Shown here: positions 1 to 64,000 of the stretch, one piece after another
Position numbering within the stretch: the first letter of the stretch is position 1
Layout of the letters: every line of letters begins with the position of its first letter
Assembly (NCBI RefSeq): GCF_003151135.1
Contig: NZ_QEQK01000014.1
Coordinates: forward strand, 1-64,000
Length of the DNA: 64,000 nt
Direction of reading: 5' to 3'
DNA from: Abyssibacter profundi
GTDB lineage: Bacteria > Pseudomonadota > Gammaproteobacteria > Nevskiales > OUC007
Program-made: the position numbers and the translations under genes
The notes under the pieces: generated by a model
Databases searched by the model: none
What the model saw: the letters and a program-made list of their open reading frames with translations, nothing else
What the model was told of the DNA's origin: nothing

Positions 1-1
1 T

Positions 2-169
2 GACGAATCCACCGCGACGGCCAAGGCGACGGTGAGCGTGGGCGGGACGGGCAGCAACCCCGGTACGCCCAGCCAGCCGGCGGCTTCCACGGGTGGCGGC
101 TCAGGTGCCCTGGGCGGTTTGTTGCTGCTGCCGCTGCTGGGCTTCGGTTTGGCCCGCCGCCGCGGCTAG
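2..169 (+). CDS. C-terminal fragment of an exported GlyGly-CTERM protein (5' end outside window)
   Basis: The reading frame is open from the window edge and ends with TAG at 167-169. The 55 visible residues are a Ser/Thr/Gly/Pro-rich linker followed by GGGSGALGG, a hydrophobic Leu-rich segment and an Arg cluster (ARRRG). This is the architecture of the GlyGly-CTERM sorting signal, which in gammaproteobacteria is cleaved by the intramembrane protease rhombosortase on secreted enzymes. The tail is very similar, also at DNA level, to that of the S8 protease ending at 27807, so the missing part may be a related PKD-repeat or protease protein. That is inference; no catalytic domain is visible. Confidence 0.8.
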   Translation, partial: DESTATAKATVSVGGTGSNPGTPSQPAASTGGGSGALGGLLLLPLLGFGLARRRG

Positions 170-221
170 TCCCCGCTGATGCGGACCTGCGGCGTGCTTG
201 CCGCAGGTCCGGCTGCCTGAC

Positions 222-257
222 AACGCCCCGCCAGGATGATCTGGCGGGGCGTTTTTT
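222..257 (+). terminator. Intrinsic terminator
   Basis: A perfect 13-bp stem (222-234 with 241-253) has a 6-nt loop (GATGAT) and is followed by a T run at 252-257. It follows the GlyGly-CTERM gene by about 50 bases. A second perfect hairpin of 11 bp with a 6-nt loop sits just upstream at 183-210. The T run overlaps the stop codon of the convergent minus-strand gene. Confidence 0.85.
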
Positions 258-753
258 ATGTCGGGGGGCTGGTGCCGTCGAGCAGGTGTGCGGCGTGGGT
301 TTGGAGCCAAGCCAGGGCATCATCGGCGTCCTGCTCGAACCAGGCCTGGGCCGAGCCCAAACGAAAACTGTAGCCCCAGGCATCCATGTCCGCCCAGGCA
401 CGCCGGCGTCCGAATCCGGTGATGCGGTCAGCCAGCAAGATCTGCAGATAGCAGACCGCGTTCTCCTCTGCATCGTCGCTGGCAGCGTCGGTGTGCAGGT
501 GTCTCCGGCCGCGGGCTTGTGCGCACAGCCAGTGCCCACCTTCGTGCAGTACCGAGTGGATCGGCGTATCGGCTCGCAGGTAGAGCCGGTCGTCAATCAG
601 ACCGGCTTCCTCGTCCCCCCAGTAGCTGCCCGGGATGGGGTCATCCGCAGGGACTTCAATGAGCGTGAGACCGTGCGGCGAGAAGAGTGCGTTCAACTCC
701 GCCCGCCGCACGTCCGCTACGGTGAGGACGGTTGTCGGTAGGCCGGCGGCCAT
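256..753 (-). CDS. Small HEXXH-containing putative zinc metallopeptidase
   Basis: This is a 165-residue protein without signal peptide or membrane segment. The zinc-protease motif HEGGH lies at residues 70-74 in a hydrophobic context, and a Glu pair at residues 96-97 is at a plausible distance for a third ligand, as in gluzincins. I do not recognise a named family. The ATG at 753 lies 37 bases inside the 3' end of the upstream amidohydrolase gene, and no later GTG, TTG or ATG before the motif looks better, so the two genes are translationally close and probably one operon with 717-2039 and 2036-3418. The start is moderately certain. Protease activity is inferred from the motif only. Confidence 0.75.
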   Translation of the reverse strand: MAAGLPTTVLTVADVRRAELNALFSPHGLTLIEVPADDPIPGSYWGDEEAGLIDDRLYLRADTPIHSVLHEGGHWLCAQARGRRHLHTDAASDDAEENAVCYLQILLADRITGFGRRRAWADMDAWGYSFRLGSAQAWFEQDADDALAWLQTHAAHLLDGTSPPT

Positions 754-2039
754 GGGTCGTCGGTCTTGAGGTAGCGATCACGCAGCAGGGTCTGCCGGCT
801 GGTCATCGATTGAAGGCGCCCCTCGATGATGACGGCCTCCGCCGCGGTGGTCAGCTCCAGCGGGTCGCCTGACCAGACCACGACATGAGCTCGCTGACCG
901 GGCATGACGCCCGCTTGCGCATGCTGCAGGCCGTAAATCTTCGCCGGGTTCACCGTAATGGCCGCCAGGGCCGCATCCCAATCCAGGCCATGCGCCACGG
1001 CGTTGCCTGCCAGCTGCCGGATGTTCCGTGACTGATGTGACTCGCCATCCTGGGTGATGGCGATGAGCACGCCGGCCCGGTGCAGAATGGCGGCGGCATC
1101 GGCTCGCGCACCCAACTGCTCGAAATTGGCCGGGAGGTTGGCTGTTGGATCGAGAATCACCGGGACCGACGCATTCGCCAGCGCATCTGCCAGCATCCAG
1201 GCTTCGGTGCCGCCGGCAATAATCAGGCGTAGGCCGAAGGCTTCACCGAGGTCCAGTACAGCCTGAATGTCGGAGGCGCGATCAACCCGCGCGACCACGG
1301 GCAAGTCGCCAGAGAGTGCCTGTTGCAGCACTTCGCGAGCCGGGCGTCGCACCGCGTATCCGGGATTGGCCACGGCCTGCTGGGACTCGGGGAGAGCCGC
1401 CCAGGCCTGGGCGTCCTCCAGGGCCTCGCGTAATTGTCCGAGCGTGCCCGCGCGGGACCCACCGGCAAAATCGGCCCCGTGCTCGCCCAGAGTGACGAAC
1501 AGTGCGGCACGTGGCTTGAGCACCACGTCACGCGCGGCGGCCAGATGCACGATGCTTCCCCGGCCGGCGAACAGGCTGCCGTCAGGTGTGCTGAGCCAGG
1601 CGGAGGGACTGGATGGGGCCACCATTGCGCGGGTGACGCCTTCAATGCGGTTAATCGGAAACAACGTGGACCGCGGATTAATGGCGCCGGTGATGTCGAA
1701 GGCAGCCCCGAGGTGGGCGCTTTCCGCCGCGGAGTCGACGGTTCCGGCGACGAGTTCCACCTCTTCGGTGCCCAGGTCGGACAGCGCATCGAATAGCCCA
1801 GGGGTTACGACTTTGCCTTTGCCCTCGATGCGGTGGGTGTCATCGCTGACGGCTAGCTTGGGTCCAAGAGCGGCAATCTTGCCGTCGCGGATTAGCACGG
1901 TGGCCCGGTCCAGGGTGCCGGCTTCGCCCAGGCTGTGCACGGTTGCTCCGGCAATGGCCAGAGGCTCGGCGGCGCTGGCGCTACCCAGGGCCAGACCGGA
2001 GGCGCAGGCCAGTGCGATATGCAAGTGGGTGCGGCTCAC
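717..2039 (-). CDS. Exported amidohydrolase-fold protein, apparently inactive (metal ligands lost)
   Basis: This 440-residue protein has a signal peptide that probably ends at SASA-AEP. The composite amidohydrolase fold is clear: an N-terminal beta-sandwich strand set (GATVHSL, VLIRDGKIAALG), VTPGLFDALSDLG where active members have GLIDAHSHLG, and the C-terminal NPAKIYGL and VVWSGDPLE elements of imidazolonepropionase-like enzymes. The HxH pair is LxD here, and the later ligand histidines seen in the upstream paralogue are replaced (IIAGGTEAW, AITQDGES). The start is GTG at 2039, overlapping the upstream stop as GTGA and preceded by GGAGGTG. It is translationally coupled to its active-looking paralogue, so a regulatory or heterodimer subunit is possible (inference). 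Confidence 0.85.
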   Translation of the reverse strand: MSRTHLHIALACASGLALGSASAAEPLAIAGATVHSLGEAGTLDRATVLIRDGKIAALGPKLAVSDDTHRIEGKGKVVTPGLFDALSDLGTEEVELVAGTVDSAAESAHLGAAFDITGAINPRSTLFPINRIEGVTRAMVAPSSPSAWLSTPDGSLFAGRGSIVHLAAARDVVLKPRAALFVTLGEHGADFAGGSRAGTLGQLREALEDAQAWAALPESQQAVANPGYAVRRPAREVLQQALSGDLPVVARVDRASDIQAVLDLGEAFGLRLIIAGGTEAWMLADALANASVPVILDPTANLPANFEQLGARADAAAILHRAGVLIAITQDGESHQSRNIRQLAGNAVAHGLDWDAALAAITVNPAKIYGLQHAQAGVMPGQRAHVVVWSGDPLELTTAAEAVIIEGRLQSMTSRQTLLRDRYLKTDDPWPPAYRQPSSP

Positions 2040-3418
2040 GAGTTCACCTCCAGAATGCCGAGTTTGAAGTCCCGCTGTGGTTGGCGGCTGGGGTCATGCC
2101 GGTCGTAGACACGGGCGCCATCGATAAAGACCTGGTCGGCCAGGGTATAGACCGAGAAGGGGTCGCCAGACCAGATGACCACATCGGCCATCTTGCCGGC
2201 CTCGAGCGTGCCGGTACGATCCAAGATGCCCAGGGCCTTGGCGGGATTCGCCGTGACCCATCGGATGGCCTGCTCCGGTGCGATGTCCAGGCCGGCGCGG
2301 TTGCCGGCCGCCATGGCCTTGGCCGCCTCCTGATTCAGGCGCTGGATGCCGTATTCGTCATCCGAGTGCACGATCGCACAGCCCTTGGCTGGCGCATCGA
2401 CCATGGCGATGTTCTCGCGAATGCCGTCGAAGGCTTCCATCTTGAAGCCCCACCAGTCCGCCCACAGGGCCGCACAGACTTCGCGCTCGGCCAGCAGGTC
2501 CGCGATCTTGTAGGCCTCGACTGCATGGTGGAAGGCGGTGATCTTGTAGCCAAACTCGTCGGCGATCTCGAGCATCGTGGCCATCTCGTCACCGCGGTAG
2601 CAGTGGTTGTGGACCAGAATGTCGCCGCGCAGCACGCCAGCCAATGTTTCCAGTTTCAGGTCACGCTGTGGTTTGTCGGCCGGGTCGGCCTCCTCGCCGA
2701 GGGCCAACCAGTCGTCCCATTCCTGACGATAGGCCTCGGCCTCGATCCATGCCGATCGATAGCCATAGACATTGCCCATGCGGGTATATGGGGTTTGGCG
2801 GCCTGGGCCGTAGACGCGTTTGGGGTTTTCTCCGCAGGCCATTTTCAGGGCGTGGGGTGCCCCCGGGAACTTCATGGCCTGATAGGTCACGGCGGGGACA
2901 TTCTTGAGGGTGACGCCGCGGCCACCGAACAGATTGGCCGAGCCTGGGAGGATGAGCATGGATGTCACACCGCCGGCCAGCGCGGTATCAAACCCTGGGT
3001 CTTGCGGCCACACGGCGTGCTCGGCCCAGACGCCGGCGGTGTTGTTGCCGGTGATCTCATTGCCGTCGAAATGTGGACCAACCGACGGCGAGGGATAGAC
3101 GCCCAGGTGCGAGTGCGCGTCGATTAAACCGGGGGTCACCCAGCGTCCCTCGGCATCGATGCGGACTGCATCGCGCGGGGCGGACACCCGGGTGCCGATG
3201 TCGGCAATCCGGCCATCGCGCAGCAGCACACTGCCGCCGTCGATGCGCTCGCCGGTGCCGGTCAGCACGGTGGCGTTTTCTATCAATGTCGTCTTTGACG
3301 GCAGGGGCTGATAGGTGGATGCGAACGGCGTCCGTTCTGTGTCCTGTGGGTCCGTGGAACTGCCGCAGGCAGCCAGCAACAAAGTGACCAGGGGCGCAAC
3401 AAGCCAGCGCGATGACAT
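2036..3418 (-). CDS. Amidohydrolase-family lipoprotein (imidazolonepropionase-like)
   Basis: This 460-residue protein starts with MSSRW and the lipobox LLAAC (Cys about residue 16), so it is an exported lipoprotein. The frame is open another 83 codons upstream, but that extension has no protein character and would bury the lipobox. It has the metal-dependent amidohydrolase layout: GLIDAHSHLG (HxH), then HNHCYR, AFHHAVEAY and VHSDDE, which give the remaining His and Asp ligands, and NPAKALGI near the C-terminus. Related enzymes hydrolyse cyclic amides or dipeptides, and the substrate cannot be read from sequence. It is the first gene of a three-gene minus-strand operon and is followed with a 4-base overlap by a degenerate paralogue. 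Confidence 0.88.
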   Translation of the reverse strand: MSSRWLVAPLVTLLLAACGSSTDPQDTERTPFASTYQPLPSKTTLIENATVLTGTGERIDGGSVLLRDGRIADIGTRVSAPRDAVRIDAEGRWVTPGLIDAHSHLGVYPSPSVGPHFDGNEITGNNTAGVWAEHAVWPQDPGFDTALAGGVTSMLILPGSANLFGGRGVTLKNVPAVTYQAMKFPGAPHALKMACGENPKRVYGPGRQTPYTRMGNVYGYRSAWIEAEAYRQEWDDWLALGEEADPADKPQRDLKLETLAGVLRGDILVHNHCYRGDEMATMLEIADEFGYKITAFHHAVEAYKIADLLAEREVCAALWADWWGFKMEAFDGIRENIAMVDAPAKGCAIVHSDDEYGIQRLNQEAAKAMAAGNRAGLDIAPEQAIRWVTANPAKALGILDRTGTLEAGKMADVVIWSGDPFSVYTLADQVFIDGARVYDRHDPSRQPQRDFKLGILEVNS

Positions 3419-3721
3419 AGGTGAATTCCGCAGGGAGCGATGGTGGCAGCGTAACCGAGCCGCCAGCCTGGGGTGAAGCCTGTTGAATCCGCCTCCACTT
3501 GGCCGGTTGTGGGAATCTTCTGCCAACCGGCTGATTTGTCGGGGTAAACGGCGAGCTTGGCGGTATCTTTGCGTGTAACCAAATCGTAAAGTTATCGGTG
3601 AACGCCTGACATCGCATCGGGCGGCGTTCCGGAATCTTGCGCCGGAACCGACAACATCATCCTTCACAAAACCGCAGCCAGTCGGCCAGGCCGACAGTGT
3701 GGCTGCACGGAGAACTTGGTC
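3419..3721. promoter_or_regulatory. Divergent intergenic region with an 8-bp inverted repeat
   Basis: These 303 bases separate the minus-strand amidohydrolase operon from the plus-strand M36 protease, so they must hold both promoters. An inverted repeat GCCGGTTG (3502-3509) / CAACCGGC (3534-3541) with 24 bases between the arms is the only clear structure. I see no convincing -35/-10 pair and no gene. GGAGA at 3709-3713 is the ribosome site of the protease. Confidence 0.4.
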
Positions 3722-6700
3722 ATGGGGTTCGCTATTCGTCCTTTCGCGGCGGTGCTGTCTGCCAGTGCCGCCCTGCTCATGTCTGTGCCAGTAGCGCAGG
3801 CTTCGGAACCGCCGTCACAGGACGTGACCGCGCCCACCAACATCGGCGACACGCTGGTGGTCGAATGGACCGGCACCGCCCTGGCGGGAGCCAGCGGTGC
3901 GGCCACCAATGCCTGTACCCAGGGGACCGACGATTCACATGACATCGTCCTGGCCCTGCCTGACGACTACTACGATGGTCGCTCGCTCATCGCGGACTTT
4001 CATATCGAGTGGCCGGTGGGCACCAATGTCGGCATCGTCACCGACCCCGATCTGGTCCTGACCGTCTTCCAAGATGGCGCGGCGTTGGGATCCAGCGATG
4101 GCGGGTCGCCGGAGGAGAACGTTCGCGTGGTCGACCCCGCGGCAGGGACGCTGACGGCGGTCGTCTGCCCCTTTTTCGCCAGTGCGACGACAGATTACAC
4201 CGCGAGCCTGACGCTCACCGTCGAGGGTGAGGCGGCCTGCGTCGCAGCGCCGACCAAGGCCATTGCGGCGGCATCACCCGTGCCCGCCTCCAGCGGTGCC
4301 ACCGGTCCGGAAACCTTGCGCATCCGCAACTTCGACAAGTTCCTGGCCGAGGACGCCACCAGTCTATCCGCCGTGCCGACCACGGGATTTGCGGGTCGGC
4401 TGCAGCACGCCCAGTTTGATCGTCAGTTGGGCGTGCCGACGTTCCTGTGGGCCGAAGCCAATGCGCCCAGCGCCTCTGTGGGCGCGCTTGCCAGCGACCG
4501 AGACATCATGATCGCCAAGGCGCGTGCGCATCTACGGCACGAGTCCAAGCTGCTCAATCTGACGGATGCGCTCATCGATGAAGCCGAGGTCAGCTTCGCC
4601 GGCTTTAACGGAGCGGGCCCGGCTGTCGTACGTTTCCGCCAGCGGGTGGGAGGCCTGGAAGTCTTCCAGCGCTATATCAATGTGCTGCTGGACCGCAATC
4701 TGGATCCGGTGGCGGTGTCGGGTTACTTCGCGACCGCGTTCGATCCGGTCGAGGTCGCCAATCACAGCACCACGCGCTCGGCGGCCCAGGCGATTGCCGC
4801 GGCCTGGGGCACGTTGGGTGGCGTGATAAACGTCCTGGATCTTGTGCCCGAGGAGATCGACGGCGAGTACACCTGGTTCTCGCTGCCCGCCCTGTCGGGT
4901 TCGCATGCGCTGGAACGACGTCCCCGCGTGCGGTCCATGTACTACCCGCGGGCCAACACGCTGGAACCGGCGTTCTATGTCGAACTGTTCAGCCGCACCC
5001 GTTCCGGTGGTGCGCTGAGCGCGTTTGCCTTTGTGGTCTCGGCGCAGACCGGCGAAATTCTGCATCGCAAGAACCTGGTGAGCGATGCCACGTTCACCTA
5101 CCGCGTGTTTGCGGACACGGTGGCGCCCTTCACGCCCTTTGACTCCCCGCTTGGCAACGAGCAGACACCCTTCCAAGGTGCCGGGCCCGATGTCGAGGTC
5201 CCGCGCATCCCGGCATCCGATGTGCTGGTGACGCTGGAGTCCGGTCCCATTAGCACGGGTGATCCGTGGCTGACGGAAGACGCCACCCAGACCATTGGCA
5301 ATAACGTCGAGGCCTGTATCGATGCGGTCGATACGCCGGTGTCGGGCATCATTTCCAACCCGCTGAACATCTGCACCGAGATCACCCAGGACACGCCGGA
5401 TATCTACGCACCGACTAACGGTGAGCGGACATTCGACTACACGGTGACACCCGATGGCGACCCCAGCGAGCAGGAAGCCCAGTACGGTGCCATCGTCAAC
5501 ATGTTCTACATGGTCAACTGGATGCACGACTGGTGGTACGACCATGGCTTCGATGAGCAGTCGGGCAATGCGCAGATGGTCAACTACGGACGGGGCGGGG
5601 CCGAGGGTGACCCGATCCTGGCCCAGGGCCAGGATGCCTCTGGCCGTAACAATGCCAACATGGCAACGCCGGCTGACGGTTCGTCGCCGACCATGCAGCA
5701 GTACCTGTTCGATGGCGAACTCAACGGCGAGGTCAAGCAGCTGACGCCGGAGGAACTGGAGTCGTTCAACTTCACCGGCGCTTCCTTCGGGCCATCGACC
5801 TTCGATGTAACCGGCACGGTCGTCCCGGTTAGCGATGGCGTGGGTGATTCCGATACCGATGGCTGCGGCCTGACCGATCCCCTGCTGGGCCTGGTCAGCA
5901 CGCCGGGCGTGCCCCAGCCGAGCCTGGCGGGCAACATCGCCCTGGTCGATCGCGGTGGCTGTGCGTTCACGACCAAGGCGCAGTTCGCACTGGTCTCGGG
6001 CGCTTCGGCCATGGTCGTGGTCAACAATGTGGACACGGCTCCGATCACCATGGGGAACGGCGATGTACCGATCGTGCCGGTGCCGACCAGTCCGACGGAT
6101 CCGCTCTATCAGATCCCCTCGGTGATGATCAGCAAGGCCGATGGCCAAATCATCAAGGACAATCTGGCGGCCGGCGAGGTGACCATGCGTGTCAACCGCG
6201 AGGAATCCATCGACTCCGACGGCACGCTGGACAACCAGATCATCGCGCATGAGCTGTTCCACTACGTGCATCACCGGCTGACCGACTCCAGCAACCAGCA
6301 GGCTCGCGCCATGTCCGAGGGCTGGGGCGACATCAATGCCTTCATGCTGTCGGCCCGGGCGGATGATGCCAACGCGCCGTTCAACGAGAACTATTCCGGT
6401 GCCTATTCACTGGCCGGCTATGTGACGCACAACTTCTGGTCGGGAATCCGTCGTGCGCCGTACTCGACTGAGTTCTCGCGTAATGCCTTCACCTTTAAGC
6501 ACATTGCCGATGGTGAGCCGACGCCGGATGGTGGCGATGGGGCCACGAACTCGGCCGTGCACAGCTCGGGGGAAATCTGGGCCAACATGATGTGGAACTG
6601 CTACGCCGGTCTGATCAACGACCCGCGACACAGCTTCGACGAAGCCCAGTCCCGGATGAAGGACTACATCATCGGCGGCTTCAAAATGACGCCGGCCAAC

Positions 6701-7042
6701 GCGACGTACACAGAAGCCCGTGATGCCGTGTTGTCGGTGGTCCTCGCCAACGACTACCAGGACTTCGAAGCCTGCTCCAATGGCTTTGCCGAGCGCGGCG
6801 CTGGCCTGTTCGCCGTGTCACCATCGCGTGACAGCGCCGATCATGTCGGCGTGGTGGAGGACTTCACACCGTTCGTCTGCGAAGCCAGCCAGGGCGGTGG
6901 CGATGGCGGCAGTGACGGCGGGGACCGCGTCGCGCCGACCGGGTCCAGCGGCAGTCTGGGTCTGGGCGTGCTCGGGGTCTTGTTGCTGATGAGCCTGCTG
7001 TTCACCGGGCGTCGATTCTCGCAGTCGCGTTTCAACATTTAA
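3722..7042 (+). CDS. Secreted M36 family (fungalysin) zinc metallopeptidase with PA domain and GlyGly-CTERM-like tail
   Basis: This protein has 1106 residues. The ATG at 3722 is preferred over the TTG at 3716 because GGAGA lies eight bases before it. The order is a signal peptide (to about AQA-SEP), a beta-rich domain, an FTP-type propeptide region around residues 230-480, the M36 catalytic domain with HELFH at about residues 843-847 and EGWGD from about residue 866 (third ligand Glu), and an inserted PA domain around 715-825 (VDRGGCAF, MVVVNN). A Gly/Asp-rich linker, GSSGSLGLG, a hydrophobic helix and a basic end follow, resembling GlyGly-CTERM without the canonical GG pair. It should be exported, self-processed and anchored or released at the cell surface to degrade proteins. 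It stands alone between a divergent operon and a terminator. Confidence 0.93.
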   Translation: MGFAIRPFAAVLSASAALLMSVPVAQASEPPSQDVTAPTNIGDTLVVEWTGTALAGASGAATNACTQGTDDSHDIVLALPDDYYDGRSLIADFHIEWPVGTNVGIVTDPDLVLTVFQDGAALGSSDGGSPEENVRVVDPAAGTLTAVVCPFFASATTDYTASLTLTVEGEAACVAAPTKAIAAASPVPASSGATGPETLRIRNFDKFLAEDATSLSAVPTTGFAGRLQHAQFDRQLGVPTFLWAEANAPSASVGALASDRDIMIAKARAHLRHESKLLNLTDALIDEAEVSFAGFNGAGPAVVRFRQRVGGLEVFQRYINVLLDRNLDPVAVSGYFATAFDPVEVANHSTTRSAAQAIAAAWGTLGGVINVLDLVPEEIDGEYTWFSLPALSGSHALERRPRVRSMYYPRANTLEPAFYVELFSRTRSGGALSAFAFVVSAQTGEILHRKNLVSDATFTYRVFADTVAPFTPFDSPLGNEQTPFQGAGPDVEVPRIPASDVLVTLESGPISTGDPWLTEDATQTIGNNVEACIDAVDTPVSGIISNPLNICTEITQDTPDIYAPTNGERTFDYTVTPDGDPSEQEAQYGAIVNMFYMVNWMHDWWYDHGFDEQSGNAQMVNYGRGGAEGDPILAQGQDASGRNNANMATPADGSSPTMQQYLFDGELNGEVKQLTPEELESFNFTGASFGPSTFDVTGTVVPVSDGVGDSDTDGCGLTDPLLGLVSTPGVPQPSLAGNIALVDRGGCAFTTKAQFALVSGASAMVVVNNVDTAPITMGNGDVPIVPVPTSPTDPLYQIPSVMISKADGQIIKDNLAAGEVTMRVNREESIDSDGTLDNQIIAHELFHYVHHRLTDSSNQQARAMSEGWGDINAFMLSARADDANAPFNENYSGAYSLAGYVTHNFWSGIRRAPYSTEFSRNAFTFKHIADGEPTPDGGDGATNSAVHSSGEIWANMMWNCYAGLINDPRHSFDEAQSRMKDYIIGGFKMTPANATYTEARDAVLSVVLANDYQDFEACSNGFAERGAGLFAVSPSRDSADHVGVVEDFTPFVCEASQGGGDGGSDGGDRVAPTGSSGSLGLGVLGVLLLMSLLFTGRRFSQSRFNI

Positions 7043-7059
7043 CGCCTGATAGCCAACCA

Positions 7060-7093
7060 GCCGGGCGCTGAGTCATCAGCGCCCGGCTTTTTT
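7060..7093 (+). terminator. Intrinsic terminator after the M36 protease
   Basis: A perfect 12-bp stem (7060-7071 with 7076-7087) has the four-base loop GTCA and is followed directly by six T (7088-7093), 17 bases after the protease stop codon. Confidence 0.93.
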
Positions 7094-7305
7094 GTGCCCG
7101 CAGTGAGGCAATGAGGCGACACGGGTTCGCAGTTTGTGACCAGGCTTGGCACCTCGAAGTCACAGGCTGCCTGCTGTTCAACTGAACGGGTCTGCGGTGC
7201 CGCCGGTCCTGTGTTGTGCGGCAGCGGTCGGGCGCATGTGCAGCGATTGGCATTAAACCCGCATGCTGGTCGCCATCTGGGGCATCCTGACGCGAAGGGA
7301 GCGGG

Positions 7306-9576
7306 ATGATGCGAGTGTTATTCGCGCTGCTACTGGGCAGCGTGTTCATGGTGGCCTGCTCAGGCGACTACAGCGGGGGCGATGGGGCAACGGCCCCCGG
7401 AGCAGGTGCCGGTGGGGGTGGCGAGGATGTGCCGCTGAACCTGGCGGGACGTGATCAATACCTTGCCCAATGCGCATCCTGTCATGGCGGCGACGGACAG
7501 GGCACGCCGTCCGGGCCCACACTGGTGGGCTGTGCGACCTGTGGCAGCGTGGACTCGCTTGCCAGCCGGATCGGCAACACCATGCCGCTGGCCGATCCTG
7601 CGCTGTGCGGGGACGCCTGCGCCACGAACACGGCGGAGTACGTTCTCGCCGCGTTCAATACCGCATTCGACGATACCGCCGCGAAGGCGGTGCTGGCGGA
7701 AATCGTACCGGCCGACCCGGTGGTCACCCTACGCAAGGCCACCCTGAATCTGGCCGGTCGTCTGCCGACCGCCGCTGAGATTCACAATGTCGAGACGGGC
7801 GGTGAGGCCGAGTTGGTCCAGGTGCTCGACGTGCTCATGCGTGAGGATGCGTTCTACCAGCGGCTGATCGAGATCTACAACGACGACCTGCTGCAAAACA
7901 AATACCTGGGCGGCGAGAACGCCGTGAACCTGTTGCGGGCCAGCGATTTTCCACAACGTCGCTGGTATCGGGACCTGGGTCTGGACACCGAAGACAGCGA
8001 CCAGCGGGCCTTGTTCGACTATCTCAAGGCCCAGACCAACGACGCCGTGGCCCAGGAGGCGCTGCGTCTGGTCGAGTACATCGTGCGCAACCACCGGCCG
8101 GTGACCGAACTGCTGACCGCCGACTATATGGTCGCGAACTACTACTCGGCGCGTGCCTACGGTGCGGAGCATCAGCAGGCCTGGCGCCGGCTGCCGGAGC
8201 CGCCGTTCCCCGAGTATCCCTACGACCCTGATGATTACCGGCCGATCCGCATCGCCAATGCCGACTACGGTGAGATTCCGCATGCCGGTGTGCTGACCTC
8301 GGCCATGTTCCTGAATCGGTTCCCGACCACCGAGACGAATCGCAACCGCCACCGGTCGCGCATGGTGCACGCCCTGTTCCTGGATACCGATGTGTTGCAG
8401 CTGTCTGGGGTGCGCCCCGGTGAGGCGGTGGACCTGGACAGTGCCACCCCCACATTGGACAACCCCGCCTGTTCGGTTTGCCATACGGTGGTGGACCCCG
8501 TGGCTGCGGTTTTCCAAAACTGGAATTCGCGTGGGCAGTACCAGCCGAGCCGGCTGAATGGTGGCTGGCATTCCGACATGGAAGCCCGCGGTTTTAACGG
8601 CGCGGCCATGCCGCTGGCCGGCAACGTCGACCGGTCGGTGGCGTGGCTAGGTGAGGTCATGGTGCAGGACCCTCGATTCGCTCGGTCGGTGGTCAAGCGT
8701 CTGTTCCGCGGGCTGACCGGCCAGGTGCCGTTGCCGGTGCCGGCGGCCGATGTGCCTGCCGATGCCCCCGAACGGCTGGCCTATCAGGCCCAGACCGTCC
8801 ATTTCAACGCGCTGCGTGATGCCCTGATTGCCGCTGACTACCGCATCGAACCGGTGATACGCGGGATCGTGCTGGGCCCTTATTTTCGCGCGGATGCGAT
8901 CCGGTCCGATGCGGCCTCGACGGTTGCGGTCCATCAGCACAGTGGCAGCGAGCGGCTGCTGACACCCGAAATGCTGCATCGGAAGATCGAGGCAACGCTG
9001 GGACTGGCCTGGGAGCGCTGGGGGCACCCCCGCCTGACCAGTCGGCGCGGCGACAGTCTGGCGGTTCTCTACGGCGGCATCGACTCGGACAATGTCATTA
9101 CCCGCATCGTCGAGCCCAATGGGCTGATGGCCTCGCTGCAACAGCGCATGGCGCATGAAATGGCCTGTGCGGTGACCGCACGCGACTTTTTCAGGGCGCG
9201 GGAGCAACGACGGTTGTTCTTGCACGTCGATCATGAGGACAGCCTGCTGGACGAGGCGGGCAGCATCGATCCGATCGTTCGCCCGCGGGTGGAGCAGACG
9301 TTGCAGCATTTGTTCTGGTCGCTGCTGGGTCTGCAGCTGGACCCGGGGGATCAGGAGATCCAGCGGGTGCTGAACCTGATGGTCGAGGTGCAGTCACTGG
9401 GGCGGTCGGAGTACGACGACCGTATCAACTACAGCTGTGACCTGACCCGGCATCCCGACACCGGTGAGGACCTGCCCAGCGAGGACAAGATCACCCGCGA
9501 CCCGACGTACATGCTGCGGACCTGGCAGGCGGCACTGGTCTACCTGCTCACTGACTATCGTTTCGTCTACGAATGA
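7306..9576 (+). CDS. Cytochrome c / DUF1588-like lipoprotein
   Basis: This protein has 756 residues. A signal peptide with lipobox-like FMVAC (Cys18) is followed by a Gly-rich linker and a heme-binding motif CASCH at 56-60. A second CxxCH (CSVCH, 389-393) sits in a segment resembling the DUF1588/DUF1592 proteins best known from planctomycetes and other decomposers (MFLNRFPTT, then ACSVCHTVVDPV). The start could be the first or second Met: AAGGGAG at 7295-7301 fits the second (7309) slightly better. The gene is followed 10 bases later by a DUF1501 gene, the usual partner of such proteins. The role is probably periplasmic electron transfer coupled to an uncharacterised oxidative or hydrolytic step; the substrate is unknown. 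Confidence 0.82.
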   Translation: MMRVLFALLLGSVFMVACSGDYSGGDGATAPGAGAGGGGEDVPLNLAGRDQYLAQCASCHGGDGQGTPSGPTLVGCATCGSVDSLASRIGNTMPLADPALCGDACATNTAEYVLAAFNTAFDDTAAKAVLAEIVPADPVVTLRKATLNLAGRLPTAAEIHNVETGGEAELVQVLDVLMREDAFYQRLIEIYNDDLLQNKYLGGENAVNLLRASDFPQRRWYRDLGLDTEDSDQRALFDYLKAQTNDAVAQEALRLVEYIVRNHRPVTELLTADYMVANYYSARAYGAEHQQAWRRLPEPPFPEYPYDPDDYRPIRIANADYGEIPHAGVLTSAMFLNRFPTTETNRNRHRSRMVHALFLDTDVLQLSGVRPGEAVDLDSATPTLDNPACSVCHTVVDPVAAVFQNWNSRGQYQPSRLNGGWHSDMEARGFNGAAMPLAGNVDRSVAWLGEVMVQDPRFARSVVKRLFRGLTGQVPLPVPAADVPADAPERLAYQAQTVHFNALRDALIAADYRIEPVIRGIVLGPYFRADAIRSDAASTVAVHQHSGSERLLTPEMLHRKIEATLGLAWERWGHPRLTSRRGDSLAVLYGGIDSDNVITRIVEPNGLMASLQQRMAHEMACAVTARDFFRAREQRRLFLHVDHEDSLLDEAGSIDPIVRPRVEQTLQHLFWSLLGLQLDPGDQEIQRVLNLMVEVQSLGRSEYDDRINYSCDLTRHPDTGEDLPSEDKITRDPTYMLRTWQAALVYLLTDYRFVYE

Positions 9577-9586
9577 GGCCGGCACC

Positions 9587-10906
9587 ATGAATCGACGCGA
9601 CCTCTTGCAGCTGCTGGGCTCTGCGGGCCTGGCGACCATCGCCCCGCTGGGTTCGACAGCCCGCGCCCAGTCTGCGCCCAACCGCCACTTCGTGTTCGTC
9701 AATGCCGGTGGGGGCTGGGATCCGACCAGTCTTTGCGATCCGAAGGGCCATGCGGAGCGGCCCGATGGCCGCGGCCCGGTCAATCACTATCGTGCCGACC
9801 AGATCGGTACCGTCGGTGGCACGGATCTCCGCTACGCGCCGTTCCCCGATCCCGAGTTGGCGACCTCGACCCTGCGTGACGACAACCCCATCACCAGTTT
9901 TGATGCCTTTTTTCAGGATGTCGGGCCTGAGTTGCTGGTCATCAACGGGATCGACACCGAGACCAACAATCACGACACCGGCTCCCGCACCGTTTGGAGC
10001 GGCTCGGAAGCGCAGAACCAGCCGGCGTTGGCGGCGCTGATTGCCCAGGCCCAGGCGCCCGACAGTCCGTTGGCGTTCATCAGTAATGGCGGCTACGACT
10101 ATGCCAACGGGCATATCGCGCCGACGCGACTGTCGGGCACCAGCGTGTTCCGGGAGCTGTCGCATCCGAATCGCTCGAACACGAACGACAATGCCGATCT
10201 CGCCAACGAGCAGACATATTTTTTGCCCGATGCCGTCGATGCGGCCATTGCCCGCGCCCGCGCGGATCGCATGGCGCGCCTGGCCCAGCAGTCGGCATTG
10301 CCGATGCGACGGGCGGCCGCCAATGCCCTCTTTACGGTGCAGGGCGGCGATAGCAGTCTGTCGCGCCTGATCGAATTTCTGCCCGGTGACGTCTCCAGCG
10401 GTCTACGCGGTCAGGCCGAGCTGGCCGTTGCCGCGTTCCAGGCGCAGGTCGCCGTCTGCGCCAACCTGACCACCGGCGGTTTTGATACCCACGGCAACCA
10501 TGATCGCGATGCCACCTATCGCATGGCGGTGCTGATCGATGGGGTGCATCACCTGTGGCGTAGCCTGCGTGATGCCGGCATTGCGGACCGCACGACCGTA
10601 TTGATCGGCTCGGACTTCGGCCGCACGCCGTTCTATAACGACGGCAACGGCAAGGATCACTGGAACGCCACCAGCCTGATGGCGTTTGGGGCCGGGGTGG
10701 CGGGCGGTCGAGTCGTCGGTGGGACCGACGCCAACTTCACCGAGCGGCGCATCGACCCGACCACGTTGCGGGCCACCGACGACGGTGGCCTGCGCCTGCG
10801 GTTTGCCCACGTCCACCGCGCCGCCCGGCGCCTGGCGGCTGTCGATGGCAACGCCGTCGTTCGCGCTTATCCGCTGGACGCCGAGGATCTGGACCTGTTC
10901 GGCTAA
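9587..10906 (+). CDS. Tat-exported DUF1501 protein
   Basis: This 439-residue protein starts at the ATG ten bases after the cytochrome c gene. The N-terminus is a twin-arginine signal (NRRDLLQLLG) ending near ARAQS, so the protein is exported folded. The body has DUF1501 character: an alkaline-phosphatase-superfamily-like fold with VNAGGGWDP near the start, INGIDTETNNHD, GGFDTHGNHD and IGSDFGRTPFYN, rich in Asp and His that could bind metal. DUF1501 genes nearly always follow DUF1549/DUF1553, DUF1800 or DUF1588/DUF1592 genes, and that pairing is kept here. The biochemical activity of the family is not established. Confidence 0.88.
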   Translation: MNRRDLLQLLGSAGLATIAPLGSTARAQSAPNRHFVFVNAGGGWDPTSLCDPKGHAERPDGRGPVNHYRADQIGTVGGTDLRYAPFPDPELATSTLRDDNPITSFDAFFQDVGPELLVINGIDTETNNHDTGSRTVWSGSEAQNQPALAALIAQAQAPDSPLAFISNGGYDYANGHIAPTRLSGTSVFRELSHPNRSNTNDNADLANEQTYFLPDAVDAAIARARADRMARLAQQSALPMRRAAANALFTVQGGDSSLSRLIEFLPGDVSSGLRGQAELAVAAFQAQVAVCANLTTGGFDTHGNHDRDATYRMAVLIDGVHHLWRSLRDAGIADRTTVLIGSDFGRTPFYNDGNGKDHWNATSLMAFGAGVAGGRVVGGTDANFTERRIDPTTLRATDDGGLRLRFAHVHRAARRLAAVDGNAVVRAYPLDAEDLDLFG

Positions 10907-10930
10907 GCCTGTCCGTTGCCGGGCGTGTGT

Positions 10931-13651
10931 CTAGCTGCGCGGGCCATCGCAGGCCGGCAGTGGCGTCTCGCCAGGCAGCATCCAGATCGGGCTGGAAAAG
11001 GCGATGGGTTGTCCGCTCTCGGCGTCGCGGATTCGCAGGAAGATGTAGGACTCGGCGTCCTCGACGGTCACCGATGTATTCAGCTGCGCCGTGGTCTCGA
11101 CCGCCAACACGGTATTGCCCCTCGTCACCAGTTCAATCGTAGCCGGCAGGGGCGTGCCGGCCCGTCTGACCGATGCCGTCAAGTCTAGCTGGCGACCTGC
11201 CGGACGCCGTAGCCGTGACCCCATGGGCGCGCCGTCGATGCGGAAGTCGACGCGCAAATCCCCGTAGTGCTGCGCCGTGGCGTACATGCGCCGTGCCAGC
11301 AATGCCTCCTTGAGATCGAGGCGGTCGCGTGAGCGGGCGATGAGTACGGTTTTCGGCAAGCTGCTGGCGCCCCAGTCGGTGCCGTGGTGATCTTCGGAAC
11401 TCACGGCGCCGACGTGCCAGCCCTGATCTAGGGCATGGGCGAGCCAGGAACCACCCGGCCCACCGGAATCGTACTCGGAGCCCTTTCCGAAGACTTCGAG
11501 GCCGACCGCGCGTTGATCCATGCCAGGGACATGCCGAAACCCGTTGAAGGCGTAGGCCGGGTCGCTGCCGCCGATTTCGCGGACGAAACTCTCGATGTCG
11601 TCCTCTCGCCCGGGGTGGTTAAAGCTGATCAGCGCGTCATCGCCTCCGCCAAACTGCGCCGGGTACATCAGCCATTGCCAGAAGTCGGCCATCGACACGG
11701 CGTAGCCAGGGGTGGTCTTGGCGTTGATGACGTGCTCGGAGAACAGCACGTTGATGTGCCCAAAGCGATCAGACGTCCACTCGAATCCACGAATGGCGGT
11801 GAAATCGGGCGTGGTCGCCGCGGCCACCTGCTCGGCCGTGGCCTGCCACTTGATAAAGGAATTCAGCGGGTCGTCATCATCGGCGATGACGCATTCAAGC
11901 AGCTGCTCCGAGGCGCAGTCACCGGTCACCGTTAACGGCAGGTGGGTGTTGTCCGAGTGTTCGGTGCTAATCGCAAAGTCGTATCCGCGCTCTGCAACCT
12001 GTGCAAACACGTCTGCGGGGCGGGTGTTAACGGTGCCGTCGGAGTAGCCCGTGTGCTCGTGTACGGCACCAATGTAATGCTCGAATCCACCGTCCTGATA
12101 CAACGGATTGCAGGCTGTCGCCGGGGCATCAGGTGGCAAGCGCTCCAGCAGATAGCTGGGGTCGACGAGATTGCCCAGCAGATCGGCACAGGCCTGGGTG
12201 TCCAGATTGCCGAGACAGTCCAGCAGATCGGGGTCGGTCAAGATGAGCTCGGAGAAGGGGCAACCCGGCGTGGTCGGGCCTGCCGTGCAAAGTGCGAAGT
12301 TGGCGGGGTCGAGCAGATCAGCGGCTGGGCCAAGCGGGCAGCCAGCCTGCAACGGGTCGGTCAGGCAACTCAGCGGGTCGGGGGGCGGGGCGCTGCGCCT
12401 GTTGGCCGGCAACTCGATGTCGCGGGAGGCGCTGGCCAGACCGTCGCTGGCCGAGATGCGGAAGCGGAACCGGGTCTCCGCGTCTAATGCAGGCAGGGTG
12501 ATCCCAGCCTGGGCGCTCTGGGCATCGCGAATGGCGACGGCAGGCGCTTCGCCGGGCAACTGTTCCCAGTTCAGTGTGATCGGGTCGGATTCCGGGTCGC
12601 TGACGCTGGCGGACAATACGATGTCATCGCCAGCGTAGCCGACGCTGGGGTCGGCCAGGGCCTCGTCCACGCTGGGCGCGGAGTTGGCCACCGGCAGAAC
12701 GGTGACCGTCAGCTGATCCTCACCCTGGGCACCGGCATCATCTGTGGCAACCAGTGCAAAGACCAAGGCGGTTTGATCGGCGACGGTCGGGGCCACAAAG
12801 GTCGCGGTACCTGGCCCGGTAGATTCCAGCGTGACGGCGGGCTGGTCGAACCGGGGTTGCCATTGCAGGCTTACGATACTGCCGTCCGTATCGCTGGCGC
12901 TGCCACTGAGCATGACGGTGGAGCGGGCATCAACGGTCTGATCGTCTCCGGCTTCCACCACGGGCAAGGCATTGGCCACCACATCGAAGACCTCGACATC
13001 AACGCTGTCCTGGGCCTCGAAACCGCTGGAGTCGGTCGCGCTGAACCGAAACGTCAGTCGGGCGGTGGCTTCGACCTGCGGCGCGGTGATCAGCAGTCGG
13101 TTCTGGTCGGACGACCCGGACACGACGGCCGTGGGGCCGGCGACCTGCTCCCATCGCAGTCGACGAATCGACCGTCCACCTTGCGCCGTGGCGTTGCCGA
13201 AAAGTTCCAGCGATTCGCCTTCCTCCACCTGTTGGTCGTCGCCAGCCGAAACGTTGGGAGCCTGCGTGGCATCCGACCGATCCAACACGGTCAATTCCAG
13301 CGTGCTGCTGGCGAGGGCGCCGGCGTCATCCATCGCCTCGGCCGTGATGAGCAGACTGGAGCGTGTCTGGACCTCGGGCGCCGTGAAGCGGTAGAGCGTT
13401 CCATCGGCCTCCGGTGAGACAGGGCTGGCCGTACCGCCGGTCACCTGCCAGGTCAGTGCCTCGATGCGACCGTCGATATCCGAGGCTTCGGCGCGCAGCG
13501 TGACGGCATCGCCCTCCAGGACTTCGGCGGGCCCGAACACCGCAACCCGAGGTGGTGCATTGGTCACGGCGGCCGGCTCGGGATCGCCCCCAGCACAGCC
13601 GTGGAGCAGGATGACAGCTGCAGTCAGCAGCCAAGACGGTATTTGCTTCAT
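10931..13651 (-). CDS. Lipoprotein with Ig/PKD-like repeats and a C-terminal PHP-type (DUF3604/CehA-like) metallohydrolase domain
   Basis: This 906-residue protein starts at MKQIPSW with lipobox LLHGC (Cys about 19); upstream in-frame codons lack coding character. About four Ig/PKD-like repeats follow, each beginning with a variant of PxVxAGDDQxVxxGxxVxLxGxA and containing DxDGxIxxLxWxQ (roughly residues 35-420). Next comes a Cys-rich linker (about 440-520, at least eight Cys). The catalytic region starts at VHEHTGYSDG (His531 and His533) and continues with STEHSDN, FNHPGRED and SSEDHHG, the His/Asp pattern of PHP phosphoesterase-like domains. It probably sits at the outer membrane, where the repeats hold the domain away from the surface. 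The substrate is unknown, possibly a phosphoester. The gene converges with the DUF1501 gene and diverges from the beta-helix gene. Confidence 0.87.
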   Translation of the reverse strand: MKQIPSWLLTAAVILLHGCAGGDPEPAAVTNAPPRVAVFGPAEVLEGDAVTLRAEASDIDGRIEALTWQVTGGTASPVSPEADGTLYRFTAPEVQTRSSLLITAEAMDDAGALASSTLELTVLDRSDATQAPNVSAGDDQQVEEGESLELFGNATAQGGRSIRRLRWEQVAGPTAVVSGSSDQNRLLITAPQVEATARLTFRFSATDSSGFEAQDSVDVEVFDVVANALPVVEAGDDQTVDARSTVMLSGSASDTDGSIVSLQWQPRFDQPAVTLESTGPGTATFVAPTVADQTALVFALVATDDAGAQGEDQLTVTVLPVANSAPSVDEALADPSVGYAGDDIVLSASVSDPESDPITLNWEQLPGEAPAVAIRDAQSAQAGITLPALDAETRFRFRISASDGLASASRDIELPANRRSAPPPDPLSCLTDPLQAGCPLGPAADLLDPANFALCTAGPTTPGCPFSELILTDPDLLDCLGNLDTQACADLLGNLVDPSYLLERLPPDAPATACNPLYQDGGFEHYIGAVHEHTGYSDGTVNTRPADVFAQVAERGYDFAISTEHSDNTHLPLTVTGDCASEQLLECVIADDDDPLNSFIKWQATAEQVAAATTPDFTAIRGFEWTSDRFGHINVLFSEHVINAKTTPGYAVSMADFWQWLMYPAQFGGGDDALISFNHPGREDDIESFVREIGGSDPAYAFNGFRHVPGMDQRAVGLEVFGKGSEYDSGGPGGSWLAHALDQGWHVGAVSSEDHHGTDWGASSLPKTVLIARSRDRLDLKEALLARRMYATAQHYGDLRVDFRIDGAPMGSRLRRPAGRQLDLTASVRRAGTPLPATIELVTRGNTVLAVETTAQLNTSVTVEDAESYIFLRIRDAESGQPIAFSSPIWMLPGETPLPACDGPRS

Positions 13652-13882
13652 TGTGAGGTTCCGGCCATCAAGGGAACGCCCCCTAGCGTGGCAAACACGC
13701 AGGCGGTTTTTGTTTAGCGAGAGCTTAACGCTGTTTGGTGACGGCTGGGTTGCAGGTAGCCAGAGATGCAACTTCAAGGCGCGGCCGCAGTCCGTTATCC
13801 ATACACATTGTTCCCGCCGCCCCCCTGACACTTGACGCAGGAAGCGTCACGGCCCGGGCGGGCTGGGGCGTCAGGAGGATGC

Positions 13883-14971
13883 ATGATCCGATGTCTAACC
13901 GGAGCCATTGTGCTGGCCTGTGTGCTGCCGGCATCCGCGGCCGATTGGTTTGTCAGCCCTGATGGGCCGCCTGAGGCCGAGGGCCGCTCGGTCAGTTCGC
14001 CGATGGGCAGCATTCACCGCGCGTTGGCGCGGGCGCAGCCGGGCGATACCGTTTATCTACTGCCGGGGGTGTACGAGCAGGACATCGAGACCCAGCGCGA
14101 CGGGCGGCCGGGAGCCCCCATCACAATCGCCGGTCTGCGTGACGATGACCTGAAGAATCGCCACGCGGTGGTGTTACCCGCCACCGTAAAAGGTGCCGGC
14201 CGGGCGCGGGTGGTGCAGATTCGCCACAGCTATATCCATCTGCGCGATTTCACGGTCGACGGACTCCATGGTGACCCTGCTGATCCGGACAACATTCGCG
14301 ACAAGCTGGTCTTCGTGCATAACGAGGAGCGCAAGGGCGGGCTGCGGGGCGTGCGTATCGAACGCATGATCCTCACCCACGCCGGCGGTGAGTGTCTGCG
14401 GCTGCGCCATTTCGTAACCGATAGCGAGATCGCCTACAACAGTATTAGCGACTGCGGGATGCACGACTTTCCCTTCTCGGCTGCCAGCAAGAATGGAGAG
14501 GCCATCTACGTGGGCACCTCGTTCAAGCAATGGGACGATGGCAAGAACCCGACGGATGGACCCGACGTGTCCACCCGCAATCGCATACACCACAACCTGT
14601 TGACCACGCGTGGCAATGAATGCGTGGACCTGAAGGAAGGCACCACCGGCAACGAGGTGTACGCCAATCACTGCACCGGCCAGCTCGACGCCAACTCGGC
14701 TGGCTTTAATTCTGCGGGCAACGGCAACCTGTTCCGCGACAACGTGGTGTATGGCAACGCCGGTTCAGGTTTTCGTTTTGGCAGCGATCGGTCGGGTTAC
14801 GGCATCGATAACACCGCGATCGGCAATCGGGTCATGCACAACGCCCAGTTCGGCTTCAAGATCATGGACGAGCCCCAGGCCCGTCTTTGCGGGAATGTCC
14901 TGTCCAGCAATGGGAAGGGGGCGTGGTACTCGGATCGCGATGGGCGTCACGCGCCGGGCGCGCCCTGCTAG
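13883..14971 (+). CDS. Exported right-handed parallel beta-helix protein (pectate-lyase-like fold)
   Basis: This 362-residue protein starts at an ATG four bases after AGGAGG (13873-13878). The signal peptide ends at PASA-ADW. The mature N-terminus (WFVSPDG, IHRALARAQPGDTVYLLPGVY, GAPITIAG) is typical of secreted beta-helix polysaccharide lyases and epimerases. The rest is a ladder of Asn/Gly/Val coils (NRIHHNLL, NEVYANHC, GNLFRDNVVYGNAGSGF, NTAIGNRVMHNAQFGF). I cannot identify a catalytic triad or a lyase family, so polysaccharide binding or cleavage is only likely. It is divergent from the PHP lipoprotein gene across 231 bases. Confidence 0.85.
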   Translation: MIRCLTGAIVLACVLPASAADWFVSPDGPPEAEGRSVSSPMGSIHRALARAQPGDTVYLLPGVYEQDIETQRDGRPGAPITIAGLRDDDLKNRHAVVLPATVKGAGRARVVQIRHSYIHLRDFTVDGLHGDPADPDNIRDKLVFVHNEERKGGLRGVRIERMILTHAGGECLRLRHFVTDSEIAYNSISDCGMHDFPFSAASKNGEAIYVGTSFKQWDDGKNPTDGPDVSTRNRIHHNLLTTRGNECVDLKEGTTGNEVYANHCTGQLDANSAGFNSAGNGNLFRDNVVYGNAGSGFRFGSDRSGYGIDNTAIGNRVMHNAQFGFKIMDEPQARLCGNVLSSNGKGAWYSDRDGRHAPGAPC

Positions 14972-15041
14972 CGGCGTGGAGCGCGGGGCGCCGGCTGGAT
15001 AGAATCCCGAGGGCATCGTCGCCTGCCTATCCGGATCTGCC

Positions 15042-15581
15042 GTGGCCTCTTCTTCCTGGCATCGAAACCCCGAGATGATCGTGGCGCTGTCGGCCCTCGT
15101 CGTCAGCATCTTCACCGTGGCGATTGGCGCCTACTCGGCATGGATCGATCGCAGTTACGCACGCGCCGCCGTGTGGCCCCGGCTGGAAGCCGGTCGGGGG
15201 TTCGACGGCGCCCAGTTCACCTACGTTGTTGCCAACCGTGGTACGGGGCCGGCGCTGATCCGACACGTACAGGTCGCCCTGGATGGCGAGCCGGTGGCTG
15301 ACTGGTCGGGTTTGTTCGACCGTTTGGGTACACCGCAGCGGAGCTACTTGCAATCTCAGGTGTCCGGCCGGACGTTGTCCCCCAATCAAACCGTGGAAGC
15401 GCTGCGCATCGATGACCCCAGGCTGCTCACGGCGATGGTCGAGGCCAGTGCGGCAGGCCGGTTCGATGTGCGCCTCTGTTACTGCTCGATCTACGAACAA
15501 TGCTGGGTCACCGACGGTGGCTTGCAGGCGCAGGAGGTGGCCAGTTGCACCGTCCCGGAGCACCAGCGCTTTATCCAGTAG
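15042..15581 (+). CDS. Single-helix membrane protein, candidate partner of the cyclase
   Basis: This 179-residue protein starts with GTG (15042); no strong ribosome site is visible. It has one transmembrane helix at about residues 12-33 (IVALSALVVSIFTVAIGAY), followed by a basic patch (DRSYARAAVWPR). By the positive-inside rule this puts the C-terminal domain in the cytosol. That domain looks like a beta-sandwich (FTYVVANRGTGPALI, VQVALDG) and contains CYCSIYEQC near its end. I do not recognise a named family. The cyclase gene begins 32 bases downstream, so the two are probably co-transcribed. If the pair is functional, this protein could be the membrane receptor or effector for the cyclic nucleotide, which is inference from layout. 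Confidence 0.75.
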   Translation: MASSSWHRNPEMIVALSALVVSIFTVAIGAYSAWIDRSYARAAVWPRLEAGRGFDGAQFTYVVANRGTGPALIRHVQVALDGEPVADWSGLFDRLGTPQRSYLQSQVSGRTLSPNQTVEALRIDDPRLLTAMVEASAAGRFDVRLCYCSIYEQCWVTDGGLQAQEVASCTVPEHQRFIQ

Positions 15582-15583
15582 GT

Positions 15584-15600
15584 CGGCCGTGAACCGGCCG
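15584..15600 (+). other. GC-rich hairpin just before the cyclase ribosome site
   Basis: CGGCCG (15584-15589) and CGGCCG (15595-15600) can pair around a five-base loop. It lies between the two genes and abuts the GAAGGGAG ribosome site of the cyclase gene, so it could tune translation. No T run follows, so it is not a terminator. Confidence 0.4.
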
Positions 15601-15613
15601 GAAGGGAGACACG

Positions 15614-16327
15614 ATGGAAATCTGTGAGGGCACGGTGTTCTTTGTGGACATGCGCAACTTCACCTTGTTGTGTTCGCGCATGGCCGGAAACTCGGACGAG
15701 GACCGCGTTGGGCCCTCAGGTCAGACGCAGTACGAGGAGCGGCTGAGCTTTCTCGTCAGTGAAATGACCGAGCTGTACGCGACCTGGCGAACAATCATCC
15801 GTGTGCACGTCGATGCCGGGCATATCGATCGCTATCTGTTCCAGGTGTTGGGCGACGGCGTCATGATCGCTGTCGATGGACCGCGGCATGCGCAGGTGGC
15901 GTTTAGCGCCGCCCAGGACATGGCGGCCAAGGTCCATCAGCGCTTGCGTGAATTCTCCAATCCTCGCATCGAGTCACTGGGTATTCGCCGTCGCGCAGAC
16001 TGGCTGGATTTCGGGATTGGCATCTGCTCCGGGCAGTTCGCCTACGTCAAGGTGCCGGATGGCGGTCAGGAAGATGGGGATCGCTACACCATTCTCGGAA
16101 CGGCAGCGAACTATGCCTCCCGTGTCGAAGAGGCCAATAAGGATCATTTCGATACGCGCATCACCATCGCCCAACCGACCGTTGATTTGTTATGCGCCGA
16201 CGTCGGACTGGACCCGACAGCCTACCGGGCCATCGAGGACCACTTTGGCCTGCGCTATCTCTGGAAGCATCGTATGCAGGGCGTCAAGGCCATCGGGCTC
16301 TACATCTACCCGGTCACGACTGCCTAG
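15614..16327 (+). CDS. Class III nucleotidyl cyclase (stand-alone catalytic domain)
   Basis: This 237-residue cytosolic protein starts at an ATG after GAAGGGAG. It consists of one class III cyclase homology domain. Metal-binding Asp12 lies in FFVDMRNFT, the second metal Asp81 in FQVLGDGVMIAV, and the transition-state Asn166 and Arg170 in GTAANYASRVEEA, so the core catalytic set is present. The substrate-selecting positions are unusual: Gln77 stands where adenylyl cyclases have Lys, and Thr159 where many have Asp (Thr is known in some bacterial adenylyl cyclases). An insertion of about 25 residues separates the two metal Asp residues compared with the usual spacing. No sensor domain is attached. 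The neighbouring membrane-protein gene recalls Pycsar defence pairs. ATP, GTP or a pyrimidine nucleotide could be the substrate. Confidence 0.88.
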   Translation: MEICEGTVFFVDMRNFTLLCSRMAGNSDEDRVGPSGQTQYEERLSFLVSEMTELYATWRTIIRVHVDAGHIDRYLFQVLGDGVMIAVDGPRHAQVAFSAAQDMAAKVHQRLREFSNPRIESLGIRRRADWLDFGIGICSGQFAYVKVPDGGQEDGDRYTILGTAANYASRVEEANKDHFDTRITIAQPTVDLLCADVGLDPTAYRAIEDHFGLRYLWKHRMQGVKAIGLYIYPVTTA

Positions 16328-16428
16328 GCCGCCATACGCTATCTGCAGGACGCTTTTGCCTGCCGTCTGCGGCATAGTCTTTCAGGGATTCGTCAGGGGC
16401 GGCTGCGTTCAGCAGGGGGAGATTGGGG

Positions 16429-18345
16429 ATGGGGAAAGGCTTTGCACTGGTCGTCACGCTGTTCGCGATGAGCGTGGCTGGCGCCAGCGACCGCGTGGCG
16501 CTTTTGGTTTCGAATAGTGATTACGAGACGCTCCCGCAGCGGTCGTCGGAGGTTGCGACGGTCGAGGCGGCATTGGAGACACAGGGGTTTACCGTCACCT
16601 CGGTGCACGATGCGCCGCTCTTGGAGCTACTGGATGCCGTGGAGGCCTTCAAGCAGGCGAGCGCCAGTGCCGCCCAGGTTCTGGTGTACCTGGATGGTTA
16701 TGCCGGAGCGGTCGATGGCGGCATGGTGTATGTCCCTCAGCAGGCCAGCCTGGCCAGCAAAGCCCGGCTGCCGTACGAAACCATCGGGCTGACCAGTTTC
16801 GCGGCAGCAGCCGAGCAAGCTGCGGAAACTGGCGTGGTCATTGTCAATGCCATTTCGCCACCGGAATCACTTGCACTGGAACCGGTTGCTTCGATCCCTG
16901 ACGAGCCGTCAGTCGCCATGGTGGTCCATGCCGGTGCGGACTCCGGCGACCTACCCAACGCATTGGCGCGGGCATTAGACAGTGATCCGAAAACGTTGGG
17001 TGCTCTGCTAAGCAAGTTGGCCCCGCTCGGCGTTCGGGTGGCAGGGACCAGGGGCCGCCTGGGTCTGGCCTGGTCAGGTGCTGCGGAAGCGGCCGCATCG
17101 CTTAGCGGCGGGCTGTTTCTACCGCCCCCGCCCAGTCGATCCTCGCTGACCAAGGCACAGGACCAGGAGACGGTTTACTGGCAGTCATCGGGTTGCACGC
17201 AAGGCGAGGCGGCCGGCTGCAACGCTTATCTGCAGGCGTTTCCTGATGGTGTGTTTGCCTCGCTGGCCACACTGCGACTCGCCACCGCGGTGCTGGACTT
17301 CGAGATTGAAGCGACCGAAGCGCAGGGCACCGCCACCGAACAGAGTTCCGCGCGCTCTGGGCCGGGTGCTGAGTACCCGGAATTGGCGATCATCGACGTG
17401 GGCGATCGACTGGCGATTACGGGTGCGGTGACCGCCGTGCCGTGGTGGCGAGTACGTCTGGACAGCGGCCAGGTGGCCTTCGTGCCGCAGGCTGCGCTAC
17501 CGGCTGGCTCTGCTCCAGCGGCGCCCGCTGATATGGCCGACCCGACCGTCGAGGCCGTCCGGACCTCGGTGGCCACCATCCCCGATGGTTTACCGGATCC
17601 GTCGCAGTGGCTGCGTTTTGGTGAGCCAGCGGGATCCTGCTCGGCTTGCGTGGAGCTAGTCGATGTCTCCAAAAGCCTGTCAAGAATCCAACTAACCTTA
17701 CGGAACAAGTACTCGGATCAGGGGTTGCAGCGCCTGGATTACCGAAAGCCGCGACGACTCTGGATGGCCCGGACGGAAGTGACTTTCGATCAGTTCGATG
17801 CGTTCGCTCGGGCCACGGGGCAGCCTTTGCCCCATGACAGTGGTTGGGGACGCGGCCAACAACCGGTGATCAACGTGACGCACAAGCTCGCCACGGCCTA
17901 CGCAGACTGGTTGTCATTGATGACCGGGGCGCAGGTTCGGCTGCCGACCGAATTCGAGTGGGAGGCCGCAGCGCGTGGCGGTGAACGCAGCCAGTACTGG
18001 TGGGGGCGTGACGTCGGCGACGGTCGGGCAGCCTGTCGGGAATGCGGCTCAACATGGGATGGGCGCCAGCCGGCTCCGGTCGCGTCATTCGACCCGAATC
18101 CCTATGGGTTGTACGACACGGCGGGCAATGTCTGGGAGTGGGTGGACGGATGCCGGAACGTTGGGGATTCCCAAGTCGACGTGAAGACCGCACCCAGCCG
18201 ATTCCAATGCGATGAACCTTTGCATCTTGGCGGGTCCTGGAACTCACCTGCCCGGCACTTACAACCGAAGTATCGCTATCTGTCCTCTAATGCGAGAGAG
18301 AATCCCGATATCGGGTTTCGCGTGATCGTGACCGAGTACGAGTAG
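16429..18345 (+). CDS. Exported pseudo-caspase / SH3 / FGE-sulfatase-like fusion protein
   Basis: This 638-residue protein starts at the ATG at 16429 (GGGGGAG upstream) rather than the TTG at 16423. The signal peptide ends near GAS-DRV. Residues 21-230 have a caspase-like fold (VALLVSNSDYETLP, VLVYLDGYAG), but the catalytic His of the GHG motif is Tyr91 and the Cys after the beta-strand is Ile142 (VNAIS), so it cannot be a protease. Residues about 300-365 form a bacterial SH3 domain (SARSGPGAEYPEL, WWRVRLDSGQVAFV). Residues about 435-635 form an FGE/SUMF1-like domain (MARTEVTFDQFDAFA, RLPTEFEWEAAARGG, GNVWEWVDGC, GGSWN), without an obvious CxxC-type FGE active site. It is probably a periplasmic binding or scaffold protein. 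It follows the cyclase gene by 101 bases. Confidence 0.87.
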   Translation: MGKGFALVVTLFAMSVAGASDRVALLVSNSDYETLPQRSSEVATVEAALETQGFTVTSVHDAPLLELLDAVEAFKQASASAAQVLVYLDGYAGAVDGGMVYVPQQASLASKARLPYETIGLTSFAAAAEQAAETGVVIVNAISPPESLALEPVASIPDEPSVAMVVHAGADSGDLPNALARALDSDPKTLGALLSKLAPLGVRVAGTRGRLGLAWSGAAEAAASLSGGLFLPPPPSRSSLTKAQDQETVYWQSSGCTQGEAAGCNAYLQAFPDGVFASLATLRLATAVLDFEIEATEAQGTATEQSSARSGPGAEYPELAIIDVGDRLAITGAVTAVPWWRVRLDSGQVAFVPQAALPAGSAPAAPADMADPTVEAVRTSVATIPDGLPDPSQWLRFGEPAGSCSACVELVDVSKSLSRIQLTLRNKYSDQGLQRLDYRKPRRLWMARTEVTFDQFDAFARATGQPLPHDSGWGRGQQPVINVTHKLATAYADWLSLMTGAQVRLPTEFEWEAAARGGERSQYWWGRDVGDGRAACRECGSTWDGRQPAPVASFDPNPYGLYDTAGNVWEWVDGCRNVGDSQVDVKTAPSRFQCDEPLHLGGSWNSPARHLQPKYRYLSSNARENPDIGFRVIVTEYE

Positions 18346-18359
18346 ACCCTGTGTCCGTC

Positions 18360-18547
18360 TCAGAGTGCACGAGGTAGAAAATCGTCGACAAACGTCTCCG
18401 GGTCGATCAGTCGGAGCTGCCGTGTCGATAACTCAAGAGTTTCTGCTTCGACCGCACTCGATTGACGACCCAGCGATTGCGTGTGGGTTCCCAGTACATG
18501 TCGCAACCCTGTTCTGCAGCGAGCCGAATGGCCTGTTCGATGGTCAT
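18360..18547 (-). pseudogene. Small gene with an apparent frameshift
   Basis: From the ATG at 18547 one frame reads MTIEQAIRLAAEQGCDMYWE and continues PTRNRWVVN, which looks like a genuine amphipathic protein, but that frame ends at 18407 with a basic, shadow-like tail. Another frame (-1 relative to it) then reads AVEAETLELSTRQLRLIDPE and ends FVDDFLPRAL with TGA at 18360-18362, also protein-like. Joined, they would give about 62 residues. No slippery heptamer is visible at the junction (about 18455-18465), so this is more likely a disrupted gene or a sequence error than programmed frameshifting. The function is unknown. The next 216 bases, to 18763, hold nothing recognisable. Confidence 0.4.
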
Positions 18548-18763
18548 GATGACGTGTCTTTCTCACTCCGCTAACTAGCAGATCGTTGCGGAAGCGCCAT
18601 GTCGAATCATGTCGAAGGGTGACAAGCGCTGCGGTCGAGGGCCCGCTATCGATCTGGAGTCAGGTTGGTGCCCTGTTGCGCACATGGCCCAGCCAGGTTG
18701 ACGTTTGTCGACTCGACCGGGACCCGGTGACGACGCTAGGCGTGGCTCGCATCACGACCGCGT

Positions 18764-19828
18764 TCATAGAGCTTCGCTGCTGCGGTCCGCAAGGATGGAG
18801 GCGGCAATCGCCTCGCCCTTGGATTCCTCCACGAAGTGGCCTGTCTCGGGATAGAGGTGCAGGTCCTCGTCCAGCCGTGGCAGGGCGTCTCGCCATTGCT
18901 GGATGACGCTGGGCTTGGCGCAGGGGTCCCAGGCGCCGAAATGGCCGGAGACCGGGATGTTGCGTCCGGTCGGTCCCCAGTTGGCGGGCAGCGCCTGCTG
19001 GAGGGTCGCGTAGAACGCGTGATTGTCCTGCACGCCATGCCGGGCGTCGGTGTAGCGGTATCCATGGCCCCAGCAAGGTGTTTGCAACACATTGCGTTGG
19101 GAGCTGCGGGCGTTGGCCCGGCTGCGGAACTGCTCCGAGAAGACATGGCCCGCGGTGCCCGGCTCAATGGCACGCCGTACGAAACGCCATTGCATGCGTG
19201 CCGAGCGAGCCGCCAGGCGGATGAAGGGTTGGGGATCGGCGTCTTCCAACACCGTGGCCGCGACACCACCCCAGGTGGCGTCGGGCATCAGGCGAGGGAA
19301 CACCGACCAGGGCATCCAACGCGCCGGCCAGTTGTTGTAGCGAATGCCATCTGGCGGCATCGGGAAGACGGTCGTGTTCAGCACAACCAAGCGCTCGACC
19401 CGGTCCATCATGCCGGCGAAGCTGCCAATGCCGATCGGGCCGCCCCAGTCGTGGACCACCAGCGTGATGTCCTGCAGGTCCAGGTGGCGGATCAGCTGGG
19501 CCAGATTCGCGGCGTGATGAACGTCGACCATCTCGAAGTCGGCCTGGTCCGATAGCCCGAAGCCAATGTGGTCTGGAATGACGATGCGCAGGGCTGCGCC
19601 AGATTCGATCAGGGCATCCCGGCAGCGTCGGTAGGTGTAGGAACATTCCGGGTTGCCGTGCACGAACAGCACCGTGCGGTCCGGACTGTCAGGACGGGTC
19701 TGGTGGTCGATGTAGAACAGCTGCTTGCCGGCATCCAGACCATCGGGAATCTGAAACCAGCGGTCAGCGCCGGCCGGGCAGTAGTCGTGGGGTGGCTGGC
19801 GCAGAGGAGTGTTTGAGGCAATTCGCAT
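18764..19828 (-). CDS. Alpha/beta hydrolase of the haloalkane dehalogenase-like type
   Basis: This protein has 354 residues from the ATG at 19828; a GTG at 19834 overlapping the upstream stop (GTGA) is the alternative. The alpha/beta hydrolase core is intact. HGNPE carries the oxyanion/halide Asn59 equivalent, VVHDWGGPIG has an Asp nucleophile (about 127) followed by Trp, GAWDPCAKPS gives a candidate acid, and ETGHFVEES gives the catalytic His. Asp-Trp after the nucleophile elbow and HGNP are hallmarks of haloalkane dehalogenases and close relatives such as epoxide hydrolases. It has no signal peptide. It is the last gene of a minus-strand run with a VOC protein, a membrane protein and HMG-CoA reductase. 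Whether it dehalogenates or hydrolyses an ester or epoxide cannot be told. Confidence 0.85.
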   Translation of the reverse strand: MRIASNTPLRQPPHDYCPAGADRWFQIPDGLDAGKQLFYIDHQTRPDSPDRTVLFVHGNPECSYTYRRCRDALIESGAALRIVIPDHIGFGLSDQADFEMVDVHHAANLAQLIRHLDLQDITLVVHDWGGPIGIGSFAGMMDRVERLVVLNTTVFPMPPDGIRYNNWPARWMPWSVFPRLMPDATWGGVAATVLEDADPQPFIRLAARSARMQWRFVRRAIEPGTAGHVFSEQFRSRANARSSQRNVLQTPCWGHGYRYTDARHGVQDNHAFYATLQQALPANWGPTGRNIPVSGHFGAWDPCAKPSVIQQWRDALPRLDEDLHLYPETGHFVEESKGEAIAASILADRSSEAL

Positions 19829-19830
19829 GA

Positions 19831-20217
19831 TCACCGCCCGGGCGCGGGAATATGTTGGTCGATCAGGATGGCGTTGCCGTCCGGGTCCGTGAGGGCGATG
19901 TGCGCTGGGCCCTGTCCTTCCGGGTCCGCTGTGGTTGTGAGCGTCAGGCCGGCTTCCTGGAGTCGGGCCTGGATGCTGCGCACGTCCTCGAAACTCTCAA
20001 CGGGGTTGCAGTGCTGATCCCAGCCCGGATTAAACGTCAGGACGTTGCCGTCGAACATGCCCTGGAACAAGCCGATGGTGTGCTCGCCGTTGCGGAGGAT
20101 TAGCCAACCTTGTTCCATCTCTCCGGCGACTGGCTCAAATCCCAGCTCGCGGTAGAACGCGAGCGATGCCTTGATGTTCTTGACGGCAAGGCTGACTGAA
20201 AACGCGCCCAGTTTCAT
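19831..20217 (-). CDS. VOC (glyoxalase/bleomycin-resistance fold) protein
   Basis: This 128-residue protein starts at MKLGAFS, where GGGAG lies eight bases upstream; an ATG five codons earlier is less well placed. A single polypeptide carries two beta-alpha-beta-beta-beta units: VSLAVKNIKASLAFYRELGF at the N-terminus and HIALTDPDGNAILID at the C-terminus. Metal ligands typical of glyoxalase I are not evident, so dioxygenase, isomerase or binding functions are equally possible. It is followed directly by the dehalogenase-like gene with two bases between stop and ATG, so the two are co-translated. Confidence 0.88.
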   Translation of the reverse strand: MKLGAFSVSLAVKNIKASLAFYRELGFEPVAGEMEQGWLILRNGEHTIGLFQGMFDGNVLTFNPGWDQHCNPVESFEDVRSIQARLQEAGLTLTTTADPEGQGPAHIALTDPDGNAILIDQHIPAPGR

Positions 20218-20296
20218 CGGCTGTGCTCCCATGGTTTGCGGCTGCTTGAGTGCACATCATGGAAGTGCTTTGCGCAGCGCGCCAGTCATCCGGCGG

Positions 20297-20779
20297 TTAG
20301 GCTGGCGCGGGTCCACGCGCACGGCTCAGTTGCCAGAGGCCGACACCGTGGAGCCCGCCCAGCGACAGGCAGATTAGAGAACTCCAAAGCCAGAACATCG
20401 GGCTATTACCCATGACGGGCTCTGCGACCCAGTACAGCCCGACCAGACCCCGCAGCAGATAAATGCCCGCAATCAGGCTGAGCGCCGTCCGTAGCAGTGG
20501 CAGCCTGGGCAGCAGTCCGGCCCCTGACCAGGCAACGACCGCCCAACTGGAGAGCACCAGCACGATGGCCGATGTCACCAGTGTGGGCATCACGTGACCG
20601 GCCTCGGCGAGTCGGGCCATGTGCTCCCCGGCGCCGAAGAATCGATACCAGGGCCCGCCAAACAAGATGCAGCCGATGTGCAGGAGTGCAGCGACTGCGT
20701 TGCAGGCGCCCGCGATGGCCAGAGTCCCCTGCACTATGGGTTCATCGGTGACATCAGCGATTGCGTCCGTACTGCTCAT
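20297..20779 (-). CDS. Four-helix integral membrane protein of unknown function
   Basis: This 160-residue protein has four predicted transmembrane helices, at about 18-40, 65-85, 92-117 and 127-150, and short polar ends. I do not recognise the family with certainty; small four-helix proteins of this look are common as uncharacterised membrane proteins. Its ATG at 20779 lies 26 bases inside the 3' end of the HMG-CoA reductase gene, so the two genes are tightly coupled. A 79-base gap follows before the VOC gene. Confidence 0.75.
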   Translation of the reverse strand: MSSTDAIADVTDEPIVQGTLAIAGACNAVAALLHIGCILFGGPWYRFFGAGEHMARLAEAGHVMPTLVTSAIVLVLSSWAVVAWSGAGLLPRLPLLRTALSLIAGIYLLRGLVGLYWVAEPVMGNSPMFWLWSSLICLSLGGLHGVGLWQLSRARGPAPA

Positions 20780-21944
20780 GACTGGTCACCCAGTCACCGG
20801 TGGCCACGGCTGCGGCCAGCGACAGTTCGCCTGCAAGGACGGTGGCGCCGATGATCTCGGCCAGCTTGAGTGATTTGCCCTGACCGTAGCAGTCCATCAT
20901 CTCTAGGCACTCGCGCTGGCTGGGTAGGCCGGTGCCACCGCCGTAGCTGGCGCAGATCAGCGAAGGCAGGGTGATGGAGAAGTAGTAGCCATTGTCATCG
21001 GTCAGTTCGCCGACGGCTGCACCGACACAAGACTCCGCGACATTCGCGGCATCCTGGCCGGTGGCAATAAAGGTTGCGGTGATGCCATTGGCGGCATGGG
21101 CGCCGTTGTTCATGGAGCCGGCCATGAACGCGCCGGTCATCGACATGATGCGGCGCTGGTACAACGACTTGCTGTCGATGCCCATGATCTCGCGCATGAG
21201 CTTGTCCGGCACCGTGCATTCAGCAATCACCCGCTTGCCGCGACTATGCAGGAAATTGACCTGTGATGGCTTCTTGTCCGTGTCCATATTGCCGGACAGC
21301 GAAAAGCGTTCCACCGCGTAGGGCGTGTTAGCCAAAATCCACTGACAGGCCGCGTGCGTGGCTTTGCCACACATGTTCTGGCCGGCGGCGTCGCCCGTGG
21401 TGTAGTTGAATCGCAGGTAGAGAAAGCGCGCGGCGGCGTAATGCTCGATATCACGCAGTTTGCCGACACGGGTCGTGGCTTCGGCGGCATCGCGAATGGC
21501 GGGCATCTGCTCTTTGATCCACAGCCCGAAGCGCTTGGCGGTCTGGGCATTGTCGAACGCGAAAACCGGTGCGCGCTGCATGGCGTCGTCGGCGACCGTC
21601 ACCGTCACGCCACCAGCCTCGCGGGTCAGTCGCATGCCGCGGTTGTAGCTGGCGACCAGCGTGCCCTCGGCGGTGGCCATGGGGACATAAAACTCCCCCT
21701 GGGCATGCTCGCCATTGACACGCACGGGCCCCGCGACGCCCAGCGGTACCTGCGACACGCCCATGAAATGCTCGCAATTGCCCTTCACCGCTTCGGGATC
21801 GAAGCTGTAGCTGCCGGCGTGCTTGAGTTCAACACCTGTTTGCTCCCGGACAAAATCGCGCCGCATGCGCGCTGCCTCCGGGGAGTAATCATTGGTCCGA
21901 TCGCGGGGGATGCGGTGTCGATCGACCTGGTGGGATGTGCTCAT
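20754..21944 (-). CDS. hmgA: Hydroxymethylglutaryl-CoA reductase, class I type
   Basis: This 396-residue soluble enzyme reduces HMG-CoA to mevalonate, the committed step of the mevalonate route to isoprenoids. The conserved elements are all visible: VPLGVAGPV, PMATAEGTLVAS (catalytic Glu about 93), TGDAAGQNM (dinucleotide site), DTDKKPSQVN (catalytic Lys about 224), GAHAANGITATFIATGQD (catalytic Asp about 298), and SHEQYGRN at the C-terminus (catalytic His about 389). DKKPS and the HAAN...GQD block fit class I, NADPH-dependent biosynthetic enzymes better than the degradative class II enzyme. Most gammaproteobacteria make isoprenoids by the MEP route, so the gene is unusual, and no other mevalonate gene lies in this window. 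GAGGAGA precedes the ATG. A TetR gene lies 45 bases upstream on the same strand. Confidence 0.93.
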   Translation of the reverse strand: MSTSHQVDRHRIPRDRTNDYSPEAARMRRDFVREQTGVELKHAGSYSFDPEAVKGNCEHFMGVSQVPLGVAGPVRVNGEHAQGEFYVPMATAEGTLVASYNRGMRLTREAGGVTVTVADDAMQRAPVFAFDNAQTAKRFGLWIKEQMPAIRDAAEATTRVGKLRDIEHYAAARFLYLRFNYTTGDAAGQNMCGKATHAACQWILANTPYAVERFSLSGNMDTDKKPSQVNFLHSRGKRVIAECTVPDKLMREIMGIDSKSLYQRRIMSMTGAFMAGSMNNGAHAANGITATFIATGQDAANVAESCVGAAVGELTDDNGYYFSITLPSLICASYGGGTGLPSQRECLEMMDCYGQGKSLKLAEIIGATVLAGELSLAAAVATGDWVTSHEQYGRNR

Positions 21945-21989
21945 GACCTGTCTCCTCTGTTGTCGCGGCCTGCGGAACGCCGGCCAGGC

Positions 21990-22631
21990 CTATTCCGCGG
22001 CCAGTAGTTGTTCGATATGTCGGTTCAGCACCGCGGCCGCGCGCTGAAGACGCGCCGGGTCATCGGGGTGCTGGGTCAGGATGTGGATGCTCAACGACTC
22101 GCTCAGCAGGATGATGCTGCGAGCGATTAATGGGTCCAGGTCGCGGCCTTCCGCCTCGCGGAATACGGCGCAGTACTGGTCCTCAATCTGTTGGTGCATG
22201 GTCAGCCGCAGCGCGTAGAGCGGGCTGTCCGGGCGCAGCGCTTCGGTGGTGATCACGCGGACGACCGGCCCGGCAGTGGCCACAAAGTCCAAGTACACGG
22301 CCTGTGCTCGCTGCAAGCGTTCGGGGCCGCTGCCGGGATGTTTCATGGCTTCCCGGCGGCATGCGTACAGATGATTCAGCGACCGCTCATAAATGGCCGC
22401 CAGCACGGCGGATTTATCTGAGAAGCATTGGTAGAACGTGCGCCGTGAGACGCCGGCCGCATCGAGAATGGCCTGCACGCTGGTGCCGGCAAATCCCTGC
22501 TGTCCGAAGACCTCAGCCGCGCCCTTGATGATGCGCAGACGCGTGGCTTCGCGCCGGTCCGGCGGTGGCGGTGGGGTGGTGCTGGGGTGCTTGGCAGCTT
22601 GCATCGGGTCGGTTGGGCGGTGCTGATTCAT
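21990..22631 (-). CDS. TetR/AcrR family transcriptional regulator
   Basis: This 213-residue protein has a low-complexity Pro-rich N-terminus (STTPPPPPDRR) before the DNA-binding domain. The TetR helix-turn-helix spans about residues 30-75 (IIKGAAEVFGQQGFAGTSV, AGVSRRTFYQCFSDKSAVL). The C-terminal helical ligand domain is unlike any I can name. It is divergent from the MFS transporter gene, and the 160 bases between them contain a near-perfect 17-bp palindrome, so it probably represses the transporter and itself. It could also control the HMG-CoA reductase gene, which starts 45 bases after its stop codon. The start is uncertain by up to about 25 residues. Confidence 0.92.
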   Translation of the reverse strand: MNQHRPTDPMQAAKHPSTTPPPPPDRREATRLRIIKGAAEVFGQQGFAGTSVQAILDAAGVSRRTFYQCFSDKSAVLAAIYERSLNHLYACRREAMKHPGSGPERLQRAQAVYLDFVATAGPVVRVITTEALRPDSPLYALRLTMHQQIEDQYCAVFREAEGRDLDPLIARSIILLSESLSIHILTQHPDDPARLQRAAAVLNRHIEQLLAAE

Positions 22632-22672
22632 GTCGGGCCGAATCGGGACTTTACCCTGGCTCGTCTCCTGGG

Positions 22673-22689
22673 GTATACACTGTGTTTAC
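22673..22689. promoter_or_regulatory. Candidate operator of the TetR regulator
   Basis: GTATACACTGTGTTTAC is a 17-bp inverted repeat around a central T with one mismatched base pair in the arms. It lies between the divergent TetR gene (start 22631) and MFS gene (start 22792). This is the size and position expected of a TetR-family operator controlling both. Confidence 0.65.
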
Positions 22690-22791
22690 TTGTTGCGGCA
22701 AGTGACGGTGATCCGCTCATGAGAGGCGGGCACCGGCTCCAAGCGGTTCGTCACAAACTACCAACACTGCACTATGGGGGGAGACACCACC

Positions 22792-24126
22792 ATGCAAGCG
22801 TCCAAGCCCGTCAGCCCTGGCGGCTACTCACCAGCCTATGCTTGGTTTGTCGTGGCCATCTTGATGATGGCCTACGTGTTTTCGTTCGTCGATCGGCAGA
22901 TTCTCAACCTGATGGTCGGACCAATCCGTGCGGATCTGGGAATTACCGATACCCAGATGAGCTTGCTGATGGGTTTCTCGTTCGCGATCTTCTACACCAT
23001 CATGGGCATCCCGCTGGGCCGCATGGCCGATTCCAAGAGCCGACGCGGGCTGATCACGGTTGGGATCATCGTCTGGAGTGTAATGACGGCCCTTTGTGGC
23101 TTCGCCAAGCACTACTGGTATCTGTTTCTCTGCCGCATCGGGGTCGGCGTCGGCGAGGCCGCGTTGTCCCCGGCGGCGTATTCGATGATTGCCGATTACT
23201 TCCCGCCGGAGAAACGCGCCACGGCGATTAGCGTGTACTCCATGGGGATTTACATCGGCTCCGGCATCGCCTTTTTACTGGGCGGGCTGATCGTCGAATT
23301 CGTGACGGCCCAGGGAGCGGTTACGTTGCCGCTGCTGGGCGAAACCCGACCCTGGCAGGTGGTGTTCTATGTGCTGGGCTTCTCGGGCCTGCTGTTCAGC
23401 GCGGCATTCTTGATGGTGCGTGAACCGGTACGCAGCGGGGCGGGCCCCAGCTCCTCCGTACCCATTAAGGAAGTGCTGGCCTATCTCAAGCTTAATCGGC
23501 GCACCGTGCTCAGCCACAACATCGGCTTTGCGATGATCGCCTTCTGCAGCTACGGCACCGCTGCCTGGATTCCGTCCTACTTTTTGCGTGTCCACGGCTG
23601 GTCCATTGGCCAGATCGGTCTGGTGTTCGGGCTCATCGTCATGATCTTCGGCTCGGCTGGCATCGTGTTCGGAGGGCGTTTGTCGGATCGATGGACGGCG
23701 CAGGGTCGTACGGACGCGCCGATGCGGGTCGGCGTGCTGGCTGCGATTGCGGTGATTCCGTTCGGAGCGGGCTACATGCTGTCGCCCAACGGCATGGTGG
23801 CTGGCCTGTTTCTCATCCCGGCCACCTTCTTCATCAGCATGCCGTTTGGCGTGGCGCCCACCGCCATCCAGGACATCATGCCCAACCGACTTCGCGGTCA
23901 GGCGTCGGCGTTGTACCTGTTCCTGGTCAACATGATTGGGCTGGGCATCGGTCCGACGGCAGTCGCGGTCGTCACGGACTTTTTGTTCGGTGACGACAAC
24001 ATGGTGGGCTGGTCAATGTTCATCGTCAGCGGGGTGGCTGGCGCCGTGGCCATCACGCTATTGGCCACGGGTTTGAAGCCTTATCGTGAGAGTCTGGCCC
24101 GCATTCGCGCGCAGACCGCCGAGTAA
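22792..24126 (+). CDS. MFS transporter, spinster-like
   Basis: This protein has 444 residues. The ATG at 22792 follows GGGGGAG with eight bases between; an ATG at 22774 sits inside the ribosome site region and is rejected. Twelve transmembrane helices are expected. FSFVDRQILNLMVGPI in helix 1 and the MFS signature loop GRMADSKSRR between helices 2 and 3 are diagnostic, and FVDRQ is typical of spinster-type transporters, often linked to lipid-like or hydrophobic substrates. A second loop motif, GGRLSDRWTAQGR, marks the duplicated half. Divergence from a TetR regulator with a shared operator suggests substrate- or toxin-induced export or uptake. The substrate is unknown. Confidence 0.92.
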   Translation: MQASKPVSPGGYSPAYAWFVVAILMMAYVFSFVDRQILNLMVGPIRADLGITDTQMSLLMGFSFAIFYTIMGIPLGRMADSKSRRGLITVGIIVWSVMTALCGFAKHYWYLFLCRIGVGVGEAALSPAAYSMIADYFPPEKRATAISVYSMGIYIGSGIAFLLGGLIVEFVTAQGAVTLPLLGETRPWQVVFYVLGFSGLLFSAAFLMVREPVRSGAGPSSSVPIKEVLAYLKLNRRTVLSHNIGFAMIAFCSYGTAAWIPSYFLRVHGWSIGQIGLVFGLIVMIFGSAGIVFGGRLSDRWTAQGRTDAPMRVGVLAAIAVIPFGAGYMLSPNGMVAGLFLIPATFFISMPFGVAPTAIQDIMPNRLRGQASALYLFLVNMIGLGIGPTAVAVVTDFLFGDDNMVGWSMFIVSGVAGAVAITLLATGLKPYRESLARIRAQTAE

Positions 24127-24135
24127 ACATCTGGT

Positions 24136-24163
24136 GCCCCGCCGCCTGCTCTGGCGGCGGGGC
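24136..24163 (+). terminator. Strong hairpin after the MFS gene
   Basis: A perfect 11-bp GC stem (24136-24146 with 24153-24163) has a six-base loop and begins ten bases after the stop codon. No T run follows, so termination would be partial or the hairpin may protect the transcript end. The remaining bases up to 24405 show no gene. Confidence 0.5.
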
Positions 24164-24405
24164 AGACCGCTGGGTGCCCGCGCCGCGAAGTCGCATTCTT
24201 GTTTCAGGTGGCGGCTGCTATCTCGTCACGACGTCGCGTAAATCTGCGGTCCGGCGGTGGCGGTCCGGATGACAGCCGTTCATCGGTCCATCTTGGAGCT
24301 GGGAATAAATTCCGCCATGCTCGGGTGACTGATCCTCGATGATCAACTAACGGTTGGACATGGCGTCCGCCGTTCACAACTTGGCCTGCGAGACTGGGGA
24401 GTCTG

Positions 24406-27400
24406 ATGGGAATTCGAATTTCGGGCATGGGCCCGCGTGCGGCTATTGCCGCGTTGTTATTAGGGGCTGGCGCTCAGGCGCAGGCCCAGGCGCTGCCCTG
24501 TGCAGCAGAAGGCGACGAGCTGGTGCTGCATGAGTGGTCCGGGGTCGCGCCTTCGGCGGCGGGCGGACTGAATGCCGCACAGACGCGGGAAGCCTTGCCC
24601 GCGCTGGATTGCGCCTACGATGCGCTGGATGTCGTCGTGAGCTGGGACAATGTCATCGAGGATCTTGACCTCGATGTGGTTGATGAGCGGCAGTTCGTCG
24701 TGGCCAGCTCCGGCAAGTTCAATGCGGAAGACGATGGCACGGGGCCGGCTTTCGAAGCTGCGACGGTTGGCTCGCCGGTTGGCGCCTACACCGCCGTCGT
24801 CAAGAGCTACACCAACTACGACACCGCGTTCACGGCCAGCGCCACGGCCCGCTGTACCACGGCGGGTGGTTGTTTCGCCCCGGTGACCACACAACCGAGT
24901 TTCGAGGAGGAAACCCGGGTGGTGGTCGCGGTGATCGACAGTGCGATCAACCTCTACCACAGCTTCTACTATGCCGGCGGTGAGGGGTATCCGAACTCGG
25001 CGCCACAGGGGCTCTCCGACGATATGCTCGTCGAGCTGGGCGTCCCGCCCGAGAATGTCTTCGAACTGACCCGTACCGGCACGCTGGCCGAGCGCATCGC
25101 CGCTGACCAGGAGCGGGTCTGGGACAAGATCGAGCGCGGTCAGCGCTACTACTTTGTGGGCACCAATGTCGTTGCCCAGTCGTTTGCTGGCAACGATGAC
25201 GATGGCAATCCGCATCCGCTGCTGGTACCGACCACCGACAAGAGTCCGCATGGTGTTGGGACCAGCTCGGCCGTGCTCAAGGCCAATCCGGAAGCGGTGA
25301 TCCTGTTCCTGGAGACCGAAGGCGCGCTGGCCAACGATGCCTCGCATGTGGCCGCTTTCCGCGATCCGGCTGTCGACATCATTTCGACGAGCTACGGCAT
25401 CGGGGCCGCTGGTGTCTTCCCGCCCGAACTCTGGAGTTTCCACCAGAGCTTCAAGAGCGTGGTGTATGACGGCAAGCTGCACTTCTCGTCCGGTGGCAAT
25501 GCCCCGGGCTTTACGCCGGGTCGTGCCGGCGCGGGTCCGTGGTGGTCCATCGGTGTGTCCGGGTCGGAGGAAGATACCTCCAACGGTCGCACAACGGTCT
25601 CCGGCAACCTGCCCGATTTCATCTCCGACTTCACCCAGGACCTGGCCCGGTGCATGGACTGCGTGACCGGTCTGGCACCCTATGGCGGCACCAGCTTCTC
25701 CACGCCGCGCGCAGCGGGTGTGGCATCCAAGGTTCTGCTGGAAGCGCGCCGCGCACATGGCCACCTGGGCGGGATCAAGAAGGTCGATAATGTGCCGTAC
25801 ATGGTGCTGGCTGATGACAGCGTCGGCGAGTTTGATCTGACGAACTGGATTATCCGGCGCTCGCTCGAAGAGGCCGCGTACGTCCCGACGGTGGATGACT
25901 ACGACCCGGTTGCTGCGGTGCTGGACGATCTGGGCGCACAGCCGATTAATCCCGTCGCCCCCTGGTTGCAGACCGGTTGGGGTGACCTGACCGCAGCGCC
26001 AACCCGAGGCGTGGTCAATGCGGCCTTAACGCATCTGGGTCTGGCGGCCTCGCCGCGGGTGAAGCCACAGGATTTCTGTCAGTTCCAGACCACCTTGGTG
26101 CAGGAGCGCAAGCTGTACTGGGATACGCTTTCGCCGCTGGTTCCCGCCGTAGGCCTGGGGGATCGTTCCGAGCCGCTGGACGACGATCCGTTCATCTACT
26201 GTGACTCCGGCCTGCCCGCGCCGTATCCCGCCGCTAACGATCCGGGTGGACAAACCTACGATCCGGCTGGTGACTTCGATGGTGACGGCGTCTCGAATGC
26301 AGACGACGAATGCCCCGAAGACCCGACGAATGACTGCGCGCCGGATACCGACATCGACGACGATGGTATCGATGACGCGGACGACAACTGCCCCACGGTG
26401 CCCAACGCCGACCAGCGTGACACCGGTGATGACGGGGTGGGTGATGCCTGCGAAACCGGCCCAACCTCGGATGCACCGCCGACTGGGGGTCGCAATGAGG
26501 TCGCCCGCTATGAAGGTCCGGGCGCAACGGTCGTCACGCCGGTGGTCGGCCTGGGTGCAGGGTCTGGCTCCGACGGTTTCGCGACCAGCGAGTACCGCTA
26601 CCAGTTGCCGGGTGCGTTCGAGTACGACCTGATCGAGTTCACGCTCAGCGCCACGCAGGGCACCCAGCACTCCATGCGAATCTACGGCCCTGACGGCAAC
26701 TTGGTTGCCATGGAAGGTCCGGACTTCTTCGCAGGTGAGTTTGGCAGTGAACCGTTGAGTGATGGCGAGTTGCACGTCAGCCTGGCCACGCCGCCACAGG
26801 GTCTGTACCTGATTCAGATTCAGGAGCAGCTGGGCGCGGCCAATCAGCCGTTCACGGTCACCGTCCACGTCACCTGTCCCGAGACGGGTTGCGTCCTGGT
26901 GGACACCGACGGCGACGGCGTGCCGGATGTCAACGACGCCTTCCCGAACGATCCCACAGAGACCCTGGACAGCGATCAGGATGGCGTGGGTGACAACGCC
27001 GACCCCTGTCCTGAGGACCCGGCGGATGAATGTGGCGCCACCAATGGGGCCGCACCGGGCGATGTGTTCGTCGTCATCTCCCATCTCGTGGGCGAAGACG
27101 GCCTGACCGTGGCCTTCGACGCCAGCGCTTCGTACAAGTGTGCGTCAGCCTGCGAATCCGAGCTGAACCACCAGCCGCTGGAATCGCCGGAGTTCACGTT
27201 CTTCTTCCGGGATGACACGACGGGAGATGTCAACGCAGCGACCTTCGATGCGGATGGAGATGGCCTGATCACGCATCGCTATGGTGCGGCGGGCACGTTC
27301 CGCCCCGACGTTGTGGTGCGTGACGCCAATGGCAACGCCGCGGCCGGCTCGACGGAAGTCACGACGACCGTCACCGTGGATGCCGGGGAGCGGCCGGTTG

Positions 27401-27807
27401 AGAACGCCGCACGCCTGGTGGTCGATTACGATCGTGCCAATCCTGTGGTGCCGTTGGAGGTGGTCTTCGATGCCACGCTGACGACGGTGGCCGAAGGCTT
27501 CACCATCACTGGCTACACCTTCGACTTTGATGATGGGACGGTGATCCAAACCGACAACGCCATCGTGCAACATGTCTACGTGACGGCCGGAACCTACGAA
27601 CCGGAGGTCACTGTCGAGTTCACGGATGGCGATGGTGCCCAGCAGTTCTCCTCCGCCAAGTCGCAGGCGGTACAGGCCAGCGCATCGGGCACGAACGACG
27701 TGCCGTCGAGCCGCTCGGGTGGCGGGTCAGGTGCGCTGGGCGGCTGGCTGCTGCTGTCGCTCATGGCGTCGGGCCTGCTCCGGCGTCGGATGCGTCCCGC
27801 GGTCTGA
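24406..27807 (+). CDS. Secreted S8 (subtilisin-like) serine protease with TSP3 and PKD repeats and GlyGly-CTERM tail
   Basis: This 1133-residue protein starts at an ATG after GGGGAG. The signal peptide ends near AQAQA. The S8 triad is present in order: Asp in VAVIDSAIN (about 184), His in SPHGVGTSS (about 285) and Ser in GGTSFSTPRAAG (about 430). Next come Ca-binding thrombospondin type 3 repeats (DGDGVSNADDECP, DDDGIDDADDNCP, about 625-685), a jelly-roll, PPC-like domain (about 690-825), another TSP3 pair, two PKD-like domains (about 885-1095) and the tail GGGSGALGG, Leu-rich helix and RRRMR. It should be exported, sorted by a rhombosortase and displayed or released to degrade external protein. 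It stands as a single gene with its own terminator. The tail matches the partial protein at 2-169. Confidence 0.92.
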   Translation: MGIRISGMGPRAAIAALLLGAGAQAQAQALPCAAEGDELVLHEWSGVAPSAAGGLNAAQTREALPALDCAYDALDVVVSWDNVIEDLDLDVVDERQFVVASSGKFNAEDDGTGPAFEAATVGSPVGAYTAVVKSYTNYDTAFTASATARCTTAGGCFAPVTTQPSFEEETRVVVAVIDSAINLYHSFYYAGGEGYPNSAPQGLSDDMLVELGVPPENVFELTRTGTLAERIAADQERVWDKIERGQRYYFVGTNVVAQSFAGNDDDGNPHPLLVPTTDKSPHGVGTSSAVLKANPEAVILFLETEGALANDASHVAAFRDPAVDIISTSYGIGAAGVFPPELWSFHQSFKSVVYDGKLHFSSGGNAPGFTPGRAGAGPWWSIGVSGSEEDTSNGRTTVSGNLPDFISDFTQDLARCMDCVTGLAPYGGTSFSTPRAAGVASKVLLEARRAHGHLGGIKKVDNVPYMVLADDSVGEFDLTNWIIRRSLEEAAYVPTVDDYDPVAAVLDDLGAQPINPVAPWLQTGWGDLTAAPTRGVVNAALTHLGLAASPRVKPQDFCQFQTTLVQERKLYWDTLSPLVPAVGLGDRSEPLDDDPFIYCDSGLPAPYPAANDPGGQTYDPAGDFDGDGVSNADDECPEDPTNDCAPDTDIDDDGIDDADDNCPTVPNADQRDTGDDGVGDACETGPTSDAPPTGGRNEVARYEGPGATVVTPVVGLGAGSGSDGFATSEYRYQLPGAFEYDLIEFTLSATQGTQHSMRIYGPDGNLVAMEGPDFFAGEFGSEPLSDGELHVSLATPPQGLYLIQIQEQLGAANQPFTVTVHVTCPETGCVLVDTDGDGVPDVNDAFPNDPTETLDSDQDGVGDNADPCPEDPADECGATNGAAPGDVFVVISHLVGEDGLTVAFDASASYKCASACESELNHQPLESPEFTFFFRDDTTGDVNAATFDADGDGLITHRYGAAGTFRPDVVVRDANGNAAAGSTEVTTTVTVDAGERPVENAARLVVDYDRANPVVPLEVVFDATLTTVAEGFTITGYTFDFDDGTVIQTDNAIVQHVYVTAGTYEPEVTVEFTDGDGAQQFSSAKSQAVQASASGTNDVPSSRSGGGSGALGGWLLLSLMASGLLRRRMRPAV

Positions 27808-27830
27808 TTGACGCGAGCGTGTATGACAAG

Positions 27831-27855
27831 AGCCCCGCTTCGGCGGGGCTTTTTT
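27831..27855 (+). terminator. Intrinsic terminator after the S8 protease
   Basis: AGCCCCGC (27831-27838) pairs with GCGGGGCT (27843-27850) around a stable TTCG tetraloop and is followed by a run of T to 27855. It lies 24 bases after the stop codon. Confidence 0.95.
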
Positions 27856-28088
27856 GTGCGCCGTGCAATCTGTGATGAGATGGGGCATCTGAGCCAGATG
27901 CTGCGCGGTCAGCGCGGCATCGACAGGGAAGGGGCGTGACAGGGCAGGATGGAGCGCCACTCCCCTCATCGAACACCCCGATCAGCGTGTGGACGCGGCG
28001 TTTCGGGCCGGTGCACAGCTCGTGAGGAGCGACGATTCCATTGCGAGGCCGGTTTGTGACCGGCTCGCCAAAACCAACGGAGCAATGC

Positions 28089-28517
28089 ATGACCGCAGCC
28101 CACTTGGCCTTGTCGGCCGCCGGCAGTTTTCTACTGGTCGGGATGATCACCGGCATCTGGAAGTACCACCACATGATGCGTGCGGCCGATGCCCAGGCCC
28201 CGGTCTACGTGGATGTCTGTCATCGCACGGCGTTGATGTACGCCTTTGCCTGCCTGGTGCTACAGCAGCTGGCGCTGCATAGCCGCTGGAGCCCCGTGGT
28301 GAATCTCTGGGCGGTGATCATCCCGGTGTTGTTCTTCGCGTCCGCCGTCGCGACCTATGCCTTGCATGGCTGGCTGCGTGACACAGACAACCAACTGGCA
28401 CGCCCCCACCGGTTGGGTCACAAGACCGTGCCGGGTGGGCTGATCCGCGTCTACATGTTTGGACTGATCGCCGGCGAGATCGGTGGCACGGCGGTCCTGC
28501 TGGCGGGTGTGTTGTAG
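28089..28517 (+). CDS. Small His-containing integral membrane protein
   Basis: This protein has 142 residues from the ATG at 28089, with GGAG about six bases upstream. Four transmembrane helices are likely: LSAAGSFLLVGMITGIW, TALMYAFACLVLQQLAL, VNLWAVIIPVLFFASAVATY and VYMFGLIAGEIGGTAVLLAG. Several His lie at helix ends (KYHHMM, VCHRTALMY, ARPHRLGHK), which could bind heme or metal. I do not recognise a named family. It ends three bases before the convergent stop of the next minus-strand gene. Confidence 0.72.
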   Translation: MTAAHLALSAAGSFLLVGMITGIWKYHHMMRAADAQAPVYVDVCHRTALMYAFACLVLQQLALHSRWSPVVNLWAVIIPVLFFASAVATYALHGWLRDTDNQLARPHRLGHKTVPGGLIRVYMFGLIAGEIGGTAVLLAGVL

Positions 28518-28520
28518 GCG

Positions 28521-29306
28521 TTACCGGATAATCTGGTAACGATCCGCTTCCTTGCACTGCGCGCGGGCCAGCGCGCGTAGCGGTTGTCTGCGCGGACCGA
28601 CCGTCCATTCCAGCTTTTCACGCGTGCGCCGACATTGGTCGATCAGACGCTGCTTTTCCTTCGCCCTGCATTCCCGGTACCGGATGGAGCCGTATTGCAG
28701 TTGCGTGCATTGATTTACGTAGACCCGTGGCGTCGGTGCCTGCTTCGGTGGTGACGGTTGGCGTTGAGTGCTCGCCGAAGTGGCCGCGCGAGACGGCGAC
28801 GGCTTGGCGGGTGGCTGCGCGTGTTTGAGTAATCTGGCGTACTGATCGCAGGGGTTGTGGTCCTTGAGCCCCGGCGCCTGGCCGGACCGGGCACTGGAGA
28901 CGCATTGCTCGCGCAGGCTTTGACGCCGCAGTTCGAACGCTAGGCAAGCCCGCCGCCGGTCCAGGTCGGTCGTTGCCCGACCCTGACAGGCTTGCAGCAG
29001 AGTCATCGCCGACTGTGTGGTGGTGGCGCGTGGCTGCGCTGCCGCGGCGCCTGCCGGCGGGTTGGTGGCACGCGCCGGCTGGGCGTGGTCGGGCGCTGGC
29101 GACGGCGTTAGACCCTGATCGTCGACTGCACTTGCCCAACCGAGCGCCGGTTGAGCAATCGTGGCCTGGAACCATTGTGGTGCCACTTGGCTGGCGGTGA
29201 GCAAGCCCGCCAGAGGCAGGCAGCAGATCAGCAGAAGCCGGGTCAAGGTGGGGTCCGTTCTCAGGGGGGCTATTCCAGAACGAAGAATCGCACCCAATCC
29301 GGACAA
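28521..29306 (-). CDS. Cys-rich envelope protein of unknown function
   Basis: This protein has up to 261 residues. The longest start is a TTG at 29306. The hydrophobic segment LTRLLLICCLPLAGLLTA is a signal anchor or signal peptide, and another TTG at 29246 would place it at the N-terminus; neither start has a convincing ribosome site. The rest is Ala/Pro/Gln-rich low complexity interrupted by two conserved-looking Cys/Arg-rich blocks (QACQGRATTDLDRRRACLAF and NQCTQLQYGSIRYRECRAKE). Paired Cys suggest disulfides in the periplasm. No family recognised. Confidence 0.62.
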   Translation of the reverse strand: MSGLGAILRSGIAPLRTDPTLTRLLLICCLPLAGLLTASQVAPQWFQATIAQPALGWASAVDDQGLTPSPAPDHAQPARATNPPAGAAAAQPRATTTQSAMTLLQACQGRATTDLDRRRACLAFELRRQSLREQCVSSARSGQAPGLKDHNPCDQYARLLKHAQPPAKPSPSRAATSASTQRQPSPPKQAPTPRVYVNQCTQLQYGSIRYRECRAKEKQRLIDQCRRTREKLEWTVGPRRQPLRALARAQCKEADRYQIIR

Positions 29307-29395
29307 GCCCGGATGTCTGTCAGGCGCCTGTCAGCGTGCATCGGTTTGATAAGAGGCCGACCCACAGGCGGCGCTGGCCGCAAATCGAGGCCCAG

Positions 29396-29896
29396 ATGCG
29401 TTCTCACTGGCGCTTGCTTGTACTCATACCCTTGCTGCTGGCATCGGCATGTGGCTATCACCACAGCCATTCCGATCACCTGCCTGAAGCCCGCCTGAAT
29501 GGCGATTGGGGGACAGGCTGTCAGCTCATCTACGACGCTGATCCGCATGACCCCTACGATGCCCGCAGCTACATCGACACGTTCAGCTTCTGGGACGGCG
29601 CTTACTTCGGGGCCTACGAGACCTACGCCACCGATAATTGCGGCGGCGCGCCGCTGGATGTCGTGGTGAGCGAAGGGGAGATCTACCTGGAGGGCTGGAC
29701 GACCACAGCTGATGGCGTGCGCGCCGAGCGTCTCGACTTCGAAGGCGAGTTCACTTGCTACACGCTCATCGACCACGACCCGGTGTATGAGACCTTCGTA
29801 CTCGGGGATTTCCAGGGGGCTGGCTACGACGACTGTCGCTCGCCGGCGAGGCGGCATCGCTACCTGGATTTCGAGGCAGTTTACTTCCGGTATTAG
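29396..29896 (+). CDS. Small acidic lipoprotein
   Basis: This protein has 166 residues from the ATG at 29396, with GAGG five bases upstream; an in-frame ATG 20 codons earlier gives a basic extension without signal character. A lipobox (LLASAC, Cys about 19) is followed by HHSHSDH and an acidic, aromatic beta-rich body with four Cys (GTGCQLIYDAD, DNCGGAPLD, FTCYTLIDHD, YDDCRSPA). It looks like a lipocalin- or jelly-roll-sized domain, but no family is recognised. Confidence 0.75.
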   Translation: MRSHWRLLVLIPLLLASACGYHHSHSDHLPEARLNGDWGTGCQLIYDADPHDPYDARSYIDTFSFWDGAYFGAYETYATDNCGGAPLDVVVSEGEIYLEGWTTTADGVRAERLDFEGEFTCYTLIDHDPVYETFVLGDFQGAGYDDCRSPARRHRYLDFEAVYFRY

Positions 29897-30071
29897 CCAG
29901 TTGGCTCCAAAAGGGGGGCGGCGCGGGGGCGCGCCCGAGCGACCTGCTCGGGCTCGAGCTTAACGGGATGATCGGTGGTCCTGCCTCGCATCTAGCGCTC
30001 GACCGGCCATTTGGTGGTGTGTGTTCATCAATGTTTCCCTGAAGGGGTCTGTGACCAAGCAGGAGGTCTCC

Positions 30072-30836
30072 ATGTCACACCCCAAGCAGGTCGTCCTAAT
30101 CACGGGCGGTAGTCGAGGTCTGGGACGGGCAGCGGCCTTGGCGCTGGCGGATCAAGGTGACGACGTCATCATCACCTACCGGGATCAGGCCGGTGCCGCT
30201 CGCTCGGTGGTCGAGGCCGTCCAGGCGCAGGGAGGACAGGCCGCATCGCTGCAGTTGGATGTGGCGGATGTCGGCTCATACGAGGCCTTTGTCACCGCAG
30301 TCCGCGAGCGGCTGCAACAGCAATGGAACCGGACCGACTTCGACGCGCTGCTGAATAACGCGGGTCACAGCCTGAACCGGCCGTTCGAGCAGACCACCGA
30401 GGCTGCGTTCGATGCCCTCATGGCCGTGCACGTCAAAGGTCCGTTCTTTCTGACCCAGGCGCTACTGCCACAGCTGCGTGATGGTGGCCGCATCCTGAAC
30501 GTCTCGTCTGCACTGGCGCGATTTTGCCTGCCGGGCCACACGGCCTATGGTGCGGCCAAGGGTGCGGTTGAGGTGATGACGCGTTACATGGCCAAAGAGT
30601 TGGCACCACGTGGTCTATCCGTTAACGCCATTGCACCAGGTGCCACCGAGACCGACTTTGGTGGTGGCGCCGTGCGTGACAACCCGGAAATCAACGCCCA
30701 GGTTGCGGCCAATACGGCTCTGGGGCGTGCGGGTCGCCCCGAAGACCTCGGCGTCGTCATGGCGCAGTTGCTGAGTCCGGAGAGCCGATGGGTCACGGGC
30801 GAGTGCATCGAAGCCTCTGGCGGCATGATGATCTAA
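30072..30836 (+). CDS. Short-chain dehydrogenase/reductase (FabG-like SDR)
   Basis: This 254-residue protein starts at an ATG after AGGAGG, which rules out the 17-codon upstream extension. The classical SDR signature is complete: TGGSRGLG (cofactor loop), LDVAD, NNAGHS, VSSALARF (catalytic Ser) and YGAAKGAVE (catalytic Tyr and Lys), then APGATETDF. The C-terminus ends SGGMMI, as in FabG-type oxidoreductases. It uses NAD(P)H to interconvert an alcohol and a ketone; the substrate is unknown. It appears to be a single-gene unit. Confidence 0.95.
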   Translation: MSHPKQVVLITGGSRGLGRAAALALADQGDDVIITYRDQAGAARSVVEAVQAQGGQAASLQLDVADVGSYEAFVTAVRERLQQQWNRTDFDALLNNAGHSLNRPFEQTTEAAFDALMAVHVKGPFFLTQALLPQLRDGGRILNVSSALARFCLPGHTAYGAAKGAVEVMTRYMAKELAPRGLSVNAIAPGATETDFGGGAVRDNPEINAQVAANTALGRAGRPEDLGVVMAQLLSPESRWVTGECIEASGGMMI

Positions 30837-30897
30837 AGCTCGGGCTGATCGACCGGCGGATCAACCTGATCAAGCGGTGCCGCTCGAAGTCGGTGGA

Positions 30898-32043
30898 CTA
30901 CTGCGAGGGCCGCCACCGATGTTTGCGTCGCAGAAAGGGTTGTTCGACAAGCCGGTAGGACAGCTCGGCGGCGGCATAGGTGGAGAAGGCGAAGAGCGGA
31001 AACCACATCAGCAGGCAGGCGTAGAAGCCGGCGCCGGTCCAGTGGTGCAGCGTGAACACCAACGGTGAAAGCGCATGCGCCAGGGGAAAGTGCCACAGGT
31101 AGCCGGCGTAGGACACGCGCCCGACCCGGCGTAGCGCCGGGTGCACCAGGGGCGGCCATTGGGGCGCCCGGCCGGTGAGCCAGACCAGCAGCAAGGTCAC
31201 GGTTATGTTGAACAGGCTATAGCCCCACAGGAACTGCCGCCCATTGGGCAGCGTGTTCGGCCACCCCAGCGTGGCCCAGGCACCGAACTGCTGCGCCGGC
31301 GCCCAAACCGGATTGTCGGGGACCAGCCCGCCGGCGCTTGCCAGCAGCAGGCCGGCCACGGCGACGCACCAGCCAGGCGGATACGCGCCGGGTCGAGCGG
31401 ACAACCACCAGGCACCCAGACCGCCCGCAGCAAAGGCGTCCAGGTGGCTGGTGGTCAGCAGGGCCAGCGCATGGGGTGATGAGAACGCTGCCCCGCCGTG
31501 GCTCGCCATCAGGATGCGCGTGACCAGCCCCAGTAGAAACAACGCAACCAGGGCGGCGCCCAGTCGGGGGCCTTTGAGTCCGATGATTAGCAGCGGCCAG
31601 ACGAGATAAATGTGCTCCTCCACGCATAGCGACCAGACGTGTCCCAGCCAGTGAGAGCCGGGAATCCAGCCGCCGGCCTGGCCGATGTTGTAAGTCAGGC
31701 TCAGCGCCATCGCCCATTCACGTGCCGCAGGCGGCCGCTCTGCGAAGGGCGCGATCCCGGCCAACACCGCGAGGAAGACCAGGTAGGCCGGTGCGATTCT
31801 AAGAACGCGGCGTAGCCAGAACCCGCGTAGCTGGGCACCGGCCGGGGCGTCGGGTTCGCGTAGCAGGACGCGCGTGATCAGAAAGCCGGACAGGACGAAG
31901 AACAGCTGTACACCCAGCCAGCCCGCGCCAAGCAGATTGCCGTGGTAGGCCATGACCAGCAGCAAGGCCACGCCCCGCAGCCCATCCAGGGCCGGGACAT
32001 GATCGGGCGTCAAGTCAGCTTGGGTTGCTGTGGCGTGGGGCAC
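30898..32043 (-). CDS. Acyltransferase 3 (OafA/YrhL) family membrane protein
   Basis: This 381-residue protein begins with a short polar tail and then PALDGLRGVALLLVMAYHG, with the conserved RG and active-site His. GVQLFFVLSGFLITRVL and FWLRRVLRIAPAYLV follow, the diagnostic blocks of the family. About ten transmembrane helices are expected. Members O-acylate cell-surface sugars, peptidoglycan, lipids or antibiotics using cytosolic acyl-CoA. There is no attached SGNH domain. The gene is convergent with the SDR gene, and no glycan gene cluster surrounds it, so the acceptor is unknown. Confidence 0.92.
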   Translation of the reverse strand: MPHATATQADLTPDHVPALDGLRGVALLLVMAYHGNLLGAGWLGVQLFFVLSGFLITRVLLREPDAPAGAQLRGFWLRRVLRIAPAYLVFLAVLAGIAPFAERPPAAREWAMALSLTYNIGQAGGWIPGSHWLGHVWSLCVEEHIYLVWPLLIIGLKGPRLGAALVALFLLGLVTRILMASHGGAAFSSPHALALLTTSHLDAFAAGGLGAWWLSARPGAYPPGWCVAVAGLLLASAGGLVPDNPVWAPAQQFGAWATLGWPNTLPNGRQFLWGYSLFNITVTLLLVWLTGRAPQWPPLVHPALRRVGRVSYAGYLWHFPLAHALSPLVFTLHHWTGAGFYACLLMWFPLFAFSTYAAAELSYRLVEQPFLRRKHRWRPSQ

Positions 32044-32099
32044 GGTCGGGCAGTCAAAGCAGCAGCTGTCAGTGTAGAGCGCGGCTGGGCTGCGGGCAC

Positions 32100-32131
32100 A
32101 AAAAAGGCGCGACAGCCGAAGCTGCCGCGCC
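32100..32131 (-). terminator. Intrinsic terminator of the DUF1302-DUF1329 operon
   Basis: Read on the minus strand, an 11-bp stem (32131-32121 with 32116-32106) closes a TTCG tetraloop and is followed by six T (32105-32100). It lies 23 bases after the stop codon of the DUF1329 gene. Confidence 0.93.
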
Positions 32132-32154
32132 AGAGGTGCCTCCTGGAGGAAGGC

Positions 32155-33534
32155 CTATCGGCGACCGCGCGACCGCAAAGCAGCCGGACGGAAATCGTTC
32201 TCGGTGGCCTCGATCGGCTTGTAGACCACGTCGTAGTCGTTGGTGAGTCGCATGGCGATGTAGCGCTTGGCATTGAGGTCGTGATGAACCTCGACACCGG
32301 CGGATAGCATCGGCAGATCGTAGAAGTTCAGCGAGTGCAGTTCGGCCACACGCCAGAGCTGATCGCGATTGTCGTACTTGTCGACAACATGCACGGCCCA
32401 GCTATCTTCATCCAGGTAGAAATCCCGGCGCTTGTAGATATGGCTGGTGCCATCCTTGAGCGTCGCTCGTACATGCCAGACGCGATGGAGCTCATACCTC
32501 GCATACTCGGGATTGATATGTCCCGGGCGGATGACATCGGAGATGCTGATCTTGTCGCTGTTCAGCTCGTAGGTGTTGTACGGGATGTAGATCGACTTCT
32601 TGCCGATGATCTCCCACTTGTAGCGGTCGGTGGCGCCATTGAACATGCCGAAGTCGTCATTGGTGCGCAGGCTGTCCGAGGCCGTACCCGGATTGTCGTA
32701 GGCCACATTGGGTGCCAACCGCACACGGCGTGAGCCGGGGTTGTACACCCAGGCCTTGCGGGGCTGTGCGTTCTGGTCGGCGTATTCATGCACCAGCAGG
32801 ATGGAACCGGCCAGGCGCGGCGGAGCTGTGATGGCCTGCAGGAAATACAGCAGCAGGTTCTCCTGGCGCTGACTGGCGGTCTTGCTTTGGTTGCCGTAGA
32901 TGAAGTCGTACTCGTAGTCGAACTCCACGAGGTTGTAGTCCCCGCCGGTGGTCACCGGTGCCTGGGCCCAGCTCGTGCCCCAGGTGTCGCCCTTGTAGGC
33001 CGTCAGGTGGTTCCAGATCACCTCGGTGCCGTTCTGCGGAATCGGGAACGCAATGCCCGAGGTGGCACCGGTAAACCCGTTGCCGCCGTCAACCAGGGTC
33101 ACCTTGGTCGCATTCTCGCGGGTGGCGTCATAAATGCCCTGCGGGAACGATGCGGTGCGCCGGCTCGGATACACCTTCATTTTCCAGGTGGGGTACTGCT
33201 TGAGCAGCGCCATCTGGCCGGGCGTGAGGTGATCGGCGTACTGATCGGCATTCTGCCCGGTGATGACGAACTGGACCGCATCGTCCGGGAAGGGGTTGGG
33301 ATAGTGCTTCGTGGGTTCAAAGTCAGGATGGACTTCCGTGATGCCGCCATCCCAGGCCGGAATGCCCAGTGCGCGGTTGCCGGCTTTTTCGGCGCCCATC
33401 GGTGTCAGGTCCTGGCCGAGGCGTGCCGCTTCGGCTTCGGAGACAGCGGCCCCTGCCAGCATGGGCAGGGCCGTCGCCATGGCTGCCGTGGCCGCCAGTG
33501 CGGTTGTCAGCAGTCGATTGGTTCGTGCTTGCAT
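32155..33534 (-). CDS. DUF1329 periplasmic protein
   Basis: This protein has 459 residues. The ATG at 33534 has GGAGAG at good distance; the upstream in-frame Met at 33546 overlaps that site. The signal peptide ends near LAGAA. The mature start (AARLGQDLTPMGAEKAGN, then GIPAWDGG and HYPNPFPDD) and the central WEIIGKKSIYIPYNTYEL block with a tyrosine-rich second half are typical of DUF1329. The family has a LolA/LppX-like lipid-binding fold and is usually encoded next to DUF1302 in Pseudomonas and relatives that metabolise sterols, phenols or hydrocarbons. A role in carrying a hydrophobic compound between membranes is inferred. Confidence 0.92.
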   Translation of the reverse strand: MQARTNRLLTTALAATAAMATALPMLAGAAVSEAEAARLGQDLTPMGAEKAGNRALGIPAWDGGITEVHPDFEPTKHYPNPFPDDAVQFVITGQNADQYADHLTPGQMALLKQYPTWKMKVYPSRRTASFPQGIYDATRENATKVTLVDGGNGFTGATSGIAFPIPQNGTEVIWNHLTAYKGDTWGTSWAQAPVTTGGDYNLVEFDYEYDFIYGNQSKTASQRQENLLLYFLQAITAPPRLAGSILLVHEYADQNAQPRKAWVYNPGSRRVRLAPNVAYDNPGTASDSLRTNDDFGMFNGATDRYKWEIIGKKSIYIPYNTYELNSDKISISDVIRPGHINPEYARYELHRVWHVRATLKDGTSHIYKRRDFYLDEDSWAVHVVDKYDNRDQLWRVAELHSLNFYDLPMLSAGVEVHHDLNAKRYIAMRLTNDYDVVYKPIEATENDFRPAALRSRGRR

Positions 33535-33580
33535 GGTGCTCTCCATGAGATTCGGTTCGCGAGACATCAACAAGGCGGGC

Positions 33581-35563
33581 TTAGAACGCATAGCTGATGG
33601 ACAGGCCGAGGAAGTCGCGGTCCGCGGAATCATTCGCGCGGGTGGCAAAGCTGGCGGACTGGGTGTTCGGGTCGCCAGTGGCTGTCGTGCCGATGGGGGT
33701 GGTTTCACCCGGTGCATAGGGGTCGGTGCCGGAATAGGTCTCGCCGCCCGTGAACACCGTATAGGCGATGTCCGCCTGCCAGCGCTGCAGGTAGCTGAAG
33801 CCAATGCCGGCGCTGACGATCTGGTTGCCTTCGGTAAACGTCGAGCTGATGCCGTTTACGTCATGGAAAAAGACCAGTCGCGGCGACATGTTCACCGAGG
33901 CGAACACATTGGAGTAATCCAGACGAGTCACCAGTCGGTAGCCCCATGACGATTCGGTCTGGAAGCCTTCGCCACCGGCAATGGCTTCCTGGCAGGAGCC
34001 ATTGGCAATCGCGATGATCAGGATCGGATTGTTGTCACAGGTCGGCAGTGCTGCACCGGCTGCCGAGTACGGGCTGTCGTCCAGATCCTGTCGCGTGTAG
34101 CCCACCTCGCCCAGCACAATCCACTGGCTGGCGCCGAAGCTGGGGCCGAAAGCCTTGGTGATCGTGGTCTGGACCTGCCAGGTCTCGATCTCGTTGTAGC
34201 CCTGGATGTAGTCCCCGGGATTGTAGGTGCCCAGCAACATTCCGTCGGTCAGGGCGGCGGGAACGAGGTCGCCACCGCTGTACTGCACCGGCGCATTGGG
34301 TCGATAGCTGATTTCACCCTGCACCGCGGTGCCGAACGGCCCGTTGGTGTTCATGCTCAGACCCCACAGCGAGATGTCCTCGTCGTATTCGATGAAGTAG
34401 GACGCGCGGCAGCTGGTCGGGTCGCTGCCTGGGGTAGAGCAGAGCGGCGCCTCGAAGGGGCCGCCGGGCATGTTCGCCACGTTGGTGGCGGCATTGCGCG
34501 GCGTGGGGTTACCGTCGTTGGGAACGCGGGCGCCGCGAATCAGCGAGATGTTCGGCGTGCGTGAGTGGTAGTTCACATAGTAGAAGCCGAACTCGGTGGA
34601 GTTCAGATTCTCCGCGAAGTAGCGGAAGGCAATACCGGCCTGCGACGTTTCGTCATCGGGGGCCCGATTGCCTTCACGTGGGACCCAGGCGTGGGCATCA
34701 CCCTCACCCATGAAACCCGTCAGGGGGCGGGTATTGTTGTCCAGGCGGCGGCCGTAGCTCAGGAAGATGCGCTGGCCGTCATCCGAGGCCACGTCATTGG
34801 TCGAGAAGAAGTTGCCGCGCGGGTCGATCTCCACCTGCTCCCAGTCGAACTGCCAGACCACGTCCATGCTCAGGTTGTCGGTGAGCGACGTTTGCAGCGA
34901 CAGCATCGGGATTGGCGTGAGCGCTTCCTTGATCTCGGAGCCTGGCAGCCGGATCTTGGACACATCAATGGGGTTCAAGATGTTGATGCCATTGCGGATG
35001 AAGGTGCTTTCACCCCAGCTGACGACCTGATTGCCCAAGGTCATGGTGATGTACTGTCGACCCAGCGAGAAGCTGCCGTAAAGAAAGGCATCCAGCAGGT
35101 CGGCGTTGTGATCCAGGCGTTCGTGACCGCGTTCGCCCAGTTCGGCCTCGCCCCGTGCACGTGACACGCCGGCGCCGCCATTGGCGTTCAGGCGATCTTC
35201 GATGGAGCCGGCATCGGACGCCTCGGGGTTATAAAACGCGCTGCCACGCGTGAAGATGCCCCAGTTGCGGCTAAAGGCCAGGTCCATGTCGACCGTGATC
35301 TTGGCGGCCGCGGACACCAGGTCGCCTTTTTCGTAGCCGTAGTTGCCGTCATCGCCATTGGCGGAGCGTGACGTACCCCCATTCGTGATGCCGATCAAGG
35401 CTTCATTGGGGTCTTGCATACGAAACGCCACGCCTGCGGATAGCGTGGTGTCGATCTGGGCTTCCATGCCGCCGAGATTCAGCGTTGCCGCGGATGCATG
35501 GAACGGAACGGTCGCCGCACCAACAGCGGCCAGCCGCAGCAAACTGCGTGAATGCATCTTCAT
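33581..35563 (-). CDS. DUF1302 outer-membrane beta-barrel protein
   Basis: This 660-residue protein starts at MKMHSRS, preceded by GGGAG. The signal peptide ends at HASA-ATL. The mature N-terminus LNLGGMEAQIDTTLSAGVAF and the many alternating amphipathic strands, ending DFLGLSISYAF with a terminal Phe, mark an outer-membrane barrel; QVVSWGESTFIRNGINILNP is a conserved DUF1302 block. The DUF1329 gene follows 46 bases later, and the two form an operon that ends in a strong terminator. It probably acts as the outer-membrane channel for a hydrophobic substrate or lipid. A TetR-type palindrome lies 140 bases upstream. Confidence 0.92.
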   Translation of the reverse strand: MKMHSRSLLRLAAVGAATVPFHASAATLNLGGMEAQIDTTLSAGVAFRMQDPNEALIGITNGGTSRSANGDDGNYGYEKGDLVSAAAKITVDMDLAFSRNWGIFTRGSAFYNPEASDAGSIEDRLNANGGAGVSRARGEAELGERGHERLDHNADLLDAFLYGSFSLGRQYITMTLGNQVVSWGESTFIRNGINILNPIDVSKIRLPGSEIKEALTPIPMLSLQTSLTDNLSMDVVWQFDWEQVEIDPRGNFFSTNDVASDDGQRIFLSYGRRLDNNTRPLTGFMGEGDAHAWVPREGNRAPDDETSQAGIAFRYFAENLNSTEFGFYYVNYHSRTPNISLIRGARVPNDGNPTPRNAATNVANMPGGPFEAPLCSTPGSDPTSCRASYFIEYDEDISLWGLSMNTNGPFGTAVQGEISYRPNAPVQYSGGDLVPAALTDGMLLGTYNPGDYIQGYNEIETWQVQTTITKAFGPSFGASQWIVLGEVGYTRQDLDDSPYSAAGAALPTCDNNPILIIAIANGSCQEAIAGGEGFQTESSWGYRLVTRLDYSNVFASVNMSPRLVFFHDVNGISSTFTEGNQIVSAGIGFSYLQRWQADIAYTVFTGGETYSGTDPYAPGETTPIGTTATGDPNTQSASFATRANDSADRDFLGLSISYAF

Positions 35564-36171
35564 TGAGGTCGTCTCCCTTCTGGGTCGTTGAAGTCTGTTG
35601 TGATGACCGACGCACGGTCTTGGGCGGCTTGATGCGAATGGCGGGGTGTCTCTCCATTGGCCTGGCCGACCTGCTTGTTGTGCTGTGCGCCGCAGCATCT
35701 CTCTGACTGATTAGTCAGTTTGTGTACGGCGAAGTACTTTACGAGAGCGTTTGTACCCAGGTCCGCGTTAAGCGGATGTAAAGCATTGTTTTTCATGTCA
35801 AATGGGGTGGGGGTGCAGTGCAATCGACCGCTGCGCTGCATACGGGTCAATGCCCGTTTGACGGCGCATCATCGCCCGGCTGAACGGCGCCTGGCAGATG
35901 GGCCGGCGTCGCCTCGATCGTCCCAGGGCGATCGGCCCCGGCGAGTTGCCTGAAACATGCATCGTCTCCTCCAGACGCTGACGTCTCTAGTCCGGCCAGG
36001 TTGTGCCCCGTTGATGAACCCGCCGCTCGCAGAATCGGTTGGCGTAGGGGGAGGCCGGTGATTTGTTCGGATCATGTACCAGCGGGTTCATGATTCATAG
36101 GCCCGCGAGTGGCCGATGGAGGAGATTTTCCGGGTATGGGAAATTGTTCCTTGAGAGGGGGCTGCCCGTAC
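35564..36171. other. 608-base non-coding stretch upstream of the DUF1302 operon
   Basis: No protein-like open frame and no RNA gene is recognisable. The part next to the DUF1302 gene (to about 35800) must contain its promoter and holds the palindrome at 35703-35718. The remainder is of ordinary composition and ends at the stop of the lipase-like gene. Confidence 0.5.
35703..35718. promoter_or_regulatory. TetR-type palindromic operator candidate
   Basis: CTGACT-GATT-AGTCAG is a perfect 6-bp inverted repeat with a four-base centre, 140 bases upstream of the DUF1302 start. The half-site TGACT with its AGTCA complement is a common shape for TetR-family operators. The cognate regulator is not identified; no TetR gene is adjacent, the nearest being the DesT-like gene at 37373-38032. 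Confidence 0.55.
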
Positions 36172-37350
36172 CTAGTTCAGCTGTTCGTCGAGGAAGGTGG
36201 TGACGCGGGGGTCGTCGAGCAGGTCCCAATGGTTCATGCGGGCGAAGACGCGCGTGCCGGTTTCGGCCCAGGCCATGGCCGCGCGGCCATCCTGCGTCTG
36301 ACCCAGGGCGCTGTTGACCGGCACCAACCCATCACCCAGCAGATGGGTGCGTCGGGCCCCGAGTGTTCCGGCGGCCGCGATGGCATTGATATGTGCCGGT
36401 AGCGGGGTGAGTTCAGGCCGATGTTGGCTGCGTTCGAACCGATCCCGTCCCTGCCAGTCGCTGTCGCGGGTAAACCCGTGGCGTAAGTCGGTAATGCCGG
36501 CGCTGCGCAGCCAGCCCAGGCGCGCAATGGGTGCGGTGTAGGGGCTGAGCCGTCCGAGTGTGTCCACCCAGTTGCCACCGCGCTCCAGCGGCGCGCCGAG
36601 ATGGGGCGTGCCGAGAAAGGCAATCTGGCTGACGAGGTCCGGCCAGCGCATGGCATCGGCCTGGAGCAGCGCACTACGCGTGACCAGACCACCCATGCTG
36701 TGAGCAAGAATACGGATCGACTTGACCTTGGTCGGCCACGCTTCGATCAGCGCCTCGAGCTGTCTGGCGAGATCGCGGCCGTTGTGCGAAATATGCCGCC
36801 CGGTGTTGTAGAACAAGTCCACCTGGGTCGCACCCAGCCGGCGTGCCTGGTAGGCGGCGTGATTGTGACCGTTTCGGGTCCATTGCCGGTCGTTCATGCA
36901 CAGGCCGTGGACCGTGATCAGCAGGTGGCGCGAGGGCTTGTCGACGCGCAGCCGTAGCTCGTCACGGTCCATCGGCAAGGGCGAGCCGAACTGCCGCCAC
37001 TGCATCTCCAGCGCCAGCGGATTGTCGCTGCTGAGCAGGTAGTCGCCGACCACGCCGTTGAGTGCCGAGACCACCGCCTCGCGACCGGGGCCAGGAGGTG
37101 CGATGTCATCCAGCGATTCGGCGAGCTGACCCAGCACCAGATCCACCGACTCCCGCGTCACGCCGTTGATGCCGCGTATCGTCGCGTGCACGAATCCCGC
37201 AATGCCCCGCGCGCTGCCCGTCGGCGCCTCGCCAATGGGGGGAGACGCTGCGGCAATGTTGCGGTACATGTCCTCGACGACATGGGTAACGCCGTCAACA
37301 GCATCAAATGCCAATCGGGCCGCGCCACGCAGGGTTTGTCCGGTTTTCAT
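36172..37350 (-). CDS. Alpha/beta hydrolase, lipase-like (AHSMGG)
   Basis: This 392-residue protein starts at an ATG after GGAGAACCGACC. It lacks a signal peptide. The N-terminal 110 residues are helical and not conserved in a way I recognise. The hydrolase core starts with LLITVHGLCMND (oxyanion hole), then ILAHSMGGLVTRSAL (Ser nucleophile), FLGTPHLGAPLE, LGDGLVPVNSALG (acid) and RMNHWDLLDD (His). The GTPH and AHSMGG blocks resemble lipases and PGAP1-like hydrolases. It starts 22 bases after the desT-like stop codon, so it is probably co-transcribed with the fatty-acid regulator, which fits a role in lipid turnover. Confidence 0.87.
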   Translation of the reverse strand: MKTGQTLRGAARLAFDAVDGVTHVVEDMYRNIAAASPPIGEAPTGSARGIAGFVHATIRGINGVTRESVDLVLGQLAESLDDIAPPGPGREAVVSALNGVVGDYLLSSDNPLALEMQWRQFGSPLPMDRDELRLRVDKPSRHLLITVHGLCMNDRQWTRNGHNHAAYQARRLGATQVDLFYNTGRHISHNGRDLARQLEALIEAWPTKVKSIRILAHSMGGLVTRSALLQADAMRWPDLVSQIAFLGTPHLGAPLERGGNWVDTLGRLSPYTAPIARLGWLRSAGITDLRHGFTRDSDWQGRDRFERSQHRPELTPLPAHINAIAAAGTLGARRTHLLGDGLVPVNSALGQTQDGRAAMAWAETGTRVFARMNHWDLLDDPRVTTFLDEQLN

Positions 37351-37372
37351 GGTCGGTTCTCCAGTGCCGCGA

Positions 37373-38032
37373 TCAACGACGGCTCTTCCAATGCGGGACG
37401 CCTAGCAGAATCAGGCGGAGTTGCTGCTCGGCCCGCTTCATGAGGGCCGTCTCTCCCTCCTGGTCATGGGCGCCGACATCCAGCACGTCAACGGCAATCG
37501 CGACCATCGCATTGACGATGAGCGAGGCGATCATGTGCAGGTCGGGCGTATTCCATTCCTTCAGGTAGGGCAGGCGCGCCAGGTCGACGGCCAGTTCGGT
37601 CTGGACCAGTCGCAGCTCGCGACGAATGGCGTTGCGAACCGTGGCGCTGCCACCAAAGCGCTCGCTGGCGATGAACGCAAAGCCGGGGCGATTGGCGGCA
37701 ATGTGGCGATAAAGCGACTGCACGACGCTGGAGACCAGGCGTTCGGCGCTGCGCGTGTCCTTGCGGACATCCTCAAGAATCTGCCGCAGCGAGCGGAATG
37801 ACTCTTCGACCAGGGCCAAGCCCAGCGCATCCATATCGGGAAAGTGGCGATAAAAGCCGGTGGGCACGATGCCCACTTCGCGCGTCAGCTCTCGCAGCGA
37901 CAAGCCATCGAAGCTCTTGTCGCCATCGAGCATGCTCAGTGCGGTGTCGATCAATAGTTTGCGGGTATCTCCGCGCCGGCTAAGGCGACGGGTTCCGCGC
38001 GACAACTTGTTGGCCCGTGTGCTCATTGACAT
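37373..38032 (-). CDS. desT: TetR family regulator of unsaturated fatty acid synthesis (DesT/FabR-like)
   Basis: This protein has 219 residues from the ATG at 38032 (38026 is an alternative; earlier in-frame codons look non-coding). The DNA-binding domain ends in LTREVGIVPTGFYRHFPDMD and ALGLALVEES, very close to the block that characterises FabR and DesT, which sense the ratio of unsaturated to saturated acyl-CoA. A basic N-terminus (SRGTRRLSRRGDTRK) precedes it. It is divergent from desC-desB, the same arrangement as in Pseudomonas, where DesT represses desCB. The intergenic region contains an 18-bp sequence like the DesT operator. The lipase-like gene lies directly downstream. Confidence 0.9.
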   Translation of the reverse strand: MSMSTRANKLSRGTRRLSRRGDTRKLLIDTALSMLDGDKSFDGLSLRELTREVGIVPTGFYRHFPDMDALGLALVEESFRSLRQILEDVRKDTRSAERLVSSVVQSLYRHIAANRPGFAFIASERFGGSATVRNAIRRELRLVQTELAVDLARLPYLKEWNTPDLHMIASLIVNAMVAIAVDVLDVGAHDQEGETALMKRAEQQLRLILLGVPHWKSRR

Positions 38033-38128
38033 AGTGTACTGCATTCGCCGGTTTGCGCACTTCACGCGCACTGGATCACTCGTAATTGGTTATCAAATTA
38101 TTGTAATTAAAGACAATAAACTAAAATT

Positions 38129-38146
38129 AGTGAACGACTGTTGACA
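38129..38146. promoter_or_regulatory. DesT/FabR-like operator
   Basis: AGTGAACGACTGTTGACA is an imperfect inverted repeat that, from memory, closely matches the published DesT site upstream of desCB in Pseudomonas aeruginosa. It lies 59 bases before desC and about 97 before the regulator start, surrounded by an AT-rich stretch suited to a promoter. Confidence 0.7.
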
Positions 38147-38167
38147 TGCTGTTGCGGCTGGTGGAAG

Positions 38168-38185
38168 GTGTGTACACACGTACAC
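38168..38185. promoter_or_regulatory. Second palindromic site close to the desC start
   Basis: GTGTGTACACAC (38168-38179) is a perfect 12-bp palindrome, and GTGTAC (38170-38175) also pairs with GTACAC (38180-38185). It lies 20-37 bases before the desC ATG. It could be a second binding site for the DesT-like repressor or another regulator. No strong ribosome site precedes desC. Confidence 0.5.
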
Positions 38186-38204
38186 ATCACCTGGTCTCGC
38201 TCCT

Positions 38205-39338
38205 ATGTCGAACCGCACCTCGCAAGCTCTGATTCGTCGACCCGCCGCACTGGGCGCGCGTGTGCTCTCGGCGCTGACGTTCCCGCATCCCGTCGCCAGT
38301 GTTGCGGAAGCGCTTGATACGCGGCTGCGTTTGCGGACCTCCAGCGGGCACATCCCTGCGCGGGTGGTGGCGGTGGACCGGCCAACCGGCGACAGCGTTC
38401 GGCTCACCCTGCAGCCACTCGGCCGCTGGTCGGGTTTTAAGCCGGGACAGTTCGTCCAACTCGCCGTCGAGGTCGATGGCGTGCGCCGAGTGCGCTGCTT
38501 CTCGCCGGCGCAGTCGGCGCACCGTGAAGGTGGCCTGCTGGAGTTCACGATCAAGGTGAACGCGCAGGGTCAGGTGTCGCGTTATCTGTACGAGCACGCC
38601 GTGCCGGGGCTGTCGCTGGCGCTATCCGAGCCGCAGGGTGATTTTCACCTGCCCGTATGCCGGCCCGATCGGATTCTGCTGATCAGCGGTGGCAGCGGGA
38701 TCACGCCGGTGCTCTCCATGCTGCGGACGCTGGTGGATGAGGGCTATGCCGGGCGTGTGAGCTTCTTGCATTACCTGCGCCGGCCGCAGGATCAGGTGGC
38801 CGCAGAAGAACTCGCCGCCATTGACCAAGCGCAGGCCAACATCGATGTCCATGTCGTGTTCACCGATCCGGACCACGCCGATCAGGGGGCTGATGCCGGT
38901 CATTGCACCGCGGCACAGCTCAAGCGCCTGGTGCCTGACTTCGACCAGGCCGCCACCTGGCTATGTGGCCCGGCTGGATTAATGGCCGCCGTGGAGGCCA
39001 TCTACAGCGAGCATGGCTGCGCTGAGCAACTGCAGACCGAGCGGTTCTCGCTGGCCCCGATCGAGCTGGCCAGCGGTGACGCCGCCAGCGGCGAGGTGCG
39101 TTTTGCGCGCAGCGAGCGATTGATCGACAACAGCGGCGCGACGCTGCTGGAACAGGCCGAGGCGGCCGGGCTACGCCCGCAGCACGGGTGCCGCATGGGC
39201 ATTTGCAGCACCTGCACCTGCCGCAAGCAGTCCGGCGCCGTGCGCAATCTGCAAACCGGCGAAATTTCCACGGAGTCCGATGAGGACATCCGAATTTGTA
39301 TTTCACAGCCCGTGGGTTCCGTGACGCTGGACATCTAG
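38205..39338 (+). CDS. desC: Ferredoxin-NADP reductase type electron donor for the desaturase (DesC-like)
   Basis: This protein has 377 residues. An FAD-binding domain (VRLTLQPLGRWSGFKPGQFV, VRRVRCFSPAQ) and an NAD(P)-binding domain (LLISGGSGITPVLSML, WLCGPAGLM) are followed by a C-terminal plant-type 2Fe-2S ferredoxin with CRMGICSTC and a fourth Cys near the end (RICISQP). It passes electrons from NADPH to the di-iron desaturase. The order FAD-NAD-2Fe2S and the desaturase gene 56 bases downstream match DesC of the Pseudomonas desCB pair. It is controlled by the divergent DesT-like regulator and the operator at 38129-38146. Confidence 0.93.
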   Translation: MSNRTSQALIRRPAALGARVLSALTFPHPVASVAEALDTRLRLRTSSGHIPARVVAVDRPTGDSVRLTLQPLGRWSGFKPGQFVQLAVEVDGVRRVRCFSPAQSAHREGGLLEFTIKVNAQGQVSRYLYEHAVPGLSLALSEPQGDFHLPVCRPDRILLISGGSGITPVLSMLRTLVDEGYAGRVSFLHYLRRPQDQVAAEELAAIDQAQANIDVHVVFTDPDHADQGADAGHCTAAQLKRLVPDFDQAATWLCGPAGLMAAVEAIYSEHGCAEQLQTERFSLAPIELASGDAASGEVRFARSERLIDNSGATLLEQAEAAGLRPQHGCRMGICSTCTCRKQSGAVRNLQTGEISTESDEDIRICISQPVGSVTLDI

Positions 39339-39394
39339 TCCCGCCCGTTCCCCGGCTGATTACCCGAACGCTAGACGTCTCAAGGAGGCATCCA

Positions 39395-40498
39395 ATGGCT
39401 GAATCAACTGCATCTCAGGCACCCGTTTTAACCCCTGAACAACTCGAGGCTTTCGGGCAGGAGCTCGACGCACTGCGTGACCGCGTGCTGGCGGATCTCG
39501 GTGAACGTGACGCCCGCTACATTCGCAAGGTCATCAAGGCGCAGCGTCGTCTGGAGGTCGGTGGCCGAGGCCTGCTGTTCCTGAGCTTCTTCCCCCCGGC
39601 TTGGGTTGCCGGCACGCTGGCGTTGTCCGTGTCCAAGATCCTGGACAACATGGAGATCGGCCACAACATCATGCATGGCCAGTACGACTGGATGAACGAT
39701 CCCGAACTGGCGGGCGCGAACTTCGAATGGGACACCGCCTGCCCGGCGGACCAGTGGCGTCATTCCCACAACTACATGCATCACACCTTTACCAATGTGC
39801 AGGGTGTGGACCGTGACATTGGCTATGGCGTGCTGCGTATGTCCGAGGACAAGGCTTGGCACCCCTACTTTCTGTTGAACCCTCTCTGGGCGTTTCTGCT
39901 CGCCGTGTTCTTCCAATACGGTGTCGCCTTGCATGACCTGGAGGTCGAGCGGCTGCGCAAAGGCAAACGTGATAAGCGTGAGGTGATGGGCATCGCCAAG
40001 GGCATCTGGCGCAAGACCAGCCGCCAGACACTGAAGGACTACGTGCTGTTTCCGCTGCTCGCGGGTCCGGTCGCGCCACTGGTGTTCGCCGGCAATATGA
40101 CGGCGAATCTGGCGCGCAATCTATGGAGCTACACCATCATTTTCTGCGGTCACTTTCCGGATGGTACGCACCAGTTTTCCCGTGAGGTGCTGGATGACGA
40201 GCGTCCGGGGCATTGGTATTACCGCCAGCTGCTGGGCTCGGCCAATCTGACCGGCGGGACGTTGTTCCACATCATGAGCGGCAACCTGAGCCACCAGATC
40301 GAGCACCATCTGTTCCCGACCTTGCCGGCACATCGCTACGCGGAGATCTCCGACGAGGTGCAGGCGATCTGTCAGCGCTACAACCTCCCGTACAACAAGG
40401 GCCCGCTGCGCAAGCAGTTTGGCACCGTGGTCAAGCGCATCGCGCGACTCTCGCTGCCCAACCGGCTGGTCGGCCTGCCTGCCGCGGCGGCCGCCTGA
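39395..40498 (+). CDS. desB: Membrane fatty acid (acyl-CoA) desaturase, DesB-like
   Basis: This 367-residue protein starts at an ATG after AAGGAGG. The three histidine boxes that bind the di-iron centre are intact: GHNIMHGQ, HSHNYMHHTF and HQIEHHLFP. Hydrophobic stretches around 55-80, 180-200 and 235-260 anchor it in the inner membrane. It introduces a double bond into a saturated acyl chain using O2 and electrons from the preceding reductase. Together with DesT this gives aerobic control of membrane fluidity. Confidence 0.94.
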   Translation: MAESTASQAPVLTPEQLEAFGQELDALRDRVLADLGERDARYIRKVIKAQRRLEVGGRGLLFLSFFPPAWVAGTLALSVSKILDNMEIGHNIMHGQYDWMNDPELAGANFEWDTACPADQWRHSHNYMHHTFTNVQGVDRDIGYGVLRMSEDKAWHPYFLLNPLWAFLLAVFFQYGVALHDLEVERLRKGKRDKREVMGIAKGIWRKTSRQTLKDYVLFPLLAGPVAPLVFAGNMTANLARNLWSYTIIFCGHFPDGTHQFSREVLDDERPGHWYYRQLLGSANLTGGTLFHIMSGNLSHQIEHHLFPTLPAHRYAEISDEVQAICQRYNLPYNKGPLRKQFGTVVKRIARLSLPNRLVGLPAAAAA

Positions 40499-40576
40499 TG
40501 GCCTGCCGGTCGGGGTCGCGGGACGCCGGCCGGCGGGGTGCTACGCTCTGCTACCGCGATTCGGTCTGAGGACGAC

Positions 40577-41617
40577 ATGACAAGCAAGGATGCATTTGCC
40601 GGCTCCAAGGCCGAGGCATTGCTGGAGGCCCACGTGGCCTGGCTGGTTGCCAGATGGGACAGCGAGGGCCTGGAAGACGAAGTCGGGCGCCGGCTGGATG
40701 CCGCCTTGGCCGTGGCCGATCAGCTCAAGCTGGAGGATGTGGTCACGCTGCGATCCATTCAGCAGACGGCCATTGGCTATGCCTCAGACATGACGCTGGG
40801 CGGGGCCATTCCAGCACTGGTGGGCGACATTGCCACAGCGCTTTATGAGCATCCGGTCCACGAGAAGACCCGCCTGGAGCAGCTGATGCCGGACAAGCAG
40901 TTCGAGGAGCTGCTGGACAAGGTGCTGGAGCTGCGTGAACTGCGCGAAGCGGTGGTGCATGAATCCGTCTCCAACCCCATCTTCGCGAATCTGATTACCG
41001 AGCTGCTGTACTCGGGCGTGCGCGACTATGTTGCGACCAGCACCAAGTTGGCCGGCAGGTTGCCCGGGGCCAAGTCCGCGATGAAATTTGGCAAGGCGTT
41101 TGTCGATCGGGCGCGGCCTGAGCTGGGCAATTCGCTGGAAGACGGCATCAAGACCTACGTCAACAAGAACACCCAGACCAGTCTGAACGCCAGCGAACGC
41201 TACCTGCTGGATGCCTTCGAATCTGACGAGTTCCGGCAGGTGGTGCTGGACTTGTGGGACGAGAACAAGCATCTCTCGGTGGCCAGCGTGCGGGATTTTG
41301 CCGGTCAGCTGGATATCGAAGAATTGTTCGTCATTGGCTACGAGTACTGGCAGCACCTTCGGCAGACTCCGCTCTACCAGCAACTCATCGAATCCGGCAT
41401 CGAGGTGTTCTATGACACCTATCGCAAGACACCGCTGACCGAGATACTCGAAGACATCGGTGTGACGCGCGACATGATGGTGCGTGATGCCATGCGTTTC
41501 CTCCCCAAGATCGTCCGGGCCCTGCGCAAAAAAGGGTTGCTGGAATCGGCTATCCGGCAGCAGCTGGAGGATTTTTACCGCTCTGACGCCGCCGCGGCCG
41601 TGCTGAACGACCGCTGA
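40577..41617 (+). CDS. Helical cytosolic protein of unknown function
   Basis: This protein has 346 residues from MTSKDAF at 40577; the 13-codon upstream extension is Arg-rich and rejected. There is no signal peptide and no clear membrane segment. The sequence is almost entirely charged amphipathic helix (LEAHVAWLVARWDSEGLEDE, LRKKGLLESAIRQQLEDFYR). I do not recognise a domain. The gene follows desB by 78 bases on the same strand and may be read with it. Proteins of this type appear beside lipid genes in several gammaproteobacteria, but I infer no function. Confidence 0.75.
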   Translation: MTSKDAFAGSKAEALLEAHVAWLVARWDSEGLEDEVGRRLDAALAVADQLKLEDVVTLRSIQQTAIGYASDMTLGGAIPALVGDIATALYEHPVHEKTRLEQLMPDKQFEELLDKVLELRELREAVVHESVSNPIFANLITELLYSGVRDYVATSTKLAGRLPGAKSAMKFGKAFVDRARPELGNSLEDGIKTYVNKNTQTSLNASERYLLDAFESDEFRQVVLDLWDENKHLSVASVRDFAGQLDIEELFVIGYEYWQHLRQTPLYQQLIESGIEVFYDTYRKTPLTEILEDIGVTRDMMVRDAMRFLPKIVRALRKKGLLESAIRQQLEDFYRSDAAAAVLNDR

Positions 41618-41721
41618 AGGCTTTGGGAAACACGCGCGCACTCACGGCGCCTCGGCAGCGCGACGTTTTGACGCAAAACGGGGCGGTTATCGGACGCTTG
41701 AACGAAGTTCGTGCCGTTTAA

Positions 41722-42126
41722 TTAATTGCTCAGGCGTGTCTTGGCGCGGCGGCCGGCCTGTAGCTGGTGGTAACGCGACACCAGCGAGGCCCAGGGGTGA
41801 CTCAGGTCCAGTTTGGGGAATTTCGGCGTATGAATGGCCTGGTGCCCCTGTGGGGTCAATTCCAGCAGCCAGTCATCGCCGTCGGGGTGCGGTGCCAGGC
41901 ATTCCTCGTCGATCAGGTGGCGTAGCGCCGCAGCGACGTCTTCGGTGCGGACCTTGGCGCGCTGTCCGATTTCATCCAGCAGTGTTGTTCCCAGCAGCCG
42001 TCCTGTCGCCGAGATATTGAGATCGCGATAAATCGCCAGAATCATTGTGGCAGCCACCTGCACGTACTCGTCCGCCGGCTGGTGTCTGCGGTCCTCTGAT
42101 GCGCTCAGATTAATGGGCTCGTTCAT
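41722..42126 (-). CDS. Small winged-helix-like protein
   Basis: This protein has 134 residues from MNEPINL (GGAGC upstream). The central region (VAATMILAIYRDLNISATGR, then RTEDVAAALRHLIDEECLAP) and DDWLLELTPQGHQAI look like a winged helix ending in a beta-wing, so DNA binding or protein interaction is possible. There is no signal peptide. It is downstream of the lysyl-oxidase-like gene by 134 bases but not clearly in its operon. Function not recognised. Confidence 0.65.
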   Translation of the reverse strand: MNEPINLSASEDRRHQPADEYVQVAATMILAIYRDLNISATGRLLGTTLLDEIGQRAKVRTEDVAAALRHLIDEECLAPHPDGDDWLLELTPQGHQAIHTPKFPKLDLSHPWASLVSRYHQLQAGRRAKTRLSN

Positions 42127-42260
42127 TGGCGATTGCTCCAGAACTTGCGTGAACTGAGGCGAACACTGGCGTTGGCGCCCAAAGATCATATCTGTGGATT
42201 ACGGTTGGCAGTGGTCGGGCCGTGCATTATCGCGATGGCCTGTGAAGGCGCCGTAAACGA

Positions 42261-43736
42261 TCAGTCCACGCTGTTAACGGGCCGCACATGTCGATCGCTA
42301 TCGACCAGGGCGAAGGTCACCGCCTCATGGTCGAGTGGGCTGCGGCCGACCGGGCCGGTGAGGTCGAAGACCAGCTTGCGGTCATCCCAGGGGTCGGTGC
42401 CCCAGCCGCGCTCGAGAATTTCGATGGTGTCGCCCTGGACCTCGATGTAAGCGTAGGAGACATTGTCGCTGTCGTCGGTCTCCAATACGTAACCCATCTC
42501 GTCCACGATGGAGCGCACCACGTAGCGCCCATTCGGATTGCCGTCGAACTCCACGTACATGCCGGGTCGCTGCCAGCGGTAGACGTCGCCCCAGCCCACC
42601 GACAGGCCGATGGTGCCCGCCGTGGGTGAAAAACAGTTGTCCAGCGGGCTGTCGCCACCGGGGGTTTCATAGCCCTGCTCGAAGGCGTACCAGTTGCCGA
42701 ATAGCTGGTCGGCTGGGCAGAACCCGGACTTGGTTCCCAGCCCCGCCGCCACCAGCGCGCCCAATTCGGTGTCGGTCACTTGGTAGAGCTCGAACTTCAA
42801 GATGAAGTCGTCGTGGAAGTGGACGTGGATGGGATGAAAGGAGTACGTCCCGGCCGGTCGGGCGGTCTGGCTGCCGTCCGTCCAATGCACCACCTGGGTC
42901 TTGGGCCCGATAATCGTGCGGGAAAGCAGCTCATTCGGTGCGATTTCGGTTTCTCCGGCCAAGGTGTCGGCCAGCAGCTCGAAGCGCATGTCATAGATAC
43001 CCTGGCCCACATTGACCGGCCCTGAGGTAAAGCGCAGGCAGCGTATGGCGCCTGCGCCCCCAATCTCCACGGGGGCGGCTTCATCGACACTACAGGAGAT
43101 GGGCTCGATGCCAGCCACCGACAGCGGCGGATTGACGGTGTCAGGCGGGTACAGTCCATTGAGTGGATTGGCGGGCGCGACGAACCCGAATTCGTAGGGG
43201 GGCACCGTGCGCAGATTGGGGAGCAGCGGTTCGGGATCAGCGGGTAAAGCCGGGCTGACCGTCAGCGCCGATTCCAGCTTGGCGCGCATGCGAAAGCTGG
43301 CGTAGGTGGCATTGTCGGGCCGGATCTGAACCCGCCAGAGGCCGGCGGTGGGTTCGTCAATCAGGACCTCGGAGTTGAACTGGTTGAAGTTGTCATCTTC
43401 GCCCGCCAGGCTGCCGTCGGGAGCAAACACGTGGATACCAAAGCTGTCTGTTCGCTCGGGCGTATCCAGCCCGATACGCAGGCGCTTGCCGCCGGGTGCC
43501 ACGTCGAGCAGGTAGCTGGGACAGGCCAGATACGTGTCGCATAGCGACAGGCTGGGCACCTGGCCGTTTAGTGTTTCGCCCTCCCAAAACCAGGCTTCGT
43601 CGATATCCAGCACCGCATCCAGCGTGGCCGCGGGCGGGACGCCGGTCTCGTCCGTGGTATCGGCCTGCGGGCCGCCCGAGCAGGCGTAGCAGAGCAGCAA
43701 AGGGGTCAGGCTGAGCCCGAGTCGGCTGGGTCGCAT
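42261..43736 (-). CDS. Lysyl-oxidase-like lipoprotein
   Basis: This 491-residue protein starts at an ATG after GGGAG and has a lipobox (LLLCYAC, Cys about 19). Residues about 45-165 form a PPC-like beta-sandwich (GKRLRIGLDTPERTDSFGIH, WRVQIRPDNA). The C-terminal half is a copper-dependent lysyl oxidase domain. HPIHVHFHDDF (about 298-308) gives the copper His cluster. Lys336 in GTKSGFCPADQ aligns with the Lys that forms the LTQ cofactor, Tyr386 in GDVYRWQ aligns with the Tyr partner, and GRYVVRS with DDSDNVSYAYI matches the final block. Such enzymes oxidise primary amines to aldehydes. The protein should sit on the outer membrane or in the periplasm. It follows an amidase lipoprotein gene by 70 bases on the same strand. 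Confidence 0.85.
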   Translation of the reverse strand: MRPSRLGLSLTPLLLCYACSGGPQADTTDETGVPPAATLDAVLDIDEAWFWEGETLNGQVPSLSLCDTYLACPSYLLDVAPGGKRLRIGLDTPERTDSFGIHVFAPDGSLAGEDDNFNQFNSEVLIDEPTAGLWRVQIRPDNATYASFRMRAKLESALTVSPALPADPEPLLPNLRTVPPYEFGFVAPANPLNGLYPPDTVNPPLSVAGIEPISCSVDEAAPVEIGGAGAIRCLRFTSGPVNVGQGIYDMRFELLADTLAGETEIAPNELLSRTIIGPKTQVVHWTDGSQTARPAGTYSFHPIHVHFHDDFILKFELYQVTDTELGALVAAGLGTKSGFCPADQLFGNWYAFEQGYETPGGDSPLDNCFSPTAGTIGLSVGWGDVYRWQRPGMYVEFDGNPNGRYVVRSIVDEMGYVLETDDSDNVSYAYIEVQGDTIEILERGWGTDPWDDRKLVFDLTGPVGRSPLDHEAVTFALVDSDRHVRPVNSVD

Positions 43737-43806
43737 CAGTTCACTCCCTGAACAGGCTGGATGGTGGCCTGATCCCACGCTGCAACGGGTGTGCCAGCGA
43801 CTGCCT

Positions 43807-45402
43807 TCAGGGGGGCGGGTCGCCCGGCAATGCAGGGCGCCGGCGGTGCAACGTGGCTTGCTCGTAGGCGTAGGCCAGGGTGAACAGGGTCGATTCATCC
43901 CAGCGTCGGCCGAAGAATTCAATGCCGACCGGGCGGGCTGGCGTGTCGCCTGTGAAGCCGGCCGGCACCACGATGGACGGCATGGCCGTGGTGCTGCCAA
44001 ACGCGCAGTTGTCGGTTTGGGCCTGGCCGGTGGGCTGGGCCGCATTCTGAACCGGTGGGTAGACCAGGGCATCCAGGCCCAGGCTGTCGAGCTGGCCCTC
44101 GACGTACTCGCGCACGGCTTCGCGCTGGGCCAGCAGGTCCTGGTAGCGCGTTGAACTGGTGTCGCGCAGCAGCAGGCTGGCACCGACCAGCGCCTCGATG
44201 AAGGGATGGACGAGGCCGCTGGCAAACACCTCCTCGGTGTTCGCGCGCGGGGCATCGAAACTGGCGAGATATTCGTCCAGGTGGTCGGCAAACTCCTGCA
44301 CGATGAGCGTCTTGGAAATGTCGACAAAGTCGGGCAATTCGACGGGATCAACGATCTCCGCACCGAGAGCGGCAAGATCGGCGAGTGCCTGGTCCATCAC
44401 GGCGTTGATGTCGGCGTCGTCACCAAATGCATCGGTGCCCCCATAGCTGCGCAGCACACCAATGCGCCGGCCCGCCAGCCCTTGGGCATCCAGCGCATCG
44501 ACATAACTCGCAGGCTGATAGCGATCGGGCACCTGGGTGCGCGGATCGGCAGGGTCAGCCCCGGCCATCGCATCGAGCATCAGAGCGGCGTCGCGCACGC
44601 TGCGTGTAATCGGGCCGCCCACATCCATGGTGTGCGACAGCGGGACCAGACCATCCTGCGACACCAGCCCTACGGTGGACCGTACGCCGACCAGGCTGTT
44701 GTTGGCCGGTGGCAGGCGGATCGACGCGCAGGTATCTGATCCGGTGCCGATTGCGCCGAAGTTGGCTGCAATCGCGGCAGCCGTTCCGCCGCTGGAGCCA
44801 CCAGCATCCAGGCTGGTGTCATAGGGCAGGCCGATGCGCTGGCTGACGCTGTTAAAGCTCTGCGTCCAGTAGGCGTATTCGCTCATGCCGGCCTTGCCCA
44901 GGATCAGGGCGCCGGCGGCGCGAAGGCGTGCCACCGTGAAGGCGTCATCTGGTGGTTGGGAGCCTGCCAGCGCCAGTGATGACGCGGTGGTGGGAAAGTC
45001 GTCAGTGTCGTACAAATCCTTGAGGATGACCGGGACACAGTGCAAGGGACCAACAGGGCCGGTCGCTGCATAGGCATGATCCAGCGCTTCAGCCTGGGCC
45101 TGCCACTGCGGGTTGAGACTGACCATGCTGTTGATGGGCAGCCCGGTGTCCACGTGATTGTCCAGGGTCTCGATACGCTGCAAATAGCGCTCTGCCAGTT
45201 CGACGCAGCGTAGCGGCTCGCCGTCTGCATCTACCTGTTCACCCCGCCAGGCCGCCTGAATGTCTTCAATGCGGGCTTCGAGCAGTTCAAACGGGACGGG
45301 CTCGCTGACGGTGCCGGATTCGCCGGTCGGAGAGGAGGGGCCGCAGGCCGCGAGCAGCAGCGAGCAAAGGGGCAAGCACAGGCAAATCGGGCGTGATGGC
45401 AT
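43807..45402 (-). CDS. Amidase-signature family lipoprotein
   Basis: This protein has 531 residues from MPSRPIC with lipobox LLLAAC (Cys about 20); 13 earlier in-frame codons are not signal-like. The amidase signature is present: VILKDLYDTD (catalytic Lys), GGSSGGTAAAIAANFGAIG (cis-Ser) and GSDTCASIRLPP (nucleophile Ser; Gly-Gly in many members is Cys-Ala here). It hydrolyses an amide bond outside the cytoplasm. The lipoprotein location suggests a peptide or other external amide rather than the GatA role. It is followed by the lysyl-oxidase-like gene and is probably in the same transcript. Confidence 0.92.
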   Translation of the reverse strand: MPSRPICLCLPLCSLLLAACGPSSPTGESGTVSEPVPFELLEARIEDIQAAWRGEQVDADGEPLRCVELAERYLQRIETLDNHVDTGLPINSMVSLNPQWQAQAEALDHAYAATGPVGPLHCVPVILKDLYDTDDFPTTASSLALAGSQPPDDAFTVARLRAAGALILGKAGMSEYAYWTQSFNSVSQRIGLPYDTSLDAGGSSGGTAAAIAANFGAIGTGSDTCASIRLPPANNSLVGVRSTVGLVSQDGLVPLSHTMDVGGPITRSVRDAALMLDAMAGADPADPRTQVPDRYQPASYVDALDAQGLAGRRIGVLRSYGGTDAFGDDADINAVMDQALADLAALGAEIVDPVELPDFVDISKTLIVQEFADHLDEYLASFDAPRANTEEVFASGLVHPFIEALVGASLLLRDTSSTRYQDLLAQREAVREYVEGQLDSLGLDALVYPPVQNAAQPTGQAQTDNCAFGSTTAMPSIVVPAGFTGDTPARPVGIEFFGRRWDESTLFTLAYAYEQATLHRRRPALPGDPPP

Positions 45403-45456
45403 CAGCAGGCATGGCGGAGAATGACCACGCCCGGCTCGCAAGCCCCATGCCAGTGG

Positions 45457-46242
45457 CTAGTCGGGGCTGGGTTCAGCCGCCTGGGCCGCCTGGGCGGCGT
45501 CAACCGCGGCTCTGGCTTCTGCCGGGGGTTGGCGGTGATAACTCACCCGGACCGGATAAACCTTGCCGTCGGCCTGCTGCATGTTGCCAATGCCGCGATA
45601 CTGCTTGAGCTGTCGCGTCTCCCGGTCGTATTCGACAATGAGCGGGTCGACGAACACGCCCAGCAGCGAGTCCAGCGCCACCTTAATCTGGAGGGTGGGG
45701 CGGCCCTCGAAGCTGGATTCACCGACCCGTTCGGCCTTGAACTTGTAGGCGTCGAGGCGGCCGGCGGCGATGAACTGGAACTTGATCCGGTCGCCGGCAA
45801 CAAGCGCGTCCCAGTGCTCGCGGACGAAATAATCGAAGCCGGAGTCCGCGCAGGCCTGCGTTCGGGGCTTGATATCCGTGGTCGACGCGGTGGCTTCATC
45901 CGCCTTTTGCCGGTACAGGGTGATCGATTCGCCGCCGATATCGCGTATTCCCTCGCGGTAGCCGGTGCGGATCATGTGAAAGTCATAGCCCGGCACCGCA
46001 GGATTTTCACCGATGTGGAACTGCTTTTCGGCGATTCGGTTGCCATCGGCATCCCAGAAATCCACGCGCCATTCGGTGATGGCACCGGCGTCGTTGACGA
46101 CTTGCCGGTGATGTTCGATGTAGCGGAACCTGTCGCCCTCCAGCGTGTACCCATAGCCAAAGAACTGCTGCTCCGCCGCCGGGACGGGCCCCGTCACGGC
46201 AGCCAGCAGGGCCGCCGCCAGCACCGGCAACAGGCGCCCCAT
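45457..46242 (-). CDS. Exported protein of unknown function in a lipid-methylation operon
   Basis: This 261-residue protein has a signal peptide (MGRLLPVLAAALLAA to about VPAAEQ). The body is beta-rich (FFGYGYTLEGDRFRYIEHHR, LTLYR-like strands, PTLQIKVALDSLLGVFVDP) and ends in an Ala/Glu-rich tail. It resembles periplasmic lipid-binding barrels of the DUF3108 kind in size and rhythm, but I cannot assign a family. Its ATG overlaps the stop of the methyltransferase gene as TAATG, so it is translationally coupled and likely acts with that lipid-modifying pathway. Confidence 0.75.
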   Translation of the reverse strand: MGRLLPVLAAALLAAVTGPVPAAEQQFFGYGYTLEGDRFRYIEHHRQVVNDAGAITEWRVDFWDADGNRIAEKQFHIGENPAVPGYDFHMIRTGYREGIRDIGGESITLYRQKADEATASTTDIKPRTQACADSGFDYFVREHWDALVAGDRIKFQFIAAGRLDAYKFKAERVGESSFEGRPTLQIKVALDSLLGVFVDPLIVEYDRETRQLKQYRGIGNMQQADGKVYPVRVSYHRQPPAEARAAVDAAQAAQAAEPSPD

Positions 46243-47342
46243 TACGCGGCCTGGGCGTCAGCCGCCGCATCGCCGGTGGCCGGCTGGGCGACGGCCCGGG
46301 GGCGAAACAAATAATGCCCCACGCCCCATTCCCGGCCATCGCGGTAGCCGAAAAACTCCGCCACGGCCATGTAAAACATGCGCCAGCGCTGAAACCAGAT
46401 CCGGCCTTCGCGGGCGTTGCCATAGGCGCGCTCGAACAGCGGCATGATGCTGTCGCGCTCGGCGTCCATGCGTTCCAGCCACTGGTTGGAGGTCTTTTCG
46501 TAGTGCTGGCCGCCCACCCACCAGTGGTCGGCGATCTGCATGTGTTCCTGAAAATGCATCAGCAGGTGCTGGGAGGGCATGACCCCGCCGGTGAAGAAGT
46601 ACCGGGTCATCCAATCCTTGTCTCCCCGGTCCTCATAGGGATAGGCCAGATGCGGATGGGCAAAGATATGCACGAACAGCAACCCCTCGGGCTTGAGCCA
46701 GCCACTGATGCGACGCAGCAGCTCCCGGTAGTTGCGCATGTGCTCGAACATCTCGATGGACAGCGCGCGGTCGAAGGCGGCGGCCTCATCGTGATCGGCG
46801 GGGTCGAAGGCGTTGATGTCGCAGGTGATGACGTGAATATTCTTGAAGCCGCGCTCGGCCGCCTGGTGCTCGATGAACTGCCGCTGACCATGCGAATTCG
46901 AGACCGAAACAATCTCCATGTTCGGAAAGTGTTCCGCCATCCAAAGGGTTAGCGAGCCCCAGCCGCAGCCGATGTCCAGCACGCGCATGCCGTCTTCCAG
47001 CTGAGCCCGCTCGGCGTAGAGCGCCAGCATCGCGTCCTCGGCCTGCTCCAGTGTCTCGCTGCCCTGCGGGTAGTAGCAGCAGCTGTACTTCAAACGCTGG
47101 CCCAGCGAGCGATAGAAGAATTCGGCGGGCACCTCGTAGTGTTGGGCATTGGCGGCGTCGGTGTCCTCGGCAATTGCGCCTTGTGACCAGTCCGTGACCA
47201 GCTGGCGGATGGCTTCGGAGCGTGCTTCGGGGTTCGACGCTTCCTCGCTGTCCAGCCGCTGCTGGATCAGCCGGCGCATGCCGGCACGGGCCAGCACGTC
47301 GGGCACCAGTCCACGTTCGCAGAGTTCGATAGGTGACAACAT
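46242..47342 (-). CDS. Cyclopropane-fatty-acid-synthase-like SAM methyltransferase
   Basis: This protein has 366 residues from the ATG at 47342, two bases after the upstream stop; a TTG six bases earlier overlaps that stop and is less likely. The SAM-binding Rossmann motif is VLDIGCGWGSL. CFA-synthase family features follow: LKYSCCYYPQG before it, SIEMFEHMRNYRELL, FTGGVMPSQ and a C-terminal RWRMFYMAVAEFFGY block. It is close to the variant of CFA synthases found next to DUF1295 proteins, which modify unsaturated lipid chains. Substrates and product (cyclopropane, methyl or furan fatty acid) are not determined by sequence. It is coupled to genes on both sides. Confidence 0.9.
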   Translation of the reverse strand: MLSPIELCERGLVPDVLARAGMRRLIQQRLDSEEASNPEARSEAIRQLVTDWSQGAIAEDTDAANAQHYEVPAEFFYRSLGQRLKYSCCYYPQGSETLEQAEDAMLALYAERAQLEDGMRVLDIGCGWGSLTLWMAEHFPNMEIVSVSNSHGQRQFIEHQAAERGFKNIHVITCDINAFDPADHDEAAAFDRALSIEMFEHMRNYRELLRRISGWLKPEGLLFVHIFAHPHLAYPYEDRGDKDWMTRYFFTGGVMPSQHLLMHFQEHMQIADHWWVGGQHYEKTSNQWLERMDAERDSIMPLFERAYGNAREGRIWFQRWRMFYMAVAEFFGYRDGREWGVGHYLFRPRAVAQPATGDAAADAQAA

Positions 47343-47344
47343 GT

Positions 47345-48133
47345 TCAAACCTTGTGCTTGCTGGCCTTGGGTGGCCAGGGGATAAAGGAACTGGTGGTGC
47401 GGACGTACTCGTCGTAGCCCTCGCGTTTGCGCTTGCCCTCCGGTGTCTCAACGCCGGGCACGCCCGACACCTTGAGCAGCAGCCAGGCCATGAGCAGCGG
47501 GCTGACCAGGGTCAGCCACCACAGCGAGCTGCCCAGCGCCAGCGGGATGTACGCCACCCAGTGCAGTGACTCGAAGAAATAATTCGGGTGCCGGGAGTAG
47601 TACCAAAGCCCTTGGCGGCACACCTTGCCGCGATTCGCGGGGTCAGCCTTAAAGGCCATGAGCTGATAATCGGCCAGCGCCTCGCCCAGCACCGAGATGG
47701 CCCAGATCACCACGCCCAGCACCAGTAGGGGCGCCGCGACCACTGCTTGCTGATAGGCCACGACCAGAAAGGGCAGGGAAAGCACCCAGGCCATCACACC
47801 CTGGAACAGATAGAACAGCAGCATGTTGCGGTCTTGTGCCTGCCCCCATTTCTCCCGGAGGGCGGTGTAGCGACTGTCTTCAGGTGCGCCCACATTTCTT
47901 AAATAAAGATAGCCGCCAAGGCGTGCGGACCAGACCAGTCCCAAGACTCCTGCGAGCAGGCGCATCACGGTCTCGCCATCAGCCAGCAGCGCATAGATGA
48001 CCGCTGCCAGGCCCAGTGAAAACGACCAGGTGATATCCACGTGCCCCGCATTGCGTGTCTTGAGTTGGAGCACCCAAGTCGCGATGAGCACGGCCGTGAT
48101 GGCGGCCAAGCCAATGAGATAAGTCGTGATCAC
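47345..48133 (-). CDS. DUF1295 / steroid 5-alpha-reductase-like membrane protein
   Basis: This protein has 262 residues. The start is taken as the GTG at 48133 because AGGAGG precedes it by eight bases; the longer frame upstream is not protein-like. Six or seven hydrophobic segments are visible. The C-terminal block GLWYYSRHPNYFFESLHWVA is the hallmark of DUF1295 and related ICMT/steroid reductase folds, and VETPEGKRKREGYDEYVRTT follows. Members act on lipid double bonds using NADPH or SAM. It heads a three-gene operon with the CFA-synthase-like and periplasmic genes. Confidence 0.92.
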   Translation of the reverse strand: MITTYLIGLAAITAVLIATWVLQLKTRNAGHVDITWSFSLGLAAVIYALLADGETVMRLLAGVLGLVWSARLGGYLYLRNVGAPEDSRYTALREKWGQAQDRNMLLFYLFQGVMAWVLSLPFLVVAYQQAVVAAPLLVLGVVIWAISVLGEALADYQLMAFKADPANRGKVCRQGLWYYSRHPNYFFESLHWVAYIPLALGSSLWWLTLVSPLLMAWLLLKVSGVPGVETPEGKRKREGYDEYVRTTSSFIPWPPKASKHKV

Positions 48134-48510
48134 GCGTCGCAGCCTCCTGTTTGTCCAACGCAGACCTGAATTCGAACGCCGCGGGCAGTTGGATGCAAGC
48201 CGCGCAGCGTTTGAACAATCCATGACCAAGCAGCCCGGCGTGAACGCGCTGCGACCCGGCCCAGTCATCCACTGTCACACGACCGTCAAATTCCACTCTT
48301 AGTCTCTGCCGCCGAGTCGGGGGTCAGAGGGAAGCAGGGCCGCAGGGTTTGCGGCACCGGTCCCCGAATGGCTCGAGCGACGAGACCGGGTTCATCCGGG
48401 GCCATCCAGGCCACTCGTCATCGAGCCGCACCAATTTCAAAAACGGTCAGCCGCCACCGGTTGTGTATGGCGGTTGTGCCGTGTCAATTCTTACGAGTGA
48501 AGGGGTCGGG
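48134..48510. promoter_or_regulatory. Divergent intergenic region upstream of the TonB-dependent receptor
   Basis: These 377 bases separate the minus-strand DUF1295 operon from the plus-strand receptor block, so they must contain both promoters. I see no recognisable operator, riboswitch or open frame with coding character. AAGGGG at 48500-48505 serves as the receptor ribosome site. Confidence 0.4.
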
Positions 48511-51500
48511 ATGAGCCTGCAAGGTGTAAGAGGAATCGTCGCCATGGCTCTGGCCGCGAGCATGGGCTTTGCTCACGCGGCTAACGAGTTGGTCATTCAC
48601 GCCTATGAGGATGGTGCCGCAGGTACCGGCCTGGAGGTCGTGCTGGACGATGAGCAGACCGCAAGACTGGACGCCAGTGGGTCGGCCACCTTCGATCTGA
48701 ATGCCGGGCCTCACACGGTCGAAATCCTGCTGGGCGGCGTGCCCATGCACGATTTCAAGTTCAGCTCGGCCGCCGGCCAGCTGGTGGACATCACCGTCAC
48801 GCTGCAAAGCGGTGAAGACCCCCAGCACTTCGTTGAGAGCTACTTTCCGACCGAGACCGCACGTGACCGCGCCTCGGCTCCCAAGGGCACTTACAAGGGT
48901 CGTGTGGCCTTTGATGGGTCTGCACTCGGCGGTGCGACAATTACCGTGCCCAAGCTGGGGGCCACCGCAGAAACCGACGCCGGCGGCAACTTTTCGTTGA
49001 CGCTGCCGCGCGGTGTTTACGAGCTGCAGATCACCCACCCGAACATGGATAGCGCGCAGAGCGAGCAGGTCCGTGTGGTCAGTGGTGTGACCAAGCAGGC
49101 CCGCTACCAGTACGGCGCGACCACGACGGCCGGCGGGGATGTCGAAGAGGTGCTCGTGCTGGGCTCCTTCGACCCGACCGCATTCGGCGAGTCGGAGCGG
49201 TTCTCGGTCAATGTCATCGAAACCCTTGGCATTGAGCAGCTTGCGCGTTTCGGTGATTCCGACGTAGCGGCCTCGGTGGTCCGCGTGCCCAGCGTGACCG
49301 TGCAAAGCAGTCGCTTCGTGTTTATTCGTGGCCTGGGTGGTCGCTACATCACGACGACGCTGAACGGCGCGACGCTGCCGTCGACCGACCCCACCAAGCG
49401 TGAGGTGCCGCTGGATTTGTTCCCCAGCAACATTGTTAAGCAGCTGGACGTGAAGAAATCCTTCATCGCCGGCATGCCGGGCGAAAGCACGGGGGGCAAC
49501 CTCGTCATCAACACCCGGACCTTCCCGGAAGAAGCCGCCGGCAAGCTGTCCTTCAGCCTGGGCTACACCGATGGCCTGACGGGTGAAGACGTGGCCTTCG
49601 ACCCGATCAGTGGTGACTACGATGCCTTCGGCTTCGACGATGGTTCCCGCGATGTCCCCGGTGGCGTCGAGGCGATCTCGGCGCTGCTGAACTGCAGCGA
49701 GTGTGAAGGCAGCTTCAGCGATGGCACGCGCCAGGCGCTGAACCAGATCGCAGCCGTTCAGCTGATGAACGACATGGATCTGGGCACGGCCACGGCCGAC
49801 CCGAAGGTCTCCCTCGGTGCCAACTACGGCAATCTCTTCAACATCGGCGGCCGTGAGATGGGCTTCTTCGTCGCCGGCAACTACCGCAACGATTGGGGCC
49901 AGCGCGCCGAAGGTGTGCGCCGGACCTACAACACCGACGGCGGCGTGTTCGATGACTTCACCTTCGAGGAAGCATCCAACACGGTGGACACCAGCGCGCT
50001 GATCTCGCTGGGCATGAACGCCGGCGACAGCAGCTACCAGTCCACGACGCTGGCCTCGCGTTCCACCGAAGCCGCCACCCGTGTGACCCGTGGCCGCGAT
50101 GGTGACTCCGGCTCCGAGACCTACCGCTACTCCATTGACTGGGAAGAGCGCCAGTTCCTGTCGCAGCAGTTCTCGGGTGAGCATGTGTTGGGTCAGGGCG
50201 GTGGTCTGGTGGCCAGCTGGCAGATCACCGGCAGCAACGCCCGCCGCTATGCGCCGGATCGCCGCGAGGTCCGCTTTGACCTGGAAGGCAACGACGGCGT
50301 GTTCGATCTGATCGTGCCGGAGCTGGTCCGTCGATACGACGACTTGTCCGACGACAACCTGGACGCGTCCACGGATTGGGAATACCTGTTCTCCAACGCC
50401 CTGGGCGATGCCACGTTCGAGACCGGCATCAAGCTGATCCACCGCGAGCGTGATTCGGATTCTCAGGCCTACGGCTACATTGGTAACGAGTCGCAGTACG
50501 ACCAGAATGCACCGAACCTGCTGGTCAGCGACGTCATTACGCTGGACAACATTACCGGTGATCAAAGCACGGGCCTGGCTTTCGCCGACCGCACGCTGCC
50601 CAGTGACAGCTACGAAGCCGAGATGGACCTCAACAGTGTTTACGGGTCGTTCTCACAGCGCTTCGCCAGTGTCTACCAGGTGATCTTCGGCCTGCGCTAC
50701 GAGGCCTACGAGCAGACCACAGAGACCTTCTCGATTCAGGGTGATGGCGCTCCGGTGCGGTCCTTGATCGATGACGACGTGCTGCTGCCCAGCCTGGCTT
50801 TGAACTGGGAGCTGGGCGCTGACCAGCAGCTGCGCTTTGCGGCCAGCCGCACGGTCTCGCGGCCCGACTTCAAGGAAACCTCGAACGCCACCTTCTACGA
50901 CAACCAGTTCAACTTCCGTGTCCGCGGTAATCCGAACCTGAAGGTGTCCGAGATCACCAACCTCGACCTGCGCTGGGAGATGTACGGCGACGGGGACGAG
51001 AGCCTGAGCGTCGCCGCCTTCTACAAGGCCATCGATGACCCCATCGAACGCGTGCTGCAGCTGGCTTCCGGCACGGCTGGCAACTCGCGGACCTTCCAGA
51101 ACGGCAACCAGGCGGACATTTACGGCATCGAGTTCGATGGTCGCCGGGACTTTGATCTGAACACGGCCGGCTCCCGCTCCATCTTCGTCGCGCTGAATGC
51201 CAGCCTGATCGAGTCGGAAATCGAACTGGACGGCGGCGAGACACGCAAGCTCCAGGGCCAGCCCGATTACACCTTCAACCTGGCCGTTGGCCTGGATGAC
51301 TACGCCGGTGACATCCGCCAGGAAGTGACCCTACTGATTAACCAGTCTGGCGAGACCATCGTCGATGTCGGCCTGACCGACTTGCCAGACGTCGTGGAAG
51401 AGCCGCGCCTCGATCTCGATCTGAACTACAAGGCCTTCCTCACCGAATCCCTGGTCTTCAAGGCCAAGGCAGGAAACCTTCTGGACGAAACCGTCGAGTT

Positions 51501-51576
51501 TACGCAAGGCGGGCAAGTGTTCCAGGAGTACAAGCAGGGCGTGACGCTTGAAGCAGGCATCGATTGGAATTTTTAA
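48511..51576 (+). CDS. TonB-dependent outer-membrane receptor with regulatory-like N-terminal domain
   Basis: This protein has 1021 residues from the ATG at 48511. The signal peptide ends at FAHA-ANE. It begins with two beta-sandwich modules, the second like a carboxypeptidase-regulatory domain (YKGRVAFDGSALGGATITVP, ANFSL-type strand), often found before the plug in large receptors. The plug is clear (VVRVPSVTVQSSRFVFIRGL, NGATLPSTDPTKREVPLDLF). The barrel ends LEAGIDWNF with a terminal Phe. It imports an unknown large or scarce substrate using energy from the TonB operon downstream. A beta-helix lipoprotein and the TonB2-type genes follow on the same strand. Confidence 0.94.
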   Translation: MSLQGVRGIVAMALAASMGFAHAANELVIHAYEDGAAGTGLEVVLDDEQTARLDASGSATFDLNAGPHTVEILLGGVPMHDFKFSSAAGQLVDITVTLQSGEDPQHFVESYFPTETARDRASAPKGTYKGRVAFDGSALGGATITVPKLGATAETDAGGNFSLTLPRGVYELQITHPNMDSAQSEQVRVVSGVTKQARYQYGATTTAGGDVEEVLVLGSFDPTAFGESERFSVNVIETLGIEQLARFGDSDVAASVVRVPSVTVQSSRFVFIRGLGGRYITTTLNGATLPSTDPTKREVPLDLFPSNIVKQLDVKKSFIAGMPGESTGGNLVINTRTFPEEAAGKLSFSLGYTDGLTGEDVAFDPISGDYDAFGFDDGSRDVPGGVEAISALLNCSECEGSFSDGTRQALNQIAAVQLMNDMDLGTATADPKVSLGANYGNLFNIGGREMGFFVAGNYRNDWGQRAEGVRRTYNTDGGVFDDFTFEEASNTVDTSALISLGMNAGDSSYQSTTLASRSTEAATRVTRGRDGDSGSETYRYSIDWEERQFLSQQFSGEHVLGQGGGLVASWQITGSNARRYAPDRREVRFDLEGNDGVFDLIVPELVRRYDDLSDDNLDASTDWEYLFSNALGDATFETGIKLIHRERDSDSQAYGYIGNESQYDQNAPNLLVSDVITLDNITGDQSTGLAFADRTLPSDSYEAEMDLNSVYGSFSQRFASVYQVIFGLRYEAYEQTTETFSIQGDGAPVRSLIDDDVLLPSLALNWELGADQQLRFAASRTVSRPDFKETSNATFYDNQFNFRVRGNPNLKVSEITNLDLRWEMYGDGDESLSVAAFYKAIDDPIERVLQLASGTAGNSRTFQNGNQADIYGIEFDGRRDFDLNTAGSRSIFVALNASLIESEIELDGGETRKLQGQPDYTFNLAVGLDDYAGDIRQEVTLLINQSGETIVDVGLTDLPDVVEEPRLDLDLNYKAFLTESLVFKAKAGNLLDETVEFTQGGQVFQEYKQGVTLEAGIDWNF

Positions 51577-51641
51577 CCGAGTGCACGATTTGTCACCCCG
51601 TGTGACGCCCCTAGTGACTCAAAGAAACTGACGGAGTTGTT

Positions 51642-53084
51642 ATGAAGTTCTCGAAACTATTGCTGGTGAGCACCGTCGCCGCAGCCGCTGTGGGCTTGCA
51701 CGGTTGCACCGAAGGCGATGAAACCTCGATTGTTGTGGAAGGCGGCACCAGTAACGGTGGTGGCGGCACGGTTGGGGGTCCTTCGACCTGCCCTTCCTTT
51801 GCCTCTGCGCGCCCGCAGCTGGCCGACGGCACCAATGTCTGCCAGTTGCCGTCCACCATCACCGCGGATACCACGCTGACGGCTGACACGCTGTGGCGTA
51901 TCGATGGCCGTGTGACCGTGGGCAACGGCAACCTGGAAATGTCCACCACCGAAGGCACGTTGGCTAACGGCGCCGCCGTTATCGATGCGACGTTGACGAT
52001 CGAAGCGGGTACGCAAATTGTGGCCGCGCCGGGCTTCTCCAACATCGTGATCACCCGCGGCTCCAAGATCGAAGCCAACGGCACGGCATCGGCTCCGATC
52101 ATCATGTCTTCCGAGGATGATGGTTTCGACGGCAACCAGGAATGGGGGGGGCTGATCCTGCAGGGTTATGGCAACCACAACACCTGCACCGCGGGTGCGG
52201 CCTGTAACGTCGACTCCGAAGGTGAGTCTGGCTTCGCCGGTGGATTCACCCCGGACGACGACAGCGGCACGCTGCGCTATGTCATCGTCGCTGAGGGTGG
52301 CTACGAGTTCGCCGTCGGTAACGAGATTAACGGCATCTCCTTTGTCGGCGTCGGCTCTGGCACCACGGTCGAGTACATTCAGGTCCATGGCAACTTCGAC
52401 GATGGCGTCGAGTTCTACGGTGGCAGCGTCAACGCCAAGTACGTCGTGCTGACGGACAATGGTGACGAGTCGCTGGACTGGGATGAAGGCTATGTCGGCA
52501 ACATCCAGTATCTGCTGGCCGTGCAGGCTGCGGACGAGGGTGACTACTGCGTCGAGGCCGATACCGAAGGCGCGGCTTCCCCGCTGTCGATCCCGACCAT
52601 CGCCAACGCCACCTTCGTCTGTGACGGTGACCCGGAAGATGCCGGTTTTCGCCTGAAGGCCGGCACCGGTGGCTTCTTCCACCACACGATCATCGACGTC
52701 GACGCAACGCCGGGCACTCCTGACGTCTGCATCGAAGTTGAAGGCATGGCTGCCCAGCAGAACGCCACGGCCAACCCGCCGGCACTGGACATCAACCAGT
52801 TCATCTGTGACGCCGCGACGTTCGAGACCGACGCCAACGCCCAGACGAACAACATCCAGACCGCTCCGGTGAGCACGGATGACCCGGCGCTGAACGCCCG
52901 TTACGCCGCCACGTTGGCTGCTGCGAACAACGTCACCCCGACGGACTACGCGGCCTACAACGCCGGCAACAGCAACAGCACGGCCATCCCGAGCTTCCTC
53001 GACCAGACCGATTACATCGGTGCGGTTGATCCGGATGCCGCCACCGCTTGGTGGGAAGGCTGGACCCTGGACGGGACGCTTTAA
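51642..53084 (+). CDS. Beta-helix surface lipoprotein partner of the receptor
   Basis: This 480-residue protein has lipobox VGLHGC (Cys about 22). A Gly-rich linker (SNGGGGTVGG) is followed by repeated beta strands with Gly, Asn and Asp turns (LTIEAGTQIVAAPGFSNIVI, NEWGGLILQGYG-like, GTLRYVIVAEGG), which suggest a parallel beta-helix. Such lipoproteins are commonly encoded beside TonB-dependent receptors and bind the substrate on the cell surface. It lies 65 bases after the receptor and ends in a perfect 14-bp hairpin. The family name is not certain. Confidence 0.85.
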   Translation: MKFSKLLLVSTVAAAAVGLHGCTEGDETSIVVEGGTSNGGGGTVGGPSTCPSFASARPQLADGTNVCQLPSTITADTTLTADTLWRIDGRVTVGNGNLEMSTTEGTLANGAAVIDATLTIEAGTQIVAAPGFSNIVITRGSKIEANGTASAPIIMSSEDDGFDGNQEWGGLILQGYGNHNTCTAGAACNVDSEGESGFAGGFTPDDDSGTLRYVIVAEGGYEFAVGNEINGISFVGVGSGTTVEYIQVHGNFDDGVEFYGGSVNAKYVVLTDNGDESLDWDEGYVGNIQYLLAVQAADEGDYCVEADTEGAASPLSIPTIANATFVCDGDPEDAGFRLKAGTGGFFHHTIIDVDATPGTPDVCIEVEGMAAQQNATANPPALDINQFICDAATFETDANAQTNNIQTAPVSTDDPALNARYAATLAAANNVTPTDYAAYNAGNSNSTAIPSFLDQTDYIGAVDPDAATAWWEGWTLDGTL

Positions 53085-53133
53085 GGTCCCGCGCCAGCCG
53101 CATTCGCCAATCGGACGGGTGCGGTGACCGATA

Positions 53134-53165
53134 GACGAAGCGGCAGTCTCGACTGCCGCTTCGTC
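53134..53165 (+). terminator. Hairpin terminator after the beta-helix lipoprotein
   Basis: A perfect 14-bp stem (53134-53147 with 53152-53165) has loop CTCG, 49 bases after the stop codon. Only three T follow (GTTTC), so termination may be incomplete; the TonB operon downstream might then be partly read through. The bases to 53358 show no gene. Confidence 0.7.
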
Positions 53166-53358
53166 GTTTCTGCCGTCGGGACTCGGGTCGGCGTCATCGT
53201 ACCGTCACATTCTGGCGGCACCCTTCGCCACCCAGTCTTCGGATCGCACCGTTTCCCTGGTGCGAGAAGCCCGTTCGGCCGGGCTTGATGCCATCCGGCA
53301 TGAGCCGGAGCAGACGCATGGGCCATGCGCCCGCAACCTGACGCACGAGGATCACGTC

Positions 53359-54150
53359 ATGACACACTCCCCACGCATGGGCCGGCCGGTGATCGCCGCG
53401 TTCGTGCTCGGCCTGACTGCTGCCGCACCACTGGCCGCCCAGACCCTCGACCAGGTGGTCGATCAGGGCAAGGCCAAAGCGGCCGAGGGCCGTCAGTCGC
53501 AGGAGAAGATCGACAGCATTGTCGACGCCAAGCAGGAGAAGCTCATCACCTACCGCGCTTTGCTGAAGCAGCGCGAGGGCCTCGAGCAGTACAACAAGCA
53601 GCTGTCGACCCAGATTGAGGGGCAGGAGGCGCTGATCCGGCGCTTCGACACGTCCATCGATCAGGTGGCGCAGATCGAGCGCCAGATGCTGCCACTGATT
53701 ACCCGCATGACGGAGGCCTTAACGGACTTCGTCGAGCTGGATCTGCCCTTCCACGAGACTGAGCGCCTTGAACGCATCAATTTCGTGCAGGACAGCGTCA
53801 GCAAGCCCGATCTGAACGTGGCCGAGAAATTCCGCCAGGTGCTGGAGGCCTATCAGATCGAGAACGACTACGGCCGCAAGATCGACACCTACCAGGACAT
53901 CATCGACATCAACGGTGAAGAGCGTGAAGTCGACGTTCTGCGCGTGGGGCGTGTGGCACTGGTGGCCCAGACCCGCGATGCCGCGACCACCGTGGTCTGG
54001 AACCACGATGAGAAAGCCTGGCAGGAGCTGGACGCGGGCACCTACCGCAACAGCGTGCGCCAGGGCATCAAGATGTCCAAAAAGCAGGCCTCCATCGACA
54101 TGGTGACCCTGCCCATCCCCGCTCCGACTGCCGCGGAGACCGAAGAATGA
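53359..54150 (+). CDS. DUF3450 periplasmic coiled-coil protein of the TonB2 system
   Basis: This protein has 263 residues from the ATG at 53359 (ACGAGG upstream). The signal peptide ends at LAAQ-TLD. A long coiled coil (KLITYRALLKQREGLEQYNK to QIERQMLPLITRMTEALTDF) is followed by WNHDEKAWQELDAGTYRNSV, the usual DUF3450 order. DUF3450 genes precede the TonB2 ExbB/ExbD genes in Vibrio, Shewanella and relatives. Its stop overlaps the next start as ATGA, so it is translationally coupled. Confidence 0.93.
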   Translation: MTHSPRMGRPVIAAFVLGLTAAAPLAAQTLDQVVDQGKAKAAEGRQSQEKIDSIVDAKQEKLITYRALLKQREGLEQYNKQLSTQIEGQEALIRRFDTSIDQVAQIERQMLPLITRMTEALTDFVELDLPFHETERLERINFVQDSVSKPDLNVAEKFRQVLEAYQIENDYGRKIDTYQDIIDINGEEREVDVLRVGRVALVAQTRDAATTVVWNHDEKAWQELDAGTYRNSVRQGIKMSKKQASIDMVTLPIPAPTAAETEE

Positions 54151-55511
54151 GCCGCCCGATGAATCGCCGCGGTGTTGCGGCATTGCTGTCTGTTGCCGTG
54201 CTGGCCTGTAGTCCGGCTGCCATGGCGCAGAGTGACGAACTGTCCATGCGCGAGCTGCTCCAGGAAGTGAAGCAGGGGCGTGCCCAGGCACGTGAGGAGA
54301 ACCGCAAGCGCGAGCAGCAGTTCCTGGCCGAGGAGGCCGAGCAGGACCGGCTGATTCGCGAGCAGGAGCAGGCCATTGCCGCGTTGGAACGTCGCTCCGC
54401 CGAACTGGAGAAGCGCTTTAACGCCAATGAACTGAAAGTGGAAGAAAAGCGAATCCAGCGTGATGAGCGTCTGGGTTCACTCAAGGAGCTATTCGGGCAC
54501 CTGACCGGCGCCGCCGGCGATTTGCGGGTGCGGTTGCGGAACTCCATCACCAGCAGCCAGTTCGATGGCCGCCAGGCGTTTCTGGATGCGCTCATCGCCA
54601 AGATGAACGATGACACCGACCTGCCCACCGTCGAGGAGATTGAGCGACTGTGGTTCGAACTGCACCGTGAGATGACGGAATCTGGCGCGGTGGCGGCCTA
54701 CCCGGCCCGTGTCGGGACGCAGGACAACCGCGAGGTCGTGCGTGTCGGCCTGTTCAACCTGGTTTCAAACGGGGATTACCTGGCCTGGGACGAGGGCACG
54801 CAAACCGTTTCTGTGCTGCCGAGACAGCCCGAGGCCTACACCGGTGGCGCGCAGAAGCTGCAGGCTGCCGAGTCCGGCTACACGCCGGTGGGCATCGATC
54901 CGACCGGTGCCGCCGGCGGAGGCTATCTGAAGGCGCTGATCAACTCCCCGACGCTGGTCGAACGCTGGCATCAGGGCAAGATCGTGGGCTACGTGATTAC
55001 CGGCGTTGGTCTCTTCGGCCTGGCGGTGGCCCTGTGGCGTCTGCTGGCCCTGATGGCCTTGTCGGCCAAGGTAGGCCGCCAGCAGAAGTCCGATGAGGTG
55101 TCGGACAGCAATCCGCTGGGTCGCATCATTCAGGTCGGGCAGACCCATGCCAATGATGACGTCGAGACCCTGGAGCTGAAGCTGGGCGAGGCGATCATCA
55201 AAGAGCGCCCGGCCATTCATCGCGGGCTGCCGCTGATCAAGATCATCTCCATGGTCGCGCCGCTCATGGGGCTGCTCGGCACCGTGACCGGCATGATCAT
55301 CGTGTTCCAGGCCATCACGATTTATGGCGCCGGTGATCCCAAGGCCATGGCCGGCGGTATTTCCAGTGCGCTGGTCACCACGGTACTGGGCCTGATCGTG
55401 GCGATTCCGATGATGCTCGCCCACTCGATGTTGTTCGCGCGTGCCAAGCGGATTCTGCACGTACTGGAAGAGCAGAGCGCCGGCATTGTTGCCGAACGCG
55501 CGGGACGATAG
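54147..55511 (+). CDS. Long MotA/TolQ/ExbB proton-channel protein (TtpC-like)
   Basis: This 454-residue protein has a signal peptide and then a periplasmic coiled coil (about 25-130, LEKRFNANELKVEEKRIQRD). Three transmembrane helices follow: GYVITGVGLFGLAVALW, ISMVAPLMGLLGTVTGMIIV and VTTVLGLIVAIPMMLAHSML. APLMGLLGTVTGMI is the ExbB/TolQ signature. The long N-terminal extension fits TtpC of the TonB2 apparatus, which works beside a short ExbB. It uses the proton gradient to energise TonB. Confidence 0.93.
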   Translation: MSRPMNRRGVAALLSVAVLACSPAAMAQSDELSMRELLQEVKQGRAQAREENRKREQQFLAEEAEQDRLIREQEQAIAALERRSAELEKRFNANELKVEEKRIQRDERLGSLKELFGHLTGAAGDLRVRLRNSITSSQFDGRQAFLDALIAKMNDDTDLPTVEEIERLWFELHREMTESGAVAAYPARVGTQDNREVVRVGLFNLVSNGDYLAWDEGTQTVSVLPRQPEAYTGGAQKLQAAESGYTPVGIDPTGAAGGGYLKALINSPTLVERWHQGKIVGYVITGVGLFGLAVALWRLLALMALSAKVGRQQKSDEVSDSNPLGRIIQVGQTHANDDVETLELKLGEAIIKERPAIHRGLPLIKIISMVAPLMGLLGTVTGMIIVFQAITIYGAGDPKAMAGGISSALVTTVLGLIVAIPMMLAHSMLFARAKRILHVLEEQSAGIVAERAGR

Positions 55512-55516
55512 TCGCC

Positions 55517-56044
55517 ATGCTCCTGCTACTCGACGCCCAGGAGGCGATCGCCAACTTCTTCGGCTCCGGTGGAGTCGTGCTGTTGCTGATCGCCGCCCTG
55601 ACGTTCGTGATGTGGGTGCTGTTGTTCGAGCGGTTCGTGTACTGCCTGTTCTTCTTCAAGCGTGACCTGAAGCGGGCGCTTGAAGCCTGGCGGCAGCGCT
55701 CGGATCAGACCTCTTGGTACGCCAATGCGGTCCGGATGAAGCTGATCTCCGAGATGCGGGTGTCCATCGAGCAAAACCTGCGGCTGATCAAGGTGATGAT
55801 CGCCTTGTGCCCGCTGTTTGGTTTGTTGGGCACCGTGACCGGCATGATCGAGGTGTTCACCGTGCTGTCGATCACCGGCGGCGGCGATGCCAAGTCCATG
55901 GCCGGCGGTGTCTCTCGCGCAACGATTCCCACGATGGCCGGCATGGTCGCTGCCCTGTCCGGTCTGTTCGCCAATATTTATCTGAACCAGCTGGTCACCC
56001 AGCGGCGGGCGCGCGTGGATGCGCAGCTCGAACCCGTGCACTGA
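55517..56044 (+). CDS. exbB: ExbB/TolQ proton-channel protein (short form)
   Basis: This 175-residue protein starts five bases after the long ExbB-like gene. It has three hydrophobic segments (GSGGVVLLLIAALTFVMWVL, ALCPLFGLLGTVTGMIEVFT, TMAGMVAALSGLFANIYL). The signature CPLFGLLGTVTGM is present, and Thr in the third helix is retained. It forms the core pentamer of the proton channel with ExbD dimers inside. The operon context points to the TonB2 version. Confidence 0.94.
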   Translation: MLLLLDAQEAIANFFGSGGVVLLLIAALTFVMWVLLFERFVYCLFFFKRDLKRALEAWRQRSDQTSWYANAVRMKLISEMRVSIEQNLRLIKVMIALCPLFGLLGTVTGMIEVFTVLSITGGGDAKSMAGGVSRATIPTMAGMVAALSGLFANIYLNQLVTQRRARVDAQLEPVH

Positions 56045-56068
56045 CCCGGCTGCCTGCGAGGAAACCCC

Positions 56069-56485
56069 ATGGCCCGTTCATTCTCATCCCAGGATGAAGC
56101 CGAAGAAGAAGGCAACGTCGACCTGACCCCGATGCTCGACGTTGTGTTCATCATGCTCATTTTTTTCATCGTCACCGCGACCTTCGTAAAGGAAACGGGC
56201 GTTGAAGTGAACCGCCCTCAGGCCAATACGGCCGACCAGAAGAACAACCCCTCGGTGCTCATCGCCATTCGCGAGGACAACAGCATCTGGGTGGACCAGC
56301 GCCGCATCGACATTCGCTCGGTACGCGCAAACATCGAACGCCTCCATGCCGAGAATCCGGAAGGCGGCGTCGTGATCCAGGCCGACGAACTGGCGTCGGT
56401 CAAGACCTTCACCGAGGTGCTGGACCAGGCCCGCGAGGTGGTCCCGCCCGAGAAGGTATCGCTCGCCACGGAAAACGGTGGCTAG
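56069..56485 (+). CDS. exbD: ExbD/TolR biopolymer transport protein
   Basis: This 138-residue protein has a cytosolic N-terminus and the signature VDLTPMLDVVFIMLIFFIVT, whose Asp in the single transmembrane helix (PMLDV) carries protons. A periplasmic domain (VLIAIREDNSIWVDQRRID, GGVVIQADELASVKTFTEVL) follows. It lies 24 bases after exbB and 9 before tonB, with a ribosome site CGAGGAAA upstream. Confidence 0.95.
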   Translation: MARSFSSQDEAEEEGNVDLTPMLDVVFIMLIFFIVTATFVKETGVEVNRPQANTADQKNNPSVLIAIREDNSIWVDQRRIDIRSVRANIERLHAENPEGGVVIQADELASVKTFTEVLDQAREVVPPEKVSLATENGG

Positions 56486-56494
56486 GAGAACCTC

Positions 56495-57109
56495 ATGCTA
56501 GGAATCGTTCGTACATTCATTGTCATGCCACCAGCAGCCGCCGTCACCGGCGGATTGCTGATGACCATGGTCACGCTGATCGAGTTTGCCGACCGCGATT
56601 TGGACAAGAGCCCGCTGGTCAAGCTGCCAGACGTGTTCATGCCTGAGGCGGAGATCCGGACCCAGCGTTCGGTCGAGAAGCCGGAGAAGCCGCAGTTGGA
56701 TGACACCCCGCCACCCGAGGTGCCGCAGCAGGCTTTCGACCAGATCGACGGCAATGCCACGGTGGGTCAGTTGGCCGCGCCTCAGGAAGTCGCGACGAAC
56801 CTGGATCTGAGCATCGGCGGCGGCCTGTCGGCCAGCGACGGTGAGTACCTGCCCATCGTCAAGGTGGCGCCACGCTACCCGCGTGCGGCACTGAGTCGCG
56901 GGCTGGAGGGCGAGGTGGTGCTGGAGTACACGGTGACCCGTTCGGGTACGGTGCGCGATCCGGTGGTCATCGAGTCAACGAACTCCGTGTTCAATAGCTC
57001 TGCCATCGACTCCGCCAGCCGCTACAAGTACAAGCCGCGCGTCGAGAACGGTGAGCCCATCGAGGTGCCGGGTGTGCGCACCCGCGTCGTCTTCCGACTG
57101 CAGAAATAA
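56495..57109 (+). CDS. tonB: TonB energy transducer (TonB2 type)
   Basis: This 204-residue protein starts nine bases after exbD. A transmembrane helix (FIVMPPAAAVTGGLLMTMVT) is followed by a short Pro/Glu/Lys region (VEKPEKPQLDDTPPPEVPQQ) and the C-terminal domain APRYPRAALSRGLEGEVVLE, with RTRVVFRLQK at the end. The linker is much shorter than in E. coli TonB, as in TonB2 proteins. It contacts the TonB box of receptors such as the one at 48511-51576. Confidence 0.94.
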   Translation: MLGIVRTFIVMPPAAAVTGGLLMTMVTLIEFADRDLDKSPLVKLPDVFMPEAEIRTQRSVEKPEKPQLDDTPPPEVPQQAFDQIDGNATVGQLAAPQEVATNLDLSIGGGLSASDGEYLPIVKVAPRYPRAALSRGLEGEVVLEYTVTRSGTVRDPVVIESTNSVFNSSAIDSASRYKYKPRVENGEPIEVPGVRTRVVFRLQK

Positions 57110-57121
57110 CGAGCGACCCTG

Positions 57122-58435
57122 ATGCCGACCACGTGGATGATTCGTCTGGCGGGCGCCTGCGCCCTGCTGTTTGGTGCCGGTGCACTGGCCCAGCAGGGCG
57201 GGATCGATGCGAGGACCTTCGATCAACTGACGCGCGCCCAGGAGCTGGCGGAGGCCAACCAGTACGACGAGGCCATCGCCGTGCTGGACGAACTCAAGGG
57301 CAGCGACCGGCTTAACAGCTATGCCAAGGCGCAGCTGTGGAATTTCTACGCCTTCATCTACGCCAACCAGGAACAGTACGACGCCGCCATCAAGGCCTAC
57401 CGCAATGTGCTGCGCGAGCCAGATTCCACGGATGGGCTGAAGCAGCAAGCCAAGTACACCATGGCGCAGCTGTACTTCCAGACCGAGCAGTACGACCAGT
57501 GCATTCGCTTCATGGAATCTTGGCTGTCTGATGTGGATCAGCCAACGCCCACCGCTCACATCATGCTGGCGCAGGCGTATTACCAGAACGACGCGCACGA
57601 CAAGGCGCTGGAGAACCTGGACATCGCCCTGCGTCTGGATCGCGAGGCCGGCAAACCGGTGCAGGAGTCCTGGTTGCGTCTCAAGGCCGCGATTTATTTC
57701 GGCAAAAAGGACTACGCCAACACCGCCAAGGTGTTCGAGCAGCTCATCACCATTTCGCCGCAGGTGGGCTACATGAAGCAGCTCGCGGGGATGTATTCCG
57801 AGCTGGGCCGCGACGCCGAGCGCCTCGCGGTGTTCGATGCGATTCACCAGCATGGCGCACTGACCAGCGAAAGCGACCTGGTGAACTTGGCCTACATGTG
57901 GCTGGGGCAGCAGGTGCCTTACCGCGCGGGCCGTATCCTGGAAGAGGGCATCAAGGCCGGTCGTGTCGAGGAATCGCAGAAGAACCTGGAGACGCTGGCC
58001 AATGCCTGGGCCCAGGCCAACGAGCGCGACAAGGCCGTGCCGGCCTTGACCCGTGCCGCCGAGGTCACGGGTGACGGCATTTTCATGGCCCGGCTCGCCG
58101 GCGTGCATTTCAACGCGGGTGAATACCGGGAAGCCGCTGCGGCGGCCGCCAAGGCAGACCAGATGGGCGGTCTGAAGAATTCAGCCGGCAACCTGATGTT
58201 GCTGGGCATGGCCCACTTCAACGCCAAGAGCTACGAAAACGCACTCCAGGCGTTCCGCCGGGCCAAGCAGGATCGGGGGACCTTCAAGGCGGCGGCCAAG
58301 TGGGAGCAGTACACCCTCGACGAGGTCCGACGCCTGCGCGCGATTGAAGAGGCCCAGCGTGAGCTGGAACGCCGCACCCGCGAAGCGCTGGAAGCCGAAG
58401 AAAACAACGTGGAGGCACTCGGCACCGGGGCCTGA
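57122..58435 (+). CDS. Periplasmic TPR protein of the TonB2 operon
   Basis: This 437-residue protein has a signal peptide (to ALAQ-QGG) followed by tandem tetratricopeptide repeats with the usual pattern (ANQYDEAIAVLDELKG, QYDAAIKAYRNVLREPDS, DKALENLDIALRLDREAGKP, NAKSYENALQAFRRAKQD). It ends in a charged helix (RELERRTREALEAEENNVEA). TPR proteins are the usual last gene of TonB2 loci and may link the complex to the receptor or the cell wall. It lies 12 bases after tonB. Confidence 0.93.
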   Translation: MPTTWMIRLAGACALLFGAGALAQQGGIDARTFDQLTRAQELAEANQYDEAIAVLDELKGSDRLNSYAKAQLWNFYAFIYANQEQYDAAIKAYRNVLREPDSTDGLKQQAKYTMAQLYFQTEQYDQCIRFMESWLSDVDQPTPTAHIMLAQAYYQNDAHDKALENLDIALRLDREAGKPVQESWLRLKAAIYFGKKDYANTAKVFEQLITISPQVGYMKQLAGMYSELGRDAERLAVFDAIHQHGALTSESDLVNLAYMWLGQQVPYRAGRILEEGIKAGRVEESQKNLETLANAWAQANERDKAVPALTRAAEVTGDGIFMARLAGVHFNAGEYREAAAAAAKADQMGGLKNSAGNLMLLGMAHFNAKSYENALQAFRRAKQDRGTFKAAAKWEQYTLDEVRRLRAIEEAQRELERRTREALEAEENNVEALGTGA

Positions 58436-58470
58436 TGCCCCCTGTGTGTTTCGTTCGCCTTGCTACCATC

Positions 58471-58493
58471 GCGCTGAATGGTTCATTCAGCGC
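58471..58493 (+). other. Hairpin between the TPR gene and the large lipoprotein
   Basis: GCGCTGAAT and ATTCAGCGC (nine base pairs, loop GGTTC) form a perfect hairpin without a following T run. It could attenuate or process the transcript between the TonB2 operon and the next gene. Confidence 0.4.
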
Positions 58494-58535
58494 CTGCAAT
58501 TCTCTACAGGTGGCTGTGACCGCTTGGGGATGCAA

Positions 58536-61169
58536 ATGGTCAAGGCATTGAGGTCCCGCCTGCTGTGGGCGGGGTGGGTCCTGTTACTCGCCGGCTGCGG
58601 CGGCGGTGGGAGCGGTGAGGACGCACAGCGTCAGCCCAGCGTGTCCGTCGCCCAAACCGAGTTTCGCTACGAGCGGGTCGGCGACGACACGGCTCGCATC
58701 GAAGAAACAGTTTCTATTTGGCTAACGCATCTGCCGAAGGACGGACTGTTCGTGTCTCACGGCGAAGTCCCTGCGTTCCTTTCCAGGCTGCATTTTGAGC
58801 AACCGTCGTCTACCCAGGCATTGCTTCACTTCCGGGTGGAGGCAGCCCGCGAGCTCGACCCCGGCTTGCACACAGGAGAGCTGCAGCTGCACTTCTGTCG
58901 TGACGAAGCCTGTGACCAACCCATTGCGGGTTCCCCGGTGGTTTTGTCGTTCAGTTATCTGGTGACGCCGCCCCCCGTTCAGCACTACCCAGAGCCCGAG
59001 GAGCCGGCTGATCCGCTTGCGCGCCTGACACCCTTGCAGCTGTATCCTCTGGCGTACGAAGTCGTCGACTCCGCATTTAGTTCAGCGATGTCTTCGGTGC
59101 TGCTTCTGGCGGCCGAGGCCGAGCCCGGATTAGTGGCCTATGGTGCCAATGGCGCAGAGCTGACGCGGTACACCCTCGACCAGCCGGCGCAGCGACTCCG
59201 CCTGTCCAATGACGGAACGCTGGTGTTGGTGCAAAGCGGCCTCTCGCTGCTGCAGGTGGTGGCGCTGCAGCAAGCCAACGGCACCGTGATGATGTCGCCT
59301 GTACGGCAGGTCGACCTGGGCGGATTCAATGCGCTGGACGATCTCGCCATTGCTGACGACGGGACCCTCTACGCGGTCGGGGTGCGCAATGATTCGCCAA
59401 AGGCGCTGTACTGGCTGCCTGCGGCTGAGACGAGCTGGCGCAGGGCGGAGCAGCAGGTTCAGCGCTCTATGCTCTGGTTGCACCCGGATGGCCTCACCCT
59501 CTATCTCATGAGCACGCCGGGTTTGGCGACCGGACACTACAGTCTGTGGTCGCTGGATCGGGACCAAGGGCCCCAATGGCAGGGGGTCGGTGAGGACGAT
59601 CTGGCGGATTGCGGACCCTTGCGTCCGCTGGGGCCGGTGGAGGGTCGATTCCAGTCGATCTGCGGAGACTCCCTGGAGACAAATGCGGACGGTGCACTGG
59701 TCTACGCCGGGACATTGCGCCATCCGCGATATCGGCCTGCTCTCTTTGACAACACGATGTGGCACTCGGTGGCGTCCGCTGGCGGCGGGGCGCGGGTTTT
59801 GGGCATTCAGGGCTCTGCGGCGGCTTGCGTGGCCGCTGAGGAGGCAGCCTGCCGCTGGGTGCTGTCTATTTTCTCCGCCGAGGCGCTCGGTTTGTGGGGT
59901 GACTACCTGCTGACGGATCGTGTGGTGGGTGGCGAGAACGTCCCCCAGCACCCGGTCGCTGCCTATCCACTGGCAGAACCCGGACAGGTGATGTTGCTGA
60001 CGCGCGCGGTTGGAGAGCAGAGCGAGGCCTACGCGCTCGCCATTCTCGACGTGGATGCCGCGCCACGCGCCTTGCCTTTCGAGCCGGATCCGGGGCCGTA
60101 CCGAACACCCCGGACACACCCGGAGTTGGATGCACTGGTGGTCGACGAGCGGCAGTTCCTGGCTCACAACGTGGTGGCCGCGCGCGGGTTGCCCGCACGG
60201 GGACTGATCGCGTTGCTGTCCGACTATCCCCAACACGCGCTTTATCTCTACGACGTGATGTCGCTGGACAGCGTGACGGTGCCGCTGGACAAGCAGCCTC
60301 TGGGCCTGGCGCTCAGCCCGGATCAAGATGTGCTGCTGGTCGGCCACGATGGGCGCATGACGACCGTGGCACTGGACACCGTGGCCGACAATCCGGCAGC
60401 CGCGACCCGTGTCTTTCCGTTTCCTGGCGTGGTCGCAGAGTTGGCGGCCGACCGGTTCGACCAGATTCACCTGAGTGAGACCCTGCGGCAATCAGACCCG
60501 GTGACCTGGTCGGTATCGACCGGAGAGCTGATGGCCAGTGATCGGGCTTTGATCGGGGCTGGATGGCAACTGGATGCCACGCCGCCGCTGCGTTTGGTTC
60601 ACGCATTTCGTTATCCGGATCAACTGGTGCACTTTGAGGTCAGTGCGACGGGATTGCAGTACCTGGGGCAGCAAGCATTGGAGACGGTCGGCGCCGCTGC
60701 GTTGCGCATGCTGCGACTGACCGGGCGTGATGACTGGCTGCTGGATGACGGAGGGCATTTCGTGCTGAGCGATCCGGTCACCGGCCAGTGGGCACGCCAG
60801 GGGGCACTGCCCCTGACCCTTGGTGGCTCGAGCGCGGCCCATCTGGTCTCGGTGGCGCCCTGGGTGTCTGAAGAGCAGTGGCTAACGCTGGAAAGCGAGT
60901 GGATCAGCTGTGAGCCCGGCGGCCGCCAAGTCGAGATGTGTCTACATCGGCTGGCGATCCATGATATTGACCGTCATGTCCGCCTGGCCTCTGGGGCGCT
61001 CGCGCCGATCACGATTGATGGCAAGCCCTATACCCAGCTGGGTGTCCTGGCCGTGGCCGACCCGTCCGTGACCGGGGGTGCGGTGCTGGTGTCACGACTC
61101 TACGGCAGTGCGCCGCGGACTGCGCGTTATCAGATCTCCCGGGTTCGACTGCCTGAGTCGGCCCGGTGA
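58536..61169 (+). CDS. Large lipoprotein with beta-propeller-like repeats
   Basis: This 877-residue protein starts at MVKALRS, with GGGGA five bases upstream; an ATG at 58530 overlaps that site. The lipobox LLLAGC (Cys about 18) is followed by GGGGSG. An Ig-like N-terminal domain (SVSVAQTEFRYERVGDD, LQLHFCRDEACDQPI) precedes repeated short blades (LRLSNDGTLVLVQSGLSLLQ, LDDLAIADDGTLYAVGVRN, LALSPDQDVLLVGHDGRMTT), suggesting one or two beta-propellers of the YVTN/WD type. Function unknown. It lies 100 bases after the TPR gene on the same strand, so it may belong to the uptake block. Confidence 0.82.
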   Translation: MVKALRSRLLWAGWVLLLAGCGGGGSGEDAQRQPSVSVAQTEFRYERVGDDTARIEETVSIWLTHLPKDGLFVSHGEVPAFLSRLHFEQPSSTQALLHFRVEAARELDPGLHTGELQLHFCRDEACDQPIAGSPVVLSFSYLVTPPPVQHYPEPEEPADPLARLTPLQLYPLAYEVVDSAFSSAMSSVLLLAAEAEPGLVAYGANGAELTRYTLDQPAQRLRLSNDGTLVLVQSGLSLLQVVALQQANGTVMMSPVRQVDLGGFNALDDLAIADDGTLYAVGVRNDSPKALYWLPAAETSWRRAEQQVQRSMLWLHPDGLTLYLMSTPGLATGHYSLWSLDRDQGPQWQGVGEDDLADCGPLRPLGPVEGRFQSICGDSLETNADGALVYAGTLRHPRYRPALFDNTMWHSVASAGGGARVLGIQGSAAACVAAEEAACRWVLSIFSAEALGLWGDYLLTDRVVGGENVPQHPVAAYPLAEPGQVMLLTRAVGEQSEAYALAILDVDAAPRALPFEPDPGPYRTPRTHPELDALVVDERQFLAHNVVAARGLPARGLIALLSDYPQHALYLYDVMSLDSVTVPLDKQPLGLALSPDQDVLLVGHDGRMTTVALDTVADNPAAATRVFPFPGVVAELAADRFDQIHLSETLRQSDPVTWSVSTGELMASDRALIGAGWQLDATPPLRLVHAFRYPDQLVHFEVSATGLQYLGQQALETVGAAALRMLRLTGRDDWLLDDGGHFVLSDPVTGQWARQGALPLTLGGSSAAHLVSVAPWVSEEQWLTLESEWISCEPGGRQVEMCLHRLAIHDIDRHVRLASGALAPITIDGKPYTQLGVLAVADPSVTGGAVLVSRLYGSAPRTARYQISRVRLPESAR

Positions 61170-61182
61170 CGGAGTCAGCGGG

Positions 61183-61443
61183 TCAGCCCTTGGCGCTGGG
61201 TACCGTGATGTTCAGCTCGAGGATTTCGGTGTCGCCATCGCGCTCGACCTCGATATTGACGGCATCCTCACCCACCGCAACATATTTGCGGATCACGTCC
61301 AGCAGTTCTTTCTGCAGCTTGGGCAGATAATCCGGCGCATGCAGATGCCCGGCCCGCTGATGCGCGACGATGACCTGCAGGCGCTCTTTGGCGAGCTGGG
61401 CCGTGGTGGGCTTGTTGGCCCGGAAAATGTCCATCCATGCCAT
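61183..61443 (-). CDS. minE: Cell division topological specificity factor MinE
   Basis: This protein has 86 residues, starting at an ATG six bases after GGAGG. The MinD-binding/membrane N-terminus (MAWMDIFRANKPTTAQLAKE) and the dimerising domain (RLQVIVAHQRAG, LQKELLDVIRKYV) are standard. It drives pole-to-pole oscillation by stimulating the MinD ATPase. It is the last gene of minCDE; two bases separate it from the minD stop. Confidence 0.97.
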   Translation of the reverse strand: MAWMDIFRANKPTTAQLAKERLQVIVAHQRAGHLHAPDYLPKLQKELLDVIRKYVAVGEDAVNIEVERDGDTEILELNITVPSAKG

Positions 61444-61445
61444 GA

Positions 61446-62252
61446 CTAGCCTCCGAACAGCCGGTTCAGGAAGCCTTTGGAGCTGGGGTCCAGGAAGCGA
61501 TGGGCGCGTTCTTCACCGAGGAAGCGGGCCACCAGGTCCTTATAGGCCTCAGCCGCCTGGACATCGGGCATTGAGATGACCGGCGAGCCCTGGTTGGACG
61601 CGTTGAGCACATCCTTGGATTCGGGAATCACGCCCAGCAGCGGAATCGCGAGGATGTCCTTGACGTCCTCCACCGAAAGCATCTCGCCACGGGCCACGCG
61701 ATTGGCGTCGTAGCGCGTGATGACCAGGTGTTCCTTGACCGATTCGCCCGATTTCGCCTTCTGCGTCTTGCTCGACAGGATGCCCAGCACCCGGTCGGAG
61801 TCGCGAACGGACGAGACTTCCGGGTTGGTGACCACAATGGCCTCATCGGCGAAGTGCATGGCCAGCAGAGCGCCTTTTTCGATGCCCGCCGGCGAATCGC
61901 AGACGATGTAGTCGAACTCCTTGGACAGCTCATCGATCACCCGGGCCACGCCGGCCTCGGTGAGCGCATCCTTGTCGCGGGTTTGTGAGGCCGCGAGGAT
62001 GTAGAGATTCTCGACGCGCTTGTCCTTGATCAGGGCCTGCTTGAGCGTGGCTTCCTGGGCAATGACGTTGATGAAGTCGAAAACGACGCGCCGCTCGACA
62101 CCCATGATGAGGTCGAGATTTCGCAGCCCGACGTCGAAGTCGATGACGACGGTCTTGTGTCCGGCCTGAGCCAGGCCAGTGGCGAACGAGGCGCTGGTCG
62201 TGGTCTTGCCCACGCCGCCCTTGCCGGAAGTCACAACAATGATCTTGGCCAC
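61446..62252 (-). CDS. minD: Septum site-determining ATPase MinD
   Basis: This protein has 268 residues from the GTG at 62252 (GAGG five bases upstream), giving the normal N-terminus MAKIIVVTSGKGGVGKTTTS with the deviant Walker A KGGVGKTT. DFDVGLRNLDLIMG, DSPAGIEKGA and the C-terminal membrane helix (FLNRLFGG) are present. It binds ATP and the membrane, and recruits MinC and MinE. The upstream in-frame extension is not part of it. Confidence 0.97.
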   Translation of the reverse strand: MAKIIVVTSGKGGVGKTTTSASFATGLAQAGHKTVVIDFDVGLRNLDLIMGVERRVVFDFINVIAQEATLKQALIKDKRVENLYILAASQTRDKDALTEAGVARVIDELSKEFDYIVCDSPAGIEKGALLAMHFADEAIVVTNPEVSSVRDSDRVLGILSSKTQKAKSGESVKEHLVITRYDANRVARGEMLSVEDVKDILAIPLLGVIPESKDVLNASNQGSPVISMPDVQAAEAYKDLVARFLGEERAHRFLDPSSKGFLNRLFGG

Positions 62253-62271
62253 AGTTACCTCGGGTGCTCGA

Positions 62272-62943
62272 TCACAATGTCTCGATCGTAAGTTTTTCAT
62301 CGGACAGCCGGACCATGGAAGGCTGTTTGCGATGTTCGGATGCCATGTCTTCCGCAACTAGGTAGTTGCCGGCAATGGCGACCAGTTCTGCTTCCAGAGA
62401 CTGGCAGAAGATGCGTGCGGACTCTTCACCTCGACAGCCCGCCAGTGCCCGGCCGCGCAGCGCGCCGTAGACGTGGATGCTGCCGTCGGCCAAGACCTCG
62501 GCGCCGGGGCTGACCGCGGCGCGAATGATCAGGTCGGTGCCGCGGGCGTAGAGCTGCTGCCCGGAGCGCACCGGCTGGTCGACGATGCGCGCGGCCGGCC
62601 GGTCTTCCGAGCGCGGCCGGTTGCTGGTCCCGTTGGCGGCATCCAGCGCGCCGCGCTGCAACACGCCGAGGCCGATGCCTCGGGCGGCGGCGGCCGTGTC
62701 TTCGTCGGCTTCCACTACCGCAACAGGGACCAGGCCCTGGGTCCGGGCCGCATCGGCAATCGCCGGTAGATCGATCCGGTGACCATTGGGGTCGATGAGC
62801 ACGGGCAGCCCGCTGAACAGCTTGGGTGCGCGGGTGACCTCAGCCTCGATGCCGGCGGTGATGCGCTCGGGGTCTGGCGTGTTGATACGCAGGACGGTCA
62901 GGCTCATCACCCGACCCTTGAACAGAATGTCGGGCTGGCTCAT
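62272..62943 (-). CDS. minC: Septum site-determining protein MinC
   Basis: This protein has 223 residues from MSQPDIL. The N-terminal FtsZ-inhibiting domain (LFKGRVMSLTVLRINTPD) is followed by a variable linker and the C-terminal beta-helix (VRSGQQLYARGTDLIIRAAV, GAEVLADGSIHVYGALRGRA, EAELVAIAGNYLV). It blocks FtsZ ring assembly at cell poles. It is the first gene of the min operon, 19 bases before minD. Confidence 0.96.
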   Translation of the reverse strand: MSQPDILFKGRVMSLTVLRINTPDPERITAGIEAEVTRAPKLFSGLPVLIDPNGHRIDLPAIADAARTQGLVPVAVVEADEDTAAAARGIGLGVLQRGALDAANGTSNRPRSEDRPAARIVDQPVRSGQQLYARGTDLIIRAAVSPGAEVLADGSIHVYGALRGRALAGCRGEESARIFCQSLEAELVAIAGNYLVAEDMASEHRKQPSMVRLSDEKLTIETL

Positions 62944-63136
62944 GCGCGCGTCTCGGCCTGGGCTTTGGACGCCGTCGGTCGGGTGTTGGAACGAATGATG
63001 CAGTGCGAAAACACGCGAAAAGTCTACGGGATCAGGGCATTTGTCACCAGGGGCGGAATACGTCGAACTGCCACCTGGGGTGTGAAGTCCCGGTAAACTA
63101 TCACCCTCCCTACTCGTCATTAAAGAAGCGACGCCC

Positions 63137-63805
63137 ATGCGCCAACTCGCTCGCCTGACCGCGACCGGACTCTGCCTGGTCGGCACCCTGCTGATCACAT
63201 CGGGCTGCGCCCCGCGCATTTACTCATTTCCTGCGCCGGAGTTCGAGCGCGACCGTCTGTTCCAGGCGCCGGATGTTTTGCCGCCGATTCTCGGCGTGCG
63301 GGTGGACTACCGGGTCAACGGCCGGCCCGTACCGGAAGAGGCTGTCGCCTCGCGCGATTTCATCGCTGATCTGTTGGGCCGCAATCGGCTGACGCAGATC
63401 GTGCCGCCGGCCGGCATTAGTGCTGTGACGCCGATTCTCAAGCTGTCCATCGATCACACCTTCGACAAGGGCGAGGCCCGCAGCGCCGGCTTCCAGTCGG
63501 GCATGACATTCGGTGCCGCTGATCGGGATATCCGCGATGATTTCAGTGTCCGTATTTCGTTAACCGACCCGCGCAAGAACCGGCGCCGTGACGTGTTGTA
63601 CGACACCGGGCAGAACGGGGTTTACCGCCATGCGGTGGTGACGCGCATCGGGGGCAGCACGTCCGGATTGCTACCCAGTGATTACCCGGGGGCGTACCAG
63701 CGCATGCTCGAAAGCGTGGTCGCGAGTTTTCTGAAGGACTTGCATGTCGCCGGACAGGAATCCAACCCGATTATCTTCGTTCCGGACACTCGCGAGGATC
63801 CCTGA
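63137..63805 (+). CDS. Lipoprotein of unknown function
   Basis: This protein has 222 residues with lipobox LITSGC (Cys about 24). The body is a mixed alpha/beta domain (LGVRVDYRVNGRPVPEEAVA, VTPILKLSIDHTFDKGEARS, SVRISLTDPRKNRRRDVLYD). The shape resembles small periplasmic DUF4136-type or LPS-assembly-like lipoproteins, but I cannot assign a family. It is divergent from minC and followed by another lipoprotein gene 41 bases later. Confidence 0.8.
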   Translation: MRQLARLTATGLCLVGTLLITSGCAPRIYSFPAPEFERDRLFQAPDVLPPILGVRVDYRVNGRPVPEEAVASRDFIADLLGRNRLTQIVPPAGISAVTPILKLSIDHTFDKGEARSAGFQSGMTFGAADRDIRDDFSVRISLTDPRKNRRRDVLYDTGQNGVYRHAVVTRIGGSTSGLLPSDYPGAYQRMLESVVASFLKDLHVAGQESNPIIFVPDTREDP

Positions 63806-63846
63806 GGTCCAAGTGGGCGTTGCATCGCTAACCGATGGAGTGATGG

Positions 63847-64000
63847 ATGCCCGCAATTTCAACGCTTACGCCCCTCGCCGCCCGTTGGGTCGGGGGCGCG
63901 CTGCTGGCCGCATTGGCGGGCTGCGTCACCCTGGATTCGTATCCGGACCCTGCCTACAGCCGTGACTCGCTGGCGGATCACCCGCCCGGCAGCCTGCCGG
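63847..64000 (+). CDS. Lipoprotein, 3' end outside window
   Basis: Only the first 51 codons are visible. The ATG at 63847 follows GGAG (63836-63839) by seven bases. A signal sequence with lipobox AALAGC (Cys about 26) is followed by VTLDSYPDPAYSRD. A competing ATG four bases upstream in another frame gives no lipobox. Function cannot be judged. Confidence 0.75.
   Translation, partial: MPAISTLTPLAARWVGGALLAALAGCVTLDSYPDPAYSRDSLADHPPGSLP

Follow-up and report, generated by a model that had tools for sequence, protein, structure and literature searches.

Lysyl oxidases (LOX) of bacteria that carry the copper and LTQ residues were surveyed and published in 2015 by Grau-Bove et al. (PMC4448552). 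The one characterised prokaryotic LOX, HTU-LOX of the archaeon Haloterrigena turkmenica (PeerJ 2019), is described, in the part of that account drawn on here, as a Cu-dependent, BAPN-sensitive amine oxidase which acts broadly on small amines and is cryptic in its host (PMC6452851). A sequence-only reading of the present locus had considered LOX to be mainly animal enzymes with scattered bacterial homologues, a view rendered outdated by the 2015 survey and by the PF01186 matches in 33 of the 296 Actinomycetota genomes sampled here. As bacterial LOX have been published and an archaeal LOX is active, the enzyme class encoded at this locus is not new; the variant is, in its subfamily, its varied surface signals and its pairing with an amidase.

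The LOX-like gene (P0001) is encoded on the minus strand of the window, the 64,000-nucleotide stretch of Abyssibacter profundi DNA that was analysed. It was delimited by its ORF, ribosome-binding site, PF01186 match and a 12-member alignment; the ORF spans exactly 42261..43736, starts with ATG, is preceded by GGGAG approximately 8 nt upstream and codes for a protein of 491 aa. A genome search with PF01186 identified it as the single LOX gene of its genome. The protein is predicted to be exported and to comprise an N-terminal beta-sandwich domain and a C-terminal LOX domain. The catalytic region, defined by Pfam and the alignments, covers residues 168-461 (42354..43235, minus strand), with PF01186 matching a core at residues 294-440 with 22.4 bits against a curated cut-off of 20.4 (22.7 bits in the genome search), while an NCBIfam search of the protein gave no match. 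A profile of the subfamily recovers many Pfam-recognised LOX genes, the best at E 6.9e-25 (in the actinomycetotal genome G725), as well as a gammaproteobacterial LOX (L019) at E 1.9e-17, and the latter matches human LOXL2 (5ze3) at E 8.2e-12, so that every link in this chain of homology is significant. Searched directly against the PDB, the subfamily profile reaches LOXL2 at only E 0.89 and the protein alone returns chance matches only. AlphaFold models built from a seven-sequence alignment have a pLDDT of 39.7 for the full protein, in which only the N-terminal domain is moderately confident, and 35.7 for the catalytic domain alone, both being of low confidence and unusable over the catalytic domain; with the poor model, Foldseek finds LOXL2 5ze3 at only E 2.4e-3.

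The catalytic residues were placed by means of two alignments, one of 12 subfamily sequences (relatives from the order and named genomes, 48-79% identity) and a wider one of 57 rows, comprising the 12 subfamily members, 43 more distant sequences, a few being fragments, and two human sequences, LOX and the LOXL2 chain of 5ze3. The numbering of the human LOX sequence used reproduces H289, K320 and Y355 of PMC4448552. The predicted copper site, H301-P-I-H304-V-H306-F-H308 (42813..42836, minus strand), aligns with HSCHQHYH of human LOX and HDCHRHYH of LOXL2, with H304, H306 and H308 sharing columns with the copper histidines of both. Lys336 (42729..42731) and Tyr386 (42579..42581), both on the minus strand, are predicted to be the LTQ lysine and tyrosine and fall in the columns of human LOX K320 and Y355, which hold Lys in 51 and Tyr in 54 of the 57 rows, respectively. 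Together with H301 and the three copper histidines they are unchanged in all 12 subfamily sequences. The closing block (E419, D424 and N425) is likewise conserved, and the core cysteines C340 and C368 are kept in 53 and 55 of the 57 rows. The copper-His cluster, both cofactor residues and the closing block proposed from the sequence alone are thus borne out by the alignment, and the displacement of Lys336 or Tyr386 from the LTQ positions, named beforehand as a refutation, did not occur. Because of the gap that separates GWGDVY from the domain end, Tyr386 had been a candidate for lying off the LTQ column, which is ruled out as this residue aligns on it. The protein is very probably a divergent lysyl oxidase, that is, of the exported copper amine oxidase class, judging by these alignments. 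In the Actinomycetota, three LOX proteins have an absent or shifted LTQ lysine (D in L078, E in L081 and one residue off in L055) and keep the Cu histidines and the tyrosine; possibly these are inactive or differently matured enzymes, or else they reflect local misalignment.

The N-terminal domain (residues ~37-155; 43272..43628, minus strand) was outlined from AlphaFold secondary structure and weak Foldseek matches as PPC- or jelly-roll-like. The moderately confident model of this domain weakly resembles the beta-sandwiches of Tk-SP and ColH CBD3 (Foldseek, E 4e-4 to 1e-3), whereas a Pfam search that included PF04151 (PPC) returned no match; the earlier description of a PPC-like domain is therefore weakly upheld at the level of the fold and not by Pfam. 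It is preceded by a signal peptide (43680..43736, minus strand; from sequence and alignment) ending in a degenerate lipobox, LCYAC, with Cys19; judged by eye, the Cys at -3 is off the usual pattern. Two genus mates (L010 and L011) have the canonical lipobox LSAC, and the putative lipoprotein signal is clearer in these relatives than in the window protein itself.

Other members in the order have C-terminal tails that are Gly-rich, hydrophobic and then Arg-rich, resembling GlyGly-CTERM, a tail type which is absent from the window protein. In Vibrio cholerae, proteins with a GlyGly-CTERM are processed by rhombosortase so that they become attached to the surface (PMC6219818); this enzyme scores over cut-off in 10 of the 11 LOX-bearing genomes of the order. 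The GlyGly-CTERM model TIGR03501 gives 13.8 and 9.4 bits for order relatives, below its cut-off of 15.5, and no match in four others tested. The actinomycetotal L017 terminates in LPRTG followed by a membrane stretch and Arg, scoring 15.5 bits with the LPXTG anchor model TIGR01167 (cut-off 15.9), and no anchor was seen in the other Actinomycetota members. As these scores fall short of, or do not reach, the curated cut-offs, the C-terminal tails are only suggestive, and the same strength applies to the variety of lipobox, GlyGly-CTERM-like and LPXTG-like signals as a sign of surface targeting. Two further large exported proteins are encoded on the plus strand of the window; by eye, one is an HExxH-type peptidase containing a PA-like segment (3716-7042) and the other a subtilase-like protein bearing calcium-repeat as well as PKD-like segments (24406-27807). 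Both have GlyGly-CTERM-like tails (Gly-rich, hydrophobic, Arg); a TIGR03501 search of the genome listed just one other site, on contig C7.

The window belongs to a genome of Salinisphaerales/Nevskiales type close to Abyssibacter, and the nearest relatives bearing a name are an Abyssibacter MAG and an uncultured Salinisphaerales MAG. The subfamily sits at or below the Pfam threshold and is common to the Nevskiales/Salinisphaerales and some Actinomycetota. PF01186 matches occur in 11 of the 85 genomes of the order and in three of 369 in a sample of the class, the window's own included, while the subfamily profile matches the window's own genome alone among 398 drawn from the phylum. The same profile matches 24 of the 296 Actinomycetota genomes, five of which (G450, G457, G515, G532 and G693) are outside the PF01186 list, the matches in G515 and G532 being weaker or partial. 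A scan of viral contigs for the LOX-like family found none. In the tree, the 11 sequences from the order form one group (99/97), adjoining the actinomycetotal L017 (98/93), and together these lie within a 15-row group (100/100), the remainder of which are Actinomycetota rows. The human LOX/LOXL2 pair is far from the subfamily. The simplest reading is a transfer of LOX from the Actinomycetota, in a tree that is unrooted and with L017 being a MAG contig. Two actinomycetotal genomes, G529 and G725, contain approximately six and five LOX-domain matches, respectively, an expansion of the family.

Directly upstream of the LOX-like gene and on the same strand, an amidase-signature lipoprotein with the lipobox LAAC (43807..45402; PF01425, 284.6 bits) is encoded, as the sequence-only reading had recognised. 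Its stop lies 70 nt before the LOX-like start, and the catalytic residues of a Ser-Ser-Lys triad (Lys128, Ser203/204 and Ser227) are present. Scans for promoters and terminators did not rise above chance level. An amidase is found directly upstream and co-directional in six of the 11 LOX-bearing genomes of the order, three of the window's genus (G000, G061 and G062) and three of another family (G065-G067); a link confined to the genus was accordingly rejected. Three unrelated genomic contexts contain the pair, in each case with the amidase upstream and both genes on the same strand, and when the loci of the window, L091 and L092 were compared over ~14-30 kb, LOX and amidase were the only common genes; L013 has the gene order of the window. 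The adjacent amidase is dispensable, as there is none in the remaining five LOX genomes of the order or in the Actinomycetota loci examined. The LOX-linked amidases fall into two clades, which a 100/100 branch separates and which both retain the catalytic Lys-Ser-Ser; the amidase tree contains long branches that meet at one node, and the two-clade split is independent of that join. In G065, the closer relative of the window amidase (L090, 68% over the aligned part) is located elsewhere and is not linked to LOX. The pairing may have arisen twice, the partner may have been replaced, or an ancestral tandem pair may have been thinned, and each of these origins implies a long-kept association of amidase and LOX. 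This recurrence gives the amidase link a better basis than the sequence-only reading had and supports functional coupling, short of proof; it amounts to moderate evidence, since it comes from only two or three effectively independent lineages. The LOX-free relative G064 was considered as an insertion or deletion site and set aside: it encodes a similar amidase, but the flanks of that gene have nothing in common with those of the linked locus. Another relative, G013, carries some ten or more amidase-signature genes packed closely together (contig C5, 963975-1028221).

We consider it probable that the gene codes for a surface-held divergent LOX, an LTQ amine oxidase which in part of the order acts with the upstream amidase, although the cooperation of the two enzymes, taken by itself, is given slightly less than an even chance. 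By homology, copper on His304, His306 and His308 would drive oxidation of Tyr386, which would become cross-linked to Lys336 to yield the LTQ quinone. Once mature, the enzyme would oxidise primary amines beyond the inner membrane, with an aldehyde, ammonia and hydrogen peroxide as products. In some members of the order, the exported amidase would cleave an extracellular amide and release an amine, which the oxidase may then dispose of or gain nitrogen from, with both the substrate and the order of steps presumed. What the sequence shows is that the protein belongs to the LOX family, has the catalytic residues and export signals, and is recurrently paired with an amidase; the most likely role is that of a surface copper/LTQ amine oxidase handling amidase-released amines. 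More speculative, and rather doubtful, is a mobile two-gene surface system in which amidase and LTQ amine oxidase strip and then oxidise the amines of extracellular amides in place, assembled more than once or with its amidase replaced.

The enzyme could instead detoxify or scavenge free amines such as polyamines, taurine or amine-bearing antibiotics without the amidase, its adjacency being incidental. The oxidation of taurine, cadaverine, polymyxin and aminoglycosides by HTU-LOX, given in the part of the source used here (PMC6452851), and the five order genomes without linkage are in keeping with this, but adjacency recurs with different flanks and with two amidase clades, and we regard such an amidase-independent role as unlikely. 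Still less probable is the oxidation of lysines in surface or matrix proteins, a cross-linking of envelope or biofilm comparable to that of collagen by the animal enzymes. Surface-type anchoring signals in several lineages and the acceptance of lysine-containing polypeptides by HTU-LOX, again from the portion of that report drawn on (PMC6452851), speak for cross-linking; however, no gene for a structural or lysine-rich substrate was found linked to LOX, whose recurring partner is an amidase of the small-molecule type, and Grau-Bove et al. judge bacterial collagen cross-linking to be unlikely (PMC4448552). Cross-linking is possible but less supported than amine handling. A non-catalytic copper-binding surface protein with a retained LOX fold might be suggested by the divergent sequence, the marginal Pfam score and the actinomycetotal homologues without the LTQ lysine, but is most improbable given that Lys336, Tyr386 and the Cu histidines are invariant across 48-79% identity.

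Taking the surface amine oxidase paired with an amidase as the preferred interpretation, a partner gene that recurs across genomes, together with conserved targeting to the surface, would provide a concrete substrate route for a prokaryotic LOX, in a family partly missed by Pfam, and would bear on what LOX did before animal matrix building. The two-gene surface system would, if true, give bacterial LOX a first ecological role. With the GlyGly-CTERM/rhombosortase proteins (PMC6219818) the order relatives share tails of similar make-up (Gly-rich, hydrophobic, Arg-rich) and the presence of rhombosortase in their genomes, whereas the window protein has no such tail and those of its relatives reach 9.4-13.8 bits at best against 15.5. 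Human LOX and LOXL2 (5ze3) have the same copper histidines, LTQ Lys/Tyr and closing ESDxxNN-type block but occupy a distant branch of the tree, and neither SRCR domains nor a propeptide are found in the window protein. HTU-LOX likewise comes from a prokaryote and shares the key residues; it differs in being archaeal and in its upstream region, with no amidase partner reported in the part of the source drawn on, and is not included in the trees here. Among the closest described relatives, the prokaryotic LOX of Grau-Bove et al. (PMC4448552) share the copper HxHxH core, the LTQ Lys/Tyr, export and a sporadic distribution across phyla that suggests transfer. The equivalent of human H289 is missing in bacteria according to that survey, whereas a His (H301) occupies this position in 12 of 12 subfamily members; the same His is present in L010, L011, L002-L009 and other bacterial LOX, including L057 and L076. 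While the proteins of the survey mostly comprise the LOX domain alone, the subfamily described here is marginal to Pfam and keeps an N-terminal beta-sandwich together with surface-type signals.
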